DNA of 64,000 nucleotides from Koleobacter methoxysyntrophicus. GTDB lineage: Bacteria > Bacillota > Thermosediminibacteria > Koleobacterales > Koleobacteraceae. Location: NCBI RefSeq assembly GCF_017301615.1, contig NZ_CP059066.1, positions 868,001-932,000 on the forward strand, written 5' to 3'. The notes below the pieces were generated by a model. That model did no database searches and had not been told where the DNA came from. It worked only from the letters and a program-made list of their open reading frames with translations. The position numbers and the translations under genes were made by a program. Each line of letters begins with the position of its first letter. Position 1 is the stretch's first letter. Shown in pieces: positions 1 through 64,000 of the stretch.

Positions 1-198
1 CGGATAATCGGCAGCCATATTCCGGAAGATATAGCCAGAACATTGGGGGGATTAGTAATCACCCTGGCTGAAGAATTAAAAGAAGAATTAGCTGTGGGTA
101 AGAGCCTAAAAATAGCAGATGTCAGCCTGGAAATTATGACCTCCAAGGACGGTGTAATAGAAAAGGTCAGGGTAGAAAAACTTAATCCCCAATCATAA
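1..198 (+). CDS. C-terminal fragment of an unidentified protein
   Basis: The first reading frame is open from the window edge to a TAA at 196-198 and gives about 65 residues. It is rich in Glu, Lys and Leu and ends in VEKLNPQS. The stretch GRIIGSHIPEDIARTLGG-like (residues 1-17) followed by a charged helix is not a motif I can assign to a family. The start lies outside the window. It converges on the formate-channel gene. The call rests on open frame and plausible composition only; no function is proposed. Confidence 0.55.
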   Translation, partial: RIIGSHIPEDIARTLGGLVITLAEELKEELAVGKSLKIADVSLEIMTSKDGVIEKVRVEKLNPQS

Positions 199-287
199 TT
201 TCTGCCTTATCTTTAAGACTGCAATATCTAAACCTTCATCTTCATCTCAAAGCGGCAAAACAATGCAAGGGATAAGCTAATGTTATA

Positions 288-332
288 CAGGGCATGTATG
301 CTCGCCGAATTGAAAATGCTGTACTCGCCCTG
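288..332. terminator. Candidate hairpin between convergent genes
   Basis: CAGGGC at 288-293 pairs with GCCCTG at 327-332, with further partial pairing inside. On the plus strand a run of five T follows closely. It lies between the ends of two convergent genes and could end transcription from either side. The loop is long and the T-run is displaced, so this is a weak call. Confidence 0.35.
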
Positions 333-342
333 CCTGTTTTTG

Positions 343-1185
343 CTAAACCTCAACTTTTTTATCTGCAGTGACTTTAAAACCTGCGTCAGACCTGATCCTT
401 GTGTAACAAACATGGTATATAAAGGGTACTATCATCGAACCGCCAACTATGTTGCCCAGAGTGACTGGTATAATGTTATTCATCCAGAACTGTCCCCACG
501 TTATATTGGCACCGATAAATTTGCCTATGGGAATAAAAAACATGTTTGCAACACTATGTTCAAAACCGGAAAGAACGAAGAGCATTATAGGGAACCACAG
601 TGAAAGGATTTTGCCCGTCATGTCAAGGGAACCGGCCTGCATCCAGCATGCCAAAACCACCAGCATATTGCATAATATCCCCCTAATAAAAGCCTGCATA
701 AAGCTCATGGATATCTTGGCGGTGGCAATTTCAACCGACCTGGCTGCCATTGACTCTAAACCATACAACCCCGAATGAGCTAGCATAAACGCCAGCACAA
801 GCGACCCAACAAGATTCCCCAGATATACTATCGACCAGTTCGTAAACATTCGCAATAAGGTTATTTTTCCGTCGAGCACGGCCAAGGTCATAAGGTTGTT
901 GCCGGTAAAAAGTTCCCCTCCCGCCATAACAACCAACATAATGCCCACAGGAAAAACGGCTGCTCCAAAAAATTTTGCCAGTCCACCATCCACATTGCTC
1001 CCAAGCGTTTGGGTTACTACAACACTCGCATTGGCCCCAAAGCCTATAAAAATGCCGGCAAAAATACCTAGTAAAAACATTTTAATTATCGGTAAATTAC
1101 CCTTTTTCTCTCCCGTTTGAATCCATATCCCTGCTATTTCTTCTGGTGATAAAAAATATTTATTTATATCAATCACTCCCTTCAT
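343..1185 (-). CDS. Formate/nitrite transporter family channel
   Basis: A 280-residue membrane protein of the FNT (FocA/NirC) family, the usual length. These pentameric channels pass formate, nitrite or related small anions across the cytoplasmic membrane. The family signature GFEHSVANMFFIP (about residue 206) carries the conserved pore histidine, and GGELFTGNN near residue 90 is the other FNT hallmark. Six hydrophobic segments are visible. It lies downstream of fhs and the one-carbon genes on the same strand, so formate is the likeliest substrate (inference). The ATG at 1185 has no clear ribosome-binding site and the true start could be a few codons further in. Confidence 0.88.
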   Translation of the reverse strand: MKGVIDINKYFLSPEEIAGIWIQTGEKKGNLPIIKMFLLGIFAGIFIGFGANASVVVTQTLGSNVDGGLAKFFGAAVFPVGIMLVVMAGGELFTGNNLMTLAVLDGKITLLRMFTNWSIVYLGNLVGSLVLAFMLAHSGLYGLESMAARSVEIATAKISMSFMQAFIRGILCNMLVVLACWMQAGSLDMTGKILSLWFPIMLFVLSGFEHSVANMFFIPIGKFIGANITWGQFWMNNIIPVTLGNIVGGSMIVPFIYHVCYTRIRSDAGFKVTADKKVEV

Positions 1186-1241
1186 AATTAAGAATTCTTT
1201 CGGAAACGTATGGGTGGCAAGGCTTAAGAGTGATCCTCTAC

Positions 1242-2156
1242 TCAGTCGGAGTCAAACCTGCATGTTCCTAGGGATTTAAGTTCAGAACTTTTTATATCCA
1301 GGGCTTTTACCCCGTTTTCAAAGGCCATTTTATATACTTGTTTCTTAGAAATACCGCATTTTCCCATATGCATTACTTCGTCAAAAAAGCCCTGACCGTG
1401 ATATACACCGTAAGAGCCCGAATCACTTCCAACCGCAATTTTCACACCTATTTCAATCGCTTTTTTGACAGCTGCTAAGTGTTCATCATATATCCTTTTT
1501 ATGTTTCGTATTTGACTGCGGTATTTTAAGTCATCCCTTTCAATAATGTTGCCCAGCGGTGACAGGGTTGGCACCCATACCACATCACTTTCCGCCATAG
1601 CATGGAGTGCGTGCTCGGTGATGAAATACCCGTGTTCTATGGTGTCGGCACCGGCTCTGACGGCCATCTCTACCGCTGCTGATGAATTGGCATGGACCAT
1701 AACAGACAGGTTCTTTTCTTTAGCGCACTGGATTATGTAATACAGCTCTTCAAAAGTAAATGAAATTCCGCCGACCTGCCCATATAAGCCGAAATCTACA
1801 GCACCGGTTAATATAACCTTGAGATGGTCGGGCTTCACCTTCAACAGCTCAACGAACATGTTTTTAAAATCATTAATATCTCCTACAGGCTTACCTAAAA
1901 AACTGCCATATCTTCCTTTTTTATAAATTGCCCATCCGGGAGTTCTGTAAATGATGCCCATCTGCCCGGCCAGGTCCCTGGCAGCTAAAGATGCTCCAAA
2001 GTTGTCACCGCCGTCGCGAATTATCAGGACGTTTTTCCTTTTATACTCATCCAATATCTTCAGGATCGGTGTATAGTCGCCTTTCATCAAACCCATGCGC
2101 CATTTTTTTGAGTTGATGCCGTTTAAAGATATGTGTATGTGAGAATCTACAAACAT
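1242..2156 (-). CDS. Amidohydrolase-family metal-dependent hydrolase
   Basis: A 304-residue TIM-barrel hydrolase of the amidohydrolase superfamily. Metal-binding motifs are in order: DSHIH at the N terminus, MVHANS mid-protein, EHGYF and GSDSGSYG towards the C terminus. This layout is that of imidazolonepropionase/prolidase-like enzymes that cleave cyclic amides or C-N bonds. The substrate cannot be read from sequence. A TTG at 2180 would add eight residues, but the ATG at 2156 places the first His motif at the usual distance from the N terminus. It is shorter than typical imidazolonepropionases. It sits between gcvH and the FNT channel on the same strand. Confidence 0.7.
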   Translation of the reverse strand: MFVDSHIHISLNGINSKKWRMGLMKGDYTPILKILDEYKRKNVLIIRDGGDNFGASLAARDLAGQMGIIYRTPGWAIYKKGRYGSFLGKPVGDINDFKNMFVELLKVKPDHLKVILTGAVDFGLYGQVGGISFTFEELYYIIQCAKEKNLSVMVHANSSAAVEMAVRAGADTIEHGYFITEHALHAMAESDVVWVPTLSPLGNIIERDDLKYRSQIRNIKRIYDEHLAAVKKAIEIGVKIAVGSDSGSYGVYHGQGFFDEVMHMGKCGISKKQVYKMAFENGVKALDIKSSELKSLGTCRFDSD

Positions 2157-2198
2157 TTTTCCAACCCGTTTATTATACAAATATTATACAAAACGATC

Positions 2199-2573
2199 TT
2201 ATTTCAGCCCTGCTTTATATTCCGAAGCGCTTATCATATCGCTCAATTCATCGGGGTCATGCAATTCGAATTTAGCTATCCATGCTTCATAGGGTGCCTG
2301 ATTTATAAATTCCGGTTCGTCATCCAATTTTTCATTAACTTCCTTTACCGTACCTGTAAAGGGCATACAGAGCGTCGAATTTACTTTCGCTGATTCCACC
2401 TCGCTGAACTGTTCGCCTTTTGCATATTTTTTACCCACTTCCGGAAGATCCACGTAAAGAATTTCACCCAGCTCATTTTGTGCATAGTCCGTAATGCCTA
2501 CATAAGCCGTGTTTCCTTCTGTTTTTATCCAGAGATGTTCTCTATTATATTTCAGATCGTCGGGATAGTTCAT
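2199..2573 (-). CDS. gcvH: Glycine cleavage system H protein
   Basis: A 124-residue lipoyl carrier. The lipoylation site is the Lys in VESAKVNST, around residue 63, in the usual hammerhead context. H protein carries the aminomethyl group between the P, T and L proteins of glycine cleavage, or the reverse in glycine synthesis. It has a strong ribosome-binding site (AAGGAGG) before the ATG. It follows lpdA, the L protein, with about 50 bp between, and ends the one-carbon operon. No gcvP or gcvT lies in this window, so the full complex must be encoded elsewhere, or H protein serves another lipoyl role here. Confidence 0.95.
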   Translation of the reverse strand: MNYPDDLKYNREHLWIKTEGNTAYVGITDYAQNELGEILYVDLPEVGKKYAKGEQFSEVESAKVNSTLCMPFTGTVKEVNEKLDDEPEFINQAPYEAWIAKFELHDPDELSDMISASEYKAGLK

Positions 2574-2624
2574 AGATAACCCTCCTTATCTTTTGCTATA
2601 CAGCCTTTAGATCTTCTAAGTCTT

Positions 2625-3998
2625 TTAGACCTTGTGGATACTCTGGCCGTGAACGTCGTGCAGGGCTTCCATTAGAGCTTCGCATAAGGATGGGTGAGGA
2701 TGTATGACATCCCCTACCTGTTCGGCCGTTAGCCCTAGATGTACGGCCAGTGTAAGCTCTGCCAACAATTCTGTTGCACTGGGGCCCACTATTGATGCCC
2801 CGATTAACCTATCCTTTTCATCGGTAAGGACCTTCACAAACCCCTGAATTTTATTCACCACCTGAGCCTTGCCCAATCCTCGAAAATCAAAGGTTCCTAT
2901 TTTGTAGCAAATACCTTTTTGATCAGCCTCTGCTTTATTTATTCCTACCGATGCTATTTCCGGGTCGGTGTATACACATCTAGGAACGGCATGATAAGAA
3001 ACTTCCCTGCTGCCGCCCACAGCGTTTTCAGCCGCAATTAACCCCTCTTTTGAAGCTACATGTGCCAGCGCCGGAGAAGCCACCAGGTCACCTATGGCAT
3101 ATATCCCTTCCACACAGGTTTCCATTTTTTTATTGACCGGAATCATACCTCTTTTATCTGTGCGTATACCCGCATTTTCCAATCCCAGTCCCTGAGTAAA
3201 TGGCTTTCTTCCTATAGAAACCATCAGGACGTCCGCTTCAAGCTCTTTACCGTCCTTTAAACCTGCAATCACCCTGTTGCCGTTCACCCTGACCGAACTG
3301 ATGCCTTCTCCCGTTATAAGCCTGATCTTTTCCTTTTTGAACTGCCTTTCAAGCTGTTTTGCTACATCTGTATCTTCCAGGGGAAGTATATGGGGCATCA
3401 TTTCTACTATAGTGACTTCTGAACCCATCCGCTTCAAGAACTGCCCTATTTCACATCCTATTACACCGCCGCCGACAATAATAATCGAGTCCGGAACCTT
3501 CCTAAAAGATAACACTTCATCGCTGGTTATGACATTTTTGCCGTCATATCCGAAAATTTCAGGGCAAACAGGAATCGAGCCTGTTGCTAGTATTATCCTG
3601 TCTGCTTCCATTACTTCCTTAAAGTCGTCTGCCGTAACTTCAACCCTGCGTCTGTCAAGAAGCCTTCCCGTGCCCTTTACATACCTGACACCGTTTTTGT
3701 TAAGCAAAAATTCAATCCCTTTCGATAATTGCAGAATCAGTTTATTCTTTCTTTCAATTATGTCAGAAAAATTTTCGCTGACTTCACCCTCAATTTGAAT
3801 GCCAAACCTTGCAGCCTCTTTTATCTCATTTAAAATATCGGAAGATGCCAGCAAGGCCTTTGTTGGTATACAGCCCCTATTGAGGCATGTGCCGCCTAAT
3901 TTGTCTTTTTCGATAAGGATCACTTGTGCACCGAGTTTGGCGGCTTTAATCGCCGCTTCGTATCCACCCGGCCCTCCTCCTATTACTATGACCTTCAT
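2625..3998 (-). CDS. lpdA: Dihydrolipoyl dehydrogenase
   Basis: A 457-residue flavoprotein disulfide reductase. The N-terminal FAD-binding GGGPGGYEAA is followed by the redox disulfide GTCLNRGCIPTK, the NAD-binding GGGVIGCEIG, the second FAD motif YAIGDLVASPALAH, and the C-terminal dimer-interface HPHPSLCEA with the catalytic His. It reoxidises dihydrolipoyl groups with NAD, here probably on the adjacent GcvH. The ATG at 3998 has GGGGGAG five bases upstream, so it is preferred over the TTG one codon earlier. It sits between metF and gcvH, an order known from acetogen methyl-branch clusters. Confidence 0.95.
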   Translation of the reverse strand: MKVIVIGGGPGGYEAAIKAAKLGAQVILIEKDKLGGTCLNRGCIPTKALLASSDILNEIKEAARFGIQIEGEVSENFSDIIERKNKLILQLSKGIEFLLNKNGVRYVKGTGRLLDRRRVEVTADDFKEVMEADRIILATGSIPVCPEIFGYDGKNVITSDEVLSFRKVPDSIIIVGGGVIGCEIGQFLKRMGSEVTIVEMMPHILPLEDTDVAKQLERQFKKEKIRLITGEGISSVRVNGNRVIAGLKDGKELEADVLMVSIGRKPFTQGLGLENAGIRTDKRGMIPVNKKMETCVEGIYAIGDLVASPALAHVASKEGLIAAENAVGGSREVSYHAVPRCVYTDPEIASVGINKAEADQKGICYKIGTFDFRGLGKAQVVNKIQGFVKVLTDEKDRLIGASIVGPSATELLAELTLAVHLGLTAEQVGDVIHPHPSLCEALMEALHDVHGQSIHKV

Positions 3999-4016
3999 CA
4001 AATCTCCCCCATTTCA

Positions 4017-4892
4017 TCATACTCCCGCCGCATCCAAAACCAAAGGCACGTTTTCTTCTGCACCGATCGCCATTATATGGACGCCGCTGCACAGGCCTTT
4101 TTCTTTAAGTTCGGCAATTAGTTCACCTGCTATCTTTATGCCTTCTTTTACAGAATTATCGCTTGACCTTAAACGATCGATTATATTATCGGGTATATTA
4201 ATTCCTGGAATATTTTTGTTCATAAATTTGGCCATCCCTGCAGACCTTAAGGGAATAATGCCTGCTATAACGGGTACATTTAAATGCTCCGTTAATTTTT
4301 TAAATTTTTCCATGGTCTCAATGCGGAATACTGCCTGGGTCTGAAAAAACCTTGCCCCCGCCTTTACTTTTTTCTCCATTTTTACAATCTGCAGCTCTAT
4401 GGGATCGTATTCCGGAGTGACGGTGGCACCCAGGAAAAAGGAAGGAGCTCGATCCAGCTTGTTGCCTCCCATATCAAAACCGTTCATTAGCGTTGACGCG
4501 GCCTGTAAAATTCCGACACTATCAAGGTCAAATACAGGTTTCGCACCGGGATTGTCGCCAATAGTTGTATGATCCCCCGTTATGGCCAGCAGGTTCTTAA
4601 TACCGAAAAATCCTGCGGAAAGCATCTCGCCCTGTATCGCAATTCTGTTTCTGTCCCTGCCCGTTATCTGCAGGACCGGTTCCAGACCCCTGTCTTGCAA
4701 AGCCTTGCACATGGCAAGGGATGTGGCTTTTAATGCCGATGATTGAAAATCTGTGACATTTATGGCGCACACCCTTCCCCTTACTAATTCCGCACATTTT
4801 AAAACATGTGAAAAATCTGTTCCTTTTGGAGGTGCCAATTCCGATGTTACAGCAAATTCGCCGTTTTCAAGGGCTTTTTGAAGTTGACTCAT
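4017..4892 (-). CDS. metF: Methylenetetrahydrofolate reductase, MetF-type (methyl branch)
   Basis: A 291-residue TIM-barrel flavoprotein that interconverts methylene-THF and methyl-THF. Family features visible are the N-terminal FAVTSELAPPKGTD, the FAD-site segment LLAITGDHTT, and FFQTQAVF. Its start overlaps the end of metV by ATGA, which implies coupled translation. The MetF plus MetV pair is the form known from acetogens, where electrons are thought to reach MetF through MetV and other partners rather than NADH alone. A second metF with no metV neighbour lies at 22989-23882 in the methionine operon. Confidence 0.93.
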   Translation of the reverse strand: MSQLQKALENGEFAVTSELAPPKGTDFSHVLKCAELVRGRVCAINVTDFQSSALKATSLAMCKALQDRGLEPVLQITGRDRNRIAIQGEMLSAGFFGIKNLLAITGDHTTIGDNPGAKPVFDLDSVGILQAASTLMNGFDMGGNKLDRAPSFFLGATVTPEYDPIELQIVKMEKKVKAGARFFQTQAVFRIETMEKFKKLTEHLNVPVIAGIIPLRSAGMAKFMNKNIPGINIPDNIIDRLRSSDNSVKEGIKIAGELIAELKEKGLCSGVHIMAIGAEENVPLVLDAAGV

Positions 4893-5557
4893 ACTCTTTC
4901 ACCCCCGTCGTTATCTCGCAGGTTGAGATTCCTCGGATGTGCGGTTTTGGAATAATCCTTCGGTTCCATTATTTCAATTAACTTATAAGCCTGGTTTAAT
5001 TCTTGCAGCCTGCGGTAAATAAGAATCCATGCACAGTCATTATCAGGATTAACTTCACATTTGCCGTTTTTAGCTCCACCACAGGGGCCATTGAGCAGGG
5101 ACTTTGCACATCGGGTTATCGGACAAATGCCTCCTGTTGTGCCAAGGACACATTCACCACAGGCCCGGCATGCTTCGGAGTATTTGCCAACCCTTTCTAT
5201 TTCACCGATGAACAGGGTGTTATTCCCCGGGTAAACGGGAATCTTCACCAGTTTAGCCACAGTCTGAGCCCCATCACCACAGGCAAAAGATAATACCGCA
5301 TCGGCTTCTTCCAATTCGCCTTTTATTTTTTTCAATTCCTTTTTTACGAGAAGATAATTGCAGCTTGTTTCAGGGACCAGTAAGCCTACTACTTTCTTTC
5401 CGCGCCGTTCCAATTCAGACTTTATCCCTATTAGCTGTTCTTCGCCGCCAGACTTGCAGGCAGTGGCACATTCGCCGCATCCGGTCAGTACGACCTTTTC
5501 GCAGTCTTCGATATACTTCATGATTTCATCCAATGGTTTGTTCTGGGAAATAATCAA
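4889..5557 (-). CDS. metV: MetV, methylenetetrahydrofolate reductase zinc/iron-sulfur partner
   Basis: A 222-residue protein of the MetV family, with many paired cysteines: GCGECATACKSGGEEQ near residue 26, CRACGECVLGTTGGICPITRC about residue 132, and CGGAKNGKCEVNPDNDC about residue 156. It partners MetF in the methylene-THF reductase complex of acetogens. The start is a TTG at 5557 with a GGGGG stretch about ten bases upstream. It sits between folD and metF, 20 bp after folD, in one operon. Confidence 0.92.
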   Translation of the reverse strand: MIISQNKPLDEIMKYIEDCEKVVLTGCGECATACKSGGEEQLIGIKSELERRGKKVVGLLVPETSCNYLLVKKELKKIKGELEEADAVLSFACGDGAQTVAKLVKIPVYPGNNTLFIGEIERVGKYSEACRACGECVLGTTGGICPITRCAKSLLNGPCGGAKNGKCEVNPDNDCAWILIYRRLQELNQAYKLIEIMEPKDYSKTAHPRNLNLRDNDGGERV

Positions 5558-5577
5558 ATCTTAAGGCCCCCTTTCGT

Positions 5578-6435
5578 CTACAATAAATCTTTCTGAATTT
5601 TACATGCTTTGACCACGTGCTTTGCTAAAACTGAAGTAGTAACGGAACCTACACCACCGGGAACAGGAGTAATCATAGAAGCCCTGTCCATGCATTCCTC
5701 TGTATCCACATCACCGCATAATTCCCCGTTTTCATTGACATTTATCCCGACATCGATCACTACCGCACCATTTTTAATATACTCAGACTTTATCATCTTA
5801 GCCTTCCCGGCACAGGCCACAAGTATATCTGCTTTAGATGCAACACCCTGTAAGTCTTTGGTCCTCGAATGACAGATTGTTACAGTGGCGTGCTCTTTTA
5901 ATAAGAGCATGGCAACCGGTTTTCCGACCACCATAGACCTGCCTATAACTACTGCGTTTTTACCCTTCAATTCGACATTGTAGTGTTTCAGTATTTCCAT
6001 CACGGCGGTAGGAGTGCAGGGTGCGAATCCCGTTTCATCTCCCTCCATGACTTTTGCGACATTGGCGGGGTTGAAACAGTCTATATCCTTTTCTGCATCA
6101 ATGAGATATTTGATTGCGTTAGAATCCAACTGCTGCGGAAGCGGCCTAAAAATCAGTATCCCGTGCGTATCGCCGTCTGAGTTCACCCCCTGCAGCACCC
6201 TGACAAACTCTTCCTGGGCAATGTTGCCCGGCAGTGCAATAACCTGTGCCCCTATCCCGACATTTTCCATAGTTTTTAGGGCCCCGCGTTCATATGCCAG
6301 GTCGCTCGGATCGGCCCCAACCCTTATGATCGTCAGTTTTGGGTAAAGGCCTTTCGACTTTAATTCCTCCACCTCAGCCTTTAAATCTTCTTTAAGGGAA
6401 TCAGCTACCGGTTTGCCTTTGATTAAAGTACCCAA
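5578..6435 (-). CDS. folD: Bifunctional methylene-THF dehydrogenase / methenyl-THF cyclohydrolase
   Basis: A 285-residue FolD of usual length. Signatures include the N-terminal GKPVADSL, the region around PLPQQLDSNAIKYLI, the Rossmann segment VVIGRSMVVGKPVAMLLL, and ITPVPGGVGSVTTSVLA near the C terminus. It catalyses methenyl/methylene-THF interconversion with NAD(P). The start is probably the TTG at 6435, with GGGGAGA upstream. A dedicated cyclohydrolase (FchA) is encoded next door, so FolD may act mainly as dehydrogenase (inference). Confidence 0.95.
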   Translation of the reverse strand: MGTLIKGKPVADSLKEDLKAEVEELKSKGLYPKLTIIRVGADPSDLAYERGALKTMENVGIGAQVIALPGNIAQEEFVRVLQGVNSDGDTHGILIFRPLPQQLDSNAIKYLIDAEKDIDCFNPANVAKVMEGDETGFAPCTPTAVMEILKHYNVELKGKNAVVIGRSMVVGKPVAMLLLKEHATVTICHSRTKDLQGVASKADILVACAGKAKMIKSEYIKNGAVVIDVGINVNENGELCGDVDTEECMDRASMITPVPGGVGSVTTSVLAKHVVKACKIQKDLL

Positions 6436-6464
6436 TCATATCTCCCCTTTTCCATCTGCCTTTC

Positions 6465-7097
6465 TTAATTGCGCAATATAGAATCCACTTTTAGGTATAC
6501 CTCATCCGCAAGTTTAACACCGGCTTGCACCATATCTTCCATTTCTCCCTGGACCTTTTTCACGTATTCCTCATCCTGTATGGAGTTAATATTTATCATA
6601 ATATTCAGCATCCCGCCAAGGAGCGCAGCCCTTAAACACTGTACCCCAACACCCACATCGCTGATGGCCAGTCTCGAACATTTATCTACCAGTTCGGCAT
6701 GTAACTGTATCGCTTCATAACAGGCTTTCACAATCCGTATCGGGACTTCACAGGCCTGTTTCAAAGCCTTCTCAAGTGTTTCCTGCTTTAGTTTTTTCTC
6801 CGCTTCAGTACAGTTCGGCATCCCGTAGGCCTTTGAAAGCGGAAGGAAGTTTTCAGCATCCTCATCAACCATGTGGAGTAAATCATTCGTGATTTTAGCA
6901 GCCCTGGTCAGCAGGCCCTGTAAATCTTCTTCATATTGAGCGTACTTCTTTTTCCCTACTGTAAGGTTGCATACCATGCTGCTCAAAGCACTGCCGACAG
7001 CACCGACCAGTGCGGCGGCACCTCCGCCTCCGGGTACCGGCTTTTTGGAAGCCAATTCTGTAATAAATTCGCTGCATGACCTTTCTACAAGCTTCAT
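6465..7097 (-). CDS. fchA: Methenyl-THF cyclohydrolase, FTCD cyclodeaminase family
   Basis: A 210-residue, mostly helical protein of the formiminotransferase-cyclodeaminase family. The N-terminal SKKPVPGGGGAAALVGAVGSALSSMV is diagnostic (given here only to locate the glycine-rich folate loop at residues 17-40). It converts formyl-THF to methenyl-THF. It lies between fhs and folD, the order found in acetogens and purine fermenters. The start ATG at 7097 is preceded by GGGTGATG. Confidence 0.93.
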   Translation of the reverse strand: MKLVERSCSEFITELASKKPVPGGGGAAALVGAVGSALSSMVCNLTVGKKKYAQYEEDLQGLLTRAAKITNDLLHMVDEDAENFLPLSKAYGMPNCTEAEKKLKQETLEKALKQACEVPIRIVKACYEAIQLHAELVDKCSRLAISDVGVGVQCLRAALLGGMLNIMININSIQDEEYVKKVQGEMEDMVQAGVKLADEVYLKVDSILRN

Positions 7098-7131
7098 ATA
7101 AGCATCACCCGCTTTGATTTATGCATTTCTT

Positions 7132-8814
7132 CTAGAACAGACCGGAAATTACACCGTTTTCATCCACGTCAATCTTTTCAGCAGCCGGGACCTTTGGAAG
7201 GCCGGGCATTTTCATTATTTCTCCCGTAAGAGCTACCAGAAACCCTGCTCCTGCAGATACGGTGACATCTCTTACCGTAATGTCAAAATTTGTAGGTCTG
7301 CCGAGTTTCTTGGGGTCATCAGTCAGCGAATACTGGGTCTTTGCCATACATACCGGCATCTTCGCAAACCCCAATTTCTCCATATTTTCTATTTCCTTTA
7401 AGGCCTTGTCGGTAAAAATAACGTCTCTCGCACCGTATATTTTTTGGGCAATAGCTCTTATCTTTTCTTTAATGGGCATATCCAGTTCATATGCAAAAGT
7501 CATTTTATTATCCCGTTTATCATCTTCGATCAATCTCAACAATTCACGCGCCAGATTCTCGCCTCCTTCACCGCCTCTGGCCCAGACTTCAGACAGCACG
7601 GTATTCACGTTCAGTGCTTCACATCTGTCTTTGATCAGTTCCAGTTCCGCTTCCGTATCCGTAGGGAATTTATTTATAGCTACAACTGCCGGCAGATTGA
7701 AAACCTTTGTAATGTTTTCCACATGCTTGACTAGGTTGGGAAGACCTTTTTCAAGGGCTTTGAGATTTTCTTTATTGAGGTCTGATTTCGGCACACCGCC
7801 ATGATGTTTAAGTGCTCTAATGCTGGCAACAATTATTACCGCATCGGGCTTTATTCCCGCTAATCTGCACTTTATGTCAATGAATTTCTCCGCCCCGAGG
7901 TCGGCACCGAACCCGGCCTCCGTAACTACGTAATCCGCAAGGAGCATAGCCATTTTAGTTGCTATGATCGAATTGCAGCCATGGGCAATGTTGGCAAACG
8001 GGCCTCCGTGCACAAAAACAGGTGTCCCTTCCAGAGTTTGTACAAGATTCGGTTTCAATGCATCTTTTAACAATGCTGCCATGGCCCCTTGAGCCTTTAA
8101 ATCTCCGGCAGTAACAGGTCCGCCATCCCGATTGTATGCCACCACTATTTTAGACAGCCTCTCTTTTAAATCCTTTATATCAAGGGCAAGGCAAAAAACG
8201 GCCATTATTTCCGAAGCTACGGTAATATCAAATCCGTCTTCCCGGGGCACTCCATTGACCTTCCCGCCAAGGCCGTTGACGATGAATCTAAGCTGTCTAT
8301 CATTTATATCAATTGCCCTTCTCCATACAATCCTTCTGGTATCTATATTTAACTCATTCCCCTGATAAATATGGTTGTCTATCATGGCCGCCAGCAGGTT
8401 GTTGGCAGCGGTTACAGCATGAATATCTCCCGTAAAATGCAGATTTATATCTTCCATGGGAACAACCTGGGCATAACCGCCTCCCGCGGCCCCACCTTTA
8501 ACGCCAAAAACCGGTCCAAGAGACGGTTCGCGCAAGGTCGCAATAGTTTTCTTACCCAATCTTGATAGGGCGTCCGCCGTTCCTATCGTCGTTGTGGTTT
8601 TACCTTCGCCGGCAGGGGTCGGGTTTATAGCAGTTGTTAAAATAAGTTTTGCTTTTCTGCCCGTATCCTTTTTCAGCAAATTATAATCGACTTTAGCCTT
8701 GTACCTGCCGTACAGTTCGATATCCTCGTCGCCAAGACCCAACTTTGCAGCGATCTCCCTGATGTCTCTAAGTTTTACAGATTGAGCAATTTCAATGTCT
8801 GACTTATAAGTCAT
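7132..8814 (-). CDS. fhs: Formate-tetrahydrofolate ligase
   Basis: A 560-residue enzyme of full family length. The P-loop [18 protein letters not shown] lies near residue 65, and [20 protein letters not shown] and [15 protein letters not shown] are family signatures. It activates formate with ATP onto THF, the first committed step of the methyl branch, or runs in reverse to make ATP. The start has a clear AAGGAGG. Together with the downstream fchA, folD, metV and metF it makes a complete formate to methyl-THF route. Confidence 0.97.
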
Positions 8815-8840
8815 TATAATGCCTCCTTTTTTATAGATTT

Positions 8841-9599
8841 TTATAAGTTTTTTATTATTTCACGCTTAAGCAAAGCATGAATAATAAGCGTATATACCGG
8901 AATCATAAACAGCGTATTTAGAATCCTAGCGGGTAAAAAAAATAAAAATCCTTTTGAAAAAATAATTGATAAAAACCACGTGTTTAATATCAAAGAAGTG
9001 GTTATCTGCGAAAGGACTACGGCAAAAAATATCTTATCCAGTGAATAAAGACTATGTATATCCTTGCCCTTTGCTTTAGGAAAAAAAAGTAAAAACATAT
9101 ATGCTAAAGCAAGCCCTCCAAGGACGGCCGTATAACCGTAAAGCAATCTGTGTTTTGGGGAAATCAGTCCATTGTTCATGTGTTGGCCATGATAGATGAA
9201 GATCGCCACGGCACCTGCAATCAGTAAAATCGCTAAAATTGCATTTAAGAACTTAAAATTATATGCCTTTTTATTAGAGCGCAAACACCTGAAAATAACG
9301 CCGGGTATAAATCCGCAAAGTGCGGTCGATAAAGTAAATCCGGGGAAATATGCCCCACCCGCAGGATTGAGCATATATCCAACCACATCAGCAACAGCAC
9401 CTGACATAAAGCCCGCTGCAGGGCCCCAACAGATTCCGCTCAGTATTAACGGCACCGCCGAAAAGTTAATTTTTAGTGCTGTATATCCGGCAATCGGAAC
9501 AGATATACCCAGCACCCTTGATAGTATAATACTTAAGGCAGTCAATAAACTTAGATTAGCTAAGGCCTTAGTAGTAAACAATGCTCCTTTTTGTTTCAA
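8841..9599 (-). CDS. folT: Folate-family ECF transporter S component
   Basis: A 252-residue membrane protein with about six hydrophobic segments. The N-terminal region [17 protein letters not shown], then [16 protein letters not shown] and [14 protein letters not shown], matches S components of the folate group of energy-coupling factor transporters. It would bind a folate-like vitamin and use a shared EcfA/A'/T module encoded elsewhere. The start is a TTG at 9599 with GGGAGAG upstream. Its position between the methyltransferase and fhs supports folate, the cofactor of this operon, as substrate. It is somewhat longer than many S components. Confidence 0.75.
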
Positions 9600-9657
9600 A
9601 TCAGATCTCTCCCAAACCTACGGTTTTTTTATCGAATCTCGGTATCCAAAGGTTCGG

Positions 9658-10509
9658 CTATACCGTACTTGCTTTTTTGGCATCACCTGCAGTGGGCTGG
9701 TTTCTATTAGAACCAATCAAACCTTTTCTATATGCATTTGAAAATTTTCTGCAAAATCTGTCTCGACCTGCCATTGCTTCTGCCGCTAAGAGTGTAGCCA
9801 TCATTTCCCTGTTGCACGGGTCCATAATAGCCGAATCCATTCCGGCAAAAACAGCTATAGTTAAGAAGGTTTGATTAACCGTTCTTCTCAAAGGCATACC
9901 AAAAGAGATATTGCTCAGTCCCGAAGTAATCTTTATATCAGGATACATTTTTTTTATTCTCGTCATCGTTTCAACAAACTTCCGCATTGACTGGTTATCC
10001 GTAGCAAGGGCTATAACCAGAGGGTCGATATGAATTCGTTCCGGTTTGATGTCATATTTTTGCGCCTTTTCTACCAGTATCTTTGCTATATCTATCCTCG
10101 TTTGGACATCCGACGGGATTCCGTTGTTATCACAAGTTAGACCAATTACCTGCCACTGCGTCCCTTTTAGTAAAGGGTAAATCACTTCGCATTTGTTTCC
10201 TTCTTCGGATACGGAGTTAATTATTCCCGGTCGTCGAGCGTACTTGAATACCTGCTCGATGGTTTTTGGGTTGGGGCTGTCGATACATAAAGGTTTGTCA
10301 ACTGCGTCCTGAACAACGTCCATCAACCATTTTAAGGTTTCGACCTCAACATCCGGTGCAGTCCCCGCGCACACATCAATATAGTCGGCACCTGCTTCTG
10401 CCTGCTTTACTGCCAAGTTGTAAATGAAGTCCTCATCTCTTTCTTCTACGGCCTTTTTTACACTTGGGATGGTGCCATTGATTTTTTCACCGATGATAAT
10501 CATTTTCAC
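9658..10509 (-). CDS. Methyl-THF:corrinoid protein methyltransferase (pterin-binding family)
   Basis: A 283-residue TIM-barrel protein of the pterin-binding family, close in layout to AcsE/MtgA-type enzymes. Motifs: MIIIGEKINGTIPSV, IDVCAGTA, LCIDSPNP, and GLSNISFGMP, the last shared with MetH. It moves a methyl group between THF and the cobalt of a corrinoid protein. Two candidate corrinoid partners are encoded at 13451 and 16026. It leads the long one-carbon operon behind a promoter at 10629-10657 with a likely GntR operator. The start is GTG 10509 or ATG 10503. Confidence 0.88.
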   Translation of the reverse strand: MKMIIIGEKINGTIPSVKKAVEERDEDFIYNLAVKQAEAGADYIDVCAGTAPDVEVETLKWLMDVVQDAVDKPLCIDSPNPKTIEQVFKYARRPGIINSVSEEGNKCEVIYPLLKGTQWQVIGLTCDNNGIPSDVQTRIDIAKILVEKAQKYDIKPERIHIDPLVIALATDNQSMRKFVETMTRIKKMYPDIKITSGLSNISFGMPLRRTVNQTFLTIAVFAGMDSAIMDPCNREMMATLLAAEAMAGRDRFCRKFSNAYRKGLIGSNRNQPTAGDAKKASTV

Positions 10510-10601
10510 ATCCCCTTTTTTTTACATATTTTGAAAATTAAAACAATGAGTTTCGTAATGAAATTTTCATAGTTTTGCAAATACTTGAACCGTTGCTACA
10601 A

Positions 10602-10609
10602 GTATATAC
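10602..10609. promoter_or_regulatory. GTATATAC palindrome, candidate GntR operator
   Basis: The octamer GTATATAC, a perfect palindrome, lies about 13-20 bp downstream of the predicted start point of the minus-strand promoter. The same octamer occurs twice at the promoter of the MFS gene (14332 and 14354). A GntR/UTRA-family repressor gene lies between the two sites (12665-13435). That it binds here is inference. Confidence 0.55.
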
Positions 10610-10628
10610 ATGTATAATATTCTCTTAT

Positions 10629-10657
10629 AAAATAACATATTTCAAAATATTTGTCAA
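10629..10657 (-). promoter_or_regulatory. SigA-type promoter for the one-carbon operon
   Basis: Minus-strand TTGACA (10652-10657), a 17-bp spacer, then TATTTT (10629-10634). The -35 is perfect and the -10 is moderate. Predicted transcription starts near 10622 and leads into the corrinoid methyltransferase and the fhs-gcvH series. Confidence 0.6.
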
Positions 10658-10835
10658 TATGACTTATTTTTAAAAATTCAATATGTCTTAATACTCCTTA
10701 ATAATTTAAATTTTTTCTCGACAAACACGTGCATAGGCTGTTTTTCTTCATAAAAAAGGGGGAAATGTAAGTTTGGACTTTTAGACAAAGTTTGATAAGA
10801 TTAAAAGAAGATTTAGTCCGAAAGGAGTGATTTTT

Positions 10836-12641
10836 TTGGCTAAAAAAATCAAAGTACATTTTCCAAATCAAAACAAAACAATTTTCATAGACGAAAACGA
10901 AACCATCGCATCTGCTTGTACCATTGCGGGTTTTTCTCTGGACCTGGTTTGCGGGGGCAGGGGTACCTGTGGAAAATGTAAAGTGGAAATAATTAAAAGC
11001 GGGAAAACCCAAGAGGTTCTTGCATGTCAGGAAAGAGTAAGTGATGAAGTAATCGTGTTGTTGAAGAATAGCCAGATAATCAAAAAGGCAAATATTTTAA
11101 CAGACAGCGAACTTATGCCCGTTGATTTTGATCCAGCCGTCAAAAAAGCGTACATAAAAAAAGAGGACCTGGCAACTCCTCCTTGTTCAGGGGATTGGGA
11201 AAATATTACCGGTTTATTGGATATTAGAACCAAAACTCCTCACCTGGAATTGCTTCAAAGGTTATCAAAAATTTTACACAAAAGGGAAATAAACGGGATA
11301 ACCCTCACCTTTTGGAACCAGGAATTAATAGATTTAGATATTAATAATACTGTTGAAGACCTGTACGGCTTTGCAATAGATTTAGGTACCACAACGGTTG
11401 TCGCATATCTATATAACCTCAACAGCGGAAAAATGATGGGTATTTATTCCATATTAAACGGCCAGGTTTCCGATGGTGCGGATGTCATTTCAAGAATTAA
11501 TGCCTGCATAAAAAGCCCCGGCGGGTTAACGAGGCTGCAGGGAAAGATTATAAATACAATCAATCAATTGATCATACAGGCCGTAGATGAACACCATATC
11601 GACAAAAACAACATATATTGCATTGCCCTGTGCGGAAATACCGCAATGCAGCATTTGTTTTTAGGTCTTTACCCCGAGCACCTGGGAAAATTCCCTTTTA
11701 CCAGCTCCACAAAAGGCGATGTCGTCACAAAGGCAAAACACCTTAATATTAACGTAAATCCTAATGCTGTTATACATTTTTTACCCTTAATCGGGGGATT
11801 CGTAGGCGCCGATACGATAGCCGTATTGCTTTCATTACCGGAATCAGACTTCCTTGGGCATCGACTAATATTAGATCTAGGGACAAACGGGGAAATAGTC
11901 ATAGGCAACAAAGACAAAATGCTCGCAGCATCAACGGCAGCAGGCCCGGCTTTGGAAGGGGCAGGTATCCGATTCGGAATGCGCGGGACCACCGGTGCTA
12001 TTGAAAGGGTAAGAATTTGCGGAGGGGACATCACCGTTAAAGTCATAGGAAACGAAAAAGCTATTGGTATATGTGGTTCAGGATTGGTCGATGCCGTGGC
12101 AGAATTGTTAAGGGTAGGTATTGTCAATGAAAAGGGCAAACTGTTAGATAGAGACGAATATCTTTATAGCTGTCCTCCGGAATACAGAGGTCTGGCAGAC
12201 CGTTTGGAAAGAATAGACGGTATAAACTGCTTTGTCCTCGCTACCGAAGAACAGTCTCAGAATGGCGAAAAGATATATATAACTCAAAAAGATATCCGGG
12301 CCGTCCAGCTGGCCAAGGCAGCCATATTTACGGGCTGTATGCTGCTCATAAAAGAATACGGAATTGAACCTGAACAGCTCGAGGAAATCCTCATAGCCGG
12401 AGCTTTTGGCAATTATATCGACATTAACAAAGGAAAGTACATAGGGCTGCTGCCTTCTTTTAACGGCGTTCCGGTCCGTTCCATCGGCAATGCAGCTGGA
12501 GCGGGAGTTCAGCGATTCATGCTGTCAAAAAAAATTCAAGAAATAACCGGTGATATACAAAAGAGAGTTACACATGTAGAACTAGCTTCAAATCCGAACT
12601 TTCAACATGAATATTTTAAAAACTTGAATTTCATCAGGTGA
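10836..12641 (+). CDS. Corrinoid protein reductive activase (RamA-like, ASKHA family)
   Basis: A 601-residue protein with an N-terminal [2Fe-2S] ferredoxin domain (CGGRGTCGKC with a further Cys near residue 64) and a large ASKHA-fold ATPase region. The ATPase region has FAIDLGTTTVVAYL near residue 188 and LDLGTNGEIVIG near 345. This is the DUF4445-type activator of corrinoid methyltransferases. It reduces inactive Co(II) corrinoid to Co(I) with ATP. The longer GTG start at 10827 lies inside the ribosome-binding site AAAGGAG (10821-10827), so I choose the TTG at 10836, eight bases behind it. Neighbours supply its likely clients, the two corrinoid proteins. Confidence 0.9.
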   Translation: MAKKIKVHFPNQNKTIFIDENETIASACTIAGFSLDLVCGGRGTCGKCKVEIIKSGKTQEVLACQERVSDEVIVLLKNSQIIKKANILTDSELMPVDFDPAVKKAYIKKEDLATPPCSGDWENITGLLDIRTKTPHLELLQRLSKILHKREINGITLTFWNQELIDLDINNTVEDLYGFAIDLGTTTVVAYLYNLNSGKMMGIYSILNGQVSDGADVISRINACIKSPGGLTRLQGKIINTINQLIIQAVDEHHIDKNNIYCIALCGNTAMQHLFLGLYPEHLGKFPFTSSTKGDVVTKAKHLNINVNPNAVIHFLPLIGGFVGADTIAVLLSLPESDFLGHRLILDLGTNGEIVIGNKDKMLAASTAAGPALEGAGIRFGMRGTTGAIERVRICGGDITVKVIGNEKAIGICGSGLVDAVAELLRVGIVNEKGKLLDRDEYLYSCPPEYRGLADRLERIDGINCFVLATEEQSQNGEKIYITQKDIRAVQLAKAAIFTGCMLLIKEYGIEPEQLEEILIAGAFGNYIDINKGKYIGLLPSFNGVPVRSIGNAAGAGVQRFMLSKKIQEITGDIQKRVTHVELASNPNFQHEYFKNLNFIR

Positions 12642-12664
12642 AAGCAATCTGAATCGATTATATA

Positions 12665-13435
12665 CTACTTGTCGCCCAAATTGTTGGCATTTTCAGACAC
12701 CTCATTTTTATACTTCTCTGCTGTTTTACTGTCTGAAAAAAAGGATTCGGCATACAGTTTGCAGTAATCCCCTCTAAAAGACGTTATTCCCAACCCGATC
12801 GGTTTTCCCTCTCTATCATAAAGCTTTTGCTCGACCACCATCAAAGGCAGCTCATTGTATATATTCAGATATTTTTTTGTCTCCTCATCGGGCATCTGAG
12901 CGGAAATTACAAGTTCTTTTTTTATCGCAAAGAGAGAGGTTCTTTTTGCCACCATTTGCGGAAATGTAGCATACCGAATTTCCTTTTCAACAATTGGCAT
13001 CCCCTTGTAATAAGGCAGATATTTTACATCATAAGCCACAGGTTCTCCTTCGGTAAAAAAAAGCCTGCGAATTACAATAATCTTCTTGTTTCTGGTAACC
13101 TGCAAACTATTTATCAACTTATAGTCGGGTAGAATTATATTGACTTCCAGCAGTTTTGTTTTATCAATGCTGTTTACTAAATTTTCCATTTCGTTGTAAT
13201 ACAGCGTATATGAGTTATAATCCGGTTCCTGAACAAAATTCCCTTTTCCGGGAATAGAATATATATAACCTTCATTGGCAAGTAATGCCAGCCCTCTCCT
13301 AACCGTCATACGGCTGGCGTTATACGCCTTACATAAAGCGTTTTCGGAATAGATTGCATCCCCCGGTTTAAGTTCACCATTATTTATTTTTTCTTTTATA
13401 TCTTCAGCAATTTTAAGATAGATAGGTAGGCCCAT
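12665..13435 (-). CDS. GntR-family transcriptional regulator with UTRA domain
   Basis: A 256-residue HutC-type regulator. The N-terminal winged helix shows ENALCKAYNASRMTVRRGLALLANEGYIY (recognition helix about residues 33-55), then YSIPGKGNFVQ. The C-terminal UTRA domain, expected to bind a small ligand, runs from about residue 90. It lies in the middle of the corrinoid methyltransferase genes and is transcribed away from the activase. The palindrome GTATATAC at two promoter regions is a natural candidate for its operator. The ligand is unknown; a methylated substrate is a guess from context. Confidence 0.9.
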   Translation of the reverse strand: MGLPIYLKIAEDIKEKINNGELKPGDAIYSENALCKAYNASRMTVRRGLALLANEGYIYSIPGKGNFVQEPDYNSYTLYYNEMENLVNSIDKTKLLEVNIILPDYKLINSLQVTRNKKIIVIRRLFFTEGEPVAYDVKYLPYYKGMPIVEKEIRYATFPQMVAKRTSLFAIKKELVISAQMPDEETKKYLNIYNELPLMVVEQKLYDREGKPIGLGITSFRGDYCKLYAESFFSDSKTAEKYKNEVSENANNLGDK

Positions 13436-13450
13436 ATTTGATCCCTCACT

Positions 13451-14104
13451 TTATATTTTACCGAGCATTTTTTTGCATAGTTTAACACCTAAAGAAGCGT
13501 CATTTGTGTAGCAATCCGCCCCTATATAGTCGCAGGATTCCTTTGTTAAATGGTTGCCCCCCAGGATAATCTTAACATCATTTCTTACCCCGGCCTCAAT
13601 CATTGCATCCACGATCTCTTTCATCGATTCTATAGTAGATGTCAGAACACCACTTAACCCTACGATGTCCGGTCTGTAAGCAATGATATTTTTTATGAAT
13701 AAATCTTCCGAAACATCTACCCCAAGGTCAATAGTCTCAAAACCGTTTACTTCCATTAAACCTTTAAAGATGTCTTTACCAATATCGTGTAAATCCCCTT
13801 TAACCGTTCCCACCAACAATTTCCCTAATATTTTTTTATCCTTTCTCTTAAACTGTATTTTCATTTCCTCCAACTCCAAAACCTCTTTAAAAATGAGCCC
13901 GGCCATGATCAAGTCGGCTATAAAGTATTTTTGATTTTCATATAACTTTCCAACTCTCCTTACACCTTCCTTTATCAAATCCAACAACGTCAGCGGCTCC
14001 ATACCTGAATTAAGGGCTCTGGCGGCCAATTTCATAACTCTGTCTTCATCTAGTTCTTCCACGGCCTTTATTATCATGTCTTCGAGGGTTATTAAATTTC
14101 TCAT
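13451..14104 (-). CDS. Corrinoid (B12-binding) protein 1 of a methyltransferase system
   Basis: A 217-residue corrinoid protein: helical cap domain (residues 1-90) followed by a Rossmann B12-binding domain with GDLHDIGKDIF, the DxHxxG motif whose His ligates cobalt, near residue 100. GLSGVLTST and GGNHLTKE are further family signatures. It carries the methyl group between a substrate methyltransferase and the methyl-THF enzyme. It is 15 bp upstream of the GntR gene on the same strand. It resembles the second corrinoid protein at 16026 but is clearly diverged. Confidence 0.9.
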   Translation of the reverse strand: MRNLITLEDMIIKAVEELDEDRVMKLAARALNSGMEPLTLLDLIKEGVRRVGKLYENQKYFIADLIMAGLIFKEVLELEEMKIQFKRKDKKILGKLLVGTVKGDLHDIGKDIFKGLMEVNGFETIDLGVDVSEDLFIKNIIAYRPDIVGLSGVLTSTIESMKEIVDAMIEAGVRNDVKIILGGNHLTKESCDYIGADCYTNDASLGVKLCKKMLGKI

Positions 14105-14311
14105 GATTTCTCCTCTCCCCTCTGAATGAAATCAGTTTTTATTTTTTGCAAAATATATTGTGATTAAATCCTATTCTCGATTAGCAGCACTAATATTCCT
14201 TATAGTAATAATATCATTGTTTTTATTGTTTTTCAACGATATTGAAGGTCTATTGTGAAGAAAACACATTGTTTTCAATAAAAAATAAATAGTAAATTTA
14301 TTCAAAATATC

Positions 14312-14340
14312 TTGACATTCTGTTCAAACAGGTATATACT
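14312..14340 (+). promoter_or_regulatory. SigA-type promoter of the MFS gene
   Basis: TTGACA (14312-14317), a 17-bp spacer, then TATACT (14335-14340): near-consensus. The GTATATAC palindrome at 14332-14339 covers the -10 box and a second copy follows the start site, so repression by a dimeric regulator is the natural reading. Confidence 0.75.
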
Positions 14341-14361
14341 GGTTGTAAGACATGTATATAC
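14332..14361. promoter_or_regulatory. Pair of GTATATAC palindromes, candidate GntR operators
   Basis: GTATATAC at 14332-14339 and again at 14354-14361, 22 bp apart centre to centre, or about two helical turns. The first overlaps the -10 box and the second lies just after the predicted start point. The same octamer lies at the one-carbon operon promoter at 10602. Confidence 0.6.
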
Positions 14362-14553
14362 ATATGTTTACGTTTTCTAGTATGTGCCTTTTCAGCAAAA
14401 TTTATACCCCTTGTTCCGGGAAATCGGATACTATTATTATTACCGGAAAAGGGAGGTGAACATTTTTTGCAACCGCAATATACAGTTTGCATTTCTTTTA
14501 AAAACTGTTTCTATGCCAAAATCAAATGTGTTTAGAAAATAAAAAATGAAAGG

Positions 14554-15734
14554 ATGAAAATTATGGATAGGAATAAAAAAATGGTTACATTTGCCGTGAT
14601 GTCAATATTCTTTGTAGCCATGGGGATAGGAACAATTACGCCTGCAATTCAAAATATAGCTGAAGCCTTCCCAGAAATTGATTTTAATACTATTTTGCTC
14701 GTATCCACACTGCCGTCTCTGTTCATAATTCCATCTACTGCCCTGTCAGGAATGCTGGCCGGCAATAAAATAGGATACAGGACACTGGTAATAACAGGTC
14801 TATTGCTCTTTATAGCTGGAGGTGCGGCACCTGCTTTTATGAATGATTTTGCTTCAATACTTATCTCCAGGGCTGTTTTCGGAATAGGGCTCGGCATAAT
14901 AGCACCACTGGGAAATGCGCTCGTACTCAGACTTTTTGAAGGGCAAGCTCGAGCTAATATGCTCGGTATAGGCGGTGTCGTAATGAACATCGGAGGTATC
15001 GCCTTTCAAATGCTCGGTGCTATTTTGTGCTCGATTAACTGGCGTTATGCCTTTTTTGGTCATCTCCTCGGTATAATATCCCTCCTTATTGTCCTATTCA
15101 TGCTCCCGGAGCCCGAAAAACAGGAACAGGCCGCTGGCGTAAAAGTCAAGATGCCTTTTGGAGTGTATATATTATCCATATTGTTCGGTATGCTATGATG
15201 CTTAACTACCCCATGCTGTTAAATATGTCGACAATAATAATAACCGGTAATTTAGGGAGTGCAGCCTCAGCAGGAGTTGTACTCTCCATGTTCACAGTCG
15301 GAGGTATGGTAGCAGGTGCGATTTTTGGGAAATTATATCAAATAACATCAAAGTTCGCAATGTCTGTAGGAATGTTTATGGTTGCATTAGGAATGGCTTT
15401 TGTAAATTATGCCAACAGTATAATGCTTTTAATTGCTGGAACAACCTTTGTCGGAATAGGCTTCGGCATTATTATGCCTTCTGTAATGATGATACTCGGT
15501 ATGATCGCTCCCCCTGCAGGATTTACAGCCGCTTCAGGAATTGTAATGGCTTTTATGAATCTAGGGGGTTTTGTATCACCCTATTATATGGCTCTGTTGG
15601 CGCGGATAAGCGGCCAGAGCTCGGTAAGGTTCCCGATATTTTTTGCAATGATCATATATGGGATTAGTGCATTGATTTATACGCTGACGAGGCTTAAGGC
15701 CCCTCCCTCAACTACAGCTCCGGGGGCCTCATAA
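14554..15734 (+). pseudogene. MFS transporter split by a frameshift
   Basis: Two overlapping frames together encode one 12-helix major facilitator transporter. The first (14554-15198, 214 residues) holds helices 1-6 and the beginning of helix 7. The second (15195-15734, 179 residues) resumes inside helix 7. They overlap at ATGA (15195-15198). Adding one base at the CTATGATG junction would fuse the frames as ...GMLMMLNYP... A break in the middle of a membrane helix argues for a frameshift or sequencing error rather than two natural subunits. ATGA coupling could still allow both halves to be made. The location suggests uptake of a methylated substrate; the substrate is not readable. Confidence 0.75.
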
Positions 15735-16025
15735 CCAGGCCGGCTTTAACTTTTCCCGGAAATGACAGGGCCGGCATTGGATTGACAAATCCTAAAGTGA
15801 CTGTTGAAGAATCAAAGCTATAATGGCAAAAAGGCTGAATTTCAGAGTTAAGCAGGGCTGTACGTTAAATTGCTAAACAGAAAAACGGAGAGCCTGCTGG
15901 GAAGGGGGGTGACTTAAGCTTTATGTTGTGAAATGGATTTCGTAACTATAGGAGATGGAAAAACACCAGAATCTTTATTAAATTTTTTGAAAAATTAGTT
16001 AAATATTGGCAAGGAGGAAACAATC
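15735..16025. other. Intergenic region before the corrinoid protein 2 operon
   Basis: About 290 bp. It contains a GCCGGC inverted repeat (around 15739 and 15771), a possible weak terminator without a T-run. It has no well-spaced promoter that I can defend. The start of the next gene has a good AAGGAGG at about 16012-16018. Confidence 0.5.
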
Positions 16026-16664
16026 ATGATAGATTTAAATGAGCTAAAAAAGGCAGTAGGTGAGCTGGAAGAAGAAAAGGTAATGGGAATGCTGACGGAG
16101 TTTGTCAGCTCAAATCCTACTGAGGAAGAGGCGCAGAAAATAGTCAATGCATGCCAGGAAGGGATGGGAATAGTAGGCGACTTATTTGAAAAAGGCGAAT
16201 ACTTTGTAGGAGACCTCATATTTGCCGGAGAGCTGCTGACAGAGGCTATCAACACCTTAAAGCCTGTCATAGGTGCTAAAAGCGACACAAAAGCAGGTAA
16301 GATAGTGCTGGGCACAGTTCACGGCGACCTGCACGACATCGGCAAAAACATCTTTCGGAGCATGGCTGAGGCTGCCGGGTTTGAAGTGCACGACCTGGGG
16401 ATCGACCAGCCGGCAAGCGCTTTCGTAAAAAAAGTGAAAGAAGTAAATCCGAACATAGTAGGAATGAGCGGTGTCCTGACACTGGCTATAGAATCCATGA
16501 AGAGTACGGTAGAGGAGTTAAAACAGGCCGGGCTGCGTGACAGAGTAAAAATTATAATCGGCGGTAATCCTGTAACAAAAGAGGCCTGTGAATATGTTGG
16601 AGCGGATGCCTTTACAACCAATGCCGCAGAAGGCGTAAAAATCTGTCAGGGGTGGGTGAAATAG
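16026..16664 (+). CDS. Corrinoid (B12-binding) protein 2 of a methyltransferase system
   Basis: A 212-residue corrinoid protein with helical cap and B12-binding domain. GTVHGDLHDIGKNIF carries the cobalt-ligating His near residue 104, then GMSGVLTLAIESM and GGNPVTKEACEYVGAD. It is followed one base later by the UroD-type methyltransferase, so the two are co-translated and are very likely a substrate-specific pair. Compared with corrinoid protein 1 (13451-14104) it is a paralogue, not a duplicate. Confidence 0.92.
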   Translation: MIDLNELKKAVGELEEEKVMGMLTEFVSSNPTEEEAQKIVNACQEGMGIVGDLFEKGEYFVGDLIFAGELLTEAINTLKPVIGAKSDTKAGKIVLGTVHGDLHDIGKNIFRSMAEAAGFEVHDLGIDQPASAFVKKVKEVNPNIVGMSGVLTLAIESMKSTVEELKQAGLRDRVKIIIGGNPVTKEACEYVGADAFTTNAAEGVKICQGWVK

Positions 16665-16665
16665 C

Positions 16666-18027
16666 ATGGCAGATGTAAAAGCACTTCAGCAGGAAAGAAT
16701 AAGCATATTTCATGATGTGTTTGACAACAAAATCCCGAAGAGGGTTCCGGTTAATATAAGTCTACCTTTTGAAGTCATAGCCCAGTTTGGAAACATAAAC
16801 CTGGTTGAAGCACAGTGGAATCCGGCTGTTATTGAAGAAGCAGCAGATAAAATGTGTCAGGCGGTATACTCAGACGTCTGTGTATTTATGGGGTCATTCA
16901 GGTATCCTTCTTTCTATCAGCTCCTGAAATCACAATCCTTTGTAATGGCCTCTAACGGATTCATACAGCACCCCGAAGTAATAGGGATGCTTCCCGAAGA
17001 CTACGACTATCTCATCGAAAAACCTTATGACTGTATTCTTGAAAGGGTTATTCCAAGGCAGTATAAAGCCTTTAATCTTAACGACCCCGTAAATACTGCA
17101 ATCAGCTTTGCAAAGAGCATATTAGCATTTAACAACGACTTTATGCAAGCAGGGATGGTTATCGGCAAGCTGACAGAAAAGTACGGATATTATCCTGGAG
17201 GGTTACTTTCCGGCGGCTTTACGGAAGCACCATTTGACTTTCTGGCAGATCAGTTGAGAAGCTTTAAGGGCATAAGCATGGATATAAGAAGAATGCCCGA
17301 AAAGGTAAAGGAAGCATGTGACGCACTTTATCCCATTGTATTCAAAAAAGGCCTGCCGGCAAAGGTTTCAAATTACGAAACGGTCTTCATTCCACTGCAC
17401 ATGCCTACATTTATGAGGGAAAAGGATTTTGCCGAGCTCTGGTGGCCCAGTTTTAAGCGGATGCTCGACGAATACGCATCTATGGGTATCCACTGTTTCC
17501 TATTCTGTGAAGACAACTGGATGAGGTACCTCGATTATCTTTATGAACTCCCGACCGATACGGTTCTGTGGTTTGAATACGGCGACCCTAAGCTGATAAA
17601 AGAGAAATTAGGAAAGAAGCATATAATTACAGGTTTATATCCCGTAATGAACCTTAAAACTAAATCTAAAGAAGAATGTGTAGCTGAAGCGAAAAGGTAT
17701 ATCGATATTCTCGCACCGGGCGGCAAATACATCTTCGGCTTTGACAAGAGCCCTCTGTTGTTAAGCGATATTAAGCTGGAAAATCTTTGCGCAGTCGCAG
17801 AAACCGCAAGAGACTACGGTGTTTACACCAATGCGGGCGAAACCGCAGGGATGGTGTTCAATAAAGAAGACTATAAAGCAGAGCCTTCGAGAAAGCTGGA
17901 AAGCAAATACTTCAAAACGTGGGATCAGTATAAGGCTCTAAATCCTGAGGTCTCTGATTTCGGCGAATCAAAACTCCAGGGACTTGAGGAAACTGTATTC
18001 CAGTACTTGATGTATCTCCTGCTGTAA
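16666..18027 (+). CDS. UroD-family corrinoid methyltransferase
   Basis: A 453-residue member of the uroporphyrinogen decarboxylase superfamily, longer than true HemE (about 350). Enzymes of this class paired with corrinoid proteins transfer methyl groups from methanol, methoxy-aromatics or methylamines. Visible features are PVNISLPFEVIAQFG near residue 25, the barrel strand ITGLYPVMNLKTKS about residue 325, and ILAPGGKYIFGFDKSP about 345. The gene directly follows corrinoid protein 2 in one operon. O-demethylase MT-I is a reasonable role given the full THF methyl branch nearby, but the substrate is inference. Confidence 0.82.
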   Translation: MADVKALQQERISIFHDVFDNKIPKRVPVNISLPFEVIAQFGNINLVEAQWNPAVIEEAADKMCQAVYSDVCVFMGSFRYPSFYQLLKSQSFVMASNGFIQHPEVIGMLPEDYDYLIEKPYDCILERVIPRQYKAFNLNDPVNTAISFAKSILAFNNDFMQAGMVIGKLTEKYGYYPGGLLSGGFTEAPFDFLADQLRSFKGISMDIRRMPEKVKEACDALYPIVFKKGLPAKVSNYETVFIPLHMPTFMREKDFAELWWPSFKRMLDEYASMGIHCFLFCEDNWMRYLDYLYELPTDTVLWFEYGDPKLIKEKLGKKHIITGLYPVMNLKTKSKEECVAEAKRYIDILAPGGKYIFGFDKSPLLLSDIKLENLCAVAETARDYGVYTNAGETAGMVFNKEDYKAEPSRKLESKYFKTWDQYKALNPEVSDFGESKLQGLEETVFQYLMYLLL

Positions 18028-18141
18028 ATAATTAAAACATACTAAAAGGCGTCGTTGACATATTCATTAGGCTATCACAATATTACCACAATAATGTTTT
18101 TAAATGAGGATAAAAATTTGCAGCCGGATTTTCCAAAAAGG

Positions 18142-18162
18142 GGGTGGATTTTCAATCCACCC
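18142..18162 (+). terminator. Strong hairpin after the methyltransferase operon
   Basis: GGGTGGATT (18142-18150) pairs perfectly with AATCCACCC (18154-18162) around a TTC loop. It lies 115 bp after the UroD-type gene. No clear T-run follows, so it may slow or stop transcription or protect the mRNA end. The rest of 18028-18325 shows nothing else I can support. Confidence 0.45.
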
Positions 18163-18325
18163 TATTGACCTTTGTCGATAACCCTGTTAATTTATAATTA
18201 AGGTCAGGCAGATGAGCTTATCCGTTCTTGGCAAACCTCTGAGAGAAAAAATGAACACCCTTCTGAACAAAAAAACAATAGTTAATTTTAATGTATTATA
18301 TTATTTTACGAGGGTGTGAAAGCTG

Positions 18326-19021
18326 ATGAAAAATATTATTATCGCATGCCAAACACTAAATGATGAACTGAATCTAGCAATTAATGAAACGCATTGTAAA
18401 TACCCTGTCATCTGGGTGGATTCGGAATACCATGTGGCCCCTAATCACTTGAGGTCAAAACTCCAGCAGGAAATCGATAAATTAAGAAACATTGATAATA
18501 TATTGCTGGCATACGGATTCTGCGGCAATGCCGTAATAGGTTTGACGGCTTCTACTGCAAATCTGATTTTCCCGAAAACTGATGACTGCATTTCCATGGT
18601 CTTGAGTAAACAGGGGGAAGGATTTCAACGCATGAAAGCTACCTATTTTTTAACCAAGGGCTGGATAGAGAGTTCTAAAAGTTTAATAATGGAATACTTG
18701 AATGCTTTAAAGCGTTATGGTGAAAAGAAGACCAAGCGAATATACCAGCTTATGTTAAAGCATTACAATCAATTAATGATTATAGACACAGGTGCCTACA
18801 GTGTGGAAGACTATCTGGATGAGGCCGGGGAAATTGCAAAAATTGCTGATTTAGACCTGATTATAGAAAAAGGCAGCATATGGTGGTTGAAAAAGTTATT
18901 GACAGGCCCTCACGATAAAGATTTTTGTATTATAAAAAAAGGGCAGAAGGTGAATATTACACACCTGGGATACCAGTATGACGAGCAAACACACCAGAAT
19001 TCTTTTGGCATTGTCTGTTAG
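18326..19021 (+). CDS. DUF1638 protein associated with corrinoid methyltransferases
   Basis: A 231-residue protein of the DUF1638 family, with the typical N-terminal IIACQTL, WVDSEYH, and LLAYGFCGNAVIGL about residue 60, and conserved cysteines. Family members often neighbour corrinoid methyltransferase and RamA-like genes; the biochemical role is not established. GAGGGTG stands before the ATG. It lies 300 bp after the UroD-type gene, so it may have its own promoter. Confidence 0.8.
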   Translation: MKNIIIACQTLNDELNLAINETHCKYPVIWVDSEYHVAPNHLRSKLQQEIDKLRNIDNILLAYGFCGNAVIGLTASTANLIFPKTDDCISMVLSKQGEGFQRMKATYFLTKGWIESSKSLIMEYLNALKRYGEKKTKRIYQLMLKHYNQLMIIDTGAYSVEDYLDEAGEIAKIADLDLIIEKGSIWWLKKLLTGPHDKDFCIIKKGQKVNITHLGYQYDEQTHQNSFGIVC

Positions 19022-19124
19022 GATTTTGTTGAAGAAAAACGCGGTATGGTGGTCGTTAAACCTGTTGCGATAAAGAATCTTTCGGTAAGATCTGTAATTT
19101 ACATTTACGGAGGTGTGGTTATAC

Positions 19125-20117
19125 TTGATCTACATTCCAAACGATTCGGCAAATCCCTATTACAACCTCGCTTTTGAAGAGTACGTATTAAACAATATGG
19201 ACCCCGGCGAGGATTACGTTTTGCTCTGGCAGAACGCTCCTGCAGTTATTGTAGGAAAATTTCAGAATACGATTGAAGAGATAAACACGAAATTCATCAA
19301 GGAAAGAGGCATCAAGGTTGTAAGGCGGATGTCAGGCGGTGGAGCGGTTTATCACGACCCCGGCAATCTTAATTTCACCTTCATAGTAAAGCGGAACCCC
19401 AACAAGCTGCTCGACTTTAAAGAATTTACTGCATCTATTATTGAAACACTCAAAGCGCTCGGGATAAACGCTGAGTTCAACAGCCGCAATGACCTAACCA
19501 TTGACGGCAAAAAATTTTCCGGAAACGCGCAGTACGTAACTAAAAACAGGCTGCTGCACCACGGCACCCTGCTTTTCAATTCAAATTTGGACGACCTCGA
19601 GAAAGCCCTGAACGTAAGTAACGACAAGATTGAATCCAAGGGCATAAAGTCTATCAGGAGCAGGGTCACCAATATTTCCGATTATCTCAAACGGGACATC
19701 GATATACAGGAGTTTAAAACCCTGCTTTTAAAAAATATATTTGCCGGCGGTGAAATAAAAACATATTACTTGAATCCGGAAGATAAAGCCGGCATAAACG
19801 AATTGGTAAAAACAAAGTACGGGACCTGGGAATGGAACTACGGGGAATCACCGGAATATAACCTTAAAAGATCGAAGCGTTTCAACTCCGGCAAGGTCGA
19901 ACTAATGCTCTATGTAAAGGACGGCATAATCAGAGAATGCAGGATATACGGCGACTTTTTCGGCATGGGGGATATTTCGGATATTGAACACCTGTTAACA
20001 GGCAGGAAGTTCAAAGAAGAAGATATCAGGTCGGCGCTCGCGGTGCTCGAAACGGTAGATATCCGCCATTATTTCGGGGGAATAGCTTTGAGCGAGCTTA
20101 TGGAATTATTTTGTTGA
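19125..20117 (+). CDS. lplA: Lipoate-protein ligase A
   Basis: A 330-residue ligase. MIYIPNDSANPYYNLAFEE at the N terminus, RRMSGGGAVYHDPGNLN near residue 70 and the C-terminal accessory domain place it in the LplA family. It attaches free lipoate to carrier proteins. The GTG at 19113 lies within the ribosome-binding site GGAGGTG (19109-19115), so the TTG at 19125, nine bases behind, is the better start and gives the family-typical first residues. GcvH at 2199 is an obvious acceptor. Confidence 0.92.
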   Translation: MIYIPNDSANPYYNLAFEEYVLNNMDPGEDYVLLWQNAPAVIVGKFQNTIEEINTKFIKERGIKVVRRMSGGGAVYHDPGNLNFTFIVKRNPNKLLDFKEFTASIIETLKALGINAEFNSRNDLTIDGKKFSGNAQYVTKNRLLHHGTLLFNSNLDDLEKALNVSNDKIESKGIKSIRSRVTNISDYLKRDIDIQEFKTLLLKNIFAGGEIKTYYLNPEDKAGINELVKTKYGTWEWNYGESPEYNLKRSKRFNSGKVELMLYVKDGIIRECRIYGDFFGMGDISDIEHLLTGRKFKEEDIRSALAVLETVDIRHYFGGIALSELMELFC

Positions 20118-20138
20118 GAAAAGATTTGCTCCAACGCT

Positions 20139-20723
20139 CTATCCCTTTATCTTTTTCAGGAGCCATGCCATGTTTTTCCCCAGCTTCTCCATCGTCTTTA
20201 TCCCTTCATCATCACTTTCGACTTCACCGACCTTTCCCCCCATCCCCAGGTTCCAGTAGCTGGAACCCACCACTATCATCTCGTTGATCAGGAAGAAATT
20301 GTTTATAGAGCTAAATACCATCAGGGCACCGGCCCTTCTTTCAGAAACTACAGCAGCCCCCACTTTGCGCTTCAGCAGGTTGCCGTTCCCCCTCGCAACA
20401 AAACCTGCCCTATCGATAAGGGCTTTCATTTCAGCAGTAAGGTTTGCAAAATAAGTAGGTGAACCTAGAATTATTCCATCCGCTTCAACCATCTTTCTTA
20501 TGCATTCATTTACTATATCGCTGTCTATGACACATCTCATGTCAAGATTCTGCCTGCACTTCAGGCAGGCTCTGCATCCCCCTGATACCCTTCCTGACAG
20601 TTCAACCAGTTCACATTCTATGCCTTCCCTTTCAAGCTCGGCGAACACACGGCCAATGAGCTTTGCTGTATTCCCAGCCCTCCTGGGGCTTCCGTTAAAG
20701 GCTACAACCTTCAACCAATACAT
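20139..20723 (-). CDS. Flavodoxin-family / NADPH-dependent FMN reductase-like protein
   Basis: A 194-residue flavodoxin-fold protein. [17 protein letters not shown] is the FMN phosphate loop and [19 protein letters not shown] the second FMN-binding segment. Four cysteines cluster at CRACLKC and RCVID (residues 52-66), a feature of iron-sulfur flavoproteins and related oxidoreductases. It converges on lplA. The electron partner cannot be named from sequence. Confidence 0.8.
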
Positions 20724-20883
20724 CTCCTTCCTCTTTATTATATTAAAATATTCTCCACATCCTTTACATATTGCTGCTCAATCGCCATACATCTCCAGCG
20801 CTTTCGCCAAAAGTTGCCGTCTTCCGGCCGTTTATTATTTATCATGTTTAATCACGCACAAGCCTAAATATAAAAACCATCCT

Positions 20884-21729
20884 TCACAGGCAATTAGTAA
20901 TTTCCTTGAATTTTTCCATTATCTTCTTGGTTATATGACCGGGTTTGCCATTTCCAATAATATCATCATCCACCTGAACCACAGGCATTATTTCCGTTCC
21001 GGTGCCCGTCAAAAAGGCTTCATCGGCTTTCAAGAGTTCCTCTGGGGAAAAGGCCCTTTCCTCCACTTCAATACCCAAACCTTCGGCAATCTCTATAGCT
21101 ACACCTCTGGTAATACCGTGCAGGATCCTTTCATTAGCAGGGTGGGTAAATACTCTGCCCCCCTTCACAATAAAGATGTTGCTGCTGGAACCTTCGGTAA
21201 TAATTCCATCCCTGAAAAATACGGCTTCAAAAGCCCCTTTTTCTTTGGCCTCTTCCTTAGCCATAGTATTTGGCAGGAGTTGAACCGTCTTAATATAACA
21301 TTTATGCCATCTTATATCGGGGGAAAGCGATATCTTTACCCCCTGTTCCTTTAATTCGGGCGGAATATCGGGAGTACCCCTGACTATTATCACAAAGGTT
21401 GGTTTTAAACCCTTGGGTGGTATATGCTGCCTGGGTGCTGCACCCCTCGTTACCTGGATATAGATAAGTGCTTCCTTCAATCCGCTCTTTTCAAGGGCTT
21501 CATTGCAAAGTTTCTCAAACTCCTTTATTCCCAAAGGCATAGGAATCCTGATAGCCTCAAGGCCCTGCTTCATCCGGCTTAAATGTCGGTCCATGCAAAA
21601 AGGCTTTCCATTATATGCCCTTATGACCTCATATACCCCATCCCCGAACTGAAACCCTCTGTCTTCTGCAGAAACAATAGCATTATTTTGATCTACAAAT
21701 TTACCGTTCAGAACAAAAACCTCAGTCAT
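20884..21729 (-). CDS. dat: Class IV aminotransferase, probable D-amino acid transaminase
   Basis: A 281-residue PLP enzyme of fold type IV. RGFQFGDGVYEVIRAYNGKP is near the N terminus (located at residues 24-43). The PLP lysine is in IKTVQLLPN, and EGSSSNIFIV and FLTGTGTEIMPV follow. D-amino acid transaminases and branched-chain or aminodeoxychorismate lyase homologues share this fold. RGFQFGDGVYE favours Dat. It begins three bases after the ThiF-like gene ends, so the two form an operon. Confidence 0.8.
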   Translation of the reverse strand: MTEVFVLNGKFVDQNNAIVSAEDRGFQFGDGVYEVIRAYNGKPFCMDRHLSRMKQGLEAIRIPMPLGIKEFEKLCNEALEKSGLKEALIYIQVTRGAAPRQHIPPKGLKPTFVIIVRGTPDIPPELKEQGVKISLSPDIRWHKCYIKTVQLLPNTMAKEEAKEKGAFEAVFFRDGIITEGSSSNIFIVKGGRVFTHPANERILHGITRGVAIEIAEGLGIEVEERAFSPEELLKADEAFLTGTGTEIMPVVQVDDDIIGNGKPGHITKKIMEKFKEITNCL

Positions 21730-21731
21730 CT

Positions 21732-22601
21732 TTAAACATCCTCCTTATTCTTTTGAAATTTTATAATGTGAACATCCCCTTCCTTTGCATCCATATAAAG
21801 GACCCTGTTTCTAAGGGGGGAACCTATACCGGTTATTACCTTAACCACTTCTTGAGCCTGCCAGCTGGCAACCATGGGCGGGGTAGCTGAAGGATTCCCC
21901 AGACTGACTTCTATTCCCTTATTCAAAGCCTTTTCCCGCGGACCGTAAAGGAGTTCAAGACCTCTGTCTTCAGGATAAATGGTCATAACCTGGCCGAAAA
22001 AGCCGCCTATTGCCCCGTGGACCATGGGTATCCCGGCTGCCCTGCAGGCATCCTCCAGAACAAATCTGGATTTTACATTATCCAGTGCATCCACCACAAC
22101 ATTGCAGCCGTGAATAATGTCCCCGGCATTTTCAGGAGAAACATAGCATGTGCGGGCCGTAACACTCACCGAAGAATTTATACGGGCTACCCTGTCGGCA
22201 GCCCTATCGCTTTTACTCATGCCGAGAAATTCCTCCGATGATAAAAGCTGGCGGTTCAGGTTGTTCTCTTCAAAGCTGTCGCCGTCAACCACCACTAAAT
22301 GCCCGACACCCACTCTGGCCAAGAGCTCAACTACAAACCCGCCCAGGCCTCCGGCACCTATTACCGCCACCTTCGATTTTAGGAGCAGTATCTGGCCCTT
22401 AAGACCTACCGAGCCGATATTCCTTTCATATCTTTCAGGGATTATTCCATCCTCCAGGGCACCAATTTCAACTAGGCTTTGGGGAATTTTAAGCTGGGCC
22501 GAAATTTCCTTTATCTCATCCAGTTTTATTGACCTGTATTCTTCCCCCGATGGAGACCTTTTTAAAATGCTCTTGTTTCTCAACAAGTCTTGCAGAATCA
22601 A
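21732..22601 (-). CDS. ThiF/MoeB/HesA-family adenylyltransferase-like protein
   Basis: A 289-residue E1-like protein. The nucleotide site AVIGAGGLGGFVVELLARVGVG starts near residue 78, with the DGDSFEENNLNRQL motif (Arg finger, ATP) and DALDNVKSRFVLEDAC following. The C-terminal zinc CxxC pairs of classical MoeB/ThiF are not evident. An N-terminal region of about 70 residues precedes the fold. Such proteins adenylate the C terminus of ubiquitin-like sulfur carriers; no carrier gene is seen nearby. It pairs with the class IV aminotransferase, and the shared role is unknown. Confidence 0.8.
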   Translation of the reverse strand: MILQDLLRNKSILKRSPSGEEYRSIKLDEIKEISAQLKIPQSLVEIGALEDGIIPERYERNIGSVGLKGQILLLKSKVAVIGAGGLGGFVVELLARVGVGHLVVVDGDSFEENNLNRQLLSSEEFLGMSKSDRAADRVARINSSVSVTARTCYVSPENAGDIIHGCNVVVDALDNVKSRFVLEDACRAAGIPMVHGAIGGFFGQVMTIYPEDRGLELLYGPREKALNKGIEVSLGNPSATPPMVASWQAQEVVKVITGIGSPLRNRVLYMDAKEGDVHIIKFQKNKEDV

Positions 22602-22732
22602 AACCTGAACACCTCGAATCCTTTTTATCAGTATATTTAATATTCGATAAATAATAAATTTATCCTTCTTTTTGATTTGATGTCAGATTTTTTCCCTTTC
22701 AAAATTACATAATCGCTTTTCTGAAATTTTCG

Positions 22733-22761
22733 TTGACAAAAGCCGTTTTTGCATTTATAAT
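22733..22761 (+). promoter_or_regulatory. Consensus SigA promoter of the methionine operon
   Basis: TTGACA (22733-22738), exactly 17 bp, TATAAT (22756-22761): full consensus. Transcription should begin near 22768, about 35 bp before the riboswitch aptamer, so control is left to the SAM riboswitch. Confidence 0.9.
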
Positions 22762-22800
22762 TAATTTCAACAATCTATAAATATTACTGTTTTAACAAAC

Positions 22801-22918
22801 CTCTTATCAAGAGCGGTGGAGGGACTGGCCCGATGAAACCCGGCAACCGGCACATATTGTGCGTCTGGTGCTAATTCCTGCAAAACCCATTTGGGTTTTG
22901 AAAGATAAGGGGAGTCGG
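22801..22918 (+). promoter_or_regulatory. SAM-I (S-box) riboswitch
   Basis: The S-box core is readable: CTTATCAAGAG opening the P1/P2 region, GGTGGAGGGACTGGCCC, GATGAAACCCGGCAACC, and the closing strand AAAGATAAGGGG that pairs with CTTATC. A terminator hairpin follows at 22937. Binding of SAM would favour termination ahead of metF, the activation-domain gene and metH. Confidence 0.95.
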
Positions 22919-22936
22919 CTTAAAGCTTGTAATAAG

Positions 22937-22970
22937 CCCTCTTCTTATCGAAGAGGGTTTTGATTTTTTT
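22937..22970 (+). terminator. Intrinsic terminator of the SAM riboswitch
   Basis: CCCTCTTC (22937-22944) pairs with GAAGAGGG (22950-22957) around TTATC, followed by TTTTGATTTTTTT. This is the off-state expression platform of the S-box leader. Confidence 0.92.
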
Positions 22971-22988
22971 AAAAAGGAGATGAAGAAG

Positions 22989-23882
22989 ATGTCTGCAAAA
23001 AACAAATTTGGAGAAAAGATACTAAGCGGCGAATTCACGGTAACGGTGGAAATTAATTCTCCGAAAGGCACCGATGTATTCCATGAAATTAAGGGCCTCG
23101 AGCAGATGGTGGAAATGGTTGATGCTGTGAATATATGTGACTGCCCTATGGCCAATATGAGAATGAGTCCAATAACGACGGCCCACATAGTTCACGAGCT
23201 TACCGGTATTGAAGCCATCCCCCACTTTACCTGCAGGGATAGAAATATAATCGCCCTTCAATCAGAGCTCTTAGGGGCATGGGCTTTAGGTATAAAGAAC
23301 ATCCTTGCCATAACGGGAGACCCTCCCCAGAGGGGTGATCACCCCCATGCGACAGGGGTTTTTGAAGTGGATTCGGCAGGCCTGGTAAAGCTGGCCAAAG
23401 AGTTGAATAGAGGGTTTGATTTAAGCGGGAATGAATTAAGGGGTTCTACTGACTTTATAGTAGGAGTTGCGTGTAATCCGGGAGCCGAAGACCTGAATGC
23501 CGAAATAGATAGGCTCAAGCAAAAAATCGATTCAGGAGCAGATTTCATACAAACTCAGCCCATTTATGACCCCGATGTGCTCTTGAGGTTTCGTGATAGA
23601 ACCAGCAATCTGGGGGTTCCCATCCTGGCAGGAATACTCCCCTTAAAAAGCCATAAAATGGCAGTGCACCTGAATGACAAAGTTCCAGGAATCAGCATTC
23701 CTCTCAAGTATATCGAAAGGATGAAAAAGGGACCGGAAGAAGGAGTAGCCATAGCTATGGAATTCATGGAACAAATCCTGCCCTATGTTAACGGCTTTCA
23801 CATAATGCCCCTGGGCAATACTGCAACTGCAATTGAGCTGTTGAATTATATAGATACTATAAAGGTCAGGAAGGTGATTTAG
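22989..23882 (+). CDS. metF: Methylenetetrahydrofolate reductase, MetF-type (methionine operon)
   Basis: A 297-residue MTHFR. Motifs: FTVTVEINSPKGTD, HFTCRDRNIIALQSELLGA, ILAITGDPPQRGDHPHA and DFIQTQPIYD. The ATG at 22980 touches the ribosome-binding site AAGGAG (22974-22979), so the ATG at 22989 is chosen. It makes methyl-THF for methionine synthesis. It differs from the first MetF (4017-4892) and has no MetV neighbour, which points to separate electron supply and separate control by SAM. Confidence 0.92.
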   Translation: MSAKNKFGEKILSGEFTVTVEINSPKGTDVFHEIKGLEQMVEMVDAVNICDCPMANMRMSPITTAHIVHELTGIEAIPHFTCRDRNIIALQSELLGAWALGIKNILAITGDPPQRGDHPHATGVFEVDSAGLVKLAKELNRGFDLSGNELRGSTDFIVGVACNPGAEDLNAEIDRLKQKIDSGADFIQTQPIYDPDVLLRFRDRTSNLGVPILAGILPLKSHKMAVHLNDKVPGISIPLKYIERMKKGPEEGVAIAMEFMEQILPYVNGFHIMPLGNTATAIELLNYIDTIKVRKVI

Positions 23883-24545
23883 TTGGTCGGCTATATTGCA
23901 AAAAGCTGTATAACCGTCGATAAGGGGGAAGTCCTGAGATACCTGGGGCACAAACAAAACAATAGCATAAGCCCTGAACTGAATGGAATAATAGATGAAA
24001 TGTGTGATCTCGGCATTAAACTTGCCGAACCTCAATATGTATATGATGTATACCCCCTTAAAAAAGAAGAAAAAACTAAAAAGGTAATACCCCTTTACGG
24101 AAATAAAATCGATCACCTGCTCAGGAATTGCACCGATATTATAGCAATGGCAGTTACAATAGGGCCGGCCCTGGAAAATGAAGTTACCCGTCTTTTTGAA
24201 AAAAAGGAATATACCAGGGGAATCGTCCTGGATGCAGTAGGCACCCAGCTCTCTGAAGCCTCTGCTGACGCCCTTGAAGATATCCTTGAAGAAGGCTTAT
24301 ACGGCCAGTATTTTTTAACAGGACGCTACAGCCCAGGTTATGGTGACTGGGGTTTAGATGTGCAGCCTTATTTCTTAAAGGCTCTCTCTGCCGATGATAT
24401 AGGTATAACTATCTCAGAAGCCAATATTCTTTTACCCAGGAAAAGCATAACGGCTATTATAGGCCTTGCAGTAGAAAAACAGGAAAAAGAAGGTATATGT
24501 CCGGATTGTTCTTTCCATATCTGTTCTTACAGAAAGGAGGGTTAA
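23883..24545 (+). CDS. Methionine synthase reactivation domain protein
   Basis: A 220-residue stand-alone version of the AdoMet-binding activation domain normally at the C terminus of MetH. RYSPGYGDWGLDVQP near residue 148 is the signature for AdoMet binding, and the C-terminal CPDCSFHICSYRKEG contains three cysteines. It starts with TTG immediately after the metF stop and ends one base before the metH start. It would reductively remethylate the cobalamin of the adjacent short MetH. Confidence 0.9.
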   Translation: MVGYIAKSCITVDKGEVLRYLGHKQNNSISPELNGIIDEMCDLGIKLAEPQYVYDVYPLKKEEKTKKVIPLYGNKIDHLLRNCTDIIAMAVTIGPALENEVTRLFEKKEYTRGIVLDAVGTQLSEASADALEDILEEGLYGQYFLTGRYSPGYGDWGLDVQPYFLKALSADDIGITISEANILLPRKSITAIIGLAVEKQEKEGICPDCSFHICSYRKEG

Positions 24546-24546
24546 T

Positions 24547-26967
24547 ATGGCTTTTAATTTATTAAATGAAATTCAAAAAAGAATCGTAGTTTTCGATGGT
24601 GCTATGGGAACCCTGCTCCTTGAGAAGGGTCTGGTGAGAGAGGTTTGCCCTGAATCCCTGAATATAACCCACGGTGACGTAATACAGGAAATCCACACGA
24701 GGTATATAGAAGCAGGGGCAAGGGTAGTTCAGTCCAACACCTTCGGTGCCAATAGGATAAAGCTTAAGGAATGGGGTCTGGAATCAAGGGTAGAAGAAAT
24801 AAATACCCTTGCATTAACATATGCACGAAAAGCCTGTGGTAATAATGCAGTTGCTGCTGCTTCCATCGGCCCGACAGGGAAGATCCTGGAACCGGCAGGG
24901 AGCTTCACTTTTGAAGAAGCCCTTGACGTATTCAGGGAACAAATAAGGGGAGTGCTTAAAGGTGGAGCCCAGGCAATTATTATTGAAACCATGTCTCAGT
25001 TAAATGAAGCCAGGGCAGCCCTAATAGCGGCCAGAGAGCTGACAAATCTCCCTGTAATATGTACCATGACCTTTGAAAAAAATAGTAGAACCCTTATGGG
25101 AACAGAAGCCGCCGCTGCCGCTCTAGTCCTTCAGTCCTTAGGTGCGGATATAATAGGGGTAAATTGCTCCCTTGGACCGGGAGAGCTCATTAATGTAGTT
25201 CACGAGATGTATCAAGTGGCAAGTGTTCCAATCCTGGTCCAGCCCAATGCAGGTATCCCCGTAATGGAAGGCGGCCAAACCCTCTATCCCGTAGGGCCCG
25301 AAGAGTTTGCCCGCCTATGCATAAACCTTATCGAGGCAGGGGCAGGGGCTGTGGGTGGATGCTGCGGCACGACCCCCGAACATATAAGGGCACTGACTGA
25401 AGCCACCCGGGGACTAAAACCTCCAAAAATAGCCGGAAAAAGGATTACAGCCCTGACCTCAAGCACTACCCCCTTATTTATAACCGAAACGCTGCCGGTA
25501 AGGGTTATAGGAGAACGGATCAATCCCACCGGGAGAAAGGATTTATCCGAAGAAATTAAAAGGGGTATCCCGGACGGCATCCTGAGGGAAGCTGTTGAGC
25601 AGAGGCAGGCAGGGGCTGATATCCTTGATGTAAATGTCGGAGTCCCCGGAATAGATGAAAGGGCTTTTATGGAAAGGGCCGTCAGGGAAATCCAGAAACT
25701 GGTGGATGTTCCCCTTTGTATAGATAGTTCAAACCCCGAAGCCATTGAAGGTGGTTTAAAGGCTTTTTGCGGAAAGGCTCTGGTAAACTCTGTAAACGGC
25801 AAGGAAGAAAGTCTGGATGCCGTCTTGCCCCTTGTTAAAAAGTACGGGGCCTGCTGTATAGGCCTTACCATAGATGAAAGGGGCATACCTGAAAATGCGG
25901 AAGAGAGGTTTCAAATAGCCAAAAAGATTATAGAGCGTGCGGGGATGATGGGGATCCCCAGAGAGGATATTATAATCGATTGTTTAACCCTAACGGCAGG
26001 GACCCACCAGTCTCAGGTAGAAGAAACATTGAAGGCTATACGAATGGTAAAGGCCTATCTGGGTAACCCAACTGCATTAGGGGTCAGCAATATATCCTTC
26101 GGCCTTCCGAAAAGGGACCTCTTAAATGCCACATTCCTGGCTTTAGCTCTGGGGGCAGGCCTTGACCTTCCTATTATCAATCCCCTATCAAAGGAAATGA
26201 TGAATACCGTAAAAGCCTTTGATGTGCTGTCTTCAAGAGATCGGGCTTCTGAAAGGTATATCAAACTTTTCAGCCAGAACCTGCCAGAAAAAAAACAAAT
26301 AGAAAGCCATACACACCCGGATTCTGAAGCAGATTTGGGAAAAACCCTTTATCAGAGCATTGTTGAAGGCAACAGGAACATCGCCGTCAAGGTCTCCGAA
26401 AAACTGGTCTTATCCAAAGCTGACCCTTTTAAAATCATACAGGGCGTTATCGGTCCCGCTCTAAATGAGGTTGGAAATCTGTATGAAGAGGGCTCCTATT
26501 TCCTGCCCCAGCTCCTTCTTTCGGCAGAAGCGGTCCAGGCTGCAATGGCAAAGCTGAAACTAAGGCTTGAAGGTCATGAAGGAAATAACAGGGGCAAGGT
26601 GCTCCTGGCTACTGTTAAAGGTGATATCCATGATATAGGGAAAAACATAGTCAGGGTCCTTATGGAAAACTACGGTTTCAATGTGGTGGATTTAGGAAAG
26701 GATGTCCCCCCTGAATCGATAGTCGAAAGGGCCGGAAAAGAACATATAAAAGTAATCGGTTTGAGTGCCCTTATGACTACTACGGTTTTGAATATGGAAA
26801 AAACAATAGAGCTGATAAAACAGAAACTCCCGGGAACATCTGTAATTGTAGGTGGTGCCGTATTAACGGAGGGTTATGCCAGAAAAATAGGAGCCGATTA
26901 CTATGCCCCTGATGCCATGGCCGGAGTCAGGATAGTACAAAAAATCATGGGAGTAAAAAATGACTAA
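24547..26967 (+). CDS. metH: Cobalamin-dependent methionine synthase lacking the activation domain
   Basis: An 806-residue MetH with three modules. The homocysteine-binding domain covers residues 1 to about 295, with FDGAMGTLL and the zinc cysteines in GAVGGCCGTTPEH. The pterin domain runs from about 318 to 565 (RVIGERINPTGRK, GVSNISFGLP). Cap plus B12 domains run from about 600 to the end, with GDIHDIGKNIV near 695. Canonical MetH is about 1200 residues; the missing C-terminal domain is encoded by the preceding gene. A strong AAAGGAGGG stands before the ATG. Confidence 0.95.
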   Translation: MAFNLLNEIQKRIVVFDGAMGTLLLEKGLVREVCPESLNITHGDVIQEIHTRYIEAGARVVQSNTFGANRIKLKEWGLESRVEEINTLALTYARKACGNNAVAAASIGPTGKILEPAGSFTFEEALDVFREQIRGVLKGGAQAIIIETMSQLNEARAALIAARELTNLPVICTMTFEKNSRTLMGTEAAAAALVLQSLGADIIGVNCSLGPGELINVVHEMYQVASVPILVQPNAGIPVMEGGQTLYPVGPEEFARLCINLIEAGAGAVGGCCGTTPEHIRALTEATRGLKPPKIAGKRITALTSSTTPLFITETLPVRVIGERINPTGRKDLSEEIKRGIPDGILREAVEQRQAGADILDVNVGVPGIDERAFMERAVREIQKLVDVPLCIDSSNPEAIEGGLKAFCGKALVNSVNGKEESLDAVLPLVKKYGACCIGLTIDERGIPENAEERFQIAKKIIERAGMMGIPREDIIIDCLTLTAGTHQSQVEETLKAIRMVKAYLGNPTALGVSNISFGLPKRDLLNATFLALALGAGLDLPIINPLSKEMMNTVKAFDVLSSRDRASERYIKLFSQNLPEKKQIESHTHPDSEADLGKTLYQSIVEGNRNIAVKVSEKLVLSKADPFKIIQGVIGPALNEVGNLYEEGSYFLPQLLLSAEAVQAAMAKLKLRLEGHEGNNRGKVLLATVKGDIHDIGKNIVRVLMENYGFNVVDLGKDVPPESIVERAGKEHIKVIGLSALMTTTVLNMEKTIELIKQKLPGTSVIVGGAVLTEGYARKIGADYYAPDAMAGVRIVQKIMGVKND

Positions 26968-26970
26968 AAC

Positions 26971-27010
26971 AAAAAGCAGGCAAGGCGAAATCTGCCCTGG
27001 CCTGCTTTTT
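26971..27010. terminator. Bidirectional terminator after metH
   Basis: AAAAAGCAGGC (26971-26981) pairs with GCCTGCTTTTT (27000-27010). T-runs lie on both strands, so it serves metH on the plus strand and the small selenoprotein gene on the minus strand. Confidence 0.88.
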
Positions 27011-27024
27011 ATACTCAGGTTTTT

Positions 27025-27309
27025 TTAATCCCTGATTCCCTCTAATGCAAGATACTTAAACATCCCAAAACCCCTTAATTTAACCGTGATACCTTCAGGT
27101 GCCACTTTTAAGTCCCTAGCAACATATACCTTTATGCCATCCGCTTCTACCTCATGGTAATCTTCGGTACTTTTCGGTTCACCTGCAAGCACGGCAGGTT
27201 TATAAACGGGGCCGCATCACCCACCACCTACATTTGTCATTTTAATCGTTACCACATCGGTCTTCTGGGTTATAAATTCCTTTGCGTTTTCTTCAAAGCT
27301 TACCTGCAT
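27025..27309 (-). CDS. HesB-like short selenoprotein with Sec-Cys motif
   Basis: Reading through one in-frame TGA (27217-27219) gives a 94-residue protein that starts MQVSFEENAKEFI and ends GIRD. The TGA is codon 31 in the context NVGGG-Sec-CGPVYK. The frame before and after is clean, and GGAGGTG stands before the ATG. A hairpin 17 nt after the UGA (27181-27199) fits a bacterial SECIS. This matches the HesB-like group of small proteins whose tandem Cys-Cys or Sec-Cys pair follows a glycine run. The function of that group is not established. It has its own promoter (27362-27390) and terminator. grdA and grdB show that the organism decodes Sec. Confidence 0.88.
27181..27199 (-). promoter_or_regulatory. 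Candidate bacterial SECIS hairpin
   Basis: On the minus strand, ACCTGC and GCAGGT form a six-pair stem around the loop CGTGCTT, starting 17 nt after the UGA of the HesB-like gene. The spacing and a G in the second loop position match the general rule for bacterial SECIS elements. Confidence 0.6.
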
Positions 27310-27361
27310 TTAAGTTCACCTCCATCATTTACCCCTATACAGTCGGGGGGTATCTATCTAT

Positions 27362-27390
27362 AATTTAGCACAGAATTGTTTAATAGTCAA
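27362..27390 (-). promoter_or_regulatory. SigA-type promoter of the small selenoprotein gene
   Basis: Minus-strand TTGACT (27385-27390), a 17-bp spacer, then TAAATT (27362-27367). The predicted start is about 45 nt upstream of the ATG at 27309. Confidence 0.6.
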
Positions 27391-27398
27391 CTAAATTA

Positions 27399-27690
27399 CT
27401 ATAAAAGCAGAGCTGAAGCATGAAAAATGCTTAGAATCCTTTCTCTTTCGCAATTTTGTGCTGAAACTAGCGCGAAAAGTTTTTACTCTTCTATTCCTTC
27501 AAGCCTTGATAATTCTATGTTTCAAAATTCATGCTTCACTTCTGCTATAAAAGCAGAGCTGAAGCACGAAAATGTTAAAATCCCTTTAGCTTTCACGATT
27601 TCATACAGAAAATTCATACAGAAAATAGTGCGAAAAGTTTTTATATTACTCTTCCTACAGAATATATTCCAGCGTGTCTATCGGAATATA
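27399..27690. repeat. Degenerate tandem repeat of about 146 bp, two copies
   Basis: A 22-bp block beginning CTATAAAAGCAGAGCTGAAG is identical at 27399-27420 and 27545-27566. Downstream in each copy come similar stretches, including GCGAAAAGTTTTTA at about 27471 and 27631. The end of copy 1 (27530-27544) is also a near inverted match to its start, and AAGCAT/ATGCTT near 27416-27432 can form a hairpin. No gene is supported in 27310-27744. It could be a decayed mobile element or a duplicated non-coding segment. Confidence 0.65.
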
Positions 27691-27744
27691 GCCCAGCTGC
27701 TCTATACAAAACCTTTTCTTCAATTCTTTCTTTTTATAGCCGTC

Positions 27745-28119
27745 CTATTCTCTGGAAATTCTTGCAAAGCTGGTTGGGGTTTCCCACAGGGTAATGCTCT
27801 TGAGTCGATATCTCTTCGTATCTAGATGGGGTGAAAGCACATCCCACATCCAGGTTATCATGTTTTCGCATGTAGTATTGAACCCTAAAACTTCGTTGAG
27901 ATAATGGTGGTCAAGCTTTTTAATCACCTTTTCTGTCACCAGCTGTTTTAAATCACCAAAATCGATAACCATTCCCTCTTTGTCCGGGGTACCTCTGACG
28001 GTAACTTCCAGTTTATAGGTATGACCATGCAGCCTTTCGCACTTGCCCTTATATTCTGTCAGATTGTGGGCACTGTCAAAGGTAAATATCTTTGTTACTT
28101 CTATCAATGGCTCTTTCAA
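27745..28119 (-). CDS. queD: 6-carboxytetrahydropterin synthase (QueD family)
   Basis: A 124-residue member of the PTPS/QueD family. HNLTEYKGKCERLHGHTYKLEV supplies the catalytic Cys and zinc-binding His pair at residues 19-40, with VIDFGDLKQLV following. It makes the second intermediate of queuosine and 7-deazaguanine synthesis. The start is a TTG at 28119 behind AAGGAGG. No other queuosine genes lie in the window. Confidence 0.88.
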   Translation of the reverse strand: MKEPLIEVTKIFTFDSAHNLTEYKGKCERLHGHTYKLEVTVRGTPDKEGMVIDFGDLKQLVTEKVIKKLDHHYLNEVLGFNTTCENMITWMWDVLSPHLDTKRYRLKSITLWETPTSFARISRE

Positions 28120-28172
28120 AAAAAAAACCTCCTTAACCCTTTATCCCTGTATGCCTGCCATCAAGGGGCATT

Positions 28173-28730
28173 TTAATTATATTTGTTCATGGCAGCATCG
28201 ATTCCTTCCACGATAATGGTTTCAACGGCATTTGCTGCTTTCTCCAGGGTCTTTGCAATAACCTCCTGCTCTTCTAGCGTGAATTCCCCGAGGACGTATT
28301 CAGCGGCATCAATTCCATGAGGGCATTCACCGATACCTATCCTTATTCTGGGAAATTCCTCTGTTTCAAGCTGGTATATTATCGATTTCATCCCGTTGTG
28401 TGTTCCCGCCCCGCCCTTAGGCTTTATCCTTATCCTTCCTACTTCCAGGTCCATATCATCATATATTACTATCAGGTTCTGAAGGGATATCCGGTTTCCA
28501 TCGAGGGCGTCTTTTACGCTGTTCCCGCTCAAATTCATATATGTCTGGGGTTTCATAAGCAGAACCTTTTCACCGCCTATCATGCCTTCACCTACTAGCG
28601 CTTTATATTTTGCTCTATTTATTTTTATCCTGTGTTTTTGGGCTAAATAGTCCACGGCAAGAAATCCTGTATTATGGCGGGTAAATTCATATCTGGGTCC
28701 GGGGTTGCCCAGCCCTGCGATAATATACAA
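28173..28730 (-). CDS. pth: Peptidyl-tRNA hydrolase
   Basis: A 185-residue Pth. GLGNPGPRYEFTRHNTGF holds the catalytic His and Asn, and MKPQTYMNLSG and GAGTHNGMKSI are the substrate-binding segments. It releases tRNA from stalled peptidyl-tRNA. The probable start is TTG at 28730 with GGGGTG upstream. It follows the L25 gene as in Bacillus, where it is spoVC next to ctc. Confidence 0.96.
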   Translation of the reverse strand: MYIIAGLGNPGPRYEFTRHNTGFLAVDYLAQKHRIKINRAKYKALVGEGMIGGEKVLLMKPQTYMNLSGNSVKDALDGNRISLQNLIVIYDDMDLEVGRIRIKPKGGAGTHNGMKSIIYQLETEEFPRIRIGIGECPHGIDAAEYVLGEFTLEEQEVIAKTLEKAANAVETIIVEGIDAAMNKYN

Positions 28731-28752
28731 TACATATCACCCCTTACGATAC

Positions 28753-28784
28753 CAAAAAGCGCAACCTGTAAAATAGGTTACGCT
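28753..28784 (-). terminator. Terminator between the L25 gene and pth
   Basis: On the minus strand AGCGTAACCT pairs with AGGTTGCGCT (one mismatch) and is followed by TTTTTGG. It ends the rplY transcript just ahead of pth. Confidence 0.75.
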
Positions 28785-28801
28785 CACCGCTTATTCTTTT
28801 T

Positions 28802-29440
28802 CTATTCTTCCTCTTCTTCCTTCTTTCCAGCTTCCTTAACCAGTTCAGGCTCTTCCTCTTCCTCAGCTTCGGCTTCTGCCTCCGTTTCAATCCTGGGTGC
28901 AACGATCAAAGCAATAATCTCTTCTGGTTCATTCACGATTTCAATTCCTTCCGGCACATTAATATCTTTAACAGTAATACCTTCCCCGACATTCAGGTTA
29001 GAAATATCTACTTCAATTACTTCAGGGATCTCCGTCGGTAATGCTTCAATAGTAATCTCCCGCAGTTGATGCTGTAAAACGCCGCCTTCTTTTATCCCTA
29101 CAGGGTCTCCTTTTAAAACCAGTGGAACGGTGACCTCGATCTTATCCTTCAGTGAAATCTTAAAAAAGTCCACATGGAGAATTTCATCTTTTATAACATC
29201 CTTCTGGACCTCTCTCAAAATGACTGTATTTGTTTCACCGTTTACATTGAGATCTATCAGAACATTGTGGCCGTAATTTTTCAGTATCCTGCTTAGTTTT
29301 CTTCTATCTACCATTATCTGCCTGTTTTCTATATCTTTGCCGTAAAGTACTCCGGGCACCATCCCCTGATTCCTTATTCTGCGGGCATAACCTTTACCTA
29401 AACCCTCTCTTAAATCAGCCGCTAATTGGACTTGTTCCAT
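28802..29440 (-). CDS. rplY: 50S ribosomal protein L25, general stress (Ctc) type
   Basis: A 212-residue L25 of the long CTC form. The N-terminal L25 domain includes GLGKGYARRIRNQGMVPGVLYG, and a TL5-like C-terminal domain ends in an acidic tail very rich in Glu (from about residue 195). It binds 5S rRNA. The position between prs and pth is the conserved Bacillota arrangement. Confidence 0.94.
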   Translation of the reverse strand: MEQVQLAADLREGLGKGYARRIRNQGMVPGVLYGKDIENRQIMVDRRKLSRILKNYGHNVLIDLNVNGETNTVILREVQKDVIKDEILHVDFFKISLKDKIEVTVPLVLKGDPVGIKEGGVLQHQLREITIEALPTEIPEVIEVDISNLNVGEGITVKDINVPEGIEIVNEPEEIIALIVAPRIETEAEAEAEEEEEPELVKEAGKKEEEEE

Positions 29441-29523
29441 CAGCCTTCTCTCCTTTCCCTAGCAAGTTTACTTTATATAGATAGTCGTTTTGGCGCTTAG
29501 ACCGGGACTGACCAGCCAACTTT

Positions 29524-29552
29524 ATTATACCAGCCATTTATCCTGAAGACAA
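29524..29552 (-). promoter_or_regulatory. SigA-type promoter of rplY
   Basis: Minus-strand TTGTCT (29547-29552), 17 bp, TATAAT (29524-29529). The predicted leader is about 80 nt. Confidence 0.65.
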
Positions 29553-29630
29553 GCCTTAAGGTTTTCCGGCGAAAATTTTTACAATCTTAAATTATTATAA
29601 CCTTATTACATATATTTATCAAACTCAATT

Positions 29631-29740
29631 GAACTTCCCACGACTAAAGTCGCAGGATTCCTGTTTCATCGACCTCGCAACCTACTATCTCTACAGGCGT
29701 AACTTAACATATTTTTGCTTTTGCGTCCTTACTCATGATT
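29631..29740 (-). mobile_element. Relic of a tnpB (IS200/IS605-type) 3' end
   Basis: On the minus strand a frame reads VTPVEIVGCEVDETGILRL and stops (TAG at 29644-29646), a tail typical of TnpB proteins. It is followed by the small hairpin CGACTAAAGTCG and CCCACG seen at the ends of IS605-type elements. Upstream the frame is broken by TAA after about 20 codons. Only about 110 bp remain; no tnpA and no left end are seen. The rest of 29441-29768 holds the rplY promoter and nothing else. Confidence 0.6.
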
Positions 29741-29768
29741 ATAATTACGAGTGTACAAACGCTATACA

Positions 29769-30713
29769 TCAATCAAACAGCTCACTTACCGACTTATTCA
29801 TATTAATCCTTTTAATGGCTTCAGCAAAGAGGGGAGCAACGGAAAGGACCTTTATCTTGTCCATTTTACAGTCGTCCCTCAGGGGTATAGTGTTGGTAAC
29901 TATAATCTCTTTTATGGGGGCTTCCTTTAACCTCTTGATTGCCGGACCTGACAAAACAGGGTGTGTACAGCAGGCATATATCTCCTTTGCCCCTTTCTTC
30001 ATAAGGGCTTTTGCCCCAAGGGAAATGGTTCCTCCGGTATCAATAAGGTCATCAGTCATTATTACCCTCTTGCCTTCAACATCTCCAATAATATTCATTA
30101 TCTCTGCGACATTGGGTTCCGGTCTGCGTTTATCAATAATTGCCAGAGGGCAGTTCAGCCTGTTGGCCAGTTCCCGCGCCCTAGCCACTCCTCCCATATC
30201 AGGGGATACTACAACTAAATCCTCTATATTTTTTTTCTGGAAGTACTCGGCCAGAATAGGAACCCCCTGTAACTGGTCTACAGGGAAATTGAAATACCCC
30301 TGGATCTGGCCTGCATGGAGGTCCATAGTCAGCACCCTGTGAGCACCTGCTGCCGTTATAAGGTCTGCAACCAGTTTTGCCGATATGGGGTCCCGGGCCC
30401 GAATCTTTCTGTCCTGTCTTGCATAACCGTAATACGGTATAACCGCCGTAACCCTCCACGCCGATGCCCTTTTAAAGGCGTCCAGCATTATTAGAAGTTC
30501 CATCAGATTATCATTTACCGGGTGACAGGTAGACTGGATTACATAAACATGGGTTCCCCTTACACTTTCATTTATCTTTACCTGAATTTCCCCATCACTA
30601 AAACGGTTTACTACAGAATCACCTAAAGGGACACCTAAATGATCCGCTATCTCTTTTGCCAGCCGGGTATTGGAGTTTCCTGTAAAAATCTTCAGCTCGT
30701 TCCCTGCACACAT
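29769..30713 (-). CDS. prs: Ribose-phosphate pyrophosphokinase
   Basis: A 314-residue PRPP synthase. [40 protein letters not shown] and the PRPP signature [14 protein letters not shown] are present in order. It makes PRPP for nucleotides and amino acids and overlaps the glmU stop codon by one base, as in many Firmicutes. Confidence 0.97.
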
Positions 30714-32101
30714 TATTTTTCCCCTCCTGATTGTTTCTTCTTTCTATACTGTATAACCCAATCTGGTTTATTTATCTGTCGGTTTCTGGCTACTCCTAGG
30801 GCTTTTTCGGGAACATCCCTGGTTATAGTCGAACCGGCAGCTATATATGCATCATCCCCGATGTTTACGGGGGAAATAAGGTTAGAATTACAGCCGATAA
30901 AGGCATTGTCCCCTATTTGTGTTAAATGTTTTTTGAAACCGTCATAATTGACTATAATAACCCCTGCCCCTAAATTGGCTTTTTTCCCTATTTGAGCATC
31001 TCCAACATATGACAGATGGGGAATCTTTGCGCCATCATCTATCCTGGATTTCTTCACCTCTACAAAATCGCCGATTTTAACCCCTTTACCTATTACCGAT
31101 TCGGGCCTTATATATGCAAAAGGCCCTATTACCGAATCATCATCTATCTGACTATTTTTTATAACGGAATATTCGACAGTTACCCGATTTCCGATCCTCG
31201 AGCGGCAGATCCTCGAGTTGGGACCTATAGTGCAATCCTCCCCTATTACAGACCCTTTCTCAATAAAACAACCGGGATAGATGACCGTATCCCTCCCAAT
31301 GACTACCCCCGAATCTATGTATGTGTTCTGAGGGTCTATTATAGTTACCCCTTCCAGCATAAGGGTATCGAGGATCTTCTTATTCATCACCTTATTGGCT
31401 TCTGCCAGTTCCTTTTTATTGTTAATGCCCATTAGCTCCGATGGGTTAGCGCCCTTAAGGGCACCTATGGTAAAGCCCTTTGCCCTGAGTATTTCAATGA
31501 CATCTGTAAGGTAATATTCCCCCTGTTTGTTATCCCTGTTCAGGTCATCGAGGGCTTTAAACAGCAAGCGGCTCTTAAAAACATATATACCTGAGTTAAT
31601 TTCCCTGATTTCCTTTTCTGCAGGAGTTGCATCCTTTTCTTCCACTATCCGTTCAACATTGCCTTCAACCCCGCGTATTATCCTGCCGTATCCTGCAGGA
31701 TCAGCCATATACGCCGTCAGCACTACCCCTGCATAATCCCTTTCATGCTGCAGGTCTATCAGGGCCTTTATGGTTGCCGGGGTTATCATCGGTGTATCAC
31801 CATACAATATTAACACGGAACCATCATAATCCCTCAGGGCCTCCCTTGCCTGCATAACGGCATGGCCCGTACCCAGCTGTTGTTCCTGTTTTACAAATTG
31901 AATACCTTCCCCCACCTTACCCATAACTTCTTCTGCTTTATGGCCTACTACCATTAGTAACCTTTCGATACCTGCCATTTTTACACAATCTATAACAAAC
32001 TGAACCATAGGCTTACCGCAAATCTCATGAAGGACTTTGGGATATTTCGATTTCATCCGCGTTCCTTCCCCTGCTGCGAGGATAATAGCAGCGGTTCCCA
32101 T
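30713..32101 (-). CDS. glmU: Bifunctional UDP-GlcNAc pyrophosphorylase / GlcN-1-P acetyltransferase
   Basis: A 462-residue GlmU. The N-terminal uridyltransferase domain has [18 protein letters not shown] and the C-terminal left-handed beta-helix is shown by hexapeptide repeats from about residue 255 ([35 protein letters not shown]). It makes UDP-GlcNAc for peptidoglycan. The glmU-prs pair is conserved with Bacillus gcaD-prs. Confidence 0.97.
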
Positions 32102-32317
32102 TTGGATTAATCCCCCCTAATATATGGATGATTATTAATAATTTACCTTATAACAGCCGTGTTTATGCAAAACCCGGAATTAAGGCCAATCTATTAACTT
32201 CGACAAAAGTATTCCTTTTCCTCTTTATTATAAAAAAATGACTCACCTTTAATTCGTTAATTTTCTCCCGCTTTACCGCCACAAGCATTGAGACCCTTTA
32301 TTCGGCGATCTCCGGTT

Positions 32318-32836
32318 TCATTCAAGATTCACAAAAATATCAAATAGTAATTTTGTTTCTGACTTTGTAAGTGAAAGAGAACTGCTCAGAAAATTAAGGC
32401 TGGCATCGATTCCAATAATTTTTCCCAATATCCTGAATATAGAGATAAAATAGCAAACCTGTTCCCGGTTTTTTTTATAAGCCTCTACGTAATATTCAAG
32501 GGCCTTGTCATACTGGCCCAGCTTCTCATATGTCCTTCCCAACCACTTATAAGATTCACATTTTTTAAATATCCTTATGGCTTCTCCATATTCCTTTTTT
32601 TCTAAAAGCAGTCGGCCTCTTATAATCTTTAGTTCTTTATTACCCGGGAAATAATTTAACCCTTCTTTAATAACCTCCAAAGCCTCATCTATTTCTCCAC
32701 ACTCTTTCAAACACCCTGCCATACAGCATATCATATTCCTCAAAACCTCTTTTTTTAGCCCATCTCCCCAATCTTTCCTATTCTCAATCCTATGCAGCCA
32801 CCAGCTCAAAAAAGCCGCACCCTTTTCTGTGCTCAT
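32318..32836 (-). CDS. Small tetratricopeptide-repeat protein
   Basis: A 172-residue, helical protein with at least three TPR-like units, such as EIDEALEVIKEGLNYFPGNK, EYGEAIRIFKKCESYKWL and QYDKALEYYVEAYKKN. No signal peptide or enzyme motif is visible. A GTG at 32869 would add eleven residues; the ATG at 32836, with AAGGGA about nine bases upstream, is preferred. It is probably a protein-interaction scaffold; the partner is unknown. Confidence 0.7.
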   Translation of the reverse strand: MSTEKGAAFLSWWLHRIENRKDWGDGLKKEVLRNMICCMAGCLKECGEIDEALEVIKEGLNYFPGNKELKIIRGRLLLEKKEYGEAIRIFKKCESYKWLGRTYEKLGQYDKALEYYVEAYKKNREQVCYFISIFRILGKIIGIDASLNFLSSSLSLTKSETKLLFDIFVNLE

Positions 32837-32901
32837 AACATGAATCTTCCCTTCTGCCTTTCTCCCCACTACATACTATGGGCCGTTATCATTCAAGGAC
32901 A

Positions 32902-32924
32902 CAAAAAAACAGCTCTACAGCTGT
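32902..32924 (-). terminator. Terminator after ilvA
   Basis: Minus-strand ACAGCT (32919-32924) pairs with AGCTGT (32909-32914) around GTAG, followed by seven T. It ends the ilvA transcript ahead of the TPR gene. Confidence 0.75.
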
Positions 32925-33023
32925 CCATTCTGATTTTGGGGAAGTTAATAATTAATTATTATTCTGTTGCTGCGGATCTTCTAGTGTAGCGGCTTTTTTG
33001 TTTTTAAGGAGTTGTATCTGACT

Positions 33024-34247
33024 CTATATATCTTTAATCTTGATCCTGTAACCCTGCTTCTTCAAAAGCTGGATAAGCTGTGATGCATGTTCGGAATCTC
33101 TGGTCTCTAATTCTAATTCAACTTCAGCCTGGCCGATGGCCACATCCTGCCTCGCTCTGTTGTGAAAGACTGAAATCACATTTGCCTTAACAGAGGCCAC
33201 GGTCTTAAGGAGGCTGTTTAATGTCCCGGGCTGGTCGGGTATCACCGTAGCCAGGCGGATATATCTCCCTGATTCAATGAGGCCCTTTTCTATTATTCGT
33301 GATATCATATTCACATCTATGTTTCCCCCGCTGAGAAGGACGACAATATTGCTGTTCTTTACATCAATCTTATTATACATCAGGGCAGCTACTCCAACGG
33401 CCCCCGCCCCTTCAACCACCAGTTTTGACCTTTCCAGAAGGTTTAGAATGGCATGGGCTATTTCCTCATCCTTCACCGTTACAATATCATCTACATATTT
33501 CTGAATAACAGAAAAAGTCAGTTTGCCGATCTTCTTTACAGCAATGCCATCGGCTATGGTCCTTACGGATGCGAGTTCAGTAATCCGATTATTGGAACGG
33601 GATACAAAGGCCGATGCGGCCCCTTCTGCCTGTACCCCTATCACCTTTATGTCGGGTTTGAGGGCCTTTGCCGCAACAGCAATCCCTGAAATGAGCCCTC
33701 CTCCGCCAACCGGAACTATTATATACTGGGTTTCGGGGATTTCCTCCAGTATCTCCAGGGCTATGGTCCCCTGACCGGCAATCACATCGGGGTCATCAAA
33801 GGCATGGACAAAGGTCGCCCCCGTCTGGCTTTGAATCTCCAGGGCCTTTTTGTACGCATCATCATAACTCTGACCCCAGAGGATAACGGAAGCACCGTAA
33901 CCCTTTGTAGCCGTAACCTTCGTAACCGGTGCTCCTTCAGGCATAACGATGGTTGACAAAATCCCGGCACTAGTTGCCGCAAGGGCAACCCCCTGGGCAT
34001 GGTTGCCGGCAGATGCTGCAATCACCCCTTTAGCCTTTTCATCCCCTGTAAGGCTCATAATCTTGTTGAAGGCACCCCGAATTTTAAATGCCCCCGTTTT
34101 CTGTAAGTTTTCAGCCTTCAAAAATACCCTGTTCCCGGTCATCTCGCTTAATGTTCTGGATTCATCTATAGTGGTCTTCTTTGCAGTACCCTTCAATCGC
34201 TCATAAGCCCTTTTTATATCCCCCAGCGTAATGGCGCTGCTCTCCAT
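33024..34247 (-). CDS. ilvA: Threonine ammonia-lyase with ACT domain
   Basis: A 407-residue fold-type II PLP enzyme. The PLP lysine is in LQKTGAFKIRGA, and ASAGNHAQGVA and the phosphate loop VGGGGLISG follow. A single C-terminal ACT domain starts near residue 330 (LATVIPDQPGTLNSLLK). This one-ACT form matches catabolic or biodegradative-type enzymes (TdcB/IlvA of Clostridia). It converts threonine to 2-oxobutyrate. It is 15 bp after purR on the same strand. Confidence 0.9.
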   Translation of the reverse strand: MESSAITLGDIKRAYERLKGTAKKTTIDESRTLSEMTGNRVFLKAENLQKTGAFKIRGAFNKIMSLTGDEKAKGVIAASAGNHAQGVALAATSAGILSTIVMPEGAPVTKVTATKGYGASVILWGQSYDDAYKKALEIQSQTGATFVHAFDDPDVIAGQGTIALEILEEIPETQYIIVPVGGGGLISGIAVAAKALKPDIKVIGVQAEGAASAFVSRSNNRITELASVRTIADGIAVKKIGKLTFSVIQKYVDDIVTVKDEEIAHAILNLLERSKLVVEGAGAVGVAALMYNKIDVKNSNIVVLLSGGNIDVNMISRIIEKGLIESGRYIRLATVIPDQPGTLNSLLKTVASVKANVISVFHNRARQDVAIGQAEVELELETRDSEHASQLIQLLKKQGYRIKIKDI

Positions 34248-34261
34248 TCCCTTTTCCCCCT

Positions 34262-35074
34262 TTAAAGATTTTGATTTGGAACGATATCCACCGTACCCGT
34301 ATTAATATCCACCGAATTCAAAATTAGAAGGGGGAGGTAATCCTTTACCAGTTTCTCTAACGGTTCTCTGGTTGCTACCAGCACCCCTATCCCGACCACA
34401 TCGGCGCCGAACTCCCCCATTAAATTCAATATACCTTTTGCAGTGCCCCCTGCCTTCATAAAATCGTCGATTATCAAAACCCTTGCCCCTCCACGAATTG
34501 CCCTTCTAGCCAGAGACATGGTCTGAATCCTTCCTGTGGAACCGGAAACATAATTTATGCTTACTGCCGAGCCTTCGGTAACCCTGCTGTCCCTCCTTAT
34601 TATTACCAGCGGAACATTCATTGCTCTGGCAGTCATCATCGCCAGAGGGATGCCTTTAGTTTCTACAGTAATAACATAATCGGGCTTTTTGTCGGCAAAT
34701 TTGGTTGCGAATATTTCCCCTATATTAAAAGCTGTAGATGGCGAAAATATTATATCGGTCATATAAATAAATCCTCCAGGGATGACACGCCCGGGATCTC
34801 TCAGTTTCTGTGAAATATCCCGGAGGGTTCTACTTATTTTGCCGTTTTCCCAACACGCCCTGTACCGCACTCCTCCTCCGGCTCCGGGGATAGTTTCAAT
34901 AATCCCCAGTTTGAAACTGTCAAGGGTTTGTTTTATGGTTAAAATATCCTCACTTAATGTTGACTTAGCTGCCATAAACAGTTCCGAAAAATAATCCAGA
35001 TTGAAAATCACATTAGGGTGTTCTACCAGGATCTTCGTAATAGCGGCAATTCTCTCGCTCCTCTTTACCTTCAA
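34262..35074 (-). CDS. purR: Pur operon repressor PurR
   Basis: A 270-residue PurR of the Bacillus type. The N-terminal winged helix covers about residues 1-75, and the phosphoribosyltransferase-like domain carries the PRPP loop VLIIDDFMKAGGTAKG near residue 200. It represses purine genes and is relieved by PRPP. Paired PurBox-like sites overlap its own promoter (35115-35158), so it probably autoregulates. In Bacillus it sits between ispE and glmU, as here apart from inserted genes. Confidence 0.95.
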   Translation of the reverse strand: MKVKRSERIAAITKILVEHPNVIFNLDYFSELFMAAKSTLSEDILTIKQTLDSFKLGIIETIPGAGGGVRYRACWENGKISRTLRDISQKLRDPGRVIPGGFIYMTDIIFSPSTAFNIGEIFATKFADKKPDYVITVETKGIPLAMMTARAMNVPLVIIRRDSRVTEGSAVSINYVSGSTGRIQTMSLARRAIRGGARVLIIDDFMKAGGTAKGILNLMGEFGADVVGIGVLVATREPLEKLVKDYLPLLILNSVDINTGTVDIVPNQNL

Positions 35075-35114
35075 TACAATTTCCCCCTATAGAAGTATTC
35101 TCAGATTGAACCTG

Positions 35115-35158
35115 AATTTCCGAATAATTTATACTATGTTAATTTTATTATTCGTATT
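35115..35158. promoter_or_regulatory. Inverted pair of PurBox-like sites
   Basis: AATTTCCGAATAATTT (35115-35130) fits the PurBox pattern AWWWCCGAACWWT at all but one key base. An inverted CGAATAA-type site (TTATTATTCGTATT, 35146-35158 region) faces it, with the CGAA cores 30 bp apart. The second site touches the predicted -10 of purR. Confidence 0.65.
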
Positions 35159-35184
35159 CTACATTTATTCCTAAAGTCCTTCAA
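35156..35184 (-). promoter_or_regulatory. SigA-type promoter of purR
   Basis: Minus-strand TTGAAG (35179-35184), 17 bp, TAGAAT (35156-35161). PurBox-like sites lie at and just downstream of the -10. Confidence 0.6.
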
Positions 35185-35210
35185 TAATTCTTTATAATAC
35201 AGATATTTAG

Positions 35211-35316
35211 TGAAATGACTATATACTTTATTCAGAAAACGGCGAGCTCTGTATAGGATTAAATGCAATTCACGTTGCGCTTGTTTAAGCTTTAAAGCCC
35301 GTGATGGCAGAAAATC
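35211..35316 (-). repeat. Dispersed intergenic element, copy C (upstream of purR)
   Basis: Read on the minus strand this roughly 105-bp block aligns along its length with blocks at 42397-42501 and 49313-49414. Shared segments in order: CTGCCATCACGGGCTTTAAA, then CAAGCGC, GTG..TTGCATTTA, CCGT-TCTGA and TATATAGTCA. It is the most diverged of the three. It lies between the terminator of the upstream gene and the purR promoter. No frame is conserved. See findings for the proposed stems. Confidence 0.75.
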
Positions 35317-35342
35317 AAAACCATTTTAGGTTTTTGATGATT

Positions 35343-35395
35343 AAAAAAAACCGGCAGAAATCCTCTCCAATTCATTGGAGGGATGAAAGCCGGTT
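35343..35395 (-). terminator. Terminator after the EamA transporter gene
   Basis: Minus-strand AACCGGC pairs with GCCGGTT, enclosing a second stem CCTCCAAT/ATTGGAGAGG, followed by eight T. A strong long hairpin 25 bp after the gene. Confidence 0.9.
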
Positions 35396-35420
35396 ATCCT
35401 TTTCCTTATTTATTATCCAC

Positions 35421-36296
35421 CTATTGTAAACAATTTTCAGCCCCCATGTCCGCCGACTCCTTTTCCAAAGTTGTAAGCACACAGCGGGCAGTTACAGATA
35501 CTACTACAATAAACCCTCCGACAAGGGACCAGGGCCCCGGCATCTCACCGATTGCCATAAATACCCATATAGGGTTCAGGATCGGTTCCAGGACAGGGAT
35601 TAAAATAGCTTCAAGGGCCGTAACGTGCTTTATAGCCGCCGAATAAAGGATATAGGATAGACCCAGCTGAAATATCCCCAGGAAAATTAAGACTGCCCAG
35701 CTGTTGAGATCGGGTATTGATCCGAACATAAACGGCATGCATATAAGGGCCGTAAGGACGTTTCCAAGAAATACCGACTCCAGAGGGGATTCGTTTTTCT
35801 GCTTACGCATAAAAAGGACCACACAGGCAAAACTAATCCCGCTCAAAATGGCAAGGGCATTCCCCAAAACACCCCCTACAGCAAGGTCATCAAAAAAGAA
35901 AAGGGTCATCCCCGCTATTACAAAGAATATTACAATCCAGTCAAATACCCTGGTTCTCTCATTTAAAAACCACGCCCCGAACAGTGCCACATATATCGGA
36001 GCGGTATACTGCAGCAAAATGGCATTTGCCGCGGTAGTCAATTTGTTGGCTGCCACATACAGTATTACGGTAGCTGCATAGGCAACAGCCCCACCTGTTT
36101 GGGGAAAGGACCAGGTTATTTTCGGCCGGCGGAGAACCATAAAAATGAGTACAGATGCAATAGCGCTCCTCATCCCTGCAATAGCAAGGGGGTTCCACGA
36201 TACAAGTTTGATAAAAAGCCCTCCGAAGCTCCATAGAACGGCGGCTGTTATAAGGAAAATTACTGCTTTATTGCGTTCGCTCAATATAGTATTCAT
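35421..36296 (-). CDS. EamA/DMT-family transporter
   Basis: A 291-residue ten-helix drug/metabolite transporter with two EamA repeats. The first contains WSFGGLFIKLVSWNPLAIAGMRS, the second ALEAILIPVLEPILNPIWVF near residue 225. These proteins export or import amino acids, nucleosides or other small metabolites. The substrate is not readable. It forms a same-strand run with the NTP-transferase gene 15 bp upstream. Confidence 0.88.
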   Translation of the reverse strand: MNTILSERNKAVIFLITAAVLWSFGGLFIKLVSWNPLAIAGMRSAIASVLIFMVLRRPKITWSFPQTGGAVAYAATVILYVAANKLTTAANAILLQYTAPIYVALFGAWFLNERTRVFDWIVIFFVIAGMTLFFFDDLAVGGVLGNALAILSGISFACVVLFMRKQKNESPLESVFLGNVLTALICMPFMFGSIPDLNSWAVLIFLGIFQLGLSYILYSAAIKHVTALEAILIPVLEPILNPIWVFMAIGEMPGPWSLVGGFIVVVSVTARCVLTTLEKESADMGAENCLQ

Positions 36297-36311
36297 AACC
36301 TCTGCCTCTCA

Positions 36312-37076
36312 TTATTGATTGATTTTAACAGTTTGAGTCAGAACCTTCTGGGCTAAAATGAAATCACTGGGTTTATCGACATCCGTCCCGATTTCGGCAT
36401 AATCGGATACTACAGCAACTGCTTTTATCCCTAACAGTTCTGATACCCTTTTCTCCAGTTCAGGAATTACAAGTTTTCCTAAAAGCAGTTTAATTACAAA
36501 GTCCCACCCGAGGATTACAGCCAGTTTAAAGGGTTTTTTCCTGTTTGCCAGTATTGCTTCTGCTTTATGTAATGTCTTTTTAATAATCCCGGGATTTACA
36601 AGGAATATATTTCCCCCTGTAAAGACCCCTTCCTTAAGCTTTACATATGTCCGCTTAACCCCCGGATATTTCTTTTCATTTGCTTCTTTTGTTATGATAG
36701 GATAATATAAATCTGCTTCCGCATGTTTGGTCTTTATGAGAAAATCCTCGACAGCTTCAGGGGTAATCATCGGTATATCGCACGATAAGATAAGGACCCT
36801 GCTGTCATCTCTCAGATATTCCACACCCAGCAGGGCATTCCTAATTATAGAATCGGTACACGGGATTATCTTTTCAACTTTACCCCTTACAAGGGGCGCA
36901 AGCTGACTCCCCGGCCCTACTATGACTGCCCTGTTTATTTCTTCTACCATGTTTACGGCATCTACGATATACTCAACCATATATTTCCCGTTGATGTTCA
37001 GGAGGGCCTTATTAGGGGAATAGTTTCGCAGTTTCCCTTTCCCCTGGTCTCCTGCCAGAATAATGGCATTTACCAT
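36312..37076 (-). CDS. MobA-like NTP transferase family protein
   Basis: A 254-residue nucleotidyltransferase-fold protein. AIILAGDQGKGKLRNYSPNKALLNI resembles the NTP loop of GlmU/MobA enzymes, with changes in the usual GxGTRM. ILSCDIPMITPEAVEDFL carries the metal-binding Asp. The C terminus ends with VSDYAEIGTDVDKPSDF, seen in the NTP_transf_3 group. The acceptor is unknown. It lies between the FCD-type GntR regulator and the EamA transporter. Confidence 0.75.
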   Translation of the reverse strand: MVNAIILAGDQGKGKLRNYSPNKALLNINGKYMVEYIVDAVNMVEEINRAVIVGPGSQLAPLVRGKVEKIIPCTDSIIRNALLGVEYLRDDSRVLILSCDIPMITPEAVEDFLIKTKHAEADLYYPIITKEANEKKYPGVKRTYVKLKEGVFTGGNIFLVNPGIIKKTLHKAEAILANRKKPFKLAVILGWDFVIKLLLGKLVIPELEKRVSELLGIKAVAVVSDYAEIGTDVDKPSDFILAQKVLTQTVKINQ

Positions 37077-37112
37077 TTATGACACATCCTTTCGCCTTTA
37101 GCTTGCAGCAAG

Positions 37113-37796
37113 CTAGTCGGTTCTTTCTTTTAGGGTATGCATGATATTGCTTTCAACATTTTCAATGTGTTCTTGAATAAGCTCCTTTGCAAGCTCGGAA
37201 TTCCGCGAGCAGATCGCCTCTACAATCCTCTCATGCTCTTCAAAGATGTCCTTTAACCTCTCGGGATTACCTGTAAGGGAGGTTATCCTGAACCGGTGGA
37301 ACTGCTCTCTGAGGTTATAAAGTATAGAAATCAGTTTTGAATTTCTGGAAGCATTATATATTATATCATGGAACTCAAGGTCCTTTTCAACAAGGGTTTC
37401 GACATCTTTTTTCTTGATACATTCCTTTGTCTGAACCAAAAGCCTTTCAAGTTCTTCCATCTCTTCTTCAGTAATCCTTTCTGCCGCAAGACTCGCAGCC
37501 AGCCCTTCAAGGCTTCCCCTTATTTCAAAAACCTCTGCTGCATCCTTTAAGGACAGGCCGGCGACATATGCCCCTTTTCTGGGAACCATAACAACAAGCC
37601 CCTCCAATTCCAGCTTCCTTATGGCTTCCCTTACCGGAGTCCTGCTGACCCCCATTTCTTCTGCCAGCTGCAGCTCCATCAGCCTCTCCCCCGGCTTTAA
37701 ATCTCCGGTTATAATGGCTTCCCTTAATGCTTCAAAAACGACTTCCCTAAGGGGTTTATAGTTATCCAGTTTTATTGTATTCAATTTCCTGGTCAA
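37113..37796 (-). CDS. GntR-family regulator with FCD domain
   Basis: A 227-residue FadR-subfamily regulator. The helix-turn-helix GVSRTPVREAIRKLELEGLV is near residue 50, and an all-helical FCD effector domain follows from about residue 85 (EIRGSLEGLAASLA, KDLEFHDIIYNAS with metal-type Asp/His). The start is the TTG at 37796, six bases after GGGAGGGG; the longer frame would overlap ispE by 80 bp, this one by 35. The effector is unknown; the downstream NTP-transferase and EamA genes are candidate targets. Confidence 0.88.
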   Translation of the reverse strand: MTRKLNTIKLDNYKPLREVVFEALREAIITGDLKPGERLMELQLAEEMGVSRTPVREAIRKLELEGLVVMVPRKGAYVAGLSLKDAAEVFEIRGSLEGLAASLAAERITEEEMEELERLLVQTKECIKKKDVETLVEKDLEFHDIIYNASRNSKLISILYNLREQFHRFRITSLTGNPERLKDIFEEHERIVEAICSRNSELAKELIQEHIENVESNIMHTLKERTD

Positions 37797-38697
37797 GGTT
37801 TTCCCCTCCCTGAATATCCATATTATCACATACACCTGCATTATAGTTTTTGCACAAAAAAAACTCCCCGTTCAGCTCCTGTTTAACTGCATCCAGAGCT
37901 TGCCGGGCCTGTTTTTTGTTTTTAAATAAACCGAAAACCGTTGGACCGCTTCCTGACATAATGCTGCCCAGGGCATGATTTTCCAGAAAAAGCCCTTTTA
38001 TTTTCCTTATAACCGGGTATTTATGTGCTATAATTTCCTCAAAAACATTGGACATTTTTTTCCCTATGTCCTCCAGCTTCCCTGAAAGAATAGCCTTTTT
38101 CAAACCTTCTATATCGGGTTTTTCCCTGACTCGCATTTTATCTATTTCACTGTAGGCCCACGCCGTAGAAACCGATATGCCGTAAGGTTTTACAAGTGCA
38201 ATCCATACAGGCGGTACCGGTGGGAGGACCTTCAGTTTTTCCCCTATACCCGTTGCATGAGCCGTTTTATTCAGTATACAGAAAGGCACATCAGCACCCA
38301 GTTCTCTGCCAATTTCGACCAACTGCTCTTCTGAAAGCCCGAGATTCCACATAAAATTAATTCCCTTCAGCACAGCAGCAGCATTACTGCTGCCCCCTGC
38401 AAGACCTGCACATACCGGTATGGTTTTATATATCTTAATATAAATCCCCTTATCTATTCCCAGGTCACCAATGATTTTTCGTGCAGCAGCAAAGGCCAGA
38501 TTCGATTCATCGAGGGGTATCTCTGCCAGATTACACTCTACCTCTATCCCCCTTTCCCTGGTTTCAAGGGAAATGGTATCTGCCAGGTCAATGGTTTCCA
38601 TAATCATATCAACCTCGTGGTAGCCATCGGGCCTTTTATTCAAAACGTCCAGTGCCAGGTTGATTTTAGCCCTCGCCTTAACAGTTATGGCATCCAA
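37762..38697 (-). CDS. ispE: 4-diphosphocytidyl-2-C-methyl-D-erythritol kinase
   Basis: A 311-residue GHMP kinase. AKINLALDVLNKRPDGYHEVDM at the N terminus, the ATP loop VCAGLAGGSSNAAAVL near residue 92, and GSIMSGSGPTVFGLF near 250. It acts in the MEP isoprenoid pathway. A C-terminal tail of about 25 residues beyond the usual end overlaps the GntR gene start. The neighbourhood matches Bacillus ispE next to purR. Confidence 0.95.
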   Translation of the reverse strand: MDAITVKARAKINLALDVLNKRPDGYHEVDMIMETIDLADTISLETRERGIEVECNLAEIPLDESNLAFAAARKIIGDLGIDKGIYIKIYKTIPVCAGLAGGSSNAAAVLKGINFMWNLGLSEEQLVEIGRELGADVPFCILNKTAHATGIGEKLKVLPPVPPVWIALVKPYGISVSTAWAYSEIDKMRVREKPDIEGLKKAILSGKLEDIGKKMSNVFEEIIAHKYPVIRKIKGLFLENHALGSIMSGSGPTVFGLFKNKKQARQALDAVKQELNGEFFLCKNYNAGVCDNMDIQGGENLDQEIEYNKTG

Positions 38698-38772
38698 ATT
38701 ATCACCTCAAAAACTGCACAATATATCATACAATATATTTTATACATTAATTTCAAAAATCCTTCTTTATTT

Positions 38773-38799
38773 TAAAAAAAGGGCTGTCGAACCGGCCCT
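38773..38799 (-). terminator. Terminator after cphA
   Basis: Minus-strand GGGC and GCCC arms with an inner pair form a short stem directly after the cphA stop, followed by seven T. Confidence 0.7.
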
Positions 38800-38800
38800 T

Positions 38801-41458
38801 CTACCCGGCTGTTTCCCCAGCAGTATTCTTTTTAACAGCCGCGATATTCCTTTCAAATTCCATTTTAACCTCTTCAATGGCGTTAATAACACGGTCGAAT
38901 TTTTCGTAAAAGATAATCACCATGTCACCTTCTGACGCGCCGGCTATCGCGTGCTTAACCGCTTCTTTTTCCGAAAGTATGATCTTTATCTTTTCCTTTT
39001 TCATACCTCCTAAAAGGGCACCTTTCTCAAGGAGGGATGCTACTTCACCTGGGTTTCTCCCCCTCAAGTCCTCATCCTCTTTTATTATAAGGGAATTAAA
39101 CCCTTTTCCCGCAACCTTTCCTAAATTAATTATACTATCATCCCTTCTATCTCCGGGACAGGTTATAACTCCTATCAGGTTTATGAAACCCAGATGTTTT
39201 GCCGTACTGATAATATTTTCAACTCCCGCCGGGTTATGTCCGTAGTCTATCATGACCTTTATGCCCGAGATTTCTATTATATTTAACCGGCCGGGGTTGG
39301 TCTCTATATTAGATTTAAAGCTCCTCATTGCCTTTTTAGCGGATTCAACGGGGATTCCCAATCCTATTACTGCCGATACGGCCGCAAGGGAATTTGCAAT
39401 GTTGTGTTTTGCCTTCCCCTTTAAGGTAGCAGGTATATGGGTGACCTTAATAACCCTTTTGGTCTCATCTCCCCGCGCCAAGGTAATCCATCCGTTTCTA
39501 ACATATACGGCTGTACCGCCTTCTGCCAGGTGTTTTTTTATAACAATGTTATCCTCTTCACAGGAAAAAAATATAACCCTGCCGCGAGCACGTTTAACGA
39601 GCCTGACAACATAGGGGTCATCGGCATTAAGCACCGAACAGCCGTCATCCTTAACCGCTTCAACGACCAGAGATTTAACCATAGCCATATCATCAAGGGT
39701 TTCAATTCCGTTCTGGCCCAGGTGGTCTTCTGCTATATTTGTGATAACACCTACATCACTGAGGTCATACCCAAGGCCGTCCCTTATTATGCCGCCTCTG
39801 GCAGTTTCGAGAACGGCGGCATCTACATCAGGGGCCATCAATACTGTTTTAGCACTTGTAGGGCCGGTAGTATCCCCTTCCATTATCCTCTTTCCATTTA
39901 TATATATTCCATCAGTTGTAGTCATTCCTACATTATAGCCCGAAACCTTTAAGATATGGCCTATCATTCTGGTAGTGGTGGTTTTGCCGTTAGTACCCGT
40001 AATAGAAACAATGGGAATCCTTGATTCCCTTCCTGCGGGAAACAGCATATCTACGATATCGGCCGCCACATTCCTGGGTTCGCCCTGAACAGGATAATGG
40101 TGCATCCTTATTCCGGGGGCCGCATTCACCTCTATAACGGCACCCCCTGTTTCGCAAACGGGAAGGGAGATATCTTCTGTAGTAATATCCACCCCGGCCA
40201 CATCAAGGCCTATCAGTTTGACGGCCCTTTCCGCCAGAAGGGCATTTTCGGGATGGATCTTATCGGTAACATCAACAGCCGTCCCTCCTGTACTCAGATT
40301 GCCGTTTTCCCTTAAAAAAATCTGTTTGCCCTTTTCCGGGACGGACTCAAGGGTCAGCCTCTGCCTCGCCAGGACCATAATAACCACAGGGTCTATCTTT
40401 ATCCTTGTAAGCGGTTTTTCGTGCTGCTCACCCCTGATGGGATCTTCGTTTACTATATCTATCAGTTCCCGGATGGTATGTATACCGTCTCCTACTACAT
40501 GAGCGGGAATCCTTTCAGAAACGGCACATGTCCTTCCGTTAACAACCAAAACCCTATAATGGCGGCCTTTGATGAATTTTTCAACTATAATCTTATGGCT
40601 GTAAACCGATGCCACCCTGAAAGCCGTTCTTACATCGGCCTCATTTGTGAGATTTAAAGACACTCCCTTCCCCTGGTTGCCATCACAGGGCTTTATAACC
40701 ACAGGAAAACCTATATTAACTGCAAGATTCAATGCCTCATCTTCATTATATGCTACACCGCCGCAAGGAACCGGTATTCCTCCTTTGCTCAAAATCTGTT
40801 TCGTCAGGGTTTTATCACAGGCAATATCTACCCCTAAGCAACTGGTTTTATCGGTTATGGTAGCCATGATTCGCCTCTGGTTTTTGCCGTACCCCAGCTG
40901 CAATAAACTCTCGTTATTAAGCCTTATAACCGGTATCCCCCTTTTTTTCGCTTCATCTGTGATGGCTTTTGTACTCGGCCCCAGTTCTTTTAGAGATGCT
41001 TCCCTTTCAATTCTTTTCAGCTCTTTCATTATATCTATCTGAGCCTTTCCTGAAACTATATCTTTAACTGTTCTGAAGGCCAATTCAGCAACTTCTTCAC
41101 CTACAACCCTGGACCTGTATTCAAATATTATGTTATATATCCCCCTTTCTCCGGCTCCCCTGGTCTTTCCATAATAGATGTCATATCCTAGGATACCCTG
41201 CAGTTCAAGGGCTATATGTTCTATAACATGGGCCAGATAGGTCCCTTCTTCAAGTCTCCTTATAAATCCCCCCGGTCTGCCCACGGAGCAGCGGTGCGTG
41301 TTAAGACCGGGAAGGAGTTCAATCAGGCTTTCATTAAAACCAGGAATATCTTTAGTAGGGATGTCATCAAAAGCCTTTATATCTACTGTCATTTTAATAA
41401 CGGGCCGGTGGCTGTATATATTTCTGCCTTCTATAGCACGTATGTCCAGGACCTCCAT
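38801..41458 (-). CDS. cphA: Cyanophycin synthetase
   Basis: An 885-residue CphA. The N-terminal domain (about 1-160) is followed by an ATP-grasp domain (about 210-470, GFPVVIKPCDGNQGKGVSLNL, VIEVNAAPGIRMHHYP), and a Mur-ligase-like C-terminal half with the P-loop VSITGTNGKTTTTRMIG near 490. It polymerises Asp and Arg into cyanophycin, a nitrogen reserve. The start ATG at 41458 has AAGGAGG eight bases upstream; a longer frame to 41533 lacks one. cphB is immediately upstream in the same operon. Confidence 0.95.
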   Translation of the reverse strand: MEVLDIRAIEGRNIYSHRPVIKMTVDIKAFDDIPTKDIPGFNESLIELLPGLNTHRCSVGRPGGFIRRLEEGTYLAHVIEHIALELQGILGYDIYYGKTRGAGERGIYNIIFEYRSRVVGEEVAELAFRTVKDIVSGKAQIDIMKELKRIEREASLKELGPSTKAITDEAKKRGIPVIRLNNESLLQLGYGKNQRRIMATITDKTSCLGVDIACDKTLTKQILSKGGIPVPCGGVAYNEDEALNLAVNIGFPVVIKPCDGNQGKGVSLNLTNEADVRTAFRVASVYSHKIIVEKFIKGRHYRVLVVNGRTCAVSERIPAHVVGDGIHTIRELIDIVNEDPIRGEQHEKPLTRIKIDPVVIMVLARQRLTLESVPEKGKQIFLRENGNLSTGGTAVDVTDKIHPENALLAERAVKLIGLDVAGVDITTEDISLPVCETGGAVIEVNAAPGIRMHHYPVQGEPRNVAADIVDMLFPAGRESRIPIVSITGTNGKTTTTRMIGHILKVSGYNVGMTTTDGIYINGKRIMEGDTTGPTSAKTVLMAPDVDAAVLETARGGIIRDGLGYDLSDVGVITNIAEDHLGQNGIETLDDMAMVKSLVVEAVKDDGCSVLNADDPYVVRLVKRARGRVIFFSCEEDNIVIKKHLAEGGTAVYVRNGWITLARGDETKRVIKVTHIPATLKGKAKHNIANSLAAVSAVIGLGIPVESAKKAMRSFKSNIETNPGRLNIIEISGIKVMIDYGHNPAGVENIISTAKHLGFINLIGVITCPGDRRDDSIINLGKVAGKGFNSLIIKEDEDLRGRNPGEVASLLEKGALLGGMKKEKIKIILSEKEAVKHAIAGASEGDMVIIFYEKFDRVINAIEEVKMEFERNIAAVKKNTAGETAG

Positions 41459-41565
41459 TTTAAAATCCTCCTTGTATTTATAGAAAGACTTAAGGAATAA
41501 AAAACAAATCAGCCATAAATTTATATTTCCCAAGTTCTAAAAAAGTATTCGAAATGCAACCCTCT

Positions 41566-42375
41566 TTATCCGGGTATCAATGGTCTTCTTTTCTTTAAGT
41601 CAAAAGAAAACCCTGAAGGAAGAACATGAAGGCAGATATCCGTTAAGGCCAGAGGTTCATTTTCATTCAGTTCCGATACATTAGTGAAGGTAATCCCCCT
41701 TCCATCGATTACAATGACGGTCCGGGAACCTACAACCCTAAATATTCCCTCCGGTTCAACAATGATAGCTGTATCTTCATCAATCCCCACTCCCAAGATG
41801 TAGGGATTTCGGGCAACAGCATCTAAAAGACGGCCTATCCTGCCCCTTTGGGCAAAATGCTGGTCTATCACCACTTCTTCTAAAAATCCCATACCGGGTG
41901 CCATATTTACAGCATCTTTTTTGGGTGAATCGTCGCTTTTCCCCTCCACGATCATATTGTCGCTCATGGCCGAAGCCCCGGCACTGGTCCCGGCAATAAC
42001 TACCCCTGATTCATAGCAGCGGTACAGGGCTTCATATACAGGGGTCCCCCCCAGCAGGCTGGTTATTCTCAGTTGGTCTCCACCAGTAAAGAATATCCCT
42101 GTGGCTTCCTTGATAATATCGATAATTTTTTGATCCGCAGCCTTTTCCCTGGAATCGATATTTACCGGTTTGACCTCTTTTATACCTAAATGTTTAAAAA
42201 TTCGGATATACTCCTTTTCCACGGCCTCCGACTTCAGGGTTGCCGTAGTCACTATAACAAGACTGGCACTTTCACCGCCCATCAGTTCAGCCACTGTGCG
42301 GAGAATAACACATTTTCCTTTTTTATCTTCTCCTCCCCCTATTATTATCAGCTTCCCTTTCACCTTTTCCCCCAT
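41566..42375 (-). CDS. cphB: Cyanophycinase
   Basis: A 269-residue serine peptidase of family S51. The nucleophile is in IAGTSAGASAMS near residue 127, and LIIIGGGEDKKG, FFTGGDQLRI and the catalytic-site segment DQHFAQRGRIGRL are present. It cleaves cyanophycin to Asp-Arg dipeptides. The ATG at 42375 sits five bases after AAAGGTGG, whereas the GTG at 42384 lies within it. It lies about 100 bp before cphA, so synthesis and breakdown are co-transcribed. Confidence 0.93.
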   Translation of the reverse strand: MGEKVKGKLIIIGGGEDKKGKCVILRTVAELMGGESASLVIVTTATLKSEAVEKEYIRIFKHLGIKEVKPVNIDSREKAADQKIIDIIKEATGIFFTGGDQLRITSLLGGTPVYEALYRCYESGVVIAGTSAGASAMSDNMIVEGKSDDSPKKDAVNMAPGMGFLEEVVIDQHFAQRGRIGRLLDAVARNPYILGVGIDEDTAIIVEPEGIFRVVGSRTVIVIDGRGITFTNVSELNENEPLALTDICLHVLPSGFSFDLKKRRPLIPG

Positions 42376-42396
42376 ATTGTCCACCTTTTTTTCATT

Positions 42397-42501
42397 AATA
42401 TGACTATTTACTTTTCTCAGGATACGGCAAGCCCGGTTGAATAAATGGCAAACACATAAGCGACTGTTAATTTGGCTGCTAGCCTGTGATGGCGGAGAGC
42501 T
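42397..42501 (-). repeat. Dispersed intergenic element, copy B (upstream of cphB)
   Basis: On the minus strand it reads AGCTCTCCGCCATCACAGGC, then a GGCT-AGC-AGCC hairpin, CAGTCGC..GTGTTTGCC, TTCAACC, CCGTATCCTGAG and AAATAGTCA. It aligns with copies A and C. It ends about 20 bp before the cphB start. No open frame is shared by the copies. Confidence 0.8.
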
Positions 42502-42561
42502 CTGATAATTATTTTTTCTTCAAAGGGCAGGGTTTATGCAATATAAAACCGGAACTAAAAC

Positions 42562-42587
42562 AAAAACCCGCGAACCTCTGTCGCGGG
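42562..42587 (-). terminator. Terminator after the DUF3794/LysM gene
   Basis: Minus-strand CCCGCGA (42581-42587 complement) pairs with TCGCGGG and is followed by TTTTTG, just after the stop at 42597. Confidence 0.85.
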
Positions 42588-42596
42588 ATAAGGCCC

Positions 42597-44177
42597 TTAA
42601 GGGATAATCAATTTTTGCCCCGGCATGATTAGGTCGGGATTTTTAATGTTGTTGGCCCTTACAATGGCATCTATAGTTGTATTATACCTCTTGGCTATCT
42701 TCCATAATGTGTCTCCCCTCTGGACTATATAGATTCTCACAGTGGGCTTTTCCTTCTCCGGCGGGTATGGGTACTTTTCTTTATCTACCTCACTTACACC
42801 GACAACAACCTCCAGTTCTACCGTTTCAGTTACTTTCGCAAATATCCCCAGAACTACCCTAACTTCGTATTCTTTGTGGTTAACCAAACTAAAGCTTACA
42901 TGCTCAACCATTACGTGGACTTCTACATCCATTCCCTTCTTTGCCCCGGGAATCTCTACAAACTGCGTAAACGGAATCTCTCCTTCGGTATAGTGGAGGG
43001 GTTGTTGCGGGCACACTTCTGCCACCTCAGCAACATAAAGGGTTTCAATATTGATGCTCCCTTCAATAATAACCTTATTATCAATAATGCTCTTTTCATC
43101 TATCTTTGCACTTGCCTTTACATTATATATCTGTTCTATGGGCGGTTTTTCAGACGGGACTTCCAGTACATCCTTTATAACCGACTGGGTTGTATCCTCC
43201 CCTATGACCTGAGCTACTTTCAACTTTTCTTTCTTAAGATGGATAGGCGAGGAAGGGCAGTAGGCATCCACCACAACATCGAGCTGTTCCGTGCTGGTTA
43301 CCTTAGCAAAGAGTTCCAGGACGGCTTCTACCGTAACCGTTCTGGCATTTTTCCTGCGGCCCCGTGCATTTTCAACAACAACCCTTACTATTGCCGTCAT
43401 ATCGGGCTCTGCTCCCGGAATCTCTACAAAATGGGTAAAGGGAATCCGGCCTTCGGCAAAGTGCACGGGCTGCTGGGGCATATCTTCCGGTACGTCAGCC
43501 ACATAAAGGACCTTGACATCGAGAGTGCCATCTACAATAACCTTATCCTCTATTACCTTGACCTCTTTCTCTTCCACCGAAACGTCTACCTTTATTATCT
43601 CCTGAATATTCGGTTTTTCCGCAGGGATATCTACTTCATCCTTAACAACGGTCTGGGAGAAATTCTCTCCTATAATATCATCTACCTTTATCGTTTCTTT
43701 AAGAACCTGGCAGTCGGGCCCTTTGATATCGGTAACAACTTCTACTTCTATTGCTTTAGTTATCTTCGCGAACAGGTCCAGAACGATTTTCACATCGGCT
43801 ATCCTCGAATTTTTAACATCGAAGTTCACGTAATCTATATCGGCTACTACAGAGACATCCATTTTAGGTTTGGCACCGGGTACTTTTATAAAGGTGCTGA
43901 AGTTTATAGTTCCTTCCATAAAATGAACGGGTTGTTCCATATCTACATCTGCCACATACATAACCCTTACATCAATTTCTCCTTCAATTATCACCTTCCC
44001 CTCGATTACCTCAATATCCAGGGTTGCCGTATTAAGGTTTGCATCGACGGATATTACCCTCTGTATGTCAGGTTTTCCCGCAGGGACTGCTACCGTACCG
44101 TCAACCATTACCTGGGTGGATTGTTCTCCTACAACCTGACTGACCTTTACAACATCCTTTACTACCTGTACTCCCAT
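42597..44177 (-). CDS. DUF3794 (SPOCS) repeat protein with C-terminal LysM
   Basis: A 526-residue protein made of three similar modules of about 150 residues, followed by a LysM domain (YIVQRGDTLWKIAKRYNTTI, near residue 478). Each module has the pattern VVKDVLEVPxxKPxIEQI, then a VIVDGxxxVKVLYVADV strand, PQQPVHFxEG and FTxFVEIPGA. DUF3794/SPOCS plus LysM is the layout of spore coat and cortex morphogenetic proteins such as SafA or SpoVID relatives. The LysM would bind peptidoglycan. There is no signal peptide, consistent with action in the mother cell. It has GGGGG before the ATG. Confidence 0.9.
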   Translation of the reverse strand: MGVQVVKDVVKVSQVVGEQSTQVMVDGTVAVPAGKPDIQRVISVDANLNTATLDIEVIEGKVIIEGEIDVRVMYVADVDMEQPVHFMEGTINFSTFIKVPGAKPKMDVSVVADIDYVNFDVKNSRIADVKIVLDLFAKITKAIEVEVVTDIKGPDCQVLKETIKVDDIIGENFSQTVVKDEVDIPAEKPNIQEIIKVDVSVEEKEVKVIEDKVIVDGTLDVKVLYVADVPEDMPQQPVHFAEGRIPFTHFVEIPGAEPDMTAIVRVVVENARGRRKNARTVTVEAVLELFAKVTSTEQLDVVVDAYCPSSPIHLKKEKLKVAQVIGEDTTQSVIKDVLEVPSEKPPIEQIYNVKASAKIDEKSIIDNKVIIEGSINIETLYVAEVAEVCPQQPLHYTEGEIPFTQFVEIPGAKKGMDVEVHVMVEHVSFSLVNHKEYEVRVVLGIFAKVTETVELEVVVGVSEVDKEKYPYPPEKEKPTVRIYIVQRGDTLWKIAKRYNTTIDAIVRANNIKNPDLIMPGQKLIIP

Positions 44178-44265
44178 TTTCCATAATACCCCCTTTCAAA
44201 GAAAATCTTCCTTACATATAATAATATATGACCGGCATCATAAATATGCCACCAATTTCAGGGGT

Positions 44266-44294
44266 ACAAAAAAAGATGGCAATTCTGCCATCTT
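44266..44294 (-). terminator. Terminator after the CAP-domain gene
   Basis: Minus-strand AAGATGGCA and TGCCATCTT pair perfectly (44273-44294) around a 4-nt loop, followed by seven T. Confidence 0.92.
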
Positions 44295-44304
44295 ACTTTC
44301 ACCT

Positions 44305-44967
44305 TTATTTAGATATAAAGAGCTGGGTAAACATCTTCCCGTAAGGTCCCCCGTCGATAATCCCGATACCCACATGGGTATAGTTCGGGTTTAAAATATT
44401 TCTCCTGTGACCCGGGCTGTTCATCAGGGAACTGTGAGCTTTCTCTACAGTTGGAGCCCCCGCTATGTTTTCCCCCGCATACTTATAGCTGATACCGTAG
44501 GATTTCATCATTTCGAAAGGAGAGCCGTAAACGGGTGAATTATGACCGAAATAGTTATTTTCTATCATGTCCCTGCTCTTCATCCTGGCCAGCTTGATTA
44601 GCTCCTTATCAGGAATCAATGGAGCCAGGCCGGCCTTTTCCCTCTCTGAATTTACCAGCTCCAACATCTTCTGTTCATCGACGGTCATATAGCCTGAGGA
44701 AGGAACCTGGGATTCCCCCGGGGAGAGTGGTAACGGCTCCTCTGCCACAGGGGTCTGGGAAACTGGAGGTTTTACTTCAAATCCGTAAGGGGTTTCTTTA
44801 ATAATTCTGAAGATATAATTATAAGGGTAAGTTATGGCGTATCTGTAAGTATATGTTGTCCTGTATACCCTGTAAACAGTGTAAGCCTGTCCTTCTTTTA
44901 CTGTTACCAGTGACATTGTTAAAAACAACAACATCAATATCCCGATAATGCGTACAGTTTTTTTCAA
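44305..44967 (-). CDS. Secreted CAP-domain (SCP/YkwD-like) protein
   Basis: A 220-residue protein with an N-terminal signal sequence (KKTVRIIGILMLLFLTMSLV), a linker rich in Pro, and a C-terminal CAP domain from about residue 100 (LELVNSEREKAGLAPL, MIENNYFGHNSP, GENIAGA, HRRNILNPNYTHVGIG). This is the YkwD-type architecture common in spore formers; the molecular role is not settled. The start is TTG at 44967 behind AAGGAGG. A repeated Tyr/Arg/Thr segment (residues 30-52) follows the signal. Confidence 0.9.
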   Translation of the reverse strand: MKKTVRIIGILMLLFLTMSLVTVKEGQAYTVYRVYRTTYTYRYAITYPYNYIFRIIKETPYGFEVKPPVSQTPVAEEPLPLSPGESQVPSSGYMTVDEQKMLELVNSEREKAGLAPLIPDKELIKLARMKSRDMIENNYFGHNSPVYGSPFEMMKSYGISYKYAGENIAGAPTVEKAHSSLMNSPGHRRNILNPNYTHVGIGIIDGGPYGKMFTQLFISK

Positions 44968-45269
44968 AAAAATTCCTCCTTTTCCTTTATGATCCTCATG
45001 CGGGATACTAAGGGGCCTTGCATAATAGTATAAACATTTAAACGTTTTTTTTCAAAAGCCTCTGTCCCCCGTAAGCCGATAAAACAGGCCTGAACCATCT
45101 ATTTTATGTAAACATATCTTTTCATTGTAGCGGCACCAAAAATATTGCAGGTTAGCATCTGTATGGTAATATATTTTTGATGAGGTTATATATGGTCTTA
45201 AAGGAAAAAGGGCAGAAAACCGACATATCCCGCCCTTTTGTCATCGATTGCTGCATCACCGGCTGAATC
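44968..45269. other. Intergenic region upstream of the CAP-domain gene
   Basis: About 300 bp. It contains the terminator of the upstream protease-like gene at 45206-45239 and an AT-rich presumed promoter region for the CAP gene. I could not identify a promoter of good quality or any gene. Confidence 0.5.
45206..45239 (-). terminator. Terminator after the protease-like gene
   Basis: Arms AAAAGGGC (45206-45213) and GCCCTTTT (45232-45239) pair across an 18-nt loop. On the minus strand the second arm runs into T-rich sequence. Confidence 0.65.
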
Positions 45270-46271
45270 TCACAATTCGACATTAAGTTTGTTTATAACC
45301 AGCTTTATCGGATTTAGTATTGTGGAACGGTCAGAACCTGCAAAGAGCAGACCGATCGCATTGTTTTCCATGTCCAACACCAAGGACCCGCTGTCTCCCG
45401 GTTTTGCCAGGGGCTCACTGACTATCTGGTCTTTAAACACGGCCTTTTTATCCTCTCCCATAACAACCTTGACAAAGGAGTCTACAGCCCTAACTCTGCC
45501 CCTGGTTATGCCGCTGGTCCTGCCGCTCTTCTGCACTTCTACCCCGGGCTTTGCCTCCTTTATTCCTTTAACCCGGCCGAGACCCATTATTTCGGGGATT
45601 ATAACATCAGGAGAAACGGGTTTGGCCAGTGCTGCATCTACCGTATTTTCGAACGAATATTTTTCGATTTTGAATCTATAATTCGGTTTTATTAGCATTA
45701 AAAAGCCGTTTAACAGCATTTCCATGGACATGGCTATAGGGCAATATGTCGCCTGTCCTTCCAGGTTAATGGGGACAAATCTGTAAAGGTGACCTATCAC
45801 ATCATTCTGATTGCCGCCATCATAAGGGCCGGGTTGTAAAATGGGATCACCTATGCGGGCCCTGTTATCCCTTCCATTGGAAACATTAGCGAGGACGTGG
45901 TTATTAGATAAAATAAGGGGTTCTTTTGTGCTGGCATCCCTGACAACAGCCCCAAAGGTCCCTGCAGATGTCTTATAATGGCCGATGCTCATCCCCGGTT
46001 GAGCAGGCCTGTTTTTTTTGGTCCTTTCACTTAAAAACCTTATTTCACCTACTTCCAGCACATCGGTAACTGTTTCACCCAGGGTTTCAGGTATGATCTG
46101 TTTTTTATCGAGTTCCTTTTTAGGCAATTTTTTTTCTACAAAAACCATGACCGCCGGAGTATCAGTCTCTTTCCCCTGTTTTATTTTATACCCTATACCC
46201 ACTCCCACAACATTATCTTTATCCATAAGGCTGTCTTTATATTGAAGTACAACCCTTTTTATGTTCCTCAT
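45270..46271 (-). CDS. Trypsin-fold serine peptidase-like protein
   Basis: A 333-residue protein with chymotrypsin-fold signatures. LILSNNHVLAN has the catalytic His near residue 125, NTVDAALA the likely Asp near 210, and PGDSGSLVLD the Ser near 292. There is no signal peptide. The N-terminal 90 residues (GVGIGYKIKQGKETDTPAVMVFVEKK) resemble proteins of the Nal1-like or NHL-linked S1 group in Firmicutes. The catalytic triad looks intact. Substrate and location are unknown; its position among spore-envelope genes is suggestive only. Confidence 0.75.
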   Translation of the reverse strand: MRNIKRVVLQYKDSLMDKDNVVGVGIGYKIKQGKETDTPAVMVFVEKKLPKKELDKKQIIPETLGETVTDVLEVGEIRFLSERTKKNRPAQPGMSIGHYKTSAGTFGAVVRDASTKEPLILSNNHVLANVSNGRDNRARIGDPILQPGPYDGGNQNDVIGHLYRFVPINLEGQATYCPIAMSMEMLLNGFLMLIKPNYRFKIEKYSFENTVDAALAKPVSPDVIIPEIMGLGRVKGIKEAKPGVEVQKSGRTSGITRGRVRAVDSFVKVVMGEDKKAVFKDQIVSEPLAKPGDSGSLVLDMENNAIGLLFAGSDRSTILNPIKLVINKLNVEL

Positions 46272-46340
46272 AACGGAACCCCCTTTTCCTATCTTAATTT
46301 ATAATATTTAAGGGGTTCCTTATTGGTGATAGGCCAAACA

Positions 46341-46368
46341 AAAAAACCATGGTTTAATCCCATGGTTT
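46341..46368 (-). terminator. Terminator after veg
   Basis: AAACCATGG (46344-46352) and CCATGGTTT (46360-46368) form a perfect 9-bp stem. On the minus strand seven T follow. Confidence 0.92.
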
Positions 46369-46370
46369 CT

Positions 46371-46643
46371 TTAAGATACACACTTTATTTTTTTATAGCC
46401 GTTTTCTCCGTATACGGTAACCTCAACGGTTTCCGTTAAAATGTCCGTATAACTATATGAAACCCTTCTTACAGCATTGGTTTTATCATCAATTTTTACC
46501 ACAAATATATTCGGATAGGTTTTCTCCAGGATGCCTTCCCGTTCAAAGGTTTTCCGGCGGCCTCTATTTGCTTTTAATTTAACCCGTTGACCGACAAACG
46601 CCTCTACATCCTTTTTAATACGAAGCAGTTCATTTTTCCCCAT
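46371..46643 (-). CDS. veg: Veg family protein
   Basis: A 90-residue Veg protein, with LRIKKDVEAFVGQRVKLKANRGRRKTFE-type N-terminal half (residues 6-33) and ILEKTYPNIFVVKID. Veg affects biofilm matrix genes in Bacillus, and it is one of the most strongly transcribed small genes there. The GTG at 46655 is inside the ribosome-binding site AAGGTG, so the ATG at 46643 is chosen. The position beside yabG matches Bacillus. Two strong promoters precede it. Confidence 0.93.
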   Translation of the reverse strand: MGKNELLRIKKDVEAFVGQRVKLKANRGRRKTFEREGILEKTYPNIFVVKIDDKTNAVRRVSYSYTDILTETVEVTVYGENGYKKIKCVS

Positions 46644-46687
46644 TTTTCGTATCACCTTCTTTGAAAGTAAAATAACAATACATCTTT

Positions 46688-46756
46688 ATTTTAGCACAAT
46701 CATTTAACTTTGTCAATAAATATAATATTATATCAGAGCATAATAATATTTGTCAA
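46688..46756 (-). promoter_or_regulatory. Tandem strong promoters of veg
   Basis: Two minus-strand promoters: TTGACA (46751-46756), 18 bp, TATAAT (46727-46732); and TTGACA (46711-46716), 17 bp, TAAAAT (46688-46693). Both -35 boxes are perfect. This parallels the very strong veg promoter of Bacillus. Confidence 0.85.
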
Positions 46757-46809
46757 TCTTACATCTAAAGAAAAACAAAAAAAATTCGGGGTTACAGCCT
46801 GCCCCGTTT

Positions 46810-48237
46810 TTATATTTTATAATATTTCATTATACCGCTTAAAATCCCTCTGGCAGCCTTTCGCAAAAATTCCTCATCCCTTAGAAGCTGTTCCTCTTCG
46901 GGATTCGTTATAAATACTACTTCCACAAGTGCAGACGGCATATTTGTCTCCCTGAGGACATAGAAATTAGCCTGTTTAACGCCGCGATCTTTCCTCTTCA
47001 GGGTTTTGACAAGGGATTCCTGAATAAATGCAGCCAGTTTTTTACCTTTCAGGTCCCCCGGGTAATAAAAGGTTTCTGTTCCCGATACATTTCTATCCTT
47101 AAAAGCATTCTGGTGGACACTTATAAAAAGGTCCGAACCGGCTTCATTGGCAATTCTGACCCTTTCAGCCAATGGTACATATACATTCCCCGACCTGGTT
47201 TTTTTTACATTTGCCTCTTCTGTTTTTAGAATTTGTTCTAAATATTCACATATTTTAAGATTGATGTCTTCTTCCCTCAATCCTGTCGGCCCAACGGCAG
47301 AACCGCCTCCCCCATGGCCCGGATCGATAGTTATAACCTTGCCCCTAAGGGGTTTCTCAAAGGAGTGTTTGTTCATCTTCTCTATTTCTACCCCTGTATA
47401 ATAAAAGGTCAAAATATCGTTAATATTTTTTCCCTGCTTCGCCATGCCGTCAGCCCCGTACTGACATAGACCTACACCATGGCCATATCCCATTATTTGA
47501 AAGGTGAGCTGTTTTACACTCCACCAGAAGCGGGTTGAAGGGAATTTGAGGAGTTCCCGCAGTTTTTCGCCATCAAAGCTCTGGGTGCCTATCATAATCT
47601 TTTTGATCCTGCGGCCTGCCGTCCTTTCAATTTGTTCTATTAACCCGGATATAAATACATCATTCTCATGCAAATCATCTTCAGACAGATCTATTCCCAG
47701 CTTCTCCTGCAAATCCCGGAGACAAAGGGTTTTTTCCGTTTTGTAAAAAGGGGAATGTTTGCAGTAATCACATTCAACCTTTCTTAGATATGAAACCCTG
47801 TTACCCCAGACGTTTTCGGAATCTTCCGTAGAACCTCCACATGTAGAATGATACACAGCATCAATGGGGTTGCCGTTATATGTCAGTATAAGACCCTGTG
47901 TTCCGGTAACTGCTTTATTTATCTTTTCCCAGTTGGATTCAAACTCATCACCCCACAGTTCCTTCAACTCCTCTGCTGATACCCATCCCTGACAGCATTC
48001 CCTATCTGTACAAATATCGGCCTCCGGGTTGGTTTTGCACCCAAATCCCCCCAGATTCCTTATTCTCTTGATTGCAAAGGTTCTGGAAGCAATTGCCTGT
48101 GCTCTCATGGCCACTTCATGGAATGAAATAGGTATCTCAGCAGCCAGGACGCCTTTTACATATTCCTCCAGTTCCATAATTGCCAGCTGGCCGGTATTAT
48201 TTATATAAACCTTTAGCAGTATGGTACTTTTGTTCAT
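46810..48237 (-). CDS. SpoIID-domain / N-acetylmuramoyl-L-alanine amidase fusion
   Basis: A 475-residue two-enzyme fusion. Residues about 1-285 are a SpoIID/LytB domain (YVKGVLAAEIPISFHEVAMRAQ, ASRTFAIKR, GHGVGLCQYGADGMA), the lytic transglycosylase fold of the engulfment machinery. Residues about 300-475 are a zinc amidase_3 domain (TIDPGHGGGGSAVGPTG, ISVHQNAF, the Glu in ALVEVVFITNPEEE). There is no signal peptide. It lies between yabG and veg and has a strong AAAGGAGG. The fusion would pair glycan-strand cleavage with stem-peptide removal, as SpoIID and SpoIIP do as separate proteins. Confidence 0.92.
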   Translation of the reverse strand: MNKSTILLKVYINNTGQLAIMELEEYVKGVLAAEIPISFHEVAMRAQAIASRTFAIKRIRNLGGFGCKTNPEADICTDRECCQGWVSAEELKELWGDEFESNWEKINKAVTGTQGLILTYNGNPIDAVYHSTCGGSTEDSENVWGNRVSYLRKVECDYCKHSPFYKTEKTLCLRDLQEKLGIDLSEDDLHENDVFISGLIEQIERTAGRRIKKIMIGTQSFDGEKLRELLKFPSTRFWWSVKQLTFQIMGYGHGVGLCQYGADGMAKQGKNINDILTFYYTGVEIEKMNKHSFEKPLRGKVITIDPGHGGGGSAVGPTGLREEDINLKICEYLEQILKTEEANVKKTRSGNVYVPLAERVRIANEAGSDLFISVHQNAFKDRNVSGTETFYYPGDLKGKKLAAFIQESLVKTLKRKDRGVKQANFYVLRETNMPSALVEVVFITNPEEEQLLRDEEFLRKAARGILSGIMKYYKI

Positions 48238-48268
48238 AATAACAGAACCTCCTTTAGGGGCTCACTCA

Positions 48269-49132
48269 TTACTCATAGGGAGAACTGGGAAGACCTTCTC
48301 GCAATTTGCCCCTTGTATTAAAGCCTCCGATCCCCTTTATTCCTGTTATTGTAGAACCGATCACATCCTGAATCGATACGAAATTATCAATAGGGCTAAA
48401 AGCAATCTTTTCAGTGATAAATACGGGATCCAGGCAGTGAATAAGCACTCTATGGGGAGAACTCGCAAAATTGGCCCCTGCTCTTAAAAGCTCTTCATAA
48501 TATGATTGACACGCTCCGGCAAATATTACAAGTTCATCAAGGGAGGGTTCATATTTCCTTGCTCTTTTAACCGCTTCCACAAAATACCTTGAATTTCTGT
48601 AACAGCTTATTTCGGTGAAATTTTTTGACCTGTTAAGCATACCATCGTGACCGGTCAAAACCAGAATATCGGGAGAATATTCGACCAGGAACATATAAAC
48701 CCTTTTGGGTTGAAGTTTTTCGGGAATATGTTCCCCGATCACATCCATACCCAGGCGTTTGTATGTACTTAAACATACCTCCAGGTATTCTTCATCTCCA
48801 TCTATGTGAAGGACCCTTCCCGGTTTATCAAAAAAACCGTTGTTATTATTTTTTTCTTCTTTTTGATGACCCCTTTTTTCCATTTCTAATTTTCTCCTAT
48901 ACATTATCCGTATAAGGCATTCATTGCTTTTTTTAATAAAATCCTTTTTGTATTCCCTCAGTTCCTGTTGGCTCACCTTTTTCAGGTCATCGAGGGGCGC
49001 ATCTGCCAGTATCCTTAATTCCAGCCCTTTTAGAACTGCTTTAGTCTGCTCACCTTCCTGTATTATATCTACAATTTTAAAGAATATATCACAGTTGTAA
49101 GATTTACGGCTTACGATATCCCCGATATCCAT
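48269..49132 (-). CDS. yabG: Sporulation-specific protease YabG
   Basis: A 287-residue YabG. MDIGDIVSRKSYNCDIFFK at the start, VLHIDGDEEYLEVCLSTYK about residue 108, VLTGHDGM, CQSYYEELLRAGANFASSP, and the C-terminal DVIGSTITGIKGIGGFNTRGK are family features. It is a cysteine-type protease that trims coat proteins and, in Clostridioides, SleC and CspBA-type germination proteins. It follows the ksgA region as in Bacillus. Confidence 0.96.
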   Translation of the reverse strand: MDIGDIVSRKSYNCDIFFKIVDIIQEGEQTKAVLKGLELRILADAPLDDLKKVSQQELREYKKDFIKKSNECLIRIMYRRKLEMEKRGHQKEEKNNNNGFFDKPGRVLHIDGDEEYLEVCLSTYKRLGMDVIGEHIPEKLQPKRVYMFLVEYSPDILVLTGHDGMLNRSKNFTEISCYRNSRYFVEAVKRARKYEPSLDELVIFAGACQSYYEELLRAGANFASSPHRVLIHCLDPVFITEKIAFSPIDNFVSIQDVIGSTITGIKGIGGFNTRGKLREGLPSSPYE

Positions 49133-49312
49133 TAAGACCCCTCCCCATAGAACTTTACCCCTTAAATTTAATCTTAATACTAGGATATGTTGCGGATACG
49201 GGAGGTGTGCATTTGGAACCCAATTTATCTCATCCCTATATAATAATATTAAGATTGTATGCCGCTGCCCTTGAATTTCCGCCGCTTTATCAGCTGTTTA
49301 TCGCCGTCCGGC

Positions 49313-49414
49313 AGCTCTCCGCCGTCACAGGCTTTAAAGCCCTAAACAAGCGCTCATGTGTTTGCATTAATTCAACTAGACTTACCGTATCCTGAGTAAA
49401 TATATAGTCAATTT
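49313..49414 (+). repeat. Dispersed intergenic element, copy A (upstream of a glycosyltransferase)
   Basis: Plus-strand block AGCTCTCCGCCGTCACAGGC, GGCTTTAAAGCC, CAAGCGC-TCAT-GTGTTTG, TTCAAC, CCGTATCCTGAG and TATATAGTCA. It aligns closely with the minus-strand block at 42397-42501 and more loosely with 35211-35316. It ends about 30 bp before the glycosyltransferase start. A 62-codon frame overlaps it but is not conserved in the other copies. The rest of 49133-49445 shows nothing else. Confidence 0.8.
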
Positions 49415-49445
49415 GGGAAATTTGATCCCGAAAGGGGGAAATTTG

Positions 49446-50240
49446 ATGATTACTGCGGTAATACCGGCCCAGAATGAAGAAAAAAGGATCGGCTTCGTAA
49501 TAAGGAGTGCTTTAGAAGCAGAAATTGACCGGATTTTTGTCATAATAAACGGTTCCCGGGATAGGACCTATGATGAGGTAGAATCATTAGGCGATAGCAG
49601 GATAAAGAGTTATGTATTTCGGGAAAGCCTCGGAATAGATGTGCCCAGGGCTATAGGGGCCTTTGAATCTTACAGGATTGGTGCTAACACCGTCGTATTT
49701 GTCGATGGTGACATGATAGGGAACATCACCCCCATTTTAAGAAACCTGATATATTCCATTGAGGTGCTGGGCAGCGACCTTGCTCTCACCAACTGTTACC
49801 CTAAAATTCCCAGCAGTTACGGGCTGAGCACCTATATACTTAATTTCAGATATATGCTTAATGAAACCCTGGGAATATACAGCCAGGTAGGTGTTTCCAG
49901 CCCTTCTCACGGCCCTCATGCAGTATCCCGCCGTCTTCTAGAAACCATTCCCTTTAGGGAAATGGCCGTTCCCCCCGTTGTGCTGGCTCTTGCAGTGAAA
50001 TCAAACTTAAAAATCCATGTTTCCTCAACGATCCCCCACTATAAACTGGGCTCAAAAACCAAAAATCCAAAACACGCTGAAAAAATAGCAGAAACGATAA
50101 TCGGTGACTGTCTGGAGGCTATATGTGTTTATTTGGGGAAGGAAAGACACAGGTTCTTTGAAGGGCATGAATATATAGGCTATCACGATGAACGCAGATG
50201 GGATATCCTTGAAGAATATATAAAGGAAAGCAGTGTATAA
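49446..50240 (+). CDS. Family 2-like glycosyltransferase
   Basis: A 264-residue GT-A-fold protein. AVIPAQNEEKRIGFVIRSAL is the nucleotide-sugar N-terminal strand, FVIINGSRDRT and VVFVDGDMIGN (metal-binding DxD near residue 90) follow. No membrane segments are present. The ATG at 49446 is eight bases after AAAGGGGG and gives the canonical family start. It is one of few plus-strand genes in this half and is convergent with the ger operon. The acceptor is unknown; a spore or cell-wall glycan is possible from context. Confidence 0.82.
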   Translation: MITAVIPAQNEEKRIGFVIRSALEAEIDRIFVIINGSRDRTYDEVESLGDSRIKSYVFRESLGIDVPRAIGAFESYRIGANTVVFVDGDMIGNITPILRNLIYSIEVLGSDLALTNCYPKIPSSYGLSTYILNFRYMLNETLGIYSQVGVSSPSHGPHAVSRRLLETIPFREMAVPPVVLALAVKSNLKIHVSSTIPHYKLGSKTKNPKHAEKIAETIIGDCLEAICVYLGKERHRFFEGHEYIGYHDERRWDILEEYIKESSV

Positions 50241-50245
50241 AATCA

Positions 50246-50277
50246 AAAAAGCTGCTCCTAAAAAGGGGCAGCTTTTT
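50246..50277. terminator. Bidirectional terminator between glycosyltransferase and gerC
   Basis: AAAAAGCTGCTCC (50246-50258) pairs with GGGGCAGCTTTTT (50265-50277), with T-runs on both strands between convergent genes. Confidence 0.92.
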
Positions 50278-50279
50278 GA

Positions 50280-51407
50280 TTATTCATGAAAGCCTAAGCG
50301 GTTCAGATTAATGCTCACATTCACGTTTATTTTAGTTTTCGGAAATGTAGTATCCCAATCGACCGATTTCATATATTCAGGGTAATGAGCTGCCAGGAAC
50401 CTTCCGATTTCTAAGGTGTCACTGCCGAATTCCTCCTGCTGTTTTCTAATTACCCTTGTGACCAGTCTTTGAATGTCCCGGCTGATTATCCCTTCTATTT
50501 CCTTAATTTTTTTTTCGGAAAAAACCTTACCGGGTAAATTGGACTCTCTTAGATAACTGGTCTTTATTTTATAGGAAAGTTCTATCTCCGGTATTTCCCC
50601 GAGATGATTCACTTTTATTTCCCTCTGTCCTCCCCGTATATTGACTGTTATTTTTTCTCCTTCACCGCCACCGCTTTTTTCAATAGTATAATTCGATTCG
50701 GTAATTCTACCGCTGGCAATCATAAATCCAAAAGTCTCATTCATATTGTACTTGCCCACCATCTTGTCATCTTTGAAAACGGCAAGCCCGATTATCCCGA
50801 TTAGCTTTTCCCCTTCCAAAGGTGCGATTAACGGCATAAAACCATGGGAGTATTTATTATATAAAAGACGCATAAAATCCTCAAACCTCAGCTTAGGCAC
50901 AGCCGTATACTCCTCATTAACCGTTAAGACCTTTTCTATATGAGCAGAAACCCTGGGGTTTTCTGTAGGGACAATGCCGAAAATGTCTTCTGCTTTACCG
51001 TCAGCCACAACTATAAAGGCTAAACTATTGAAGTCCGGATTTCGGTCAAGGTCATCGAGTATTGAACGGACGCCCTTTCGGGCCATCTCTTCGCCGAACA
51101 CCAAAACTTTCACATGGCCGAGTACCAGAAGGCCGGTAACCTTTTTCTGCATCCTCTGGAGCCCATTAATAAGGGTGAACCCTTCCCTTTTTATAACTTG
51201 AGAGTCTTCTTTAGACTCCCGTTCAAATGTTGGAATGTCGGCAATTAATCTTATCATGCCTTCACTATGCTCTAACATATCAACCCCCAAGCCGAACACT
51301 ATATTCAGGTTTTCCAGAGGTCTTTGATCCCAGCAGCCTGTAACCGCAGGCAGGAGTAGGGTCAGCAGGGATATGAGAAAACAGTTTAAAATTCTAGCTC
51401 CTTTCAT
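50280..51407 (-). CDS. gerC: Ger(x)C family germination lipoprotein
   Basis: A 375-residue GerC-type protein. A signal peptide with lipobox (LLLPAVTGC, Cys near residue 25) is followed by WDQRPLENLNIVFGLGVD, the family hallmark, and an internal TYxRE-rich region. It is the lipoprotein subunit of a GerA-type nutrient germinant receptor in the inner spore membrane. Its start overlaps the end of gerB, so gerA-gerB-gerC are one operon. Confidence 0.93.
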   Translation of the reverse strand: MKGARILNCFLISLLTLLLPAVTGCWDQRPLENLNIVFGLGVDMLEHSEGMIRLIADIPTFERESKEDSQVIKREGFTLINGLQRMQKKVTGLLVLGHVKVLVFGEEMARKGVRSILDDLDRNPDFNSLAFIVVADGKAEDIFGIVPTENPRVSAHIEKVLTVNEEYTAVPKLRFEDFMRLLYNKYSHGFMPLIAPLEGEKLIGIIGLAVFKDDKMVGKYNMNETFGFMIASGRITESNYTIEKSGGGEGEKITVNIRGGQREIKVNHLGEIPEIELSYKIKTSYLRESNLPGKVFSEKKIKEIEGIISRDIQRLVTRVIRKQQEEFGSDTLEIGRFLAAHYPEYMKSVDWDTTFPKTKINVNVSINLNRLGFHE

Positions 51408-52494
51408 TCCCTTTCACCAACCCCTTTACTAATGAGACTTGATAAAGAAACACCGGGATAATAAACATAGTACCGACGGCCATATAACCCACAATGTCCG
51501 CATATTTATAGGTCTGGACCACATTCCGGGGAATCAGGGCAGCTATAAATACAGCCAGTGCGACTACAGGTAATGCGTATTTATGGTGTTTTAACCTGAA
51601 AAGATGGCTGAAGCCGTAAAGGGAAACCATCATGGTCCCCGCAACAGTAATAAATATTGTCTGCATCCAGATTATGAGATAGAGCTGGTCGATCCTTTCA
51701 AAAAACGGAATACGAAATGTCTTGAGATAACCAATTATCGGCCAGAATATGCTGGTAGCCCTCCCAATGCCAAAAAAACCTACAATAAATACACAGGAAA
51801 TAATATATACGGCAGTTACATAATGAATCACATACCACATTATCTTCATGTCATACTTTTTGTCTTTCAAAAAGGGATAGAAAACAAGGATGAATTCAAA
51901 ACCGAAAAAGGAGTAAAATGATGCAGCCGTGGCTTTCAATATATTTTCTATCCCCGCCGCACCTACCGGCAGAAAATTTTCTGTATTGAAATTCTGTATA
52001 TTAGCAAAATATATTACAATTGCCGGGAATATTATTATAGTAACAATTTCCGAATAGCGGCCAAGGACTGTTATATCCCCTCTGAGGAGATAGGTTACTA
52101 CTAATAAAATTAGCAGAATTACAACTGTCTGCGGTGTTCTGATAAGGCCCACAGAGGCTATGATATCGCTGTATATCCTTGTAACCACAGCTGAACCCGC
52201 TATCCCAAACAGAGTATAATAAATAGCTATAACCGCCCCAAAAAACCTCCCCAGAAGGGTTTCGCTCATCTCAAAGACATTGCTGTCCGGGAATTTCCTG
52301 CACAGAAGGACGCTTATGGTACCCCCAATTAAAACCAGCCCCCCTCCTACCAGCAGTGAAATCCAGAGGTCATGGCCGGCAGTCTGGCCCAAATCTTTGG
52401 GGAGGCTCAGAATTCCCGTGCCGATCATAACCCCTGTAAGCAGGCTGAACATCTGGAAATTGGTTAAGGTCTTGTGTTTAGGTATCGTCCTCAT
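51394..52494 (-). CDS. gerB: GerB family germination permease
   Basis: A 366-residue membrane protein with about ten helices of the GerAB/APC-type germinant-binding family. TLTNFQMFSLLTGVMIGTGILSLP at the N terminus (residues 9-32) is typical. It forms the ligand-binding subunit of a germinant receptor. It overlaps the 3' end of gerA by 17 bp and gerC by 14 bp. Confidence 0.93.
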   Translation of the reverse strand: MRTIPKHKTLTNFQMFSLLTGVMIGTGILSLPKDLGQTAGHDLWISLLVGGGLVLIGGTISVLLCRKFPDSNVFEMSETLLGRFFGAVIAIYYTLFGIAGSAVVTRIYSDIIASVGLIRTPQTVVILLILLVVTYLLRGDITVLGRYSEIVTIIIFPAIVIYFANIQNFNTENFLPVGAAGIENILKATAASFYSFFGFEFILVFYPFLKDKKYDMKIMWYVIHYVTAVYIISCVFIVGFFGIGRATSIFWPIIGYLKTFRIPFFERIDQLYLIIWMQTIFITVAGTMMVSLYGFSHLFRLKHHKYALPVVALAVFIAALIPRNVVQTYKYADIVGYMAVGTMFIIPVFLYQVSLVKGLVKGNERS

Positions 52495-54064
52495 CTTTGC
52501 GCTGTTCCTCCATCGGCCTCATTCTTTCAACATTTTCACTCTGTAAAGAAAAGGGATATTTTTTCATAAGGAAAATGGGAACCCTAACGATAAAATCCTT
52601 CATGTCAGAAATATTAAATGGCGCTATGGGAGTTAAATAGGGGATACCGAAGGATTCCAGATAACAGAGGTGGATAAAGATCACCGCCCAGGCGATCGAA
52701 ATCCCGTACCCTCACAAATAACCCGCGAGGATTATTATCGGAAACCGCATAATCCTGGAACTCAGTGAAGCATTATAATTAGGGACCGTAAAAGACCCGA
52801 GAATAGTAATGGCCAGCACGATAACCAGGATTGGGCTTACCAGATTGGCCTTAACCGCGGCATCCCCTATTACAAGGGCCCCTACTATTCCTATAGTCTG
52901 ACCTATAGTTCCGGGCAGGCGAATACTGGCTTCCCTTAAAATCTCAACTGTCGCTTCCATAAGCAGCGTTTCCGTAAGTGGTGAAAACGGCAGCCCCGCA
53001 CGGGATTGGGCTATCGGTATAAGGAGTTTTGATGGAATCATCTCATAATGGAACGTGGTAACGGCTACATAAATACCGGGCAGGGTTGTGGCAACAAAAA
53101 AACCAATGATTCGGAATATGCGGGTAAGGCTTGCAAAAATCGGCCGGTTATAATAATCATCAGGGGATTGGAAAAACTGGGCAAAAATGCTAGGAACCAG
53201 AAGGGCAAAAGGAGCCCCTTCGGCGAATACGGCGATGCGCCCTTCCAGGATGTTTGCAACAGTTCTATCGGTTCTTTCCGTATACATAATCTGGGGGAAC
53301 GGAGACATAGGGCTCTCTTCAAAGAATTCTTCGAGATAGGAAACATTGAGAATCCCGTCGGTTTTTATTGACGAAAGCCGTTTGCGCAGGATTTCCAGGA
53401 CTCCTTTATTAACAAGGGATTCCAGGTACATAATAACCACTTCTGTTTTGGTCTTTTCTCCGATAATAAAGGTTTCTGTTTTAAGATCGGTCGATTTTAT
53501 TATCCTGCGGATAAGGGCCGTATTAGTTCTAAGGGTTTCTACAAAGCCCTGCCTGGGACCGCGGAGCACCCTTTCATTTTCAGGTTCCTGTAAACTGCGG
53601 CTTTTCCACCCCTTTGTATTAAAAACAAAGGATACCGCCATTCCGTCTACAAAAAATCCTGTTTCTCCAGAAAGGATTTTGTTGACTGCCGCATCTAAAT
53701 TCCGTTCTTCAGTCATTTCTGTCACTGCAACGATATTCTCCAGGGAATCAAGGGTTAGTTTCCCGTAAGTGAGGTCTTGTTCTTTCAGCAGTGGGTTAAG
53801 GATATCCTGGTTTAAGATACGGCGGTCCGAAAGCCCGTCTATATAAACCAGCAGCCCTTTCAACTGCCGGTTTTTGCCGAAACGGAAGGGTCTAAAAACT
53901 ATATCACAAAAACCGCTGAAACTCTGCCGGAGGAATGCCTCGTTTTCCTTAATATCGGCAGAAACGGGTTTTTCAGCAGCAGAACTCTGGGATTTTAGGC
54001 CCTCTGATAAGGGTCTTAAAAATATGCGGTTTTTGATAAGCCGGATCAATTTCCTAAAACGCAT
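52478..54064 (-). pseudogene. gerA: GerA family germination protein interrupted by an in-frame TGA
   Basis: The frame encodes a GerA-type protein of about 528 residues: soluble N-terminal part (DIVFRPFRFGKNRQLKGLLVYIDG), then membrane helices (GIVGALVIGDAAVKANLVSP, FPIIILAGYL). A TGA at 52712-52714 (codon 451) stops it, yet the same frame continues for 77 codons with the conserved C terminus GYGISIAWA-VIFIHLCYLESFGIPYLTPIAPF. One base change (GGA to TGA) explains the break. The ATG at 54064 is preferred over 54091. A truncated protein would lose the last helix and tail. Readthrough as selenocysteine is considered in the findings but is unlikely. Confidence 0.85.
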
Positions 54065-54159
54065 AGGTTCACCATCTATCGTGAAAAGCATTATTTAAAT
54101 TTAGTATTTATCCAAATTAAATTTTAATTCAAGAAAAACAGCAGGAATATAAAAATAAT

Positions 54160-54192
54160 TTAAGCTGCCCTTATTTCAAAAAGGCAGCTTTT
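54160..54192 (-). terminator. Hairpin after the YkuK-family gene
   Basis: AAGCTGCC and GGCAGCTT arms form an 8-bp stem directly downstream of the stop at 54198. On the minus strand a T-rich tract with interruptions follows. Confidence 0.55.
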
Positions 54193-54197
54193 TGTAT

Positions 54198-54668
54198 CTA
54201 TTTAGTATATTTGTCTGCCACTTTCGTAGCACCTGAGGCCTCGGGTTTAATCTTAACCCGGTAACCGCTTCCTATAACCCAGCCTACCACTTCCCTTATC
54301 AGTTCCCTTGTATTCCCGTTTTCCCCTATGTCTACATGAACCTCCAGGTCCAGGTCCCTATACTCGGTTTTATCCAGTTTAGATTTGATTATATCAACGA
54401 CCTCCAGAGAAAGGGAAGTCTCGGTAAAAATCTTCTGTCGGAGGTTTTTTATCTTCCGCTGGTAGGTTCTCCTGTAATAGTACCTGGCCCCTTTACCTAC
54501 CCGATGTATAATAATGGCAGTAACAAAGCATATATCGTCCTTAACATGGGAATCCGTACCTATAATCAATTTATAGGAGTATTCCGGCTCTTCTTCTATA
54601 TAGGAAATTATGTTCTCGAATACCTGGTCTAGAGTCATCCGACCGGTGCTGGGATTTATAAAGTACAT
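54198..54668 (-). CDS. YkuK-like RNase H-fold protein
   Basis: A 156-residue protein of the YkuK/DUF458 family. YKLIIGTDSHVKDDICFVTAI at residues 32-52, YRRTYQRKIKNLRQKIFTE, and DLEVHVDIGENGNTRELI are family features, and the aspartates resemble an RNase H-type active site. The function is not established. AAAGGAGAT precedes the ATG. It lies between ksgA and the ger operon. Confidence 0.85.
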   Translation of the reverse strand: MYFINPSTGRMTLDQVFENIISYIEEEPEYSYKLIIGTDSHVKDDICFVTAIIIHRVGKGARYYYRRTYQRKIKNLRQKIFTETSLSLEVVDIIKSKLDKTEYRDLDLEVHVDIGENGNTRELIREVVGWVIGSGYRVKIKPEASGATKVADKYTK

Positions 54669-54737
54669 CCGTGTCCCATCTCCTTTAACAGCCGAAGGAT
54701 GGACTATACATCCTTATTAATTAAAGTATAATCCACC

Positions 54738-55616
54738 TTAAAACAATTGGCAACCCTTTATCCCATTACTTATTCTGGCAAACTCTTCTATTGAAAGGGT
54801 TTCACCCCTTCTTGCAGGGTTTATCCCTGTTGATAGAAGAAATGATTCGAGCCGATTTTTTTTCCCAATTATACTTGAATCCTTAGATAAGGCATTGAGA
54901 AGGGTTTTCCTCCTGTATTTAAATACCGTCTTTATTATATCAAAGAAGAGTTCCGGGTCTGTTACTTCCACAGGAGGGGTTTGGCGCATTTTCAGCCGGA
55001 TTATAGCCGAATCTACTCCGGGCTTAGGGAAGAATACATTCCTGGATACCGTTGAAATGATTTCACAGTGGCAGTAATAATTGACCGCTACCGTCAAAGC
55101 CCCATAGGCCTTGGTGCCGGGAGAAGCGGTCAACCGTTCTGCCACCTCCTTCTGAAGGGTAAATACCATCAGTTGTAGGTTTAACCCCTCTTCAAGCAGG
55201 GTCATAATTATAGGGGTTGTTATATAATACGGGAGATTGGCTATAACCTTAAAAGGCTTACCTCCGAAATATATTTTCTCCAGTTCCCGTAAATTCAATT
55301 TTAAAATATCTCCGTTGATAATCTGAATATTTTCTCTTCCTTTTAGGTTTTCTTCTAAAATGGGAATTAGGTCCTTGTCGATCTCAACGGCTACAACCTT
55401 CTCTGCCCTGGAGGAAATTTCACGGGTTAGGGTTCCTATACCTGCCCCTATTTCCAGAACCCTGTCCCCGGGAACAAGCATTGCACTGTTTATTATCTTG
55501 TTTAAAATATTCTCATCTGCCAGGAAGTTCTGACCCAGGCCCTTTGAAAACCTGAAATTGTATTCCCTTACAATTTTGTTTATTACCCCCGGTGAAGTCA
55601 ATTTCAAGCTGTCCAT
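54738..55616 (-). CDS. rsmA: 16S rRNA dimethyladenosine transferase
   Basis: A 292-residue KsgA. FSKGLGQNFLADENIL at the N terminus, the AdoMet loop VLEIGAGIGTLTREI, and the catalytic NLPYYITTPI near residue 128. It dimethylates two adjacent adenines in 16S rRNA helix 45. It keeps its place next to the YabE-like gene as in Bacillus; rnmV, usually in between, is missing here. Confidence 0.96.
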   Translation of the reverse strand: MDSLKLTSPGVINKIVREYNFRFSKGLGQNFLADENILNKIINSAMLVPGDRVLEIGAGIGTLTREISSRAEKVVAVEIDKDLIPILEENLKGRENIQIINGDILKLNLRELEKIYFGGKPFKVIANLPYYITTPIIMTLLEEGLNLQLMVFTLQKEVAERLTASPGTKAYGALTVAVNYYCHCEIISTVSRNVFFPKPGVDSAIIRLKMRQTPPVEVTDPELFFDIIKTVFKYRRKTLLNALSKDSSIIGKKNRLESFLLSTGINPARRGETLSIEEFARISNGIKGCQLF

Positions 55617-55686
55617 ATTTCTGCCCCCATTATTTTATTAAAAGAAAAAGGAGTCATAGTTAAAACTCCCTTGAATTAGCAACAGG

Positions 55687-56730
55687 TTAATCCTGGTCAG
55701 CCAGGATATACACCTTAACCTTCCTCCTGCCGTAGCGCATGGCTTCTTCGTAAGTGTCATGATAAAGGTCAATCCTGTATCCTTTTATTGCACTGCCGGT
55801 ATCGGCAGCAATGGCAAATCCGTAGCCTTCCACATAGAGTCTTGTTCCCAGAGGAATAACCTTAGGGTCTACTGCAACTACACCTCTCCTAACCTTCATC
55901 CCGGTATATGTGATACCATATTCGGGGTGATCGGGGGTTTTGCCTGTAGATTGATAACCGGCATCATAGGCGGTTGCAATCATGTTATAAGCCTTTGTAA
56001 ATCTGACCCTTTCACCGCGGGAAGTTGTAAAGGTATCTATGGTTCCGTATTCGACTATCTTATCCTGATGTTCTTTTATTACATTTTCCGAAATTACTTC
56101 CCTTGATACTTCTACGCCGTCTTCATAGGTAACCCTGTATATCACCTCTTTCACACCCTCCCGACCGGGTTGAATAACCCTTGTTATGCCCTTTTCAAGG
56201 GAATCATTTTTCTTTTTTATAAGGTGGTAATAGATCCTCTGGTTCTCCGTAACATAATCATAAGTTATCCTTGTTACCTTTATTTCCATGTAAGGGTAGG
56301 TAGCGCCGTCTAATGATGGTTCTACCCTGTCTTCAGTGCCTATTTCAATACCTGCTTCACAAAGCACATCTCCCACTGTATTCTTTGTTGTCATTACAGA
56401 CAGTTCTCCACCATCAACCCTGATTTTGACGGGAAATGCCCTGATAATCTTAATTTCCATCCCTTTTTTCAGGCTCTGGTTAAGTGACGGTACTACCTCG
56501 TCCTTCGGGCCAAGGATTATACCTGCATCATGGAGAACCCCCTTTATATCGGATTTAAAGGTTTTGACTTCCCGTACAGTATTGCCGTCCAAGATGGTAA
56601 CATCCTTCCGGAAAAGCCAACAGATGCCTGCAGCCCCTGCCAAGACTAACAAAACCACAGCTATTAAAACGGAAAATTTCAACCTGCGGCCTGCTTGCCT
56701 GGTTTCTGGAATTAAAGGCTTGTCCTCCAC
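55687..56730 (-). CDS. YabE-like cell-wall protein with DUF348, G5 and 3D domains
   Basis: A 347-residue protein. A membrane segment or signal anchor lies near residues 19-40 (KFSVLIAVVLLVLAGAAGIC). Two DUF348 repeats follow (KTFKSDIKGVLHDAGIILGPKDEV and a second), then a G5 domain (about 195-270), and a C-terminal 3D domain (MIATAYDAG, GVVAVDPKVIPLGTRLYVEGYG, DTGSAIKG) with the three conserved Asp of the lytic transglycosylase fold. The GTG at 56730 is nine bases after AGGAGG. Roles in wall remodelling during resuscitation or germination are known for relatives. Confidence 0.93.
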   Translation of the reverse strand: MEDKPLIPETRQAGRRLKFSVLIAVVLLVLAGAAGICWLFRKDVTILDGNTVREVKTFKSDIKGVLHDAGIILGPKDEVVPSLNQSLKKGMEIKIIRAFPVKIRVDGGELSVMTTKNTVGDVLCEAGIEIGTEDRVEPSLDGATYPYMEIKVTRITYDYVTENQRIYYHLIKKKNDSLEKGITRVIQPGREGVKEVIYRVTYEDGVEVSREVISENVIKEHQDKIVEYGTIDTFTTSRGERVRFTKAYNMIATAYDAGYQSTGKTPDHPEYGITYTGMKVRRGVVAVDPKVIPLGTRLYVEGYGFAIAADTGSAIKGYRIDLYHDTYEEAMRYGRRKVKVYILADQD

Positions 56731-56877
56731 TTTTTTGTACCTCCTAAAAACAGAAATTTTTTGGAGTTCTTTATGAGCTGAACATATTTTGGATTTTCCA
56801 TAATAATATATGATTTTTATGTCAATATTGTTATTCATACTAAGTATACCCAGTACAGCCAAAATTATAACATAAGC

Positions 56878-57459
56878 CTACTTTACATACGCTCTGACCC
56901 TCAGACGGGCCCCTATTTCACCGGCTATCCTCCGGCATCTTTCGATGTCTATCCCGGGTATTTCTACAACAGACAGAATAACATTCGGGACATATTTAGT
57001 ACATTCCTTTGCAAATTCAATTATCGATTCGAAGGTCTTTTCTCCGTACTTAGGACGGCAGATTTTCTGGTATTTTGCTGCGTTTTCAGCATTTAGGCTT
57101 ATTGAAATTGTGTCAACCAGACCCTTTAATTTCGGTGGAACATTTACGCCGTGAATAAGATTTGCATGTCCGTTGGTATCTATCCTTACCGGCACACCGA
57201 ATTTCTTTATATAGCCGGCTACTTCCAGGATCAAATCAAGCCTTATCATAGGTTCTCCATAGCCGCAGAAAACGATTTCCTCATATTCGGTAGGGTCTCC
57301 TATTGCATCTATTACTTCCCGGGGAGTAGGTTCTCTATCCAGCCACAAATTATAACCGCCAACCCCCGGCCCCAGGTTTCTTATACAGAAGCTGCAGTCA
57401 TTTGTACAGCGGTTTGTTATATTGAGATACAGCTTCTTGTCCAATTCATATGCTATCAT
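56878..57459 (-). CDS. TatD-linked radical SAM protein
   Basis: A 193-residue radical SAM protein of the small TatD-associated group. The cluster motif CTNDCSFC is near residue 18, followed by GYGEPMIRLD and SISLNAENAAKYQK. The ATG at 57459 follows GAGGTGG by five bases. Family members are usually encoded next to tatD; here tatD is about 6 kb away with the grd operon between. The substrate is unknown. Confidence 0.88.
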   Translation of the reverse strand: MIAYELDKKLYLNITNRCTNDCSFCIRNLGPGVGGYNLWLDREPTPREVIDAIGDPTEYEEIVFCGYGEPMIRLDLILEVAGYIKKFGVPVRIDTNGHANLIHGVNVPPKLKGLVDTISISLNAENAAKYQKICRPKYGEKTFESIIEFAKECTKYVPNVILSVVEIPGIDIERCRRIAGEIGARLRVRAYVK

Positions 57460-57535
57460 ATTTACCACCTCGATTGTAGTTGCTTAACATAATTATTTTA
57501 TCATAATTATATAAAAACCGTAATATTTTTTGGTA

Positions 57536-57568
57536 AGAAAAACAGGCAGAAGGATTATCCCGCTGCCT
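57536..57568 (-). terminator. Terminator after the grd operon
   Basis: Minus-strand AGGCAG (57563-57568) pairs with CTGCCT (57544-57549) and is followed by GTTTTTC. It lies about 100 bp after grdB and ahead of the radical SAM gene. Confidence 0.6.
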
Positions 57569-57666
57569 AATCACTTATATATAGAGGGTTTATCTATCTT
57601 ATATGCCTAAATTCGTAGATACTCTAAATTTTTCTGAGGCATTTTAATAAGCCTAATGTTTTTCCT

Positions 57667-58974
57667 TTAATCTTCAAAAACGGTCTGCCCTTCCACTTCC
57701 GTCTGGAGGGCCTTGAGAGCTTTTAATACCAGTTTTCTCCTCAACTCCTTCTCATCCTTCGGTGAGAGCTGCGGATTTCCTAAAGGATGCGGAATTGCTA
57801 CCGCAGGGACTATCCTGTTGGCTCCAACGGTGAGTGAAATGGGCACTATTGTGCAGACATGGACAACCGGAATCCCTGCCCTCTCGATTTCTTTTACCAT
57901 TGTTGCACCGCAACGAGTACAGGTGCCTCAGGTGGAGGTTAGGATAACTGCCTGAACACCATCCTTAACGAGTTCTTTGGAGAAATCTGCTGCGAATTTC
58001 TTTGCATTAGCAACAGAAGTTCCATTCCCAACTGTTGCATAGTAATAGTTGTGCAGGCTTCCTATCATCCCTTCTTCTTCCAGTTCCCTCATTACATCAA
58101 CGGGAAGAACCCTGTCAGGGTCCTGGTTTGCATAAACGGGGTCATAACCTCCATGAGCCGTTTCAAAGGCATCCGGTGTAAGGTCCTTTACCCCTGTTAT
58201 ATCATATTTGCCGTATTTCGATGCACTGGAAGCCTCTATCTTGTCGGGATTGGTTTTGGGTACTATACCCCCGGAAGTAACAAGAGCCACCTTAGCTTTG
58301 CTTATATCCTTTACCGGAGGATTTGGCGGCACCCTGTCGAAGTTCGGCATAGGGTACTCCGTAGCAAAGTGTTCACCCTTCAACTTGGCCACAAGCATAT
58401 CTACAGCCCTTTTAGAACCGGGAATCTGATGGAAGAAATTCTTCCTTATGCCCCTCGGGATATATCCTTCTTCTTCCGGTGAGCCGATCTCTTTGCCTTT
58501 GGCAAGCTTTAATGCCAGTTTGGCCATTACGGGAATGGCTCTCCTCATCCCTGCTGCAGAATCGGAGGTTTCAACAATATATATGTCCTTTTTATACAGC
58601 TCCACTCCCGGGTTTTCCGGGAACATCCCCGTTACTGCGGGTATCTTTAATTCTTCGGAGACCTTTTTTGCAACAGTTCCGCATGCCATACCGTACCTTC
58701 CTGCATTAAAGGCCGGACCGGCCACTACTATATCAGGATTATACTTCTTTATCAGTTCCAATACTTCCCCGGCGGCAGCTTCAATGTTTTCATTGAAATA
58801 GGAATCACCGCATATCACCGTTCCTACTATCTGCCCTTCTCCGCTGAAGGCAGCCTCTAATGCTATACCCGGGCCTACCTTCCCGTCCCGGGCCTCAGGC
58901 CTGATACCCGCTTTTTCTTCGCCGCCTATCTGCCCGAAGAATTGATTAAGGTAATGGACAACCTTTATAGTCAT
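57667..58974 (-). CDS. grdB: Glycine reductase protein B gamma subunit (selenoprotein)
   Basis: Reading through TGA at 57928-57930 gives a 435-residue selenoprotein. Sec is residue 349 in ILTSTUGTCTRCGATMV, the UxxCxxC motif of GrdB. The N-terminal part VVHYLNQFFGQIGGEEKAG and DIVVAGPAFNAGRYGMACG are family features. With GrdE it forms the substrate-specific component that binds glycine as a Schiff base and hands an activated carboxymethyl group to GrdA. A hairpin GCACC/GGTGC 4 nt after the UGA may act as SECIS. Sarcosine or betaine forms (GrdF/GrdH) are related, but the glycine riboswitch favours glycine. Confidence 0.95.
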
Positions 58975-58992
58975 GGGTCTTCCCCCCCTTTT

Positions 58993-59457
58993 TTAATACT
59001 TGCTGTACTGTTCCCTGTACTTCTTAACCTCATTGATGATATCATCCACATCCAGGACCATTTCCATCATTGCCACCTGTTCATCATATACATCCGGGTC
59101 TATTTCTTCTTTTATTTCAGGTTCAAAGATATGATATACCCTGAGCCCTAACTGGACTCCCGCCAGTGGACCTGCAAAAGACGGATCACCGTTGGTTACC
59201 GTTTCCGCTGCCAGGCCTGATGATTCCGCTTCAGCCCCACCTAAAACAACCACTACATTTTCAGGCCCGTACTTTTCAGAAAGCTCCTTTACCCTCTTTT
59301 GGTTTTCCAGGTCCATGGCCCCTGCTGCCGTTCAGACGAAACATTCAGTTGTAGTATAGACCGGAACTGCCTCCGTAGTTTTTATGCATTCTTCAATGGC
59401 AGGCCCCGGTATACCATCACGGTCACCTATAATAATTACCTTTTTGCCTTTCAGCAT
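58993..59457 (-). CDS. grdA: Glycine reductase selenoprotein A
   Basis: A 154-residue selenoprotein with TGA at 59332-59334 as Sec 42 in [16 protein letters not shown], the invariant GrdA motif. AAGGAGG lies ten bases before the ATG at 59457, giving the start [15 protein letters not shown]. GrdA accepts the carboxymethyl group from protein B as a selenoether and passes it on to protein C; thioredoxin reduces it. CAGG/CCTG shortly after the UGA could be the SECIS stem. It lies between grdE and grdB. Confidence 0.96.
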
Positions 59458-59483
59458 AGCTTCACAGCCTCCTTTTCAATAGA

Positions 59484-60770
59484 TTAAAATCCCTTTGCGG
59501 TCAAGAGACTGTATCCCAGCTCATTGGTAGAACCCGTTATCGCCTGTATTTCCACGGTGATGCTTCCGTCTTCATTAATACTGCCGCTAAAACCTCCGGC
59601 TATAACCTCAACGGCTTCAATATCCCCTATTACCCTGTCCATTTTCGGAAGGGTTACCACTTCGTTTGCATTCCCTACTGTGACCATTGCGTCGGCCCTT
59701 GGGTCTGCATCAGCAAGGGACTGGGACATTCCGTCCCTGCCGGCATATTCATCTGCGACAATAACGGTCTTTATGCCTTTATCCTCTATCTTAGTGCAGT
59801 TCATGATAAGGTCAGTATCGGGGTTACCGAAGCCCTCTTCGGAAATTATAACACCATCTGCTCCTATCAGCTCTACCAGTTTTGCCGTGTAGTTGGAAGA
59901 CCTCTGTTTGTCGGCAAGTGTAACGTTTTCATTGGTTATTATAATCCCTATGAAATTAATATCCCTGCCGTGCCTCTCGTAGAGGTCCCTTATTATTGGG
60001 TTGTTCAGGTGGTGGAAGGTAGTGTTCTTGTCACAAGCAGAAACACAGTTCCCGCTTACTATAGCTCCGTCCATGACTTCTGTAGGATAAATAAAGGTAG
60101 GTATTATCTTTTTGGCATCCACACCATAAACATATGTGTCATGGAGAAGCCCCTGGCTCTGCAGCATGTAAACATAGGCTACCCTGGGCAAACCGGGAAA
60201 CATATTCAGACCCTCTTTTAGGGTTGGAGTTTCGTATACTTCCACTTCATCGGGTTCGATGTCTTTACCCGCTTCTCCCAGGTAGGCAGCAGCCTTTAAC
60301 CCTGCCATCCTGACTGCAGCTTCATGCTCGTGTTTGGCCAGGTCACCTTTCGGCTGGCAGATAACGACCACATTATTTTTTTTCGAAAAGGGAGTATATT
60401 CCGCCCCGGGGCCTGCCATATCGATAAACCCTTCCTGGAAGCCGACGATCTTGCCCGCCGTTACCACACAGGCACCATCCAGCACATGGGTGCGGCCCTC
60501 CCCTACGGTATCAACCTTTCCTACCATCCCCGGGAAAATACTGCCGCTACCCTTAACCTTTACCCTGGGCTCAATAACATCCTTAACGGGAATTATCCTG
60601 ATACTCTCTCCCGGTCGTGCCAGCTCGATTTCCACTTTAGCCAAACGGCCGTCTTCCATAAGAAGACTTATCAGTTCATCCCTGTTAATATGCAGAGTTC
60701 CCTGTTTTACAGCCGTTTTTTCTCCGAACTGAACATCCTTAATCTTAATTCTGCCCAATTCCAGGCGCAT
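59484..60770 (-). CDS. grdE: Glycine reductase protein B alpha/beta proprotein
   Basis: A 428-residue precursor. The Cys in IVSGNCVSACDKN, near residue 241, is the site where GrdE is cleaved to make a pyruvoyl-bearing subunit that forms the Schiff base with the amino substrate. Other features: MRLELGRIKIKDVQFG and the C-terminal EIQAITGSTNELGYS. The ATG at 60770 lies six bases after GGGGGTG; the GTG at 60779 is within that site. It precedes grdA by 27 bp. Confidence 0.94.
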   Translation of the reverse strand: MRLELGRIKIKDVQFGEKTAVKQGTLHINRDELISLLMEDGRLAKVEIELARPGESIRIIPVKDVIEPRVKVKGSGSIFPGMVGKVDTVGEGRTHVLDGACVVTAGKIVGFQEGFIDMAGPGAEYTPFSKKNNVVVICQPKGDLAKHEHEAAVRMAGLKAAAYLGEAGKDIEPDEVEVYETPTLKEGLNMFPGLPRVAYVYMLQSQGLLHDTYVYGVDAKKIIPTFIYPTEVMDGAIVSGNCVSACDKNTTFHHLNNPIIRDLYERHGRDINFIGIIITNENVTLADKQRSSNYTAKLVELIGADGVIISEEGFGNPDTDLIMNCTKIEDKGIKTVIVADEYAGRDGMSQSLADADPRADAMVTVGNANEVVTLPKMDRVIGDIEAVEVIAGGFSGSINEDGSITVEIQAITGSTNELGYSLLTAKGF

Positions 60771-60799
60771 TAAAGTCACCCCCTGTTTTTTATCTTCGG

Positions 60800-61102
60800 T
60801 TATATGTTCTCCTTAATCATGTTTTCAATATCCTCAACCGTTACCTCTCTCGTCAATTCTTTAACCTTTTGGCCATTTTTGTACAGGATGATGGTCGGAA
60901 GCCCCAGGACTTTCTGGGATATAGCCAGTCTCCGGTTGGCAGAAGTGTCCAGCTTGCAGAATTTAACCTTGTCCTTGTATTTTTCTGCCAGGGCTTCTAC
61001 CTTTGGAAGTAAAGCAAGGCACGGACTGCATTTGGGCCCCCAGAAATCAACAACAACAGGTTTATCTGACTTCAAAACCTCCTCCTCAAAGTTATCTTTG
61101 TT
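60800..61102 (-). pseudogene. trxA: Thioredoxin of the grd operon, 3' part, cut by an ISL3 element
   Basis: From the insertion point the frame reads NKDNFEEEVLKSDKPVVVDF and the redox site GPKCSPC, then GLPTIILYKNG, a thioredoxin of the grd-operon type. The first six codons (MDMIEL) lie beyond the IS at 62458-62475, and the 8-bp target duplication is counted once. The rejoined gene encodes 106 residues, the normal length. As it stands, a TTG at 61075 with GAGGAGG just before it could start a 91-residue form lacking the first strand. Whether that works is unknown. It should reduce GrdA. Confidence 0.9.
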
Positions 61103-62449
61103 GGTTCATCTCCATTTCCGTTGGTAAAAAGCAGCTAAAATAGAAGGACATCTGCATACCTCGTCGTAATTAGATATTGACTCTAAAACATCTAAGGAGG
61201 TATTACAGATGTCCAATATAAGTATAACATCATTATTCCCCTTTCGTCGACTAAAATTTATAGGTTCAGAGGACATTGATTTCGAGCAGGGTACCGGAAA
61301 AGTAGTTGAATTAAAACCAGACCTGCGTTTTACGCCCATTTGTTCTAAATGTAGCAGTAAAGGAGTCGGTAAGCATTCTAACCATCAACGTTTCTTAAGA
61401 GACCTTTCCTTAGGTCCTCATAAAACGCTAATCCATCTACATTATCGCAAGATAGAGTGTCCTCTGTGCGGTCAAATAGTTGTAGAAGAGCTGGATATAG
61501 CCGAACCTGGTGGGCCAAGGGTAACCCGGCGTTTGGCTGTCTACATACAGGAACTCTGTAAATTAATGACCGTAAAGGATGTAGCAGAACATCTCCAGCT
61601 GGATTGGAAAACGGTTAAAGAAATTGATAAACAGGGTCTTAAGCAGGAATTTGCCGATATAGACTACAACGGATTACGGTATTTGGCAATAGATGAAATC
61701 TCTTATGGAAAACACCACCGGTATCTGACTAATGTCATCGATTTTGAAACCGGCCGGATTGTTTGGGTTGGTAAAGACCGTAAATATGAAACCTTAAAAG
61801 AGTTCTTCTTAAAGATGCCGGAGGAGGTACGAGACCAAATTAAGGCTGTTGCCATGGATATGTGGGACCCATTTATTAAAGCAGTTTCTGAATTTTGTCC
61901 CCAGGCTGCCATTGTCTTTGATGTATTTCATATAGTCGCTCAATACAATAAAGTAATTGACAAGGTCCGTAGAGTAGAAACCAGGGCTGCAATGGAAACT
62001 GATAAAAATGTCATTAAGGGCAGCCGCTGGATCCTGCTTAAAAATCCGGAGAATCTTAAAGAAAAGGAAATACCTCGTTTGGAAAAACTGCTTTCGATTA
62101 ATAAGAACCTTTCCACCGTATACATTTTGAAAGATGAGCTAAAAACAATCTGGCAATGTAATGACCGCCAGCAGGTGTCAAAAGCGCTTGATGAGTGGTG
62201 CACAAAAGCATTGGAATCCGGTATACCTGCATTAAAACGGTTTGTGAAAACCTTACGACGCCATGAATACGGTATCCTTAATCACGCTGATTATCCAATA
62301 CATACGAGTAAGCTGGAAGGGATAAACAATAAAATTAAGGTTATCAAACGTCAAGCTTATGGCTTCCATGACCTGGAGTATTTTATCTTAAAAGTTAAAC
62401 AAGCCTGCTCATGAAAGCGTTAGTTCACCAACGCTTTTGGAGATGATCC
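61103..62449 (+). mobile_element. ISL3-family insertion sequence, 1347 bp
   Basis: The element has inverted ends: left GGTTCATCTCCA (61103), right GGATCATCTCCA read inwards from 62449, with CGTTGGT again matching further in (18 of 23 positions). It is flanked by a perfect 8-bp direct repeat TCTTTGTT (61095-61102 and 62450-62457), the size expected for ISL3. It encodes one transposase and sits in trxA in the orientation opposite to the grd operon. The intact duplication and open transposase frame suggest a recent arrival. Confidence 0.95.
61209..62414 (+). CDS. ISL3-family transposase
   Basis: A 401-residue DDE transposase. An N-terminal zinc-binding region (ICSKCSSKG, IECPLCGQ) and helix-turn-helix (VKDVAEHLQLDWKTVKEID, near residue 120) are followed by the catalytic residues: Asp in AIDEISYGK, Asp in AMDMWDPFIKAV, and Glu in SKLEGINNKIKVIKR near residue 373. 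AAGGAGG precedes the ATG. The frame is complete, so it is probably active. Confidence 0.96.
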   Translation: MSNISITSLFPFRRLKFIGSEDIDFEQGTGKVVELKPDLRFTPICSKCSSKGVGKHSNHQRFLRDLSLGPHKTLIHLHYRKIECPLCGQIVVEELDIAEPGGPRVTRRLAVYIQELCKLMTVKDVAEHLQLDWKTVKEIDKQGLKQEFADIDYNGLRYLAIDEISYGKHHRYLTNVIDFETGRIVWVGKDRKYETLKEFFLKMPEEVRDQIKAVAMDMWDPFIKAVSEFCPQAAIVFDVFHIVAQYNKVIDKVRRVETRAAMETDKNVIKGSRWILLKNPENLKEKEIPRLEKLLSINKNLSTVYILKDELKTIWQCNDRQQVSKALDEWCTKALESGIPALKRFVKTLRRHEYGILNHADYPIHTSKLEGINNKIKVIKRQAYGFHDLEYFILKVKQACS

Positions 62450-62475
62450 TCTTTGTTTAATTCAATCATATCCAT
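62450..62475 (-). pseudogene. trxA: trxA 5' fragment beyond the IS
   Basis: The minus strand carries AAGGGGGGTGTG as ribosome-binding site, then ATG GAT ATG ATT GAA TTA and the target duplication. These are the first codons of the thioredoxin gene whose remainder begins at 61102. The ISL3 right end follows. Translation from here would run into the IS. Confidence 0.88.
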
Positions 62476-62575
62476 CACACCCCCCTTCAAATTATTTTTA
62501 TTAAGCTAAAAAATTACAATGCAGCGTGGAAACTACTATAATAAGAACAGCCCAGATAATTTTTGCGTAAAAAAA

Positions 62576-62956
62576 TCAACGGGATTCAAGGGCCTCTTTT
62601 ATAAGGGTATAATCCATAAATGCCAGGTCTTTTTTTATATCATCGGCCATAGGAGGAATTGGCTTTACTTTAAGAAACTTTTCCATTATAAGGATGCTGT
62701 CTCCTATAACCCTTACCGAATCAATATCAACAGGACCGGGTCCGGCCGATAGAATGACCGTTCTGTAAGGAGTTTGATTTGGTTTTATTCCTCCTACCAA
62801 TGGATGGGTTATAAGTATGTAGCCTTTGTGAATTAAATCACGTGCTTCGGTTAAAATCTTCATCGGCGGAAAATTCATATACCTTATTTCACCCTTTACA
62901 GGCTCCTTTAAGAAATACGGGTTGTTCGTTATTACGGTATATTCGCCAGTTTTCAT
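62576..62956 (-). CDS. grdX: GrdX family protein
   Basis: A 126-residue GrdX. MKTGEYTVITNNPYF, GYILITHPLVGGIKPNQTPYRTVIL and the motif SIRVIGDSILIMEKF-like region near residue 80 are typical. It is the first gene of many grd operons; its role is not established. GAAGGAGAAGAGGG stands before the ATG. It follows a tandem glycine riboswitch and precedes the interrupted trxA. trxB, often the next gene in other species, is absent. Confidence 0.9.
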   Translation of the reverse strand: MKTGEYTVITNNPYFLKEPVKGEIRYMNFPPMKILTEARDLIHKGYILITHPLVGGIKPNQTPYRTVILSAGPGPVDIDSVRVIGDSILIMEKFLKVKPIPPMADDIKKDLAFMDYTLIKEALESR

Positions 62957-63035
62957 TCCCTCTTCTCCTTCTTTCGTTTTCCGACCCCTTACGTGTTATG
63001 GTTCCCAACCCAAAATTCCCTTTATACCTTTAACA

Positions 63036-63093
63036 AACAAAAAGACAGAGATTATTATCATCGGCAAATAATCTGCCGATAATAATCTCTGTC
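63036..63093 (-). terminator. Expression-platform terminator of the glycine riboswitch
   Basis: On the minus strand GACAGAGATTATTAT..CGGCA pairs with TGCCG..ATAATAATCTCTGTC in a very long stem, followed by TTTTTG. Its first arm starts at the end of the second aptamer, so ligand binding can compete with hairpin formation and let grdX be read. Confidence 0.88.
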
Positions 63094-63283
63094 CGCTGAC
63101 CTGAGAGATTCTTCCCTAAAAAAGGGAATTACTCCTTCGGTGCTGCCTGTACCGGCAGCTCTCCAGAGCACCGTCGTGATGCGATCCTTTTGCCTGAGAG
63201 TTTCTCCGCAAACCGGCCATTTTGCAGATTACCCCTTCGGCGCCCTTAGAAGGGTCTCTCTCGCACCCTTCATCCGATTTTAT
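63090..63283 (-). promoter_or_regulatory. Tandem glycine riboswitch
   Basis: Two glycine aptamers on the minus strand. The first has GGATGAAGGGTGCGAGAGAG, CGCCGAAGGGG and AAACTCTCAGGCAAAAGGA. The second has GAGAGCTGCCGG, GCACCGAAGGAG and AATCTCTCAGGTCAGCGG-type closing sequence. The order and linker are typical. It stands ahead of grdX and supports glycine as the substrate of the operon. Confidence 0.95.
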
Positions 63284-63290
63284 CGGTATT

Positions 63291-63320
63291 ATTATATTGA
63301 ATTCCATTTATATTTTACAA
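63291..63320 (-). promoter_or_regulatory. Promoter of the grd operon
   Basis: Minus-strand TTGTAA (63315-63320), 18 bp, TATAAT (63291-63296), just upstream of the glycine aptamers. Confidence 0.65.
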
Positions 63321-63407
63321 TAAAAAATGTTTTTTTTCTACTATTTTTTAAAAATTTTTCGGAAAATCTCCCCGCAAGGTTACCCGCTATATGCATCTTA
63401 ATTTAAT

Positions 63408-64000
63408 TCATATCCTGAATACTTCTTTTGCATTGGCTGTGGTTATTTTCGCAAGCTCCTCAAAGGTAATCCCCTTTATCTCGGCTGCCTTTTGAGCCAC
63501 CAGCTTCACATAAGCAGGTTCATTCCTTTTCCCCCTGTAAGGCTCCGGCGTCAGATAGGGACAATCCGTTTCCACAAGGAACCTATCCAGGGGCACATAC
63601 CTTGCCACCTCCACTAACCTTCTGGCATTTGAATATGTAATTGGCCCGGCAAAAGATATGTAGAAACCCATTTTTATACATTCCTCTGCCATTTCCCTGC
63701 TGCCGGAAAAACAGTGCAGTACGCCTCCAACCCTTCCTGCCCGTTCTTCCTTCAGGATTTTAAGCACATCGCCGTGGGCATCCCTATCGTGGACTACTAT
63801 GGGCAGATCCAGTTCTTTTGCCAGGGCTATCTGGTGGCTAAACACCCTTTTCTGGACATCCCGTGGGGAAAGGTCCCTGTAATAATCGAGACCTATTTCC
63901 CCAACTGCAACAACTTTTTTCTTCGTTTTTGCGAGATTGTATATCAATTCTAAGACATCATCAGAAGCGTCCTTTGCATCATGGGGATGCACCCCTACGG
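63408..64000 (-). CDS. tatD: TatD family hydrolase, 5' end outside the window
   Basis: The C-terminal 197 residues or so of a TatD DNase-like metal hydrolase. VHPHD at the edge, AVGEIGLDYYRD, LPIVVHDRDAHGD, GVLHCFSGS, and VETDCPYLTPEPYRGKRNEP carry the metal ligands. The full protein is normally about 255 residues, so roughly 60 lie past position 64000. It heads the Bacillus-like gene order that continues down to pth. Its usual radical SAM partner is at 56878-57459. Confidence 0.95.
   Translation of the reverse strand, partial: VGVHPHDAKDASDDVLELIYNLAKTKKKVVAVGEIGLDYYRDLSPRDVQKRVFSHQIALAKELDLPIVVHDRDAHGDVLKILKEERAGRVGGVLHCFSGSREMAEECIKMGFYISFAGPITYSNARRLVEVARYVPLDRFLVETDCPYLTPEPYRGKRNEPAYVKLVAQKAAEIKGITFEELAKITTANAKEVFRI

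Follow-up and report, generated by a model that had tools for sequence, protein, structure and literature searches.

Small selenoproteins of the NCBIfam family NF041239 ("CC/Se motif family (seleno)protein"), predicted in Moorella thermoacetica, have already been catalogued with the motif CxxU and one selenocysteine (Sec; Table 1 of PMC13188914), without an assigned function. HesB-like selenoproteins (TIGR01911 and NF038090) have a predicted IscA/HesB fold, a Sec near the first Cys position, and the motif UxGP. The A-type Fe-S carriers IscA, SufA, and ErpA (PF01521) have three ligand Cys residues, including a C-terminal pair. We analyzed a 64,000-nucleotide stretch of the Koleobacter methoxysyntrophicus genome (contig NZ_CP059066.1, positions 868,001 to 932,000; here, the window), in which a sequence-only reading had proposed a small Sec-Cys selenoprotein encoded by a 94-codon frame with one TGA at codon 31. 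This frame is present, on the minus strand, which that reading had left unspecified. Its product resembles NF041239 proteins in whole-length match (94.3 bits against a cut-off of 40; model positions 1 to 90 of 91), length, Sec position, and possession of its own SECIS element. As judged by comparative sequence analysis, it is a genuine selenoprotein of this catalogued small family; because the family is already listed, the gene is new and its kind is not. The features discussed below are as follows.

27025..27309, minus strand: coding sequence of the CC/Se motif selenoprotein (94 codons, including one for Sec, plus TAA; translation, NF041239 match of 94.3 bits)
27217..27219, minus strand: in-frame UGA at codon 31 (predicted Sec31), followed by Cys32 (sequence and alignments)
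27181..27199, minus strand: SECIS hairpin with a 6-bp stem (ACCUGC/GCAGGU) and loop CGUGCUU (loop G 25 nt past the UGA)
27319..27323, minus strand: Shine-Dalgarno element GGAGG (sequence; most homologues have the same element)
27362..27390, minus strand: promoter-like site TTGACT-N17-TAAATT, with TG before the second hexamer (consensus match only)
26969..27012, minus strand: terminator hairpin (-25.6 kcal/mol, z -5.6)
58993..59457, minus strand: GrdA, glycine reductase selenoprotein A (Sec42, CFVU)
57667..58974, minus strand: GrdB, glycine reductase selenoprotein B (Sec349, UxxCxxC)

The predicted protein is MQVSFEENAKEFITQKTDVVTIKMTNVGGG-Sec-CGPVYKPAVLAGEPKSTEDYHEVEADGIKVYVARDLKVAPEGITVKLRGFGMFKYLALEGIRD, followed by TAA (27309 to 27025 on the minus strand), and the UGA lies in the context GGG-Sec-Cys-GP (i.e., the motif UCGP). 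Translation table 11 gives no minus-strand open reading frame of 60 or more residues at this position, yielding just a spurious 69-residue frame on the plus strand; a Sec-blind gene caller would therefore miss the gene, as had been anticipated. The ribosome-binding, promoter, and terminator signals claimed from the sequence are likewise present: GGAGG lies 9 nt upstream of the ATG, the promoter-like site agrees with 9 of 12 consensus positions and carries the TG extension (a consensus match only), and the strong hairpin after the gene, which separates it from a convergent metH-like gene, is probably a bidirectional terminator. Since about 435 nt separate the gene from queD upstream, it is probably monocistronic. 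Immediately 5' of it lies a MITE-like repeat of about 140 bp (27395-27660), which contains both inverted and direct repeats and recurs genome-wide in at least eight partial copies. The window also contains a SAM riboswitch (22801-22911, plus strand) upstream of metF/metH genes and a tandem glycine riboswitch (63087-63273, minus strand) within the glycine reductase region.

Of 61 related genomes, 26 contain a match to NF041239. At the UGA position, most homologues have Sec and a few have Cys (one or the other in nearly all), and the homologues run through this position rather than ending at the TGA, the outcome that the sequence-only reading had named as decisive against it. In an alignment of 22 sequences the Sec/Cys column is invariant, and this first chalcogen and Pro38 are the sole invariant positions. 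The neighboring Cys varies: U-C in the window protein, U-x-x-C in Thermosediminibacter-type genomes, and C-x-x-U at two loci (L011 and L023), with no second chalcogen near Sec in some members (e.g., L088, L091, L103, and L104). Thus, whereas the family was described with CxxU and one Sec, the window gene has UCGP and the members found here also include UxxC, U-only, CC, and Sec-Sec forms. A contig scan with the window protein alone as the query found no relative, and a plasmid collection yielded one distant CC/Se homologue and no Sec-Sec match. CC/Se genes are duplicated in tandem in one genome (G002, L105:191-978, minus strand), and in another (G069, L136:6037-6590, minus strand) a UGA-bearing copy adjoins a Cys-Cys copy. 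The earlier assignment to a HesB-like group with a Cys-Cys or Sec-Cys pair holds for the fold (see below) but not for the classical HesB-like families: although UCGP fits their UxGP motif, the window protein scored 21.5 bits against a cut-off of 85 for NF038090, and TIGR01911 was not reported for it at E values up to 1. The precise family is NF041239.

Homology, selection, the SECIS element, and the decoding machinery agree, as independent lines of sequence evidence, that the UGA at codon 31 is decoded as Sec. Purifying selection acts equally on the codons before and after the UGA in comparisons of the window genome (G000) and two relatives (G002 and G003), with pN of about 0.2 to 0.3 and pS of about 0.6 to 0.8; for the G000/G002 pair, pN was 0.24 and 0.27 and pS was 0.76 and 0.65 on the two sides. 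The hairpin ACCUGC-CGUGCUU-GCAGGU, about 17 to 36 nt downstream of the UGA, has the features of a SECIS element, lying directly downstream with a G early in its loop. Folding of this single sequence did no better than chance (z -0.26), and all six of its pairs would arise in 15% of synonymous-codon draws. Because z-scores of single sequences were unremarkable, the comparison of minimum free energy with shuffles was dropped as SECIS evidence, and covariation and synonymous-codon shuffling were used as controls instead. Across 24 homologous hairpins, 95.8% of cells are paired and 13 cells are double changed, versus 2.2 in shuffles; this covariation exceeded that of all 500 shuffles, which ignore relatedness, and of all slid registers. 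Full stems occur in 21 of 25 genes, versus 4.4 expected under synonymous shuffling. The pattern CCURC-CGUGnnn-GYAGG recurs at a constant distance from the UGA in nearly every Sec member, and the Cys homologues, inspected by eye, are without it. The SECIS-like hairpin that had been recognized at the right distance is thus conserved and covarying, if unremarkable by energy in the window itself.

The genome carries a selD-selA-selB operon (SelB, 403 bits) and tRNA-Sec (79 bits), and its SelD itself contains Sec; all four components that the sequence-only reading had proposed to confirm (selABCD) are therefore present. Its expectation of Sec machinery from Grd selenoproteins in the window is borne out, since GrdA and GrdB were both found (with an Rfam SECIS_4 match inside GrdB at 57890-57927) and support Sec decoding in this genome. 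Among the 26 genomes of the class, presence of the NF041239 gene goes with presence of selA (Fisher p = 9e-5, relatedness ignored). The sole UGA-bearing member without a selA match (G008, L119:5955-6227, minus strand) is a frameshifted, decayed CC/Se copy, apparently a remnant of natural decay following loss of the Sec trait. Overall, the essentials of the earlier reading are supported.

The window genome also encodes a paralogue with an in-frame TGATGA (G000:C1:1682844-1683131, plus strand; locus L033:1845-2132), which reads MKAKIDSQWLLNYIKDHGGIINIATRITIRG-Sec-Sec-TAFYAPSGQMGKPEN... Searches of the class, of a 398-genome phylum set, and, in one scan, of 84,980 species genomes identified 22 distinct genes of this type in 21 genomes of Bacillota and Chloroflexota (loci L033, L034-L043, L084, and L141-L155; the paralogue's alignment used a second scan). 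Hosts include Fervidicola ferrireducens, Thermovorax subterraneus, Thermosediminibacter litoriperuensis, Alkaliphilus peptidifermentans, and Anaerolineae MAGs. All 22 keep the UGA-UGA; Cys forms were absent from the results even though CC codons fit the scan patterns. The Sec-Sec genes form one side of a branch with 100/99 support (from few columns, the clade branch being long). They have their own hairpin, CCCCRUC-A-GGUY-U-GAYGGG, with covariation at five pairs and full stems in 19 of 22 genes, versus 0.43 expected under synonymous shuffling; its loop G lies 25 nt from the end of the first UGA, the spacing also seen in the single-UGA family, and 22 nt from that of the second. We rejected the reading of a leader peptide that ends in a tandem stop: the two sides of the UGA pair are under equal selection, the frame aligns through it to single-Sec homologues, and the dedicated SECIS is accompanied by SelB in all 10 genomes checked (nine over the cut-off and one in pieces). 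These observations suggest that the sister clade probably makes a Sec-Sec (i.e., vicinal diselenol) protein in which one SECIS hairpin would decode two consecutive UGA codons. NCBIfam labels these proteins solely as NF041239, some of them under the cut-off, and a 2026 review gives NF041239 one Sec and includes no family with a Sec-Sec pair (PMC13188914). A literature search for adjacent Sec residues found no bacterial case, and the branch is apparently undescribed.

An AlphaFold model of the window protein (22-row alignment; pLDDT 95.5) had SufA and IscA as its best PDB matches in Foldseek (E about 1e-4, probability 1.0, TM up to 0.64). A profile alignment with the A-type carrier AQ_1857 (E 2.9), used solely to set the register, matched Sec31 to the first Cys of that protein. 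The protein is thus predicted with confidence to adopt the IscA/SufA (HesB-like) fold, with Sec at the first IscA Cys position.

The gene neighborhoods of single-Sec members differ among lineages. In the window genome and in G002 and G003, its two nearest relatives with conserved synteny, queD, pth, rplY, prs, and glmU precede the gene, and in G000 and G003 metH/metF lie convergent to it; these neighbors are uninformative on redox or metals. Members from the remaining two families of the class face an HTH regulator gene convergently. Many Thermosediminibacter-type genomes carry a thioredoxin gene, znuABC, and a Fur-type regulator within about 4 kb. Among less related genomes, a thioredoxin gene directly adjoins the CC/Se gene in G038 (with a 7-nt overlap) and G207, and a thioredoxin-fused flavoprotein reductase is encoded next to it in G072; its neighbors encode a secreted thioredoxin and a DsbD-type protein in G066 and, in G174, a disulfide reductase fused to a rhodanese. 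This recurrence of thioredoxin-type partners in unrelated neighborhoods led us to propose a thioredoxin-linked role.

Taken together, the window gene very likely encodes a 94-residue NF041239 protein with a predicted IscA/HesB fold and a selenocysteine at residue 31, whose insertion at the UGA would be carried out by SelB and tRNA-Sec under the direction of the downstream hairpin. The likeliest function, offered tentatively, is that of a reactive, thioredoxin-maintained selenolate which passes on a soft electrophile. The single selenolate would sit at the position of the first Fe-S ligand of IscA in the predicted fold, would be kept reduced by the thioredoxin system, and would capture and hand on sulfane sulfur or the ion of a soft metal or metalloid. 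The nearby Cys (at +1 here, at +3 or -3 elsewhere, and absent in some members) may act as a resolving residue or second ligand where present; since a resolving Cys is not conserved across members, a single common redox chemistry is not assured. The vicinal diselenol of the Sec-Sec clade could act as a chelator of As(III) or of some other soft ion.

The Sec-Sec genes often lie near arsenic-resistance or tungsten aldehyde-oxidoreductase genes. At most Thermosediminibacter-type loci (L127-L134) the gene is downstream of ferredoxin and aldehyde ferredoxin oxidoreductase genes, with a Fe-only-hydrogenase-like protein also encoded nearby, and one genome (G005) has two separate oxidoreductase-linked copies. 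One locus (L142, 3367-7499) has the order arsD-arsA-rhodanese-[Sec-Sec gene]-regulator-arsM, and ArsA, ArsP (permease), or ArsR-type genes occur near the Sec-Sec gene at five others (L152, L153, L154, L146, and L155). The arsenic-gene regions delimited at these loci are as follows.

L152:5586-10420: arsenic-gene region at the Sec-Sec gene
L154:3561-5303: arsenic-gene region at the Sec-Sec gene
L146:4145-5981: arsenic-gene region at the Sec-Sec gene
L155:6320-8938: arsenic-gene region at the Sec-Sec gene

An ArsE-type thioredoxin is encoded near the gene at L146, an aldehyde oxidoreductase at L144 and L146, and a tungsten-oxidoreductase radical SAM maturase-like protein (below the cut-off) beside it at L155. 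The neighbors in G000 and G069 are of neither the arsenic nor the oxidoreductase type. These associations hint at a metal(loid)-handling role for the Sec-Sec clade, for which tandem UGA decoding is much better supported than any role. The likeness to the arsenite metallochaperone ArsD is by analogy only (i.e., a vicinal chalcogen pair and, at one locus, the same operon); ArsD (PF06953) is a different family encoded by a separate gene in that shared operon, and As binding by the Sec-Sec paralogue is only hypothetical. In the window genome, a gene of the C-GCAxxG-C-C family (TIGR01909; L125:7208-7729, minus strand) is convergent with and just downstream of the paralogue. Near the Sec-Sec gene, L141:4984-5478 (minus strand) and L154:6274-6876 (plus strand) encode proteins weakly related, below the cut-off, to the DF family (seleno)protein NF049942, which was named recently.

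Such neighbors bear on the possibility, which we regard as appreciable if doubtful, that NF041239 proteins serve mainly as a soft metal or metalloid ligand (a chaperone or buffer) rather than in redox, with Sec31 and Cys32, or Sec-Sec in the paralogue, binding Zn, Cu, or As(III). This would account for the proximity of znuABC and a Fur-type regulator to the gene in several genera, as well as in the more distant G038, and for the arsD, arsA, arsM, arsP, or ArsR-type genes near the Sec-Sec paralogue at six loci; it fits less well with thioredoxin-type partners adjoining the gene in several unrelated lineages and with members that have no second ligand. It is unlikely that the window protein is a working A-type Fe-S cluster carrier (IscA, SufA, or ErpA) with Sec replacing the first Cys. 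The predicted fold is the same and the genome itself yields no PF01521 match, but the window protein has no Cys after residue 32, and the two C-terminal ligand Cys residues (the CGC pair of Fe-S carriers) are consequently missing; it scored 15 bits against the PF01521 gathering cut-off of 26.3 and fell far below the cut-offs of the SufA, IscA, and ErpA models. Membership among the carriers thus fails despite the common fold, and we dropped the normal IscA reading on account of the absent pair. Also improbable is a selenium or sulfur carrier that feeds SelD or cofactor assembly through a selenolate-borne persulfide or selenosulfide: rhodanese-type and disulfide-reductase neighbors occur in some genomes, but no linkage to selD or selA was seen at any locus inspected, and a selenoprotein required for selenoprotein synthesis would need a Cys form or a bypass. 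Finally, an ordinary stop at the UGA, leaving a 30-residue peptide or a pseudogene, would agree with the short frames of a Sec-blind reading and the unexceptional hairpin energy but is extremely improbable given equal selection on either side, Cys homologues that continue through the position, the conserved SECIS, the complete Sec machinery, and clear decay solely where selA is missing.

The window gene is a further securely supported member of a catalogued, uncharacterized selenoprotein family, and NF041239 gains a predicted fold, an argument from the lost ligands that it does not carry Fe-S clusters, and its first genomic leads (thioredoxin and zinc uptake). The Sec-Sec clade would matter more than the window gene itself. 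In Escherichia coli, a single UGA is recoded at only 30 to 40% (PMC4513850). If true, natural UGA-UGA decoding with one SECIS would probe the re-loading of SelB after one translocation, and a genetically encoded vicinal diselenol beside arsenic genes would be a directly testable soft-metalloid site.
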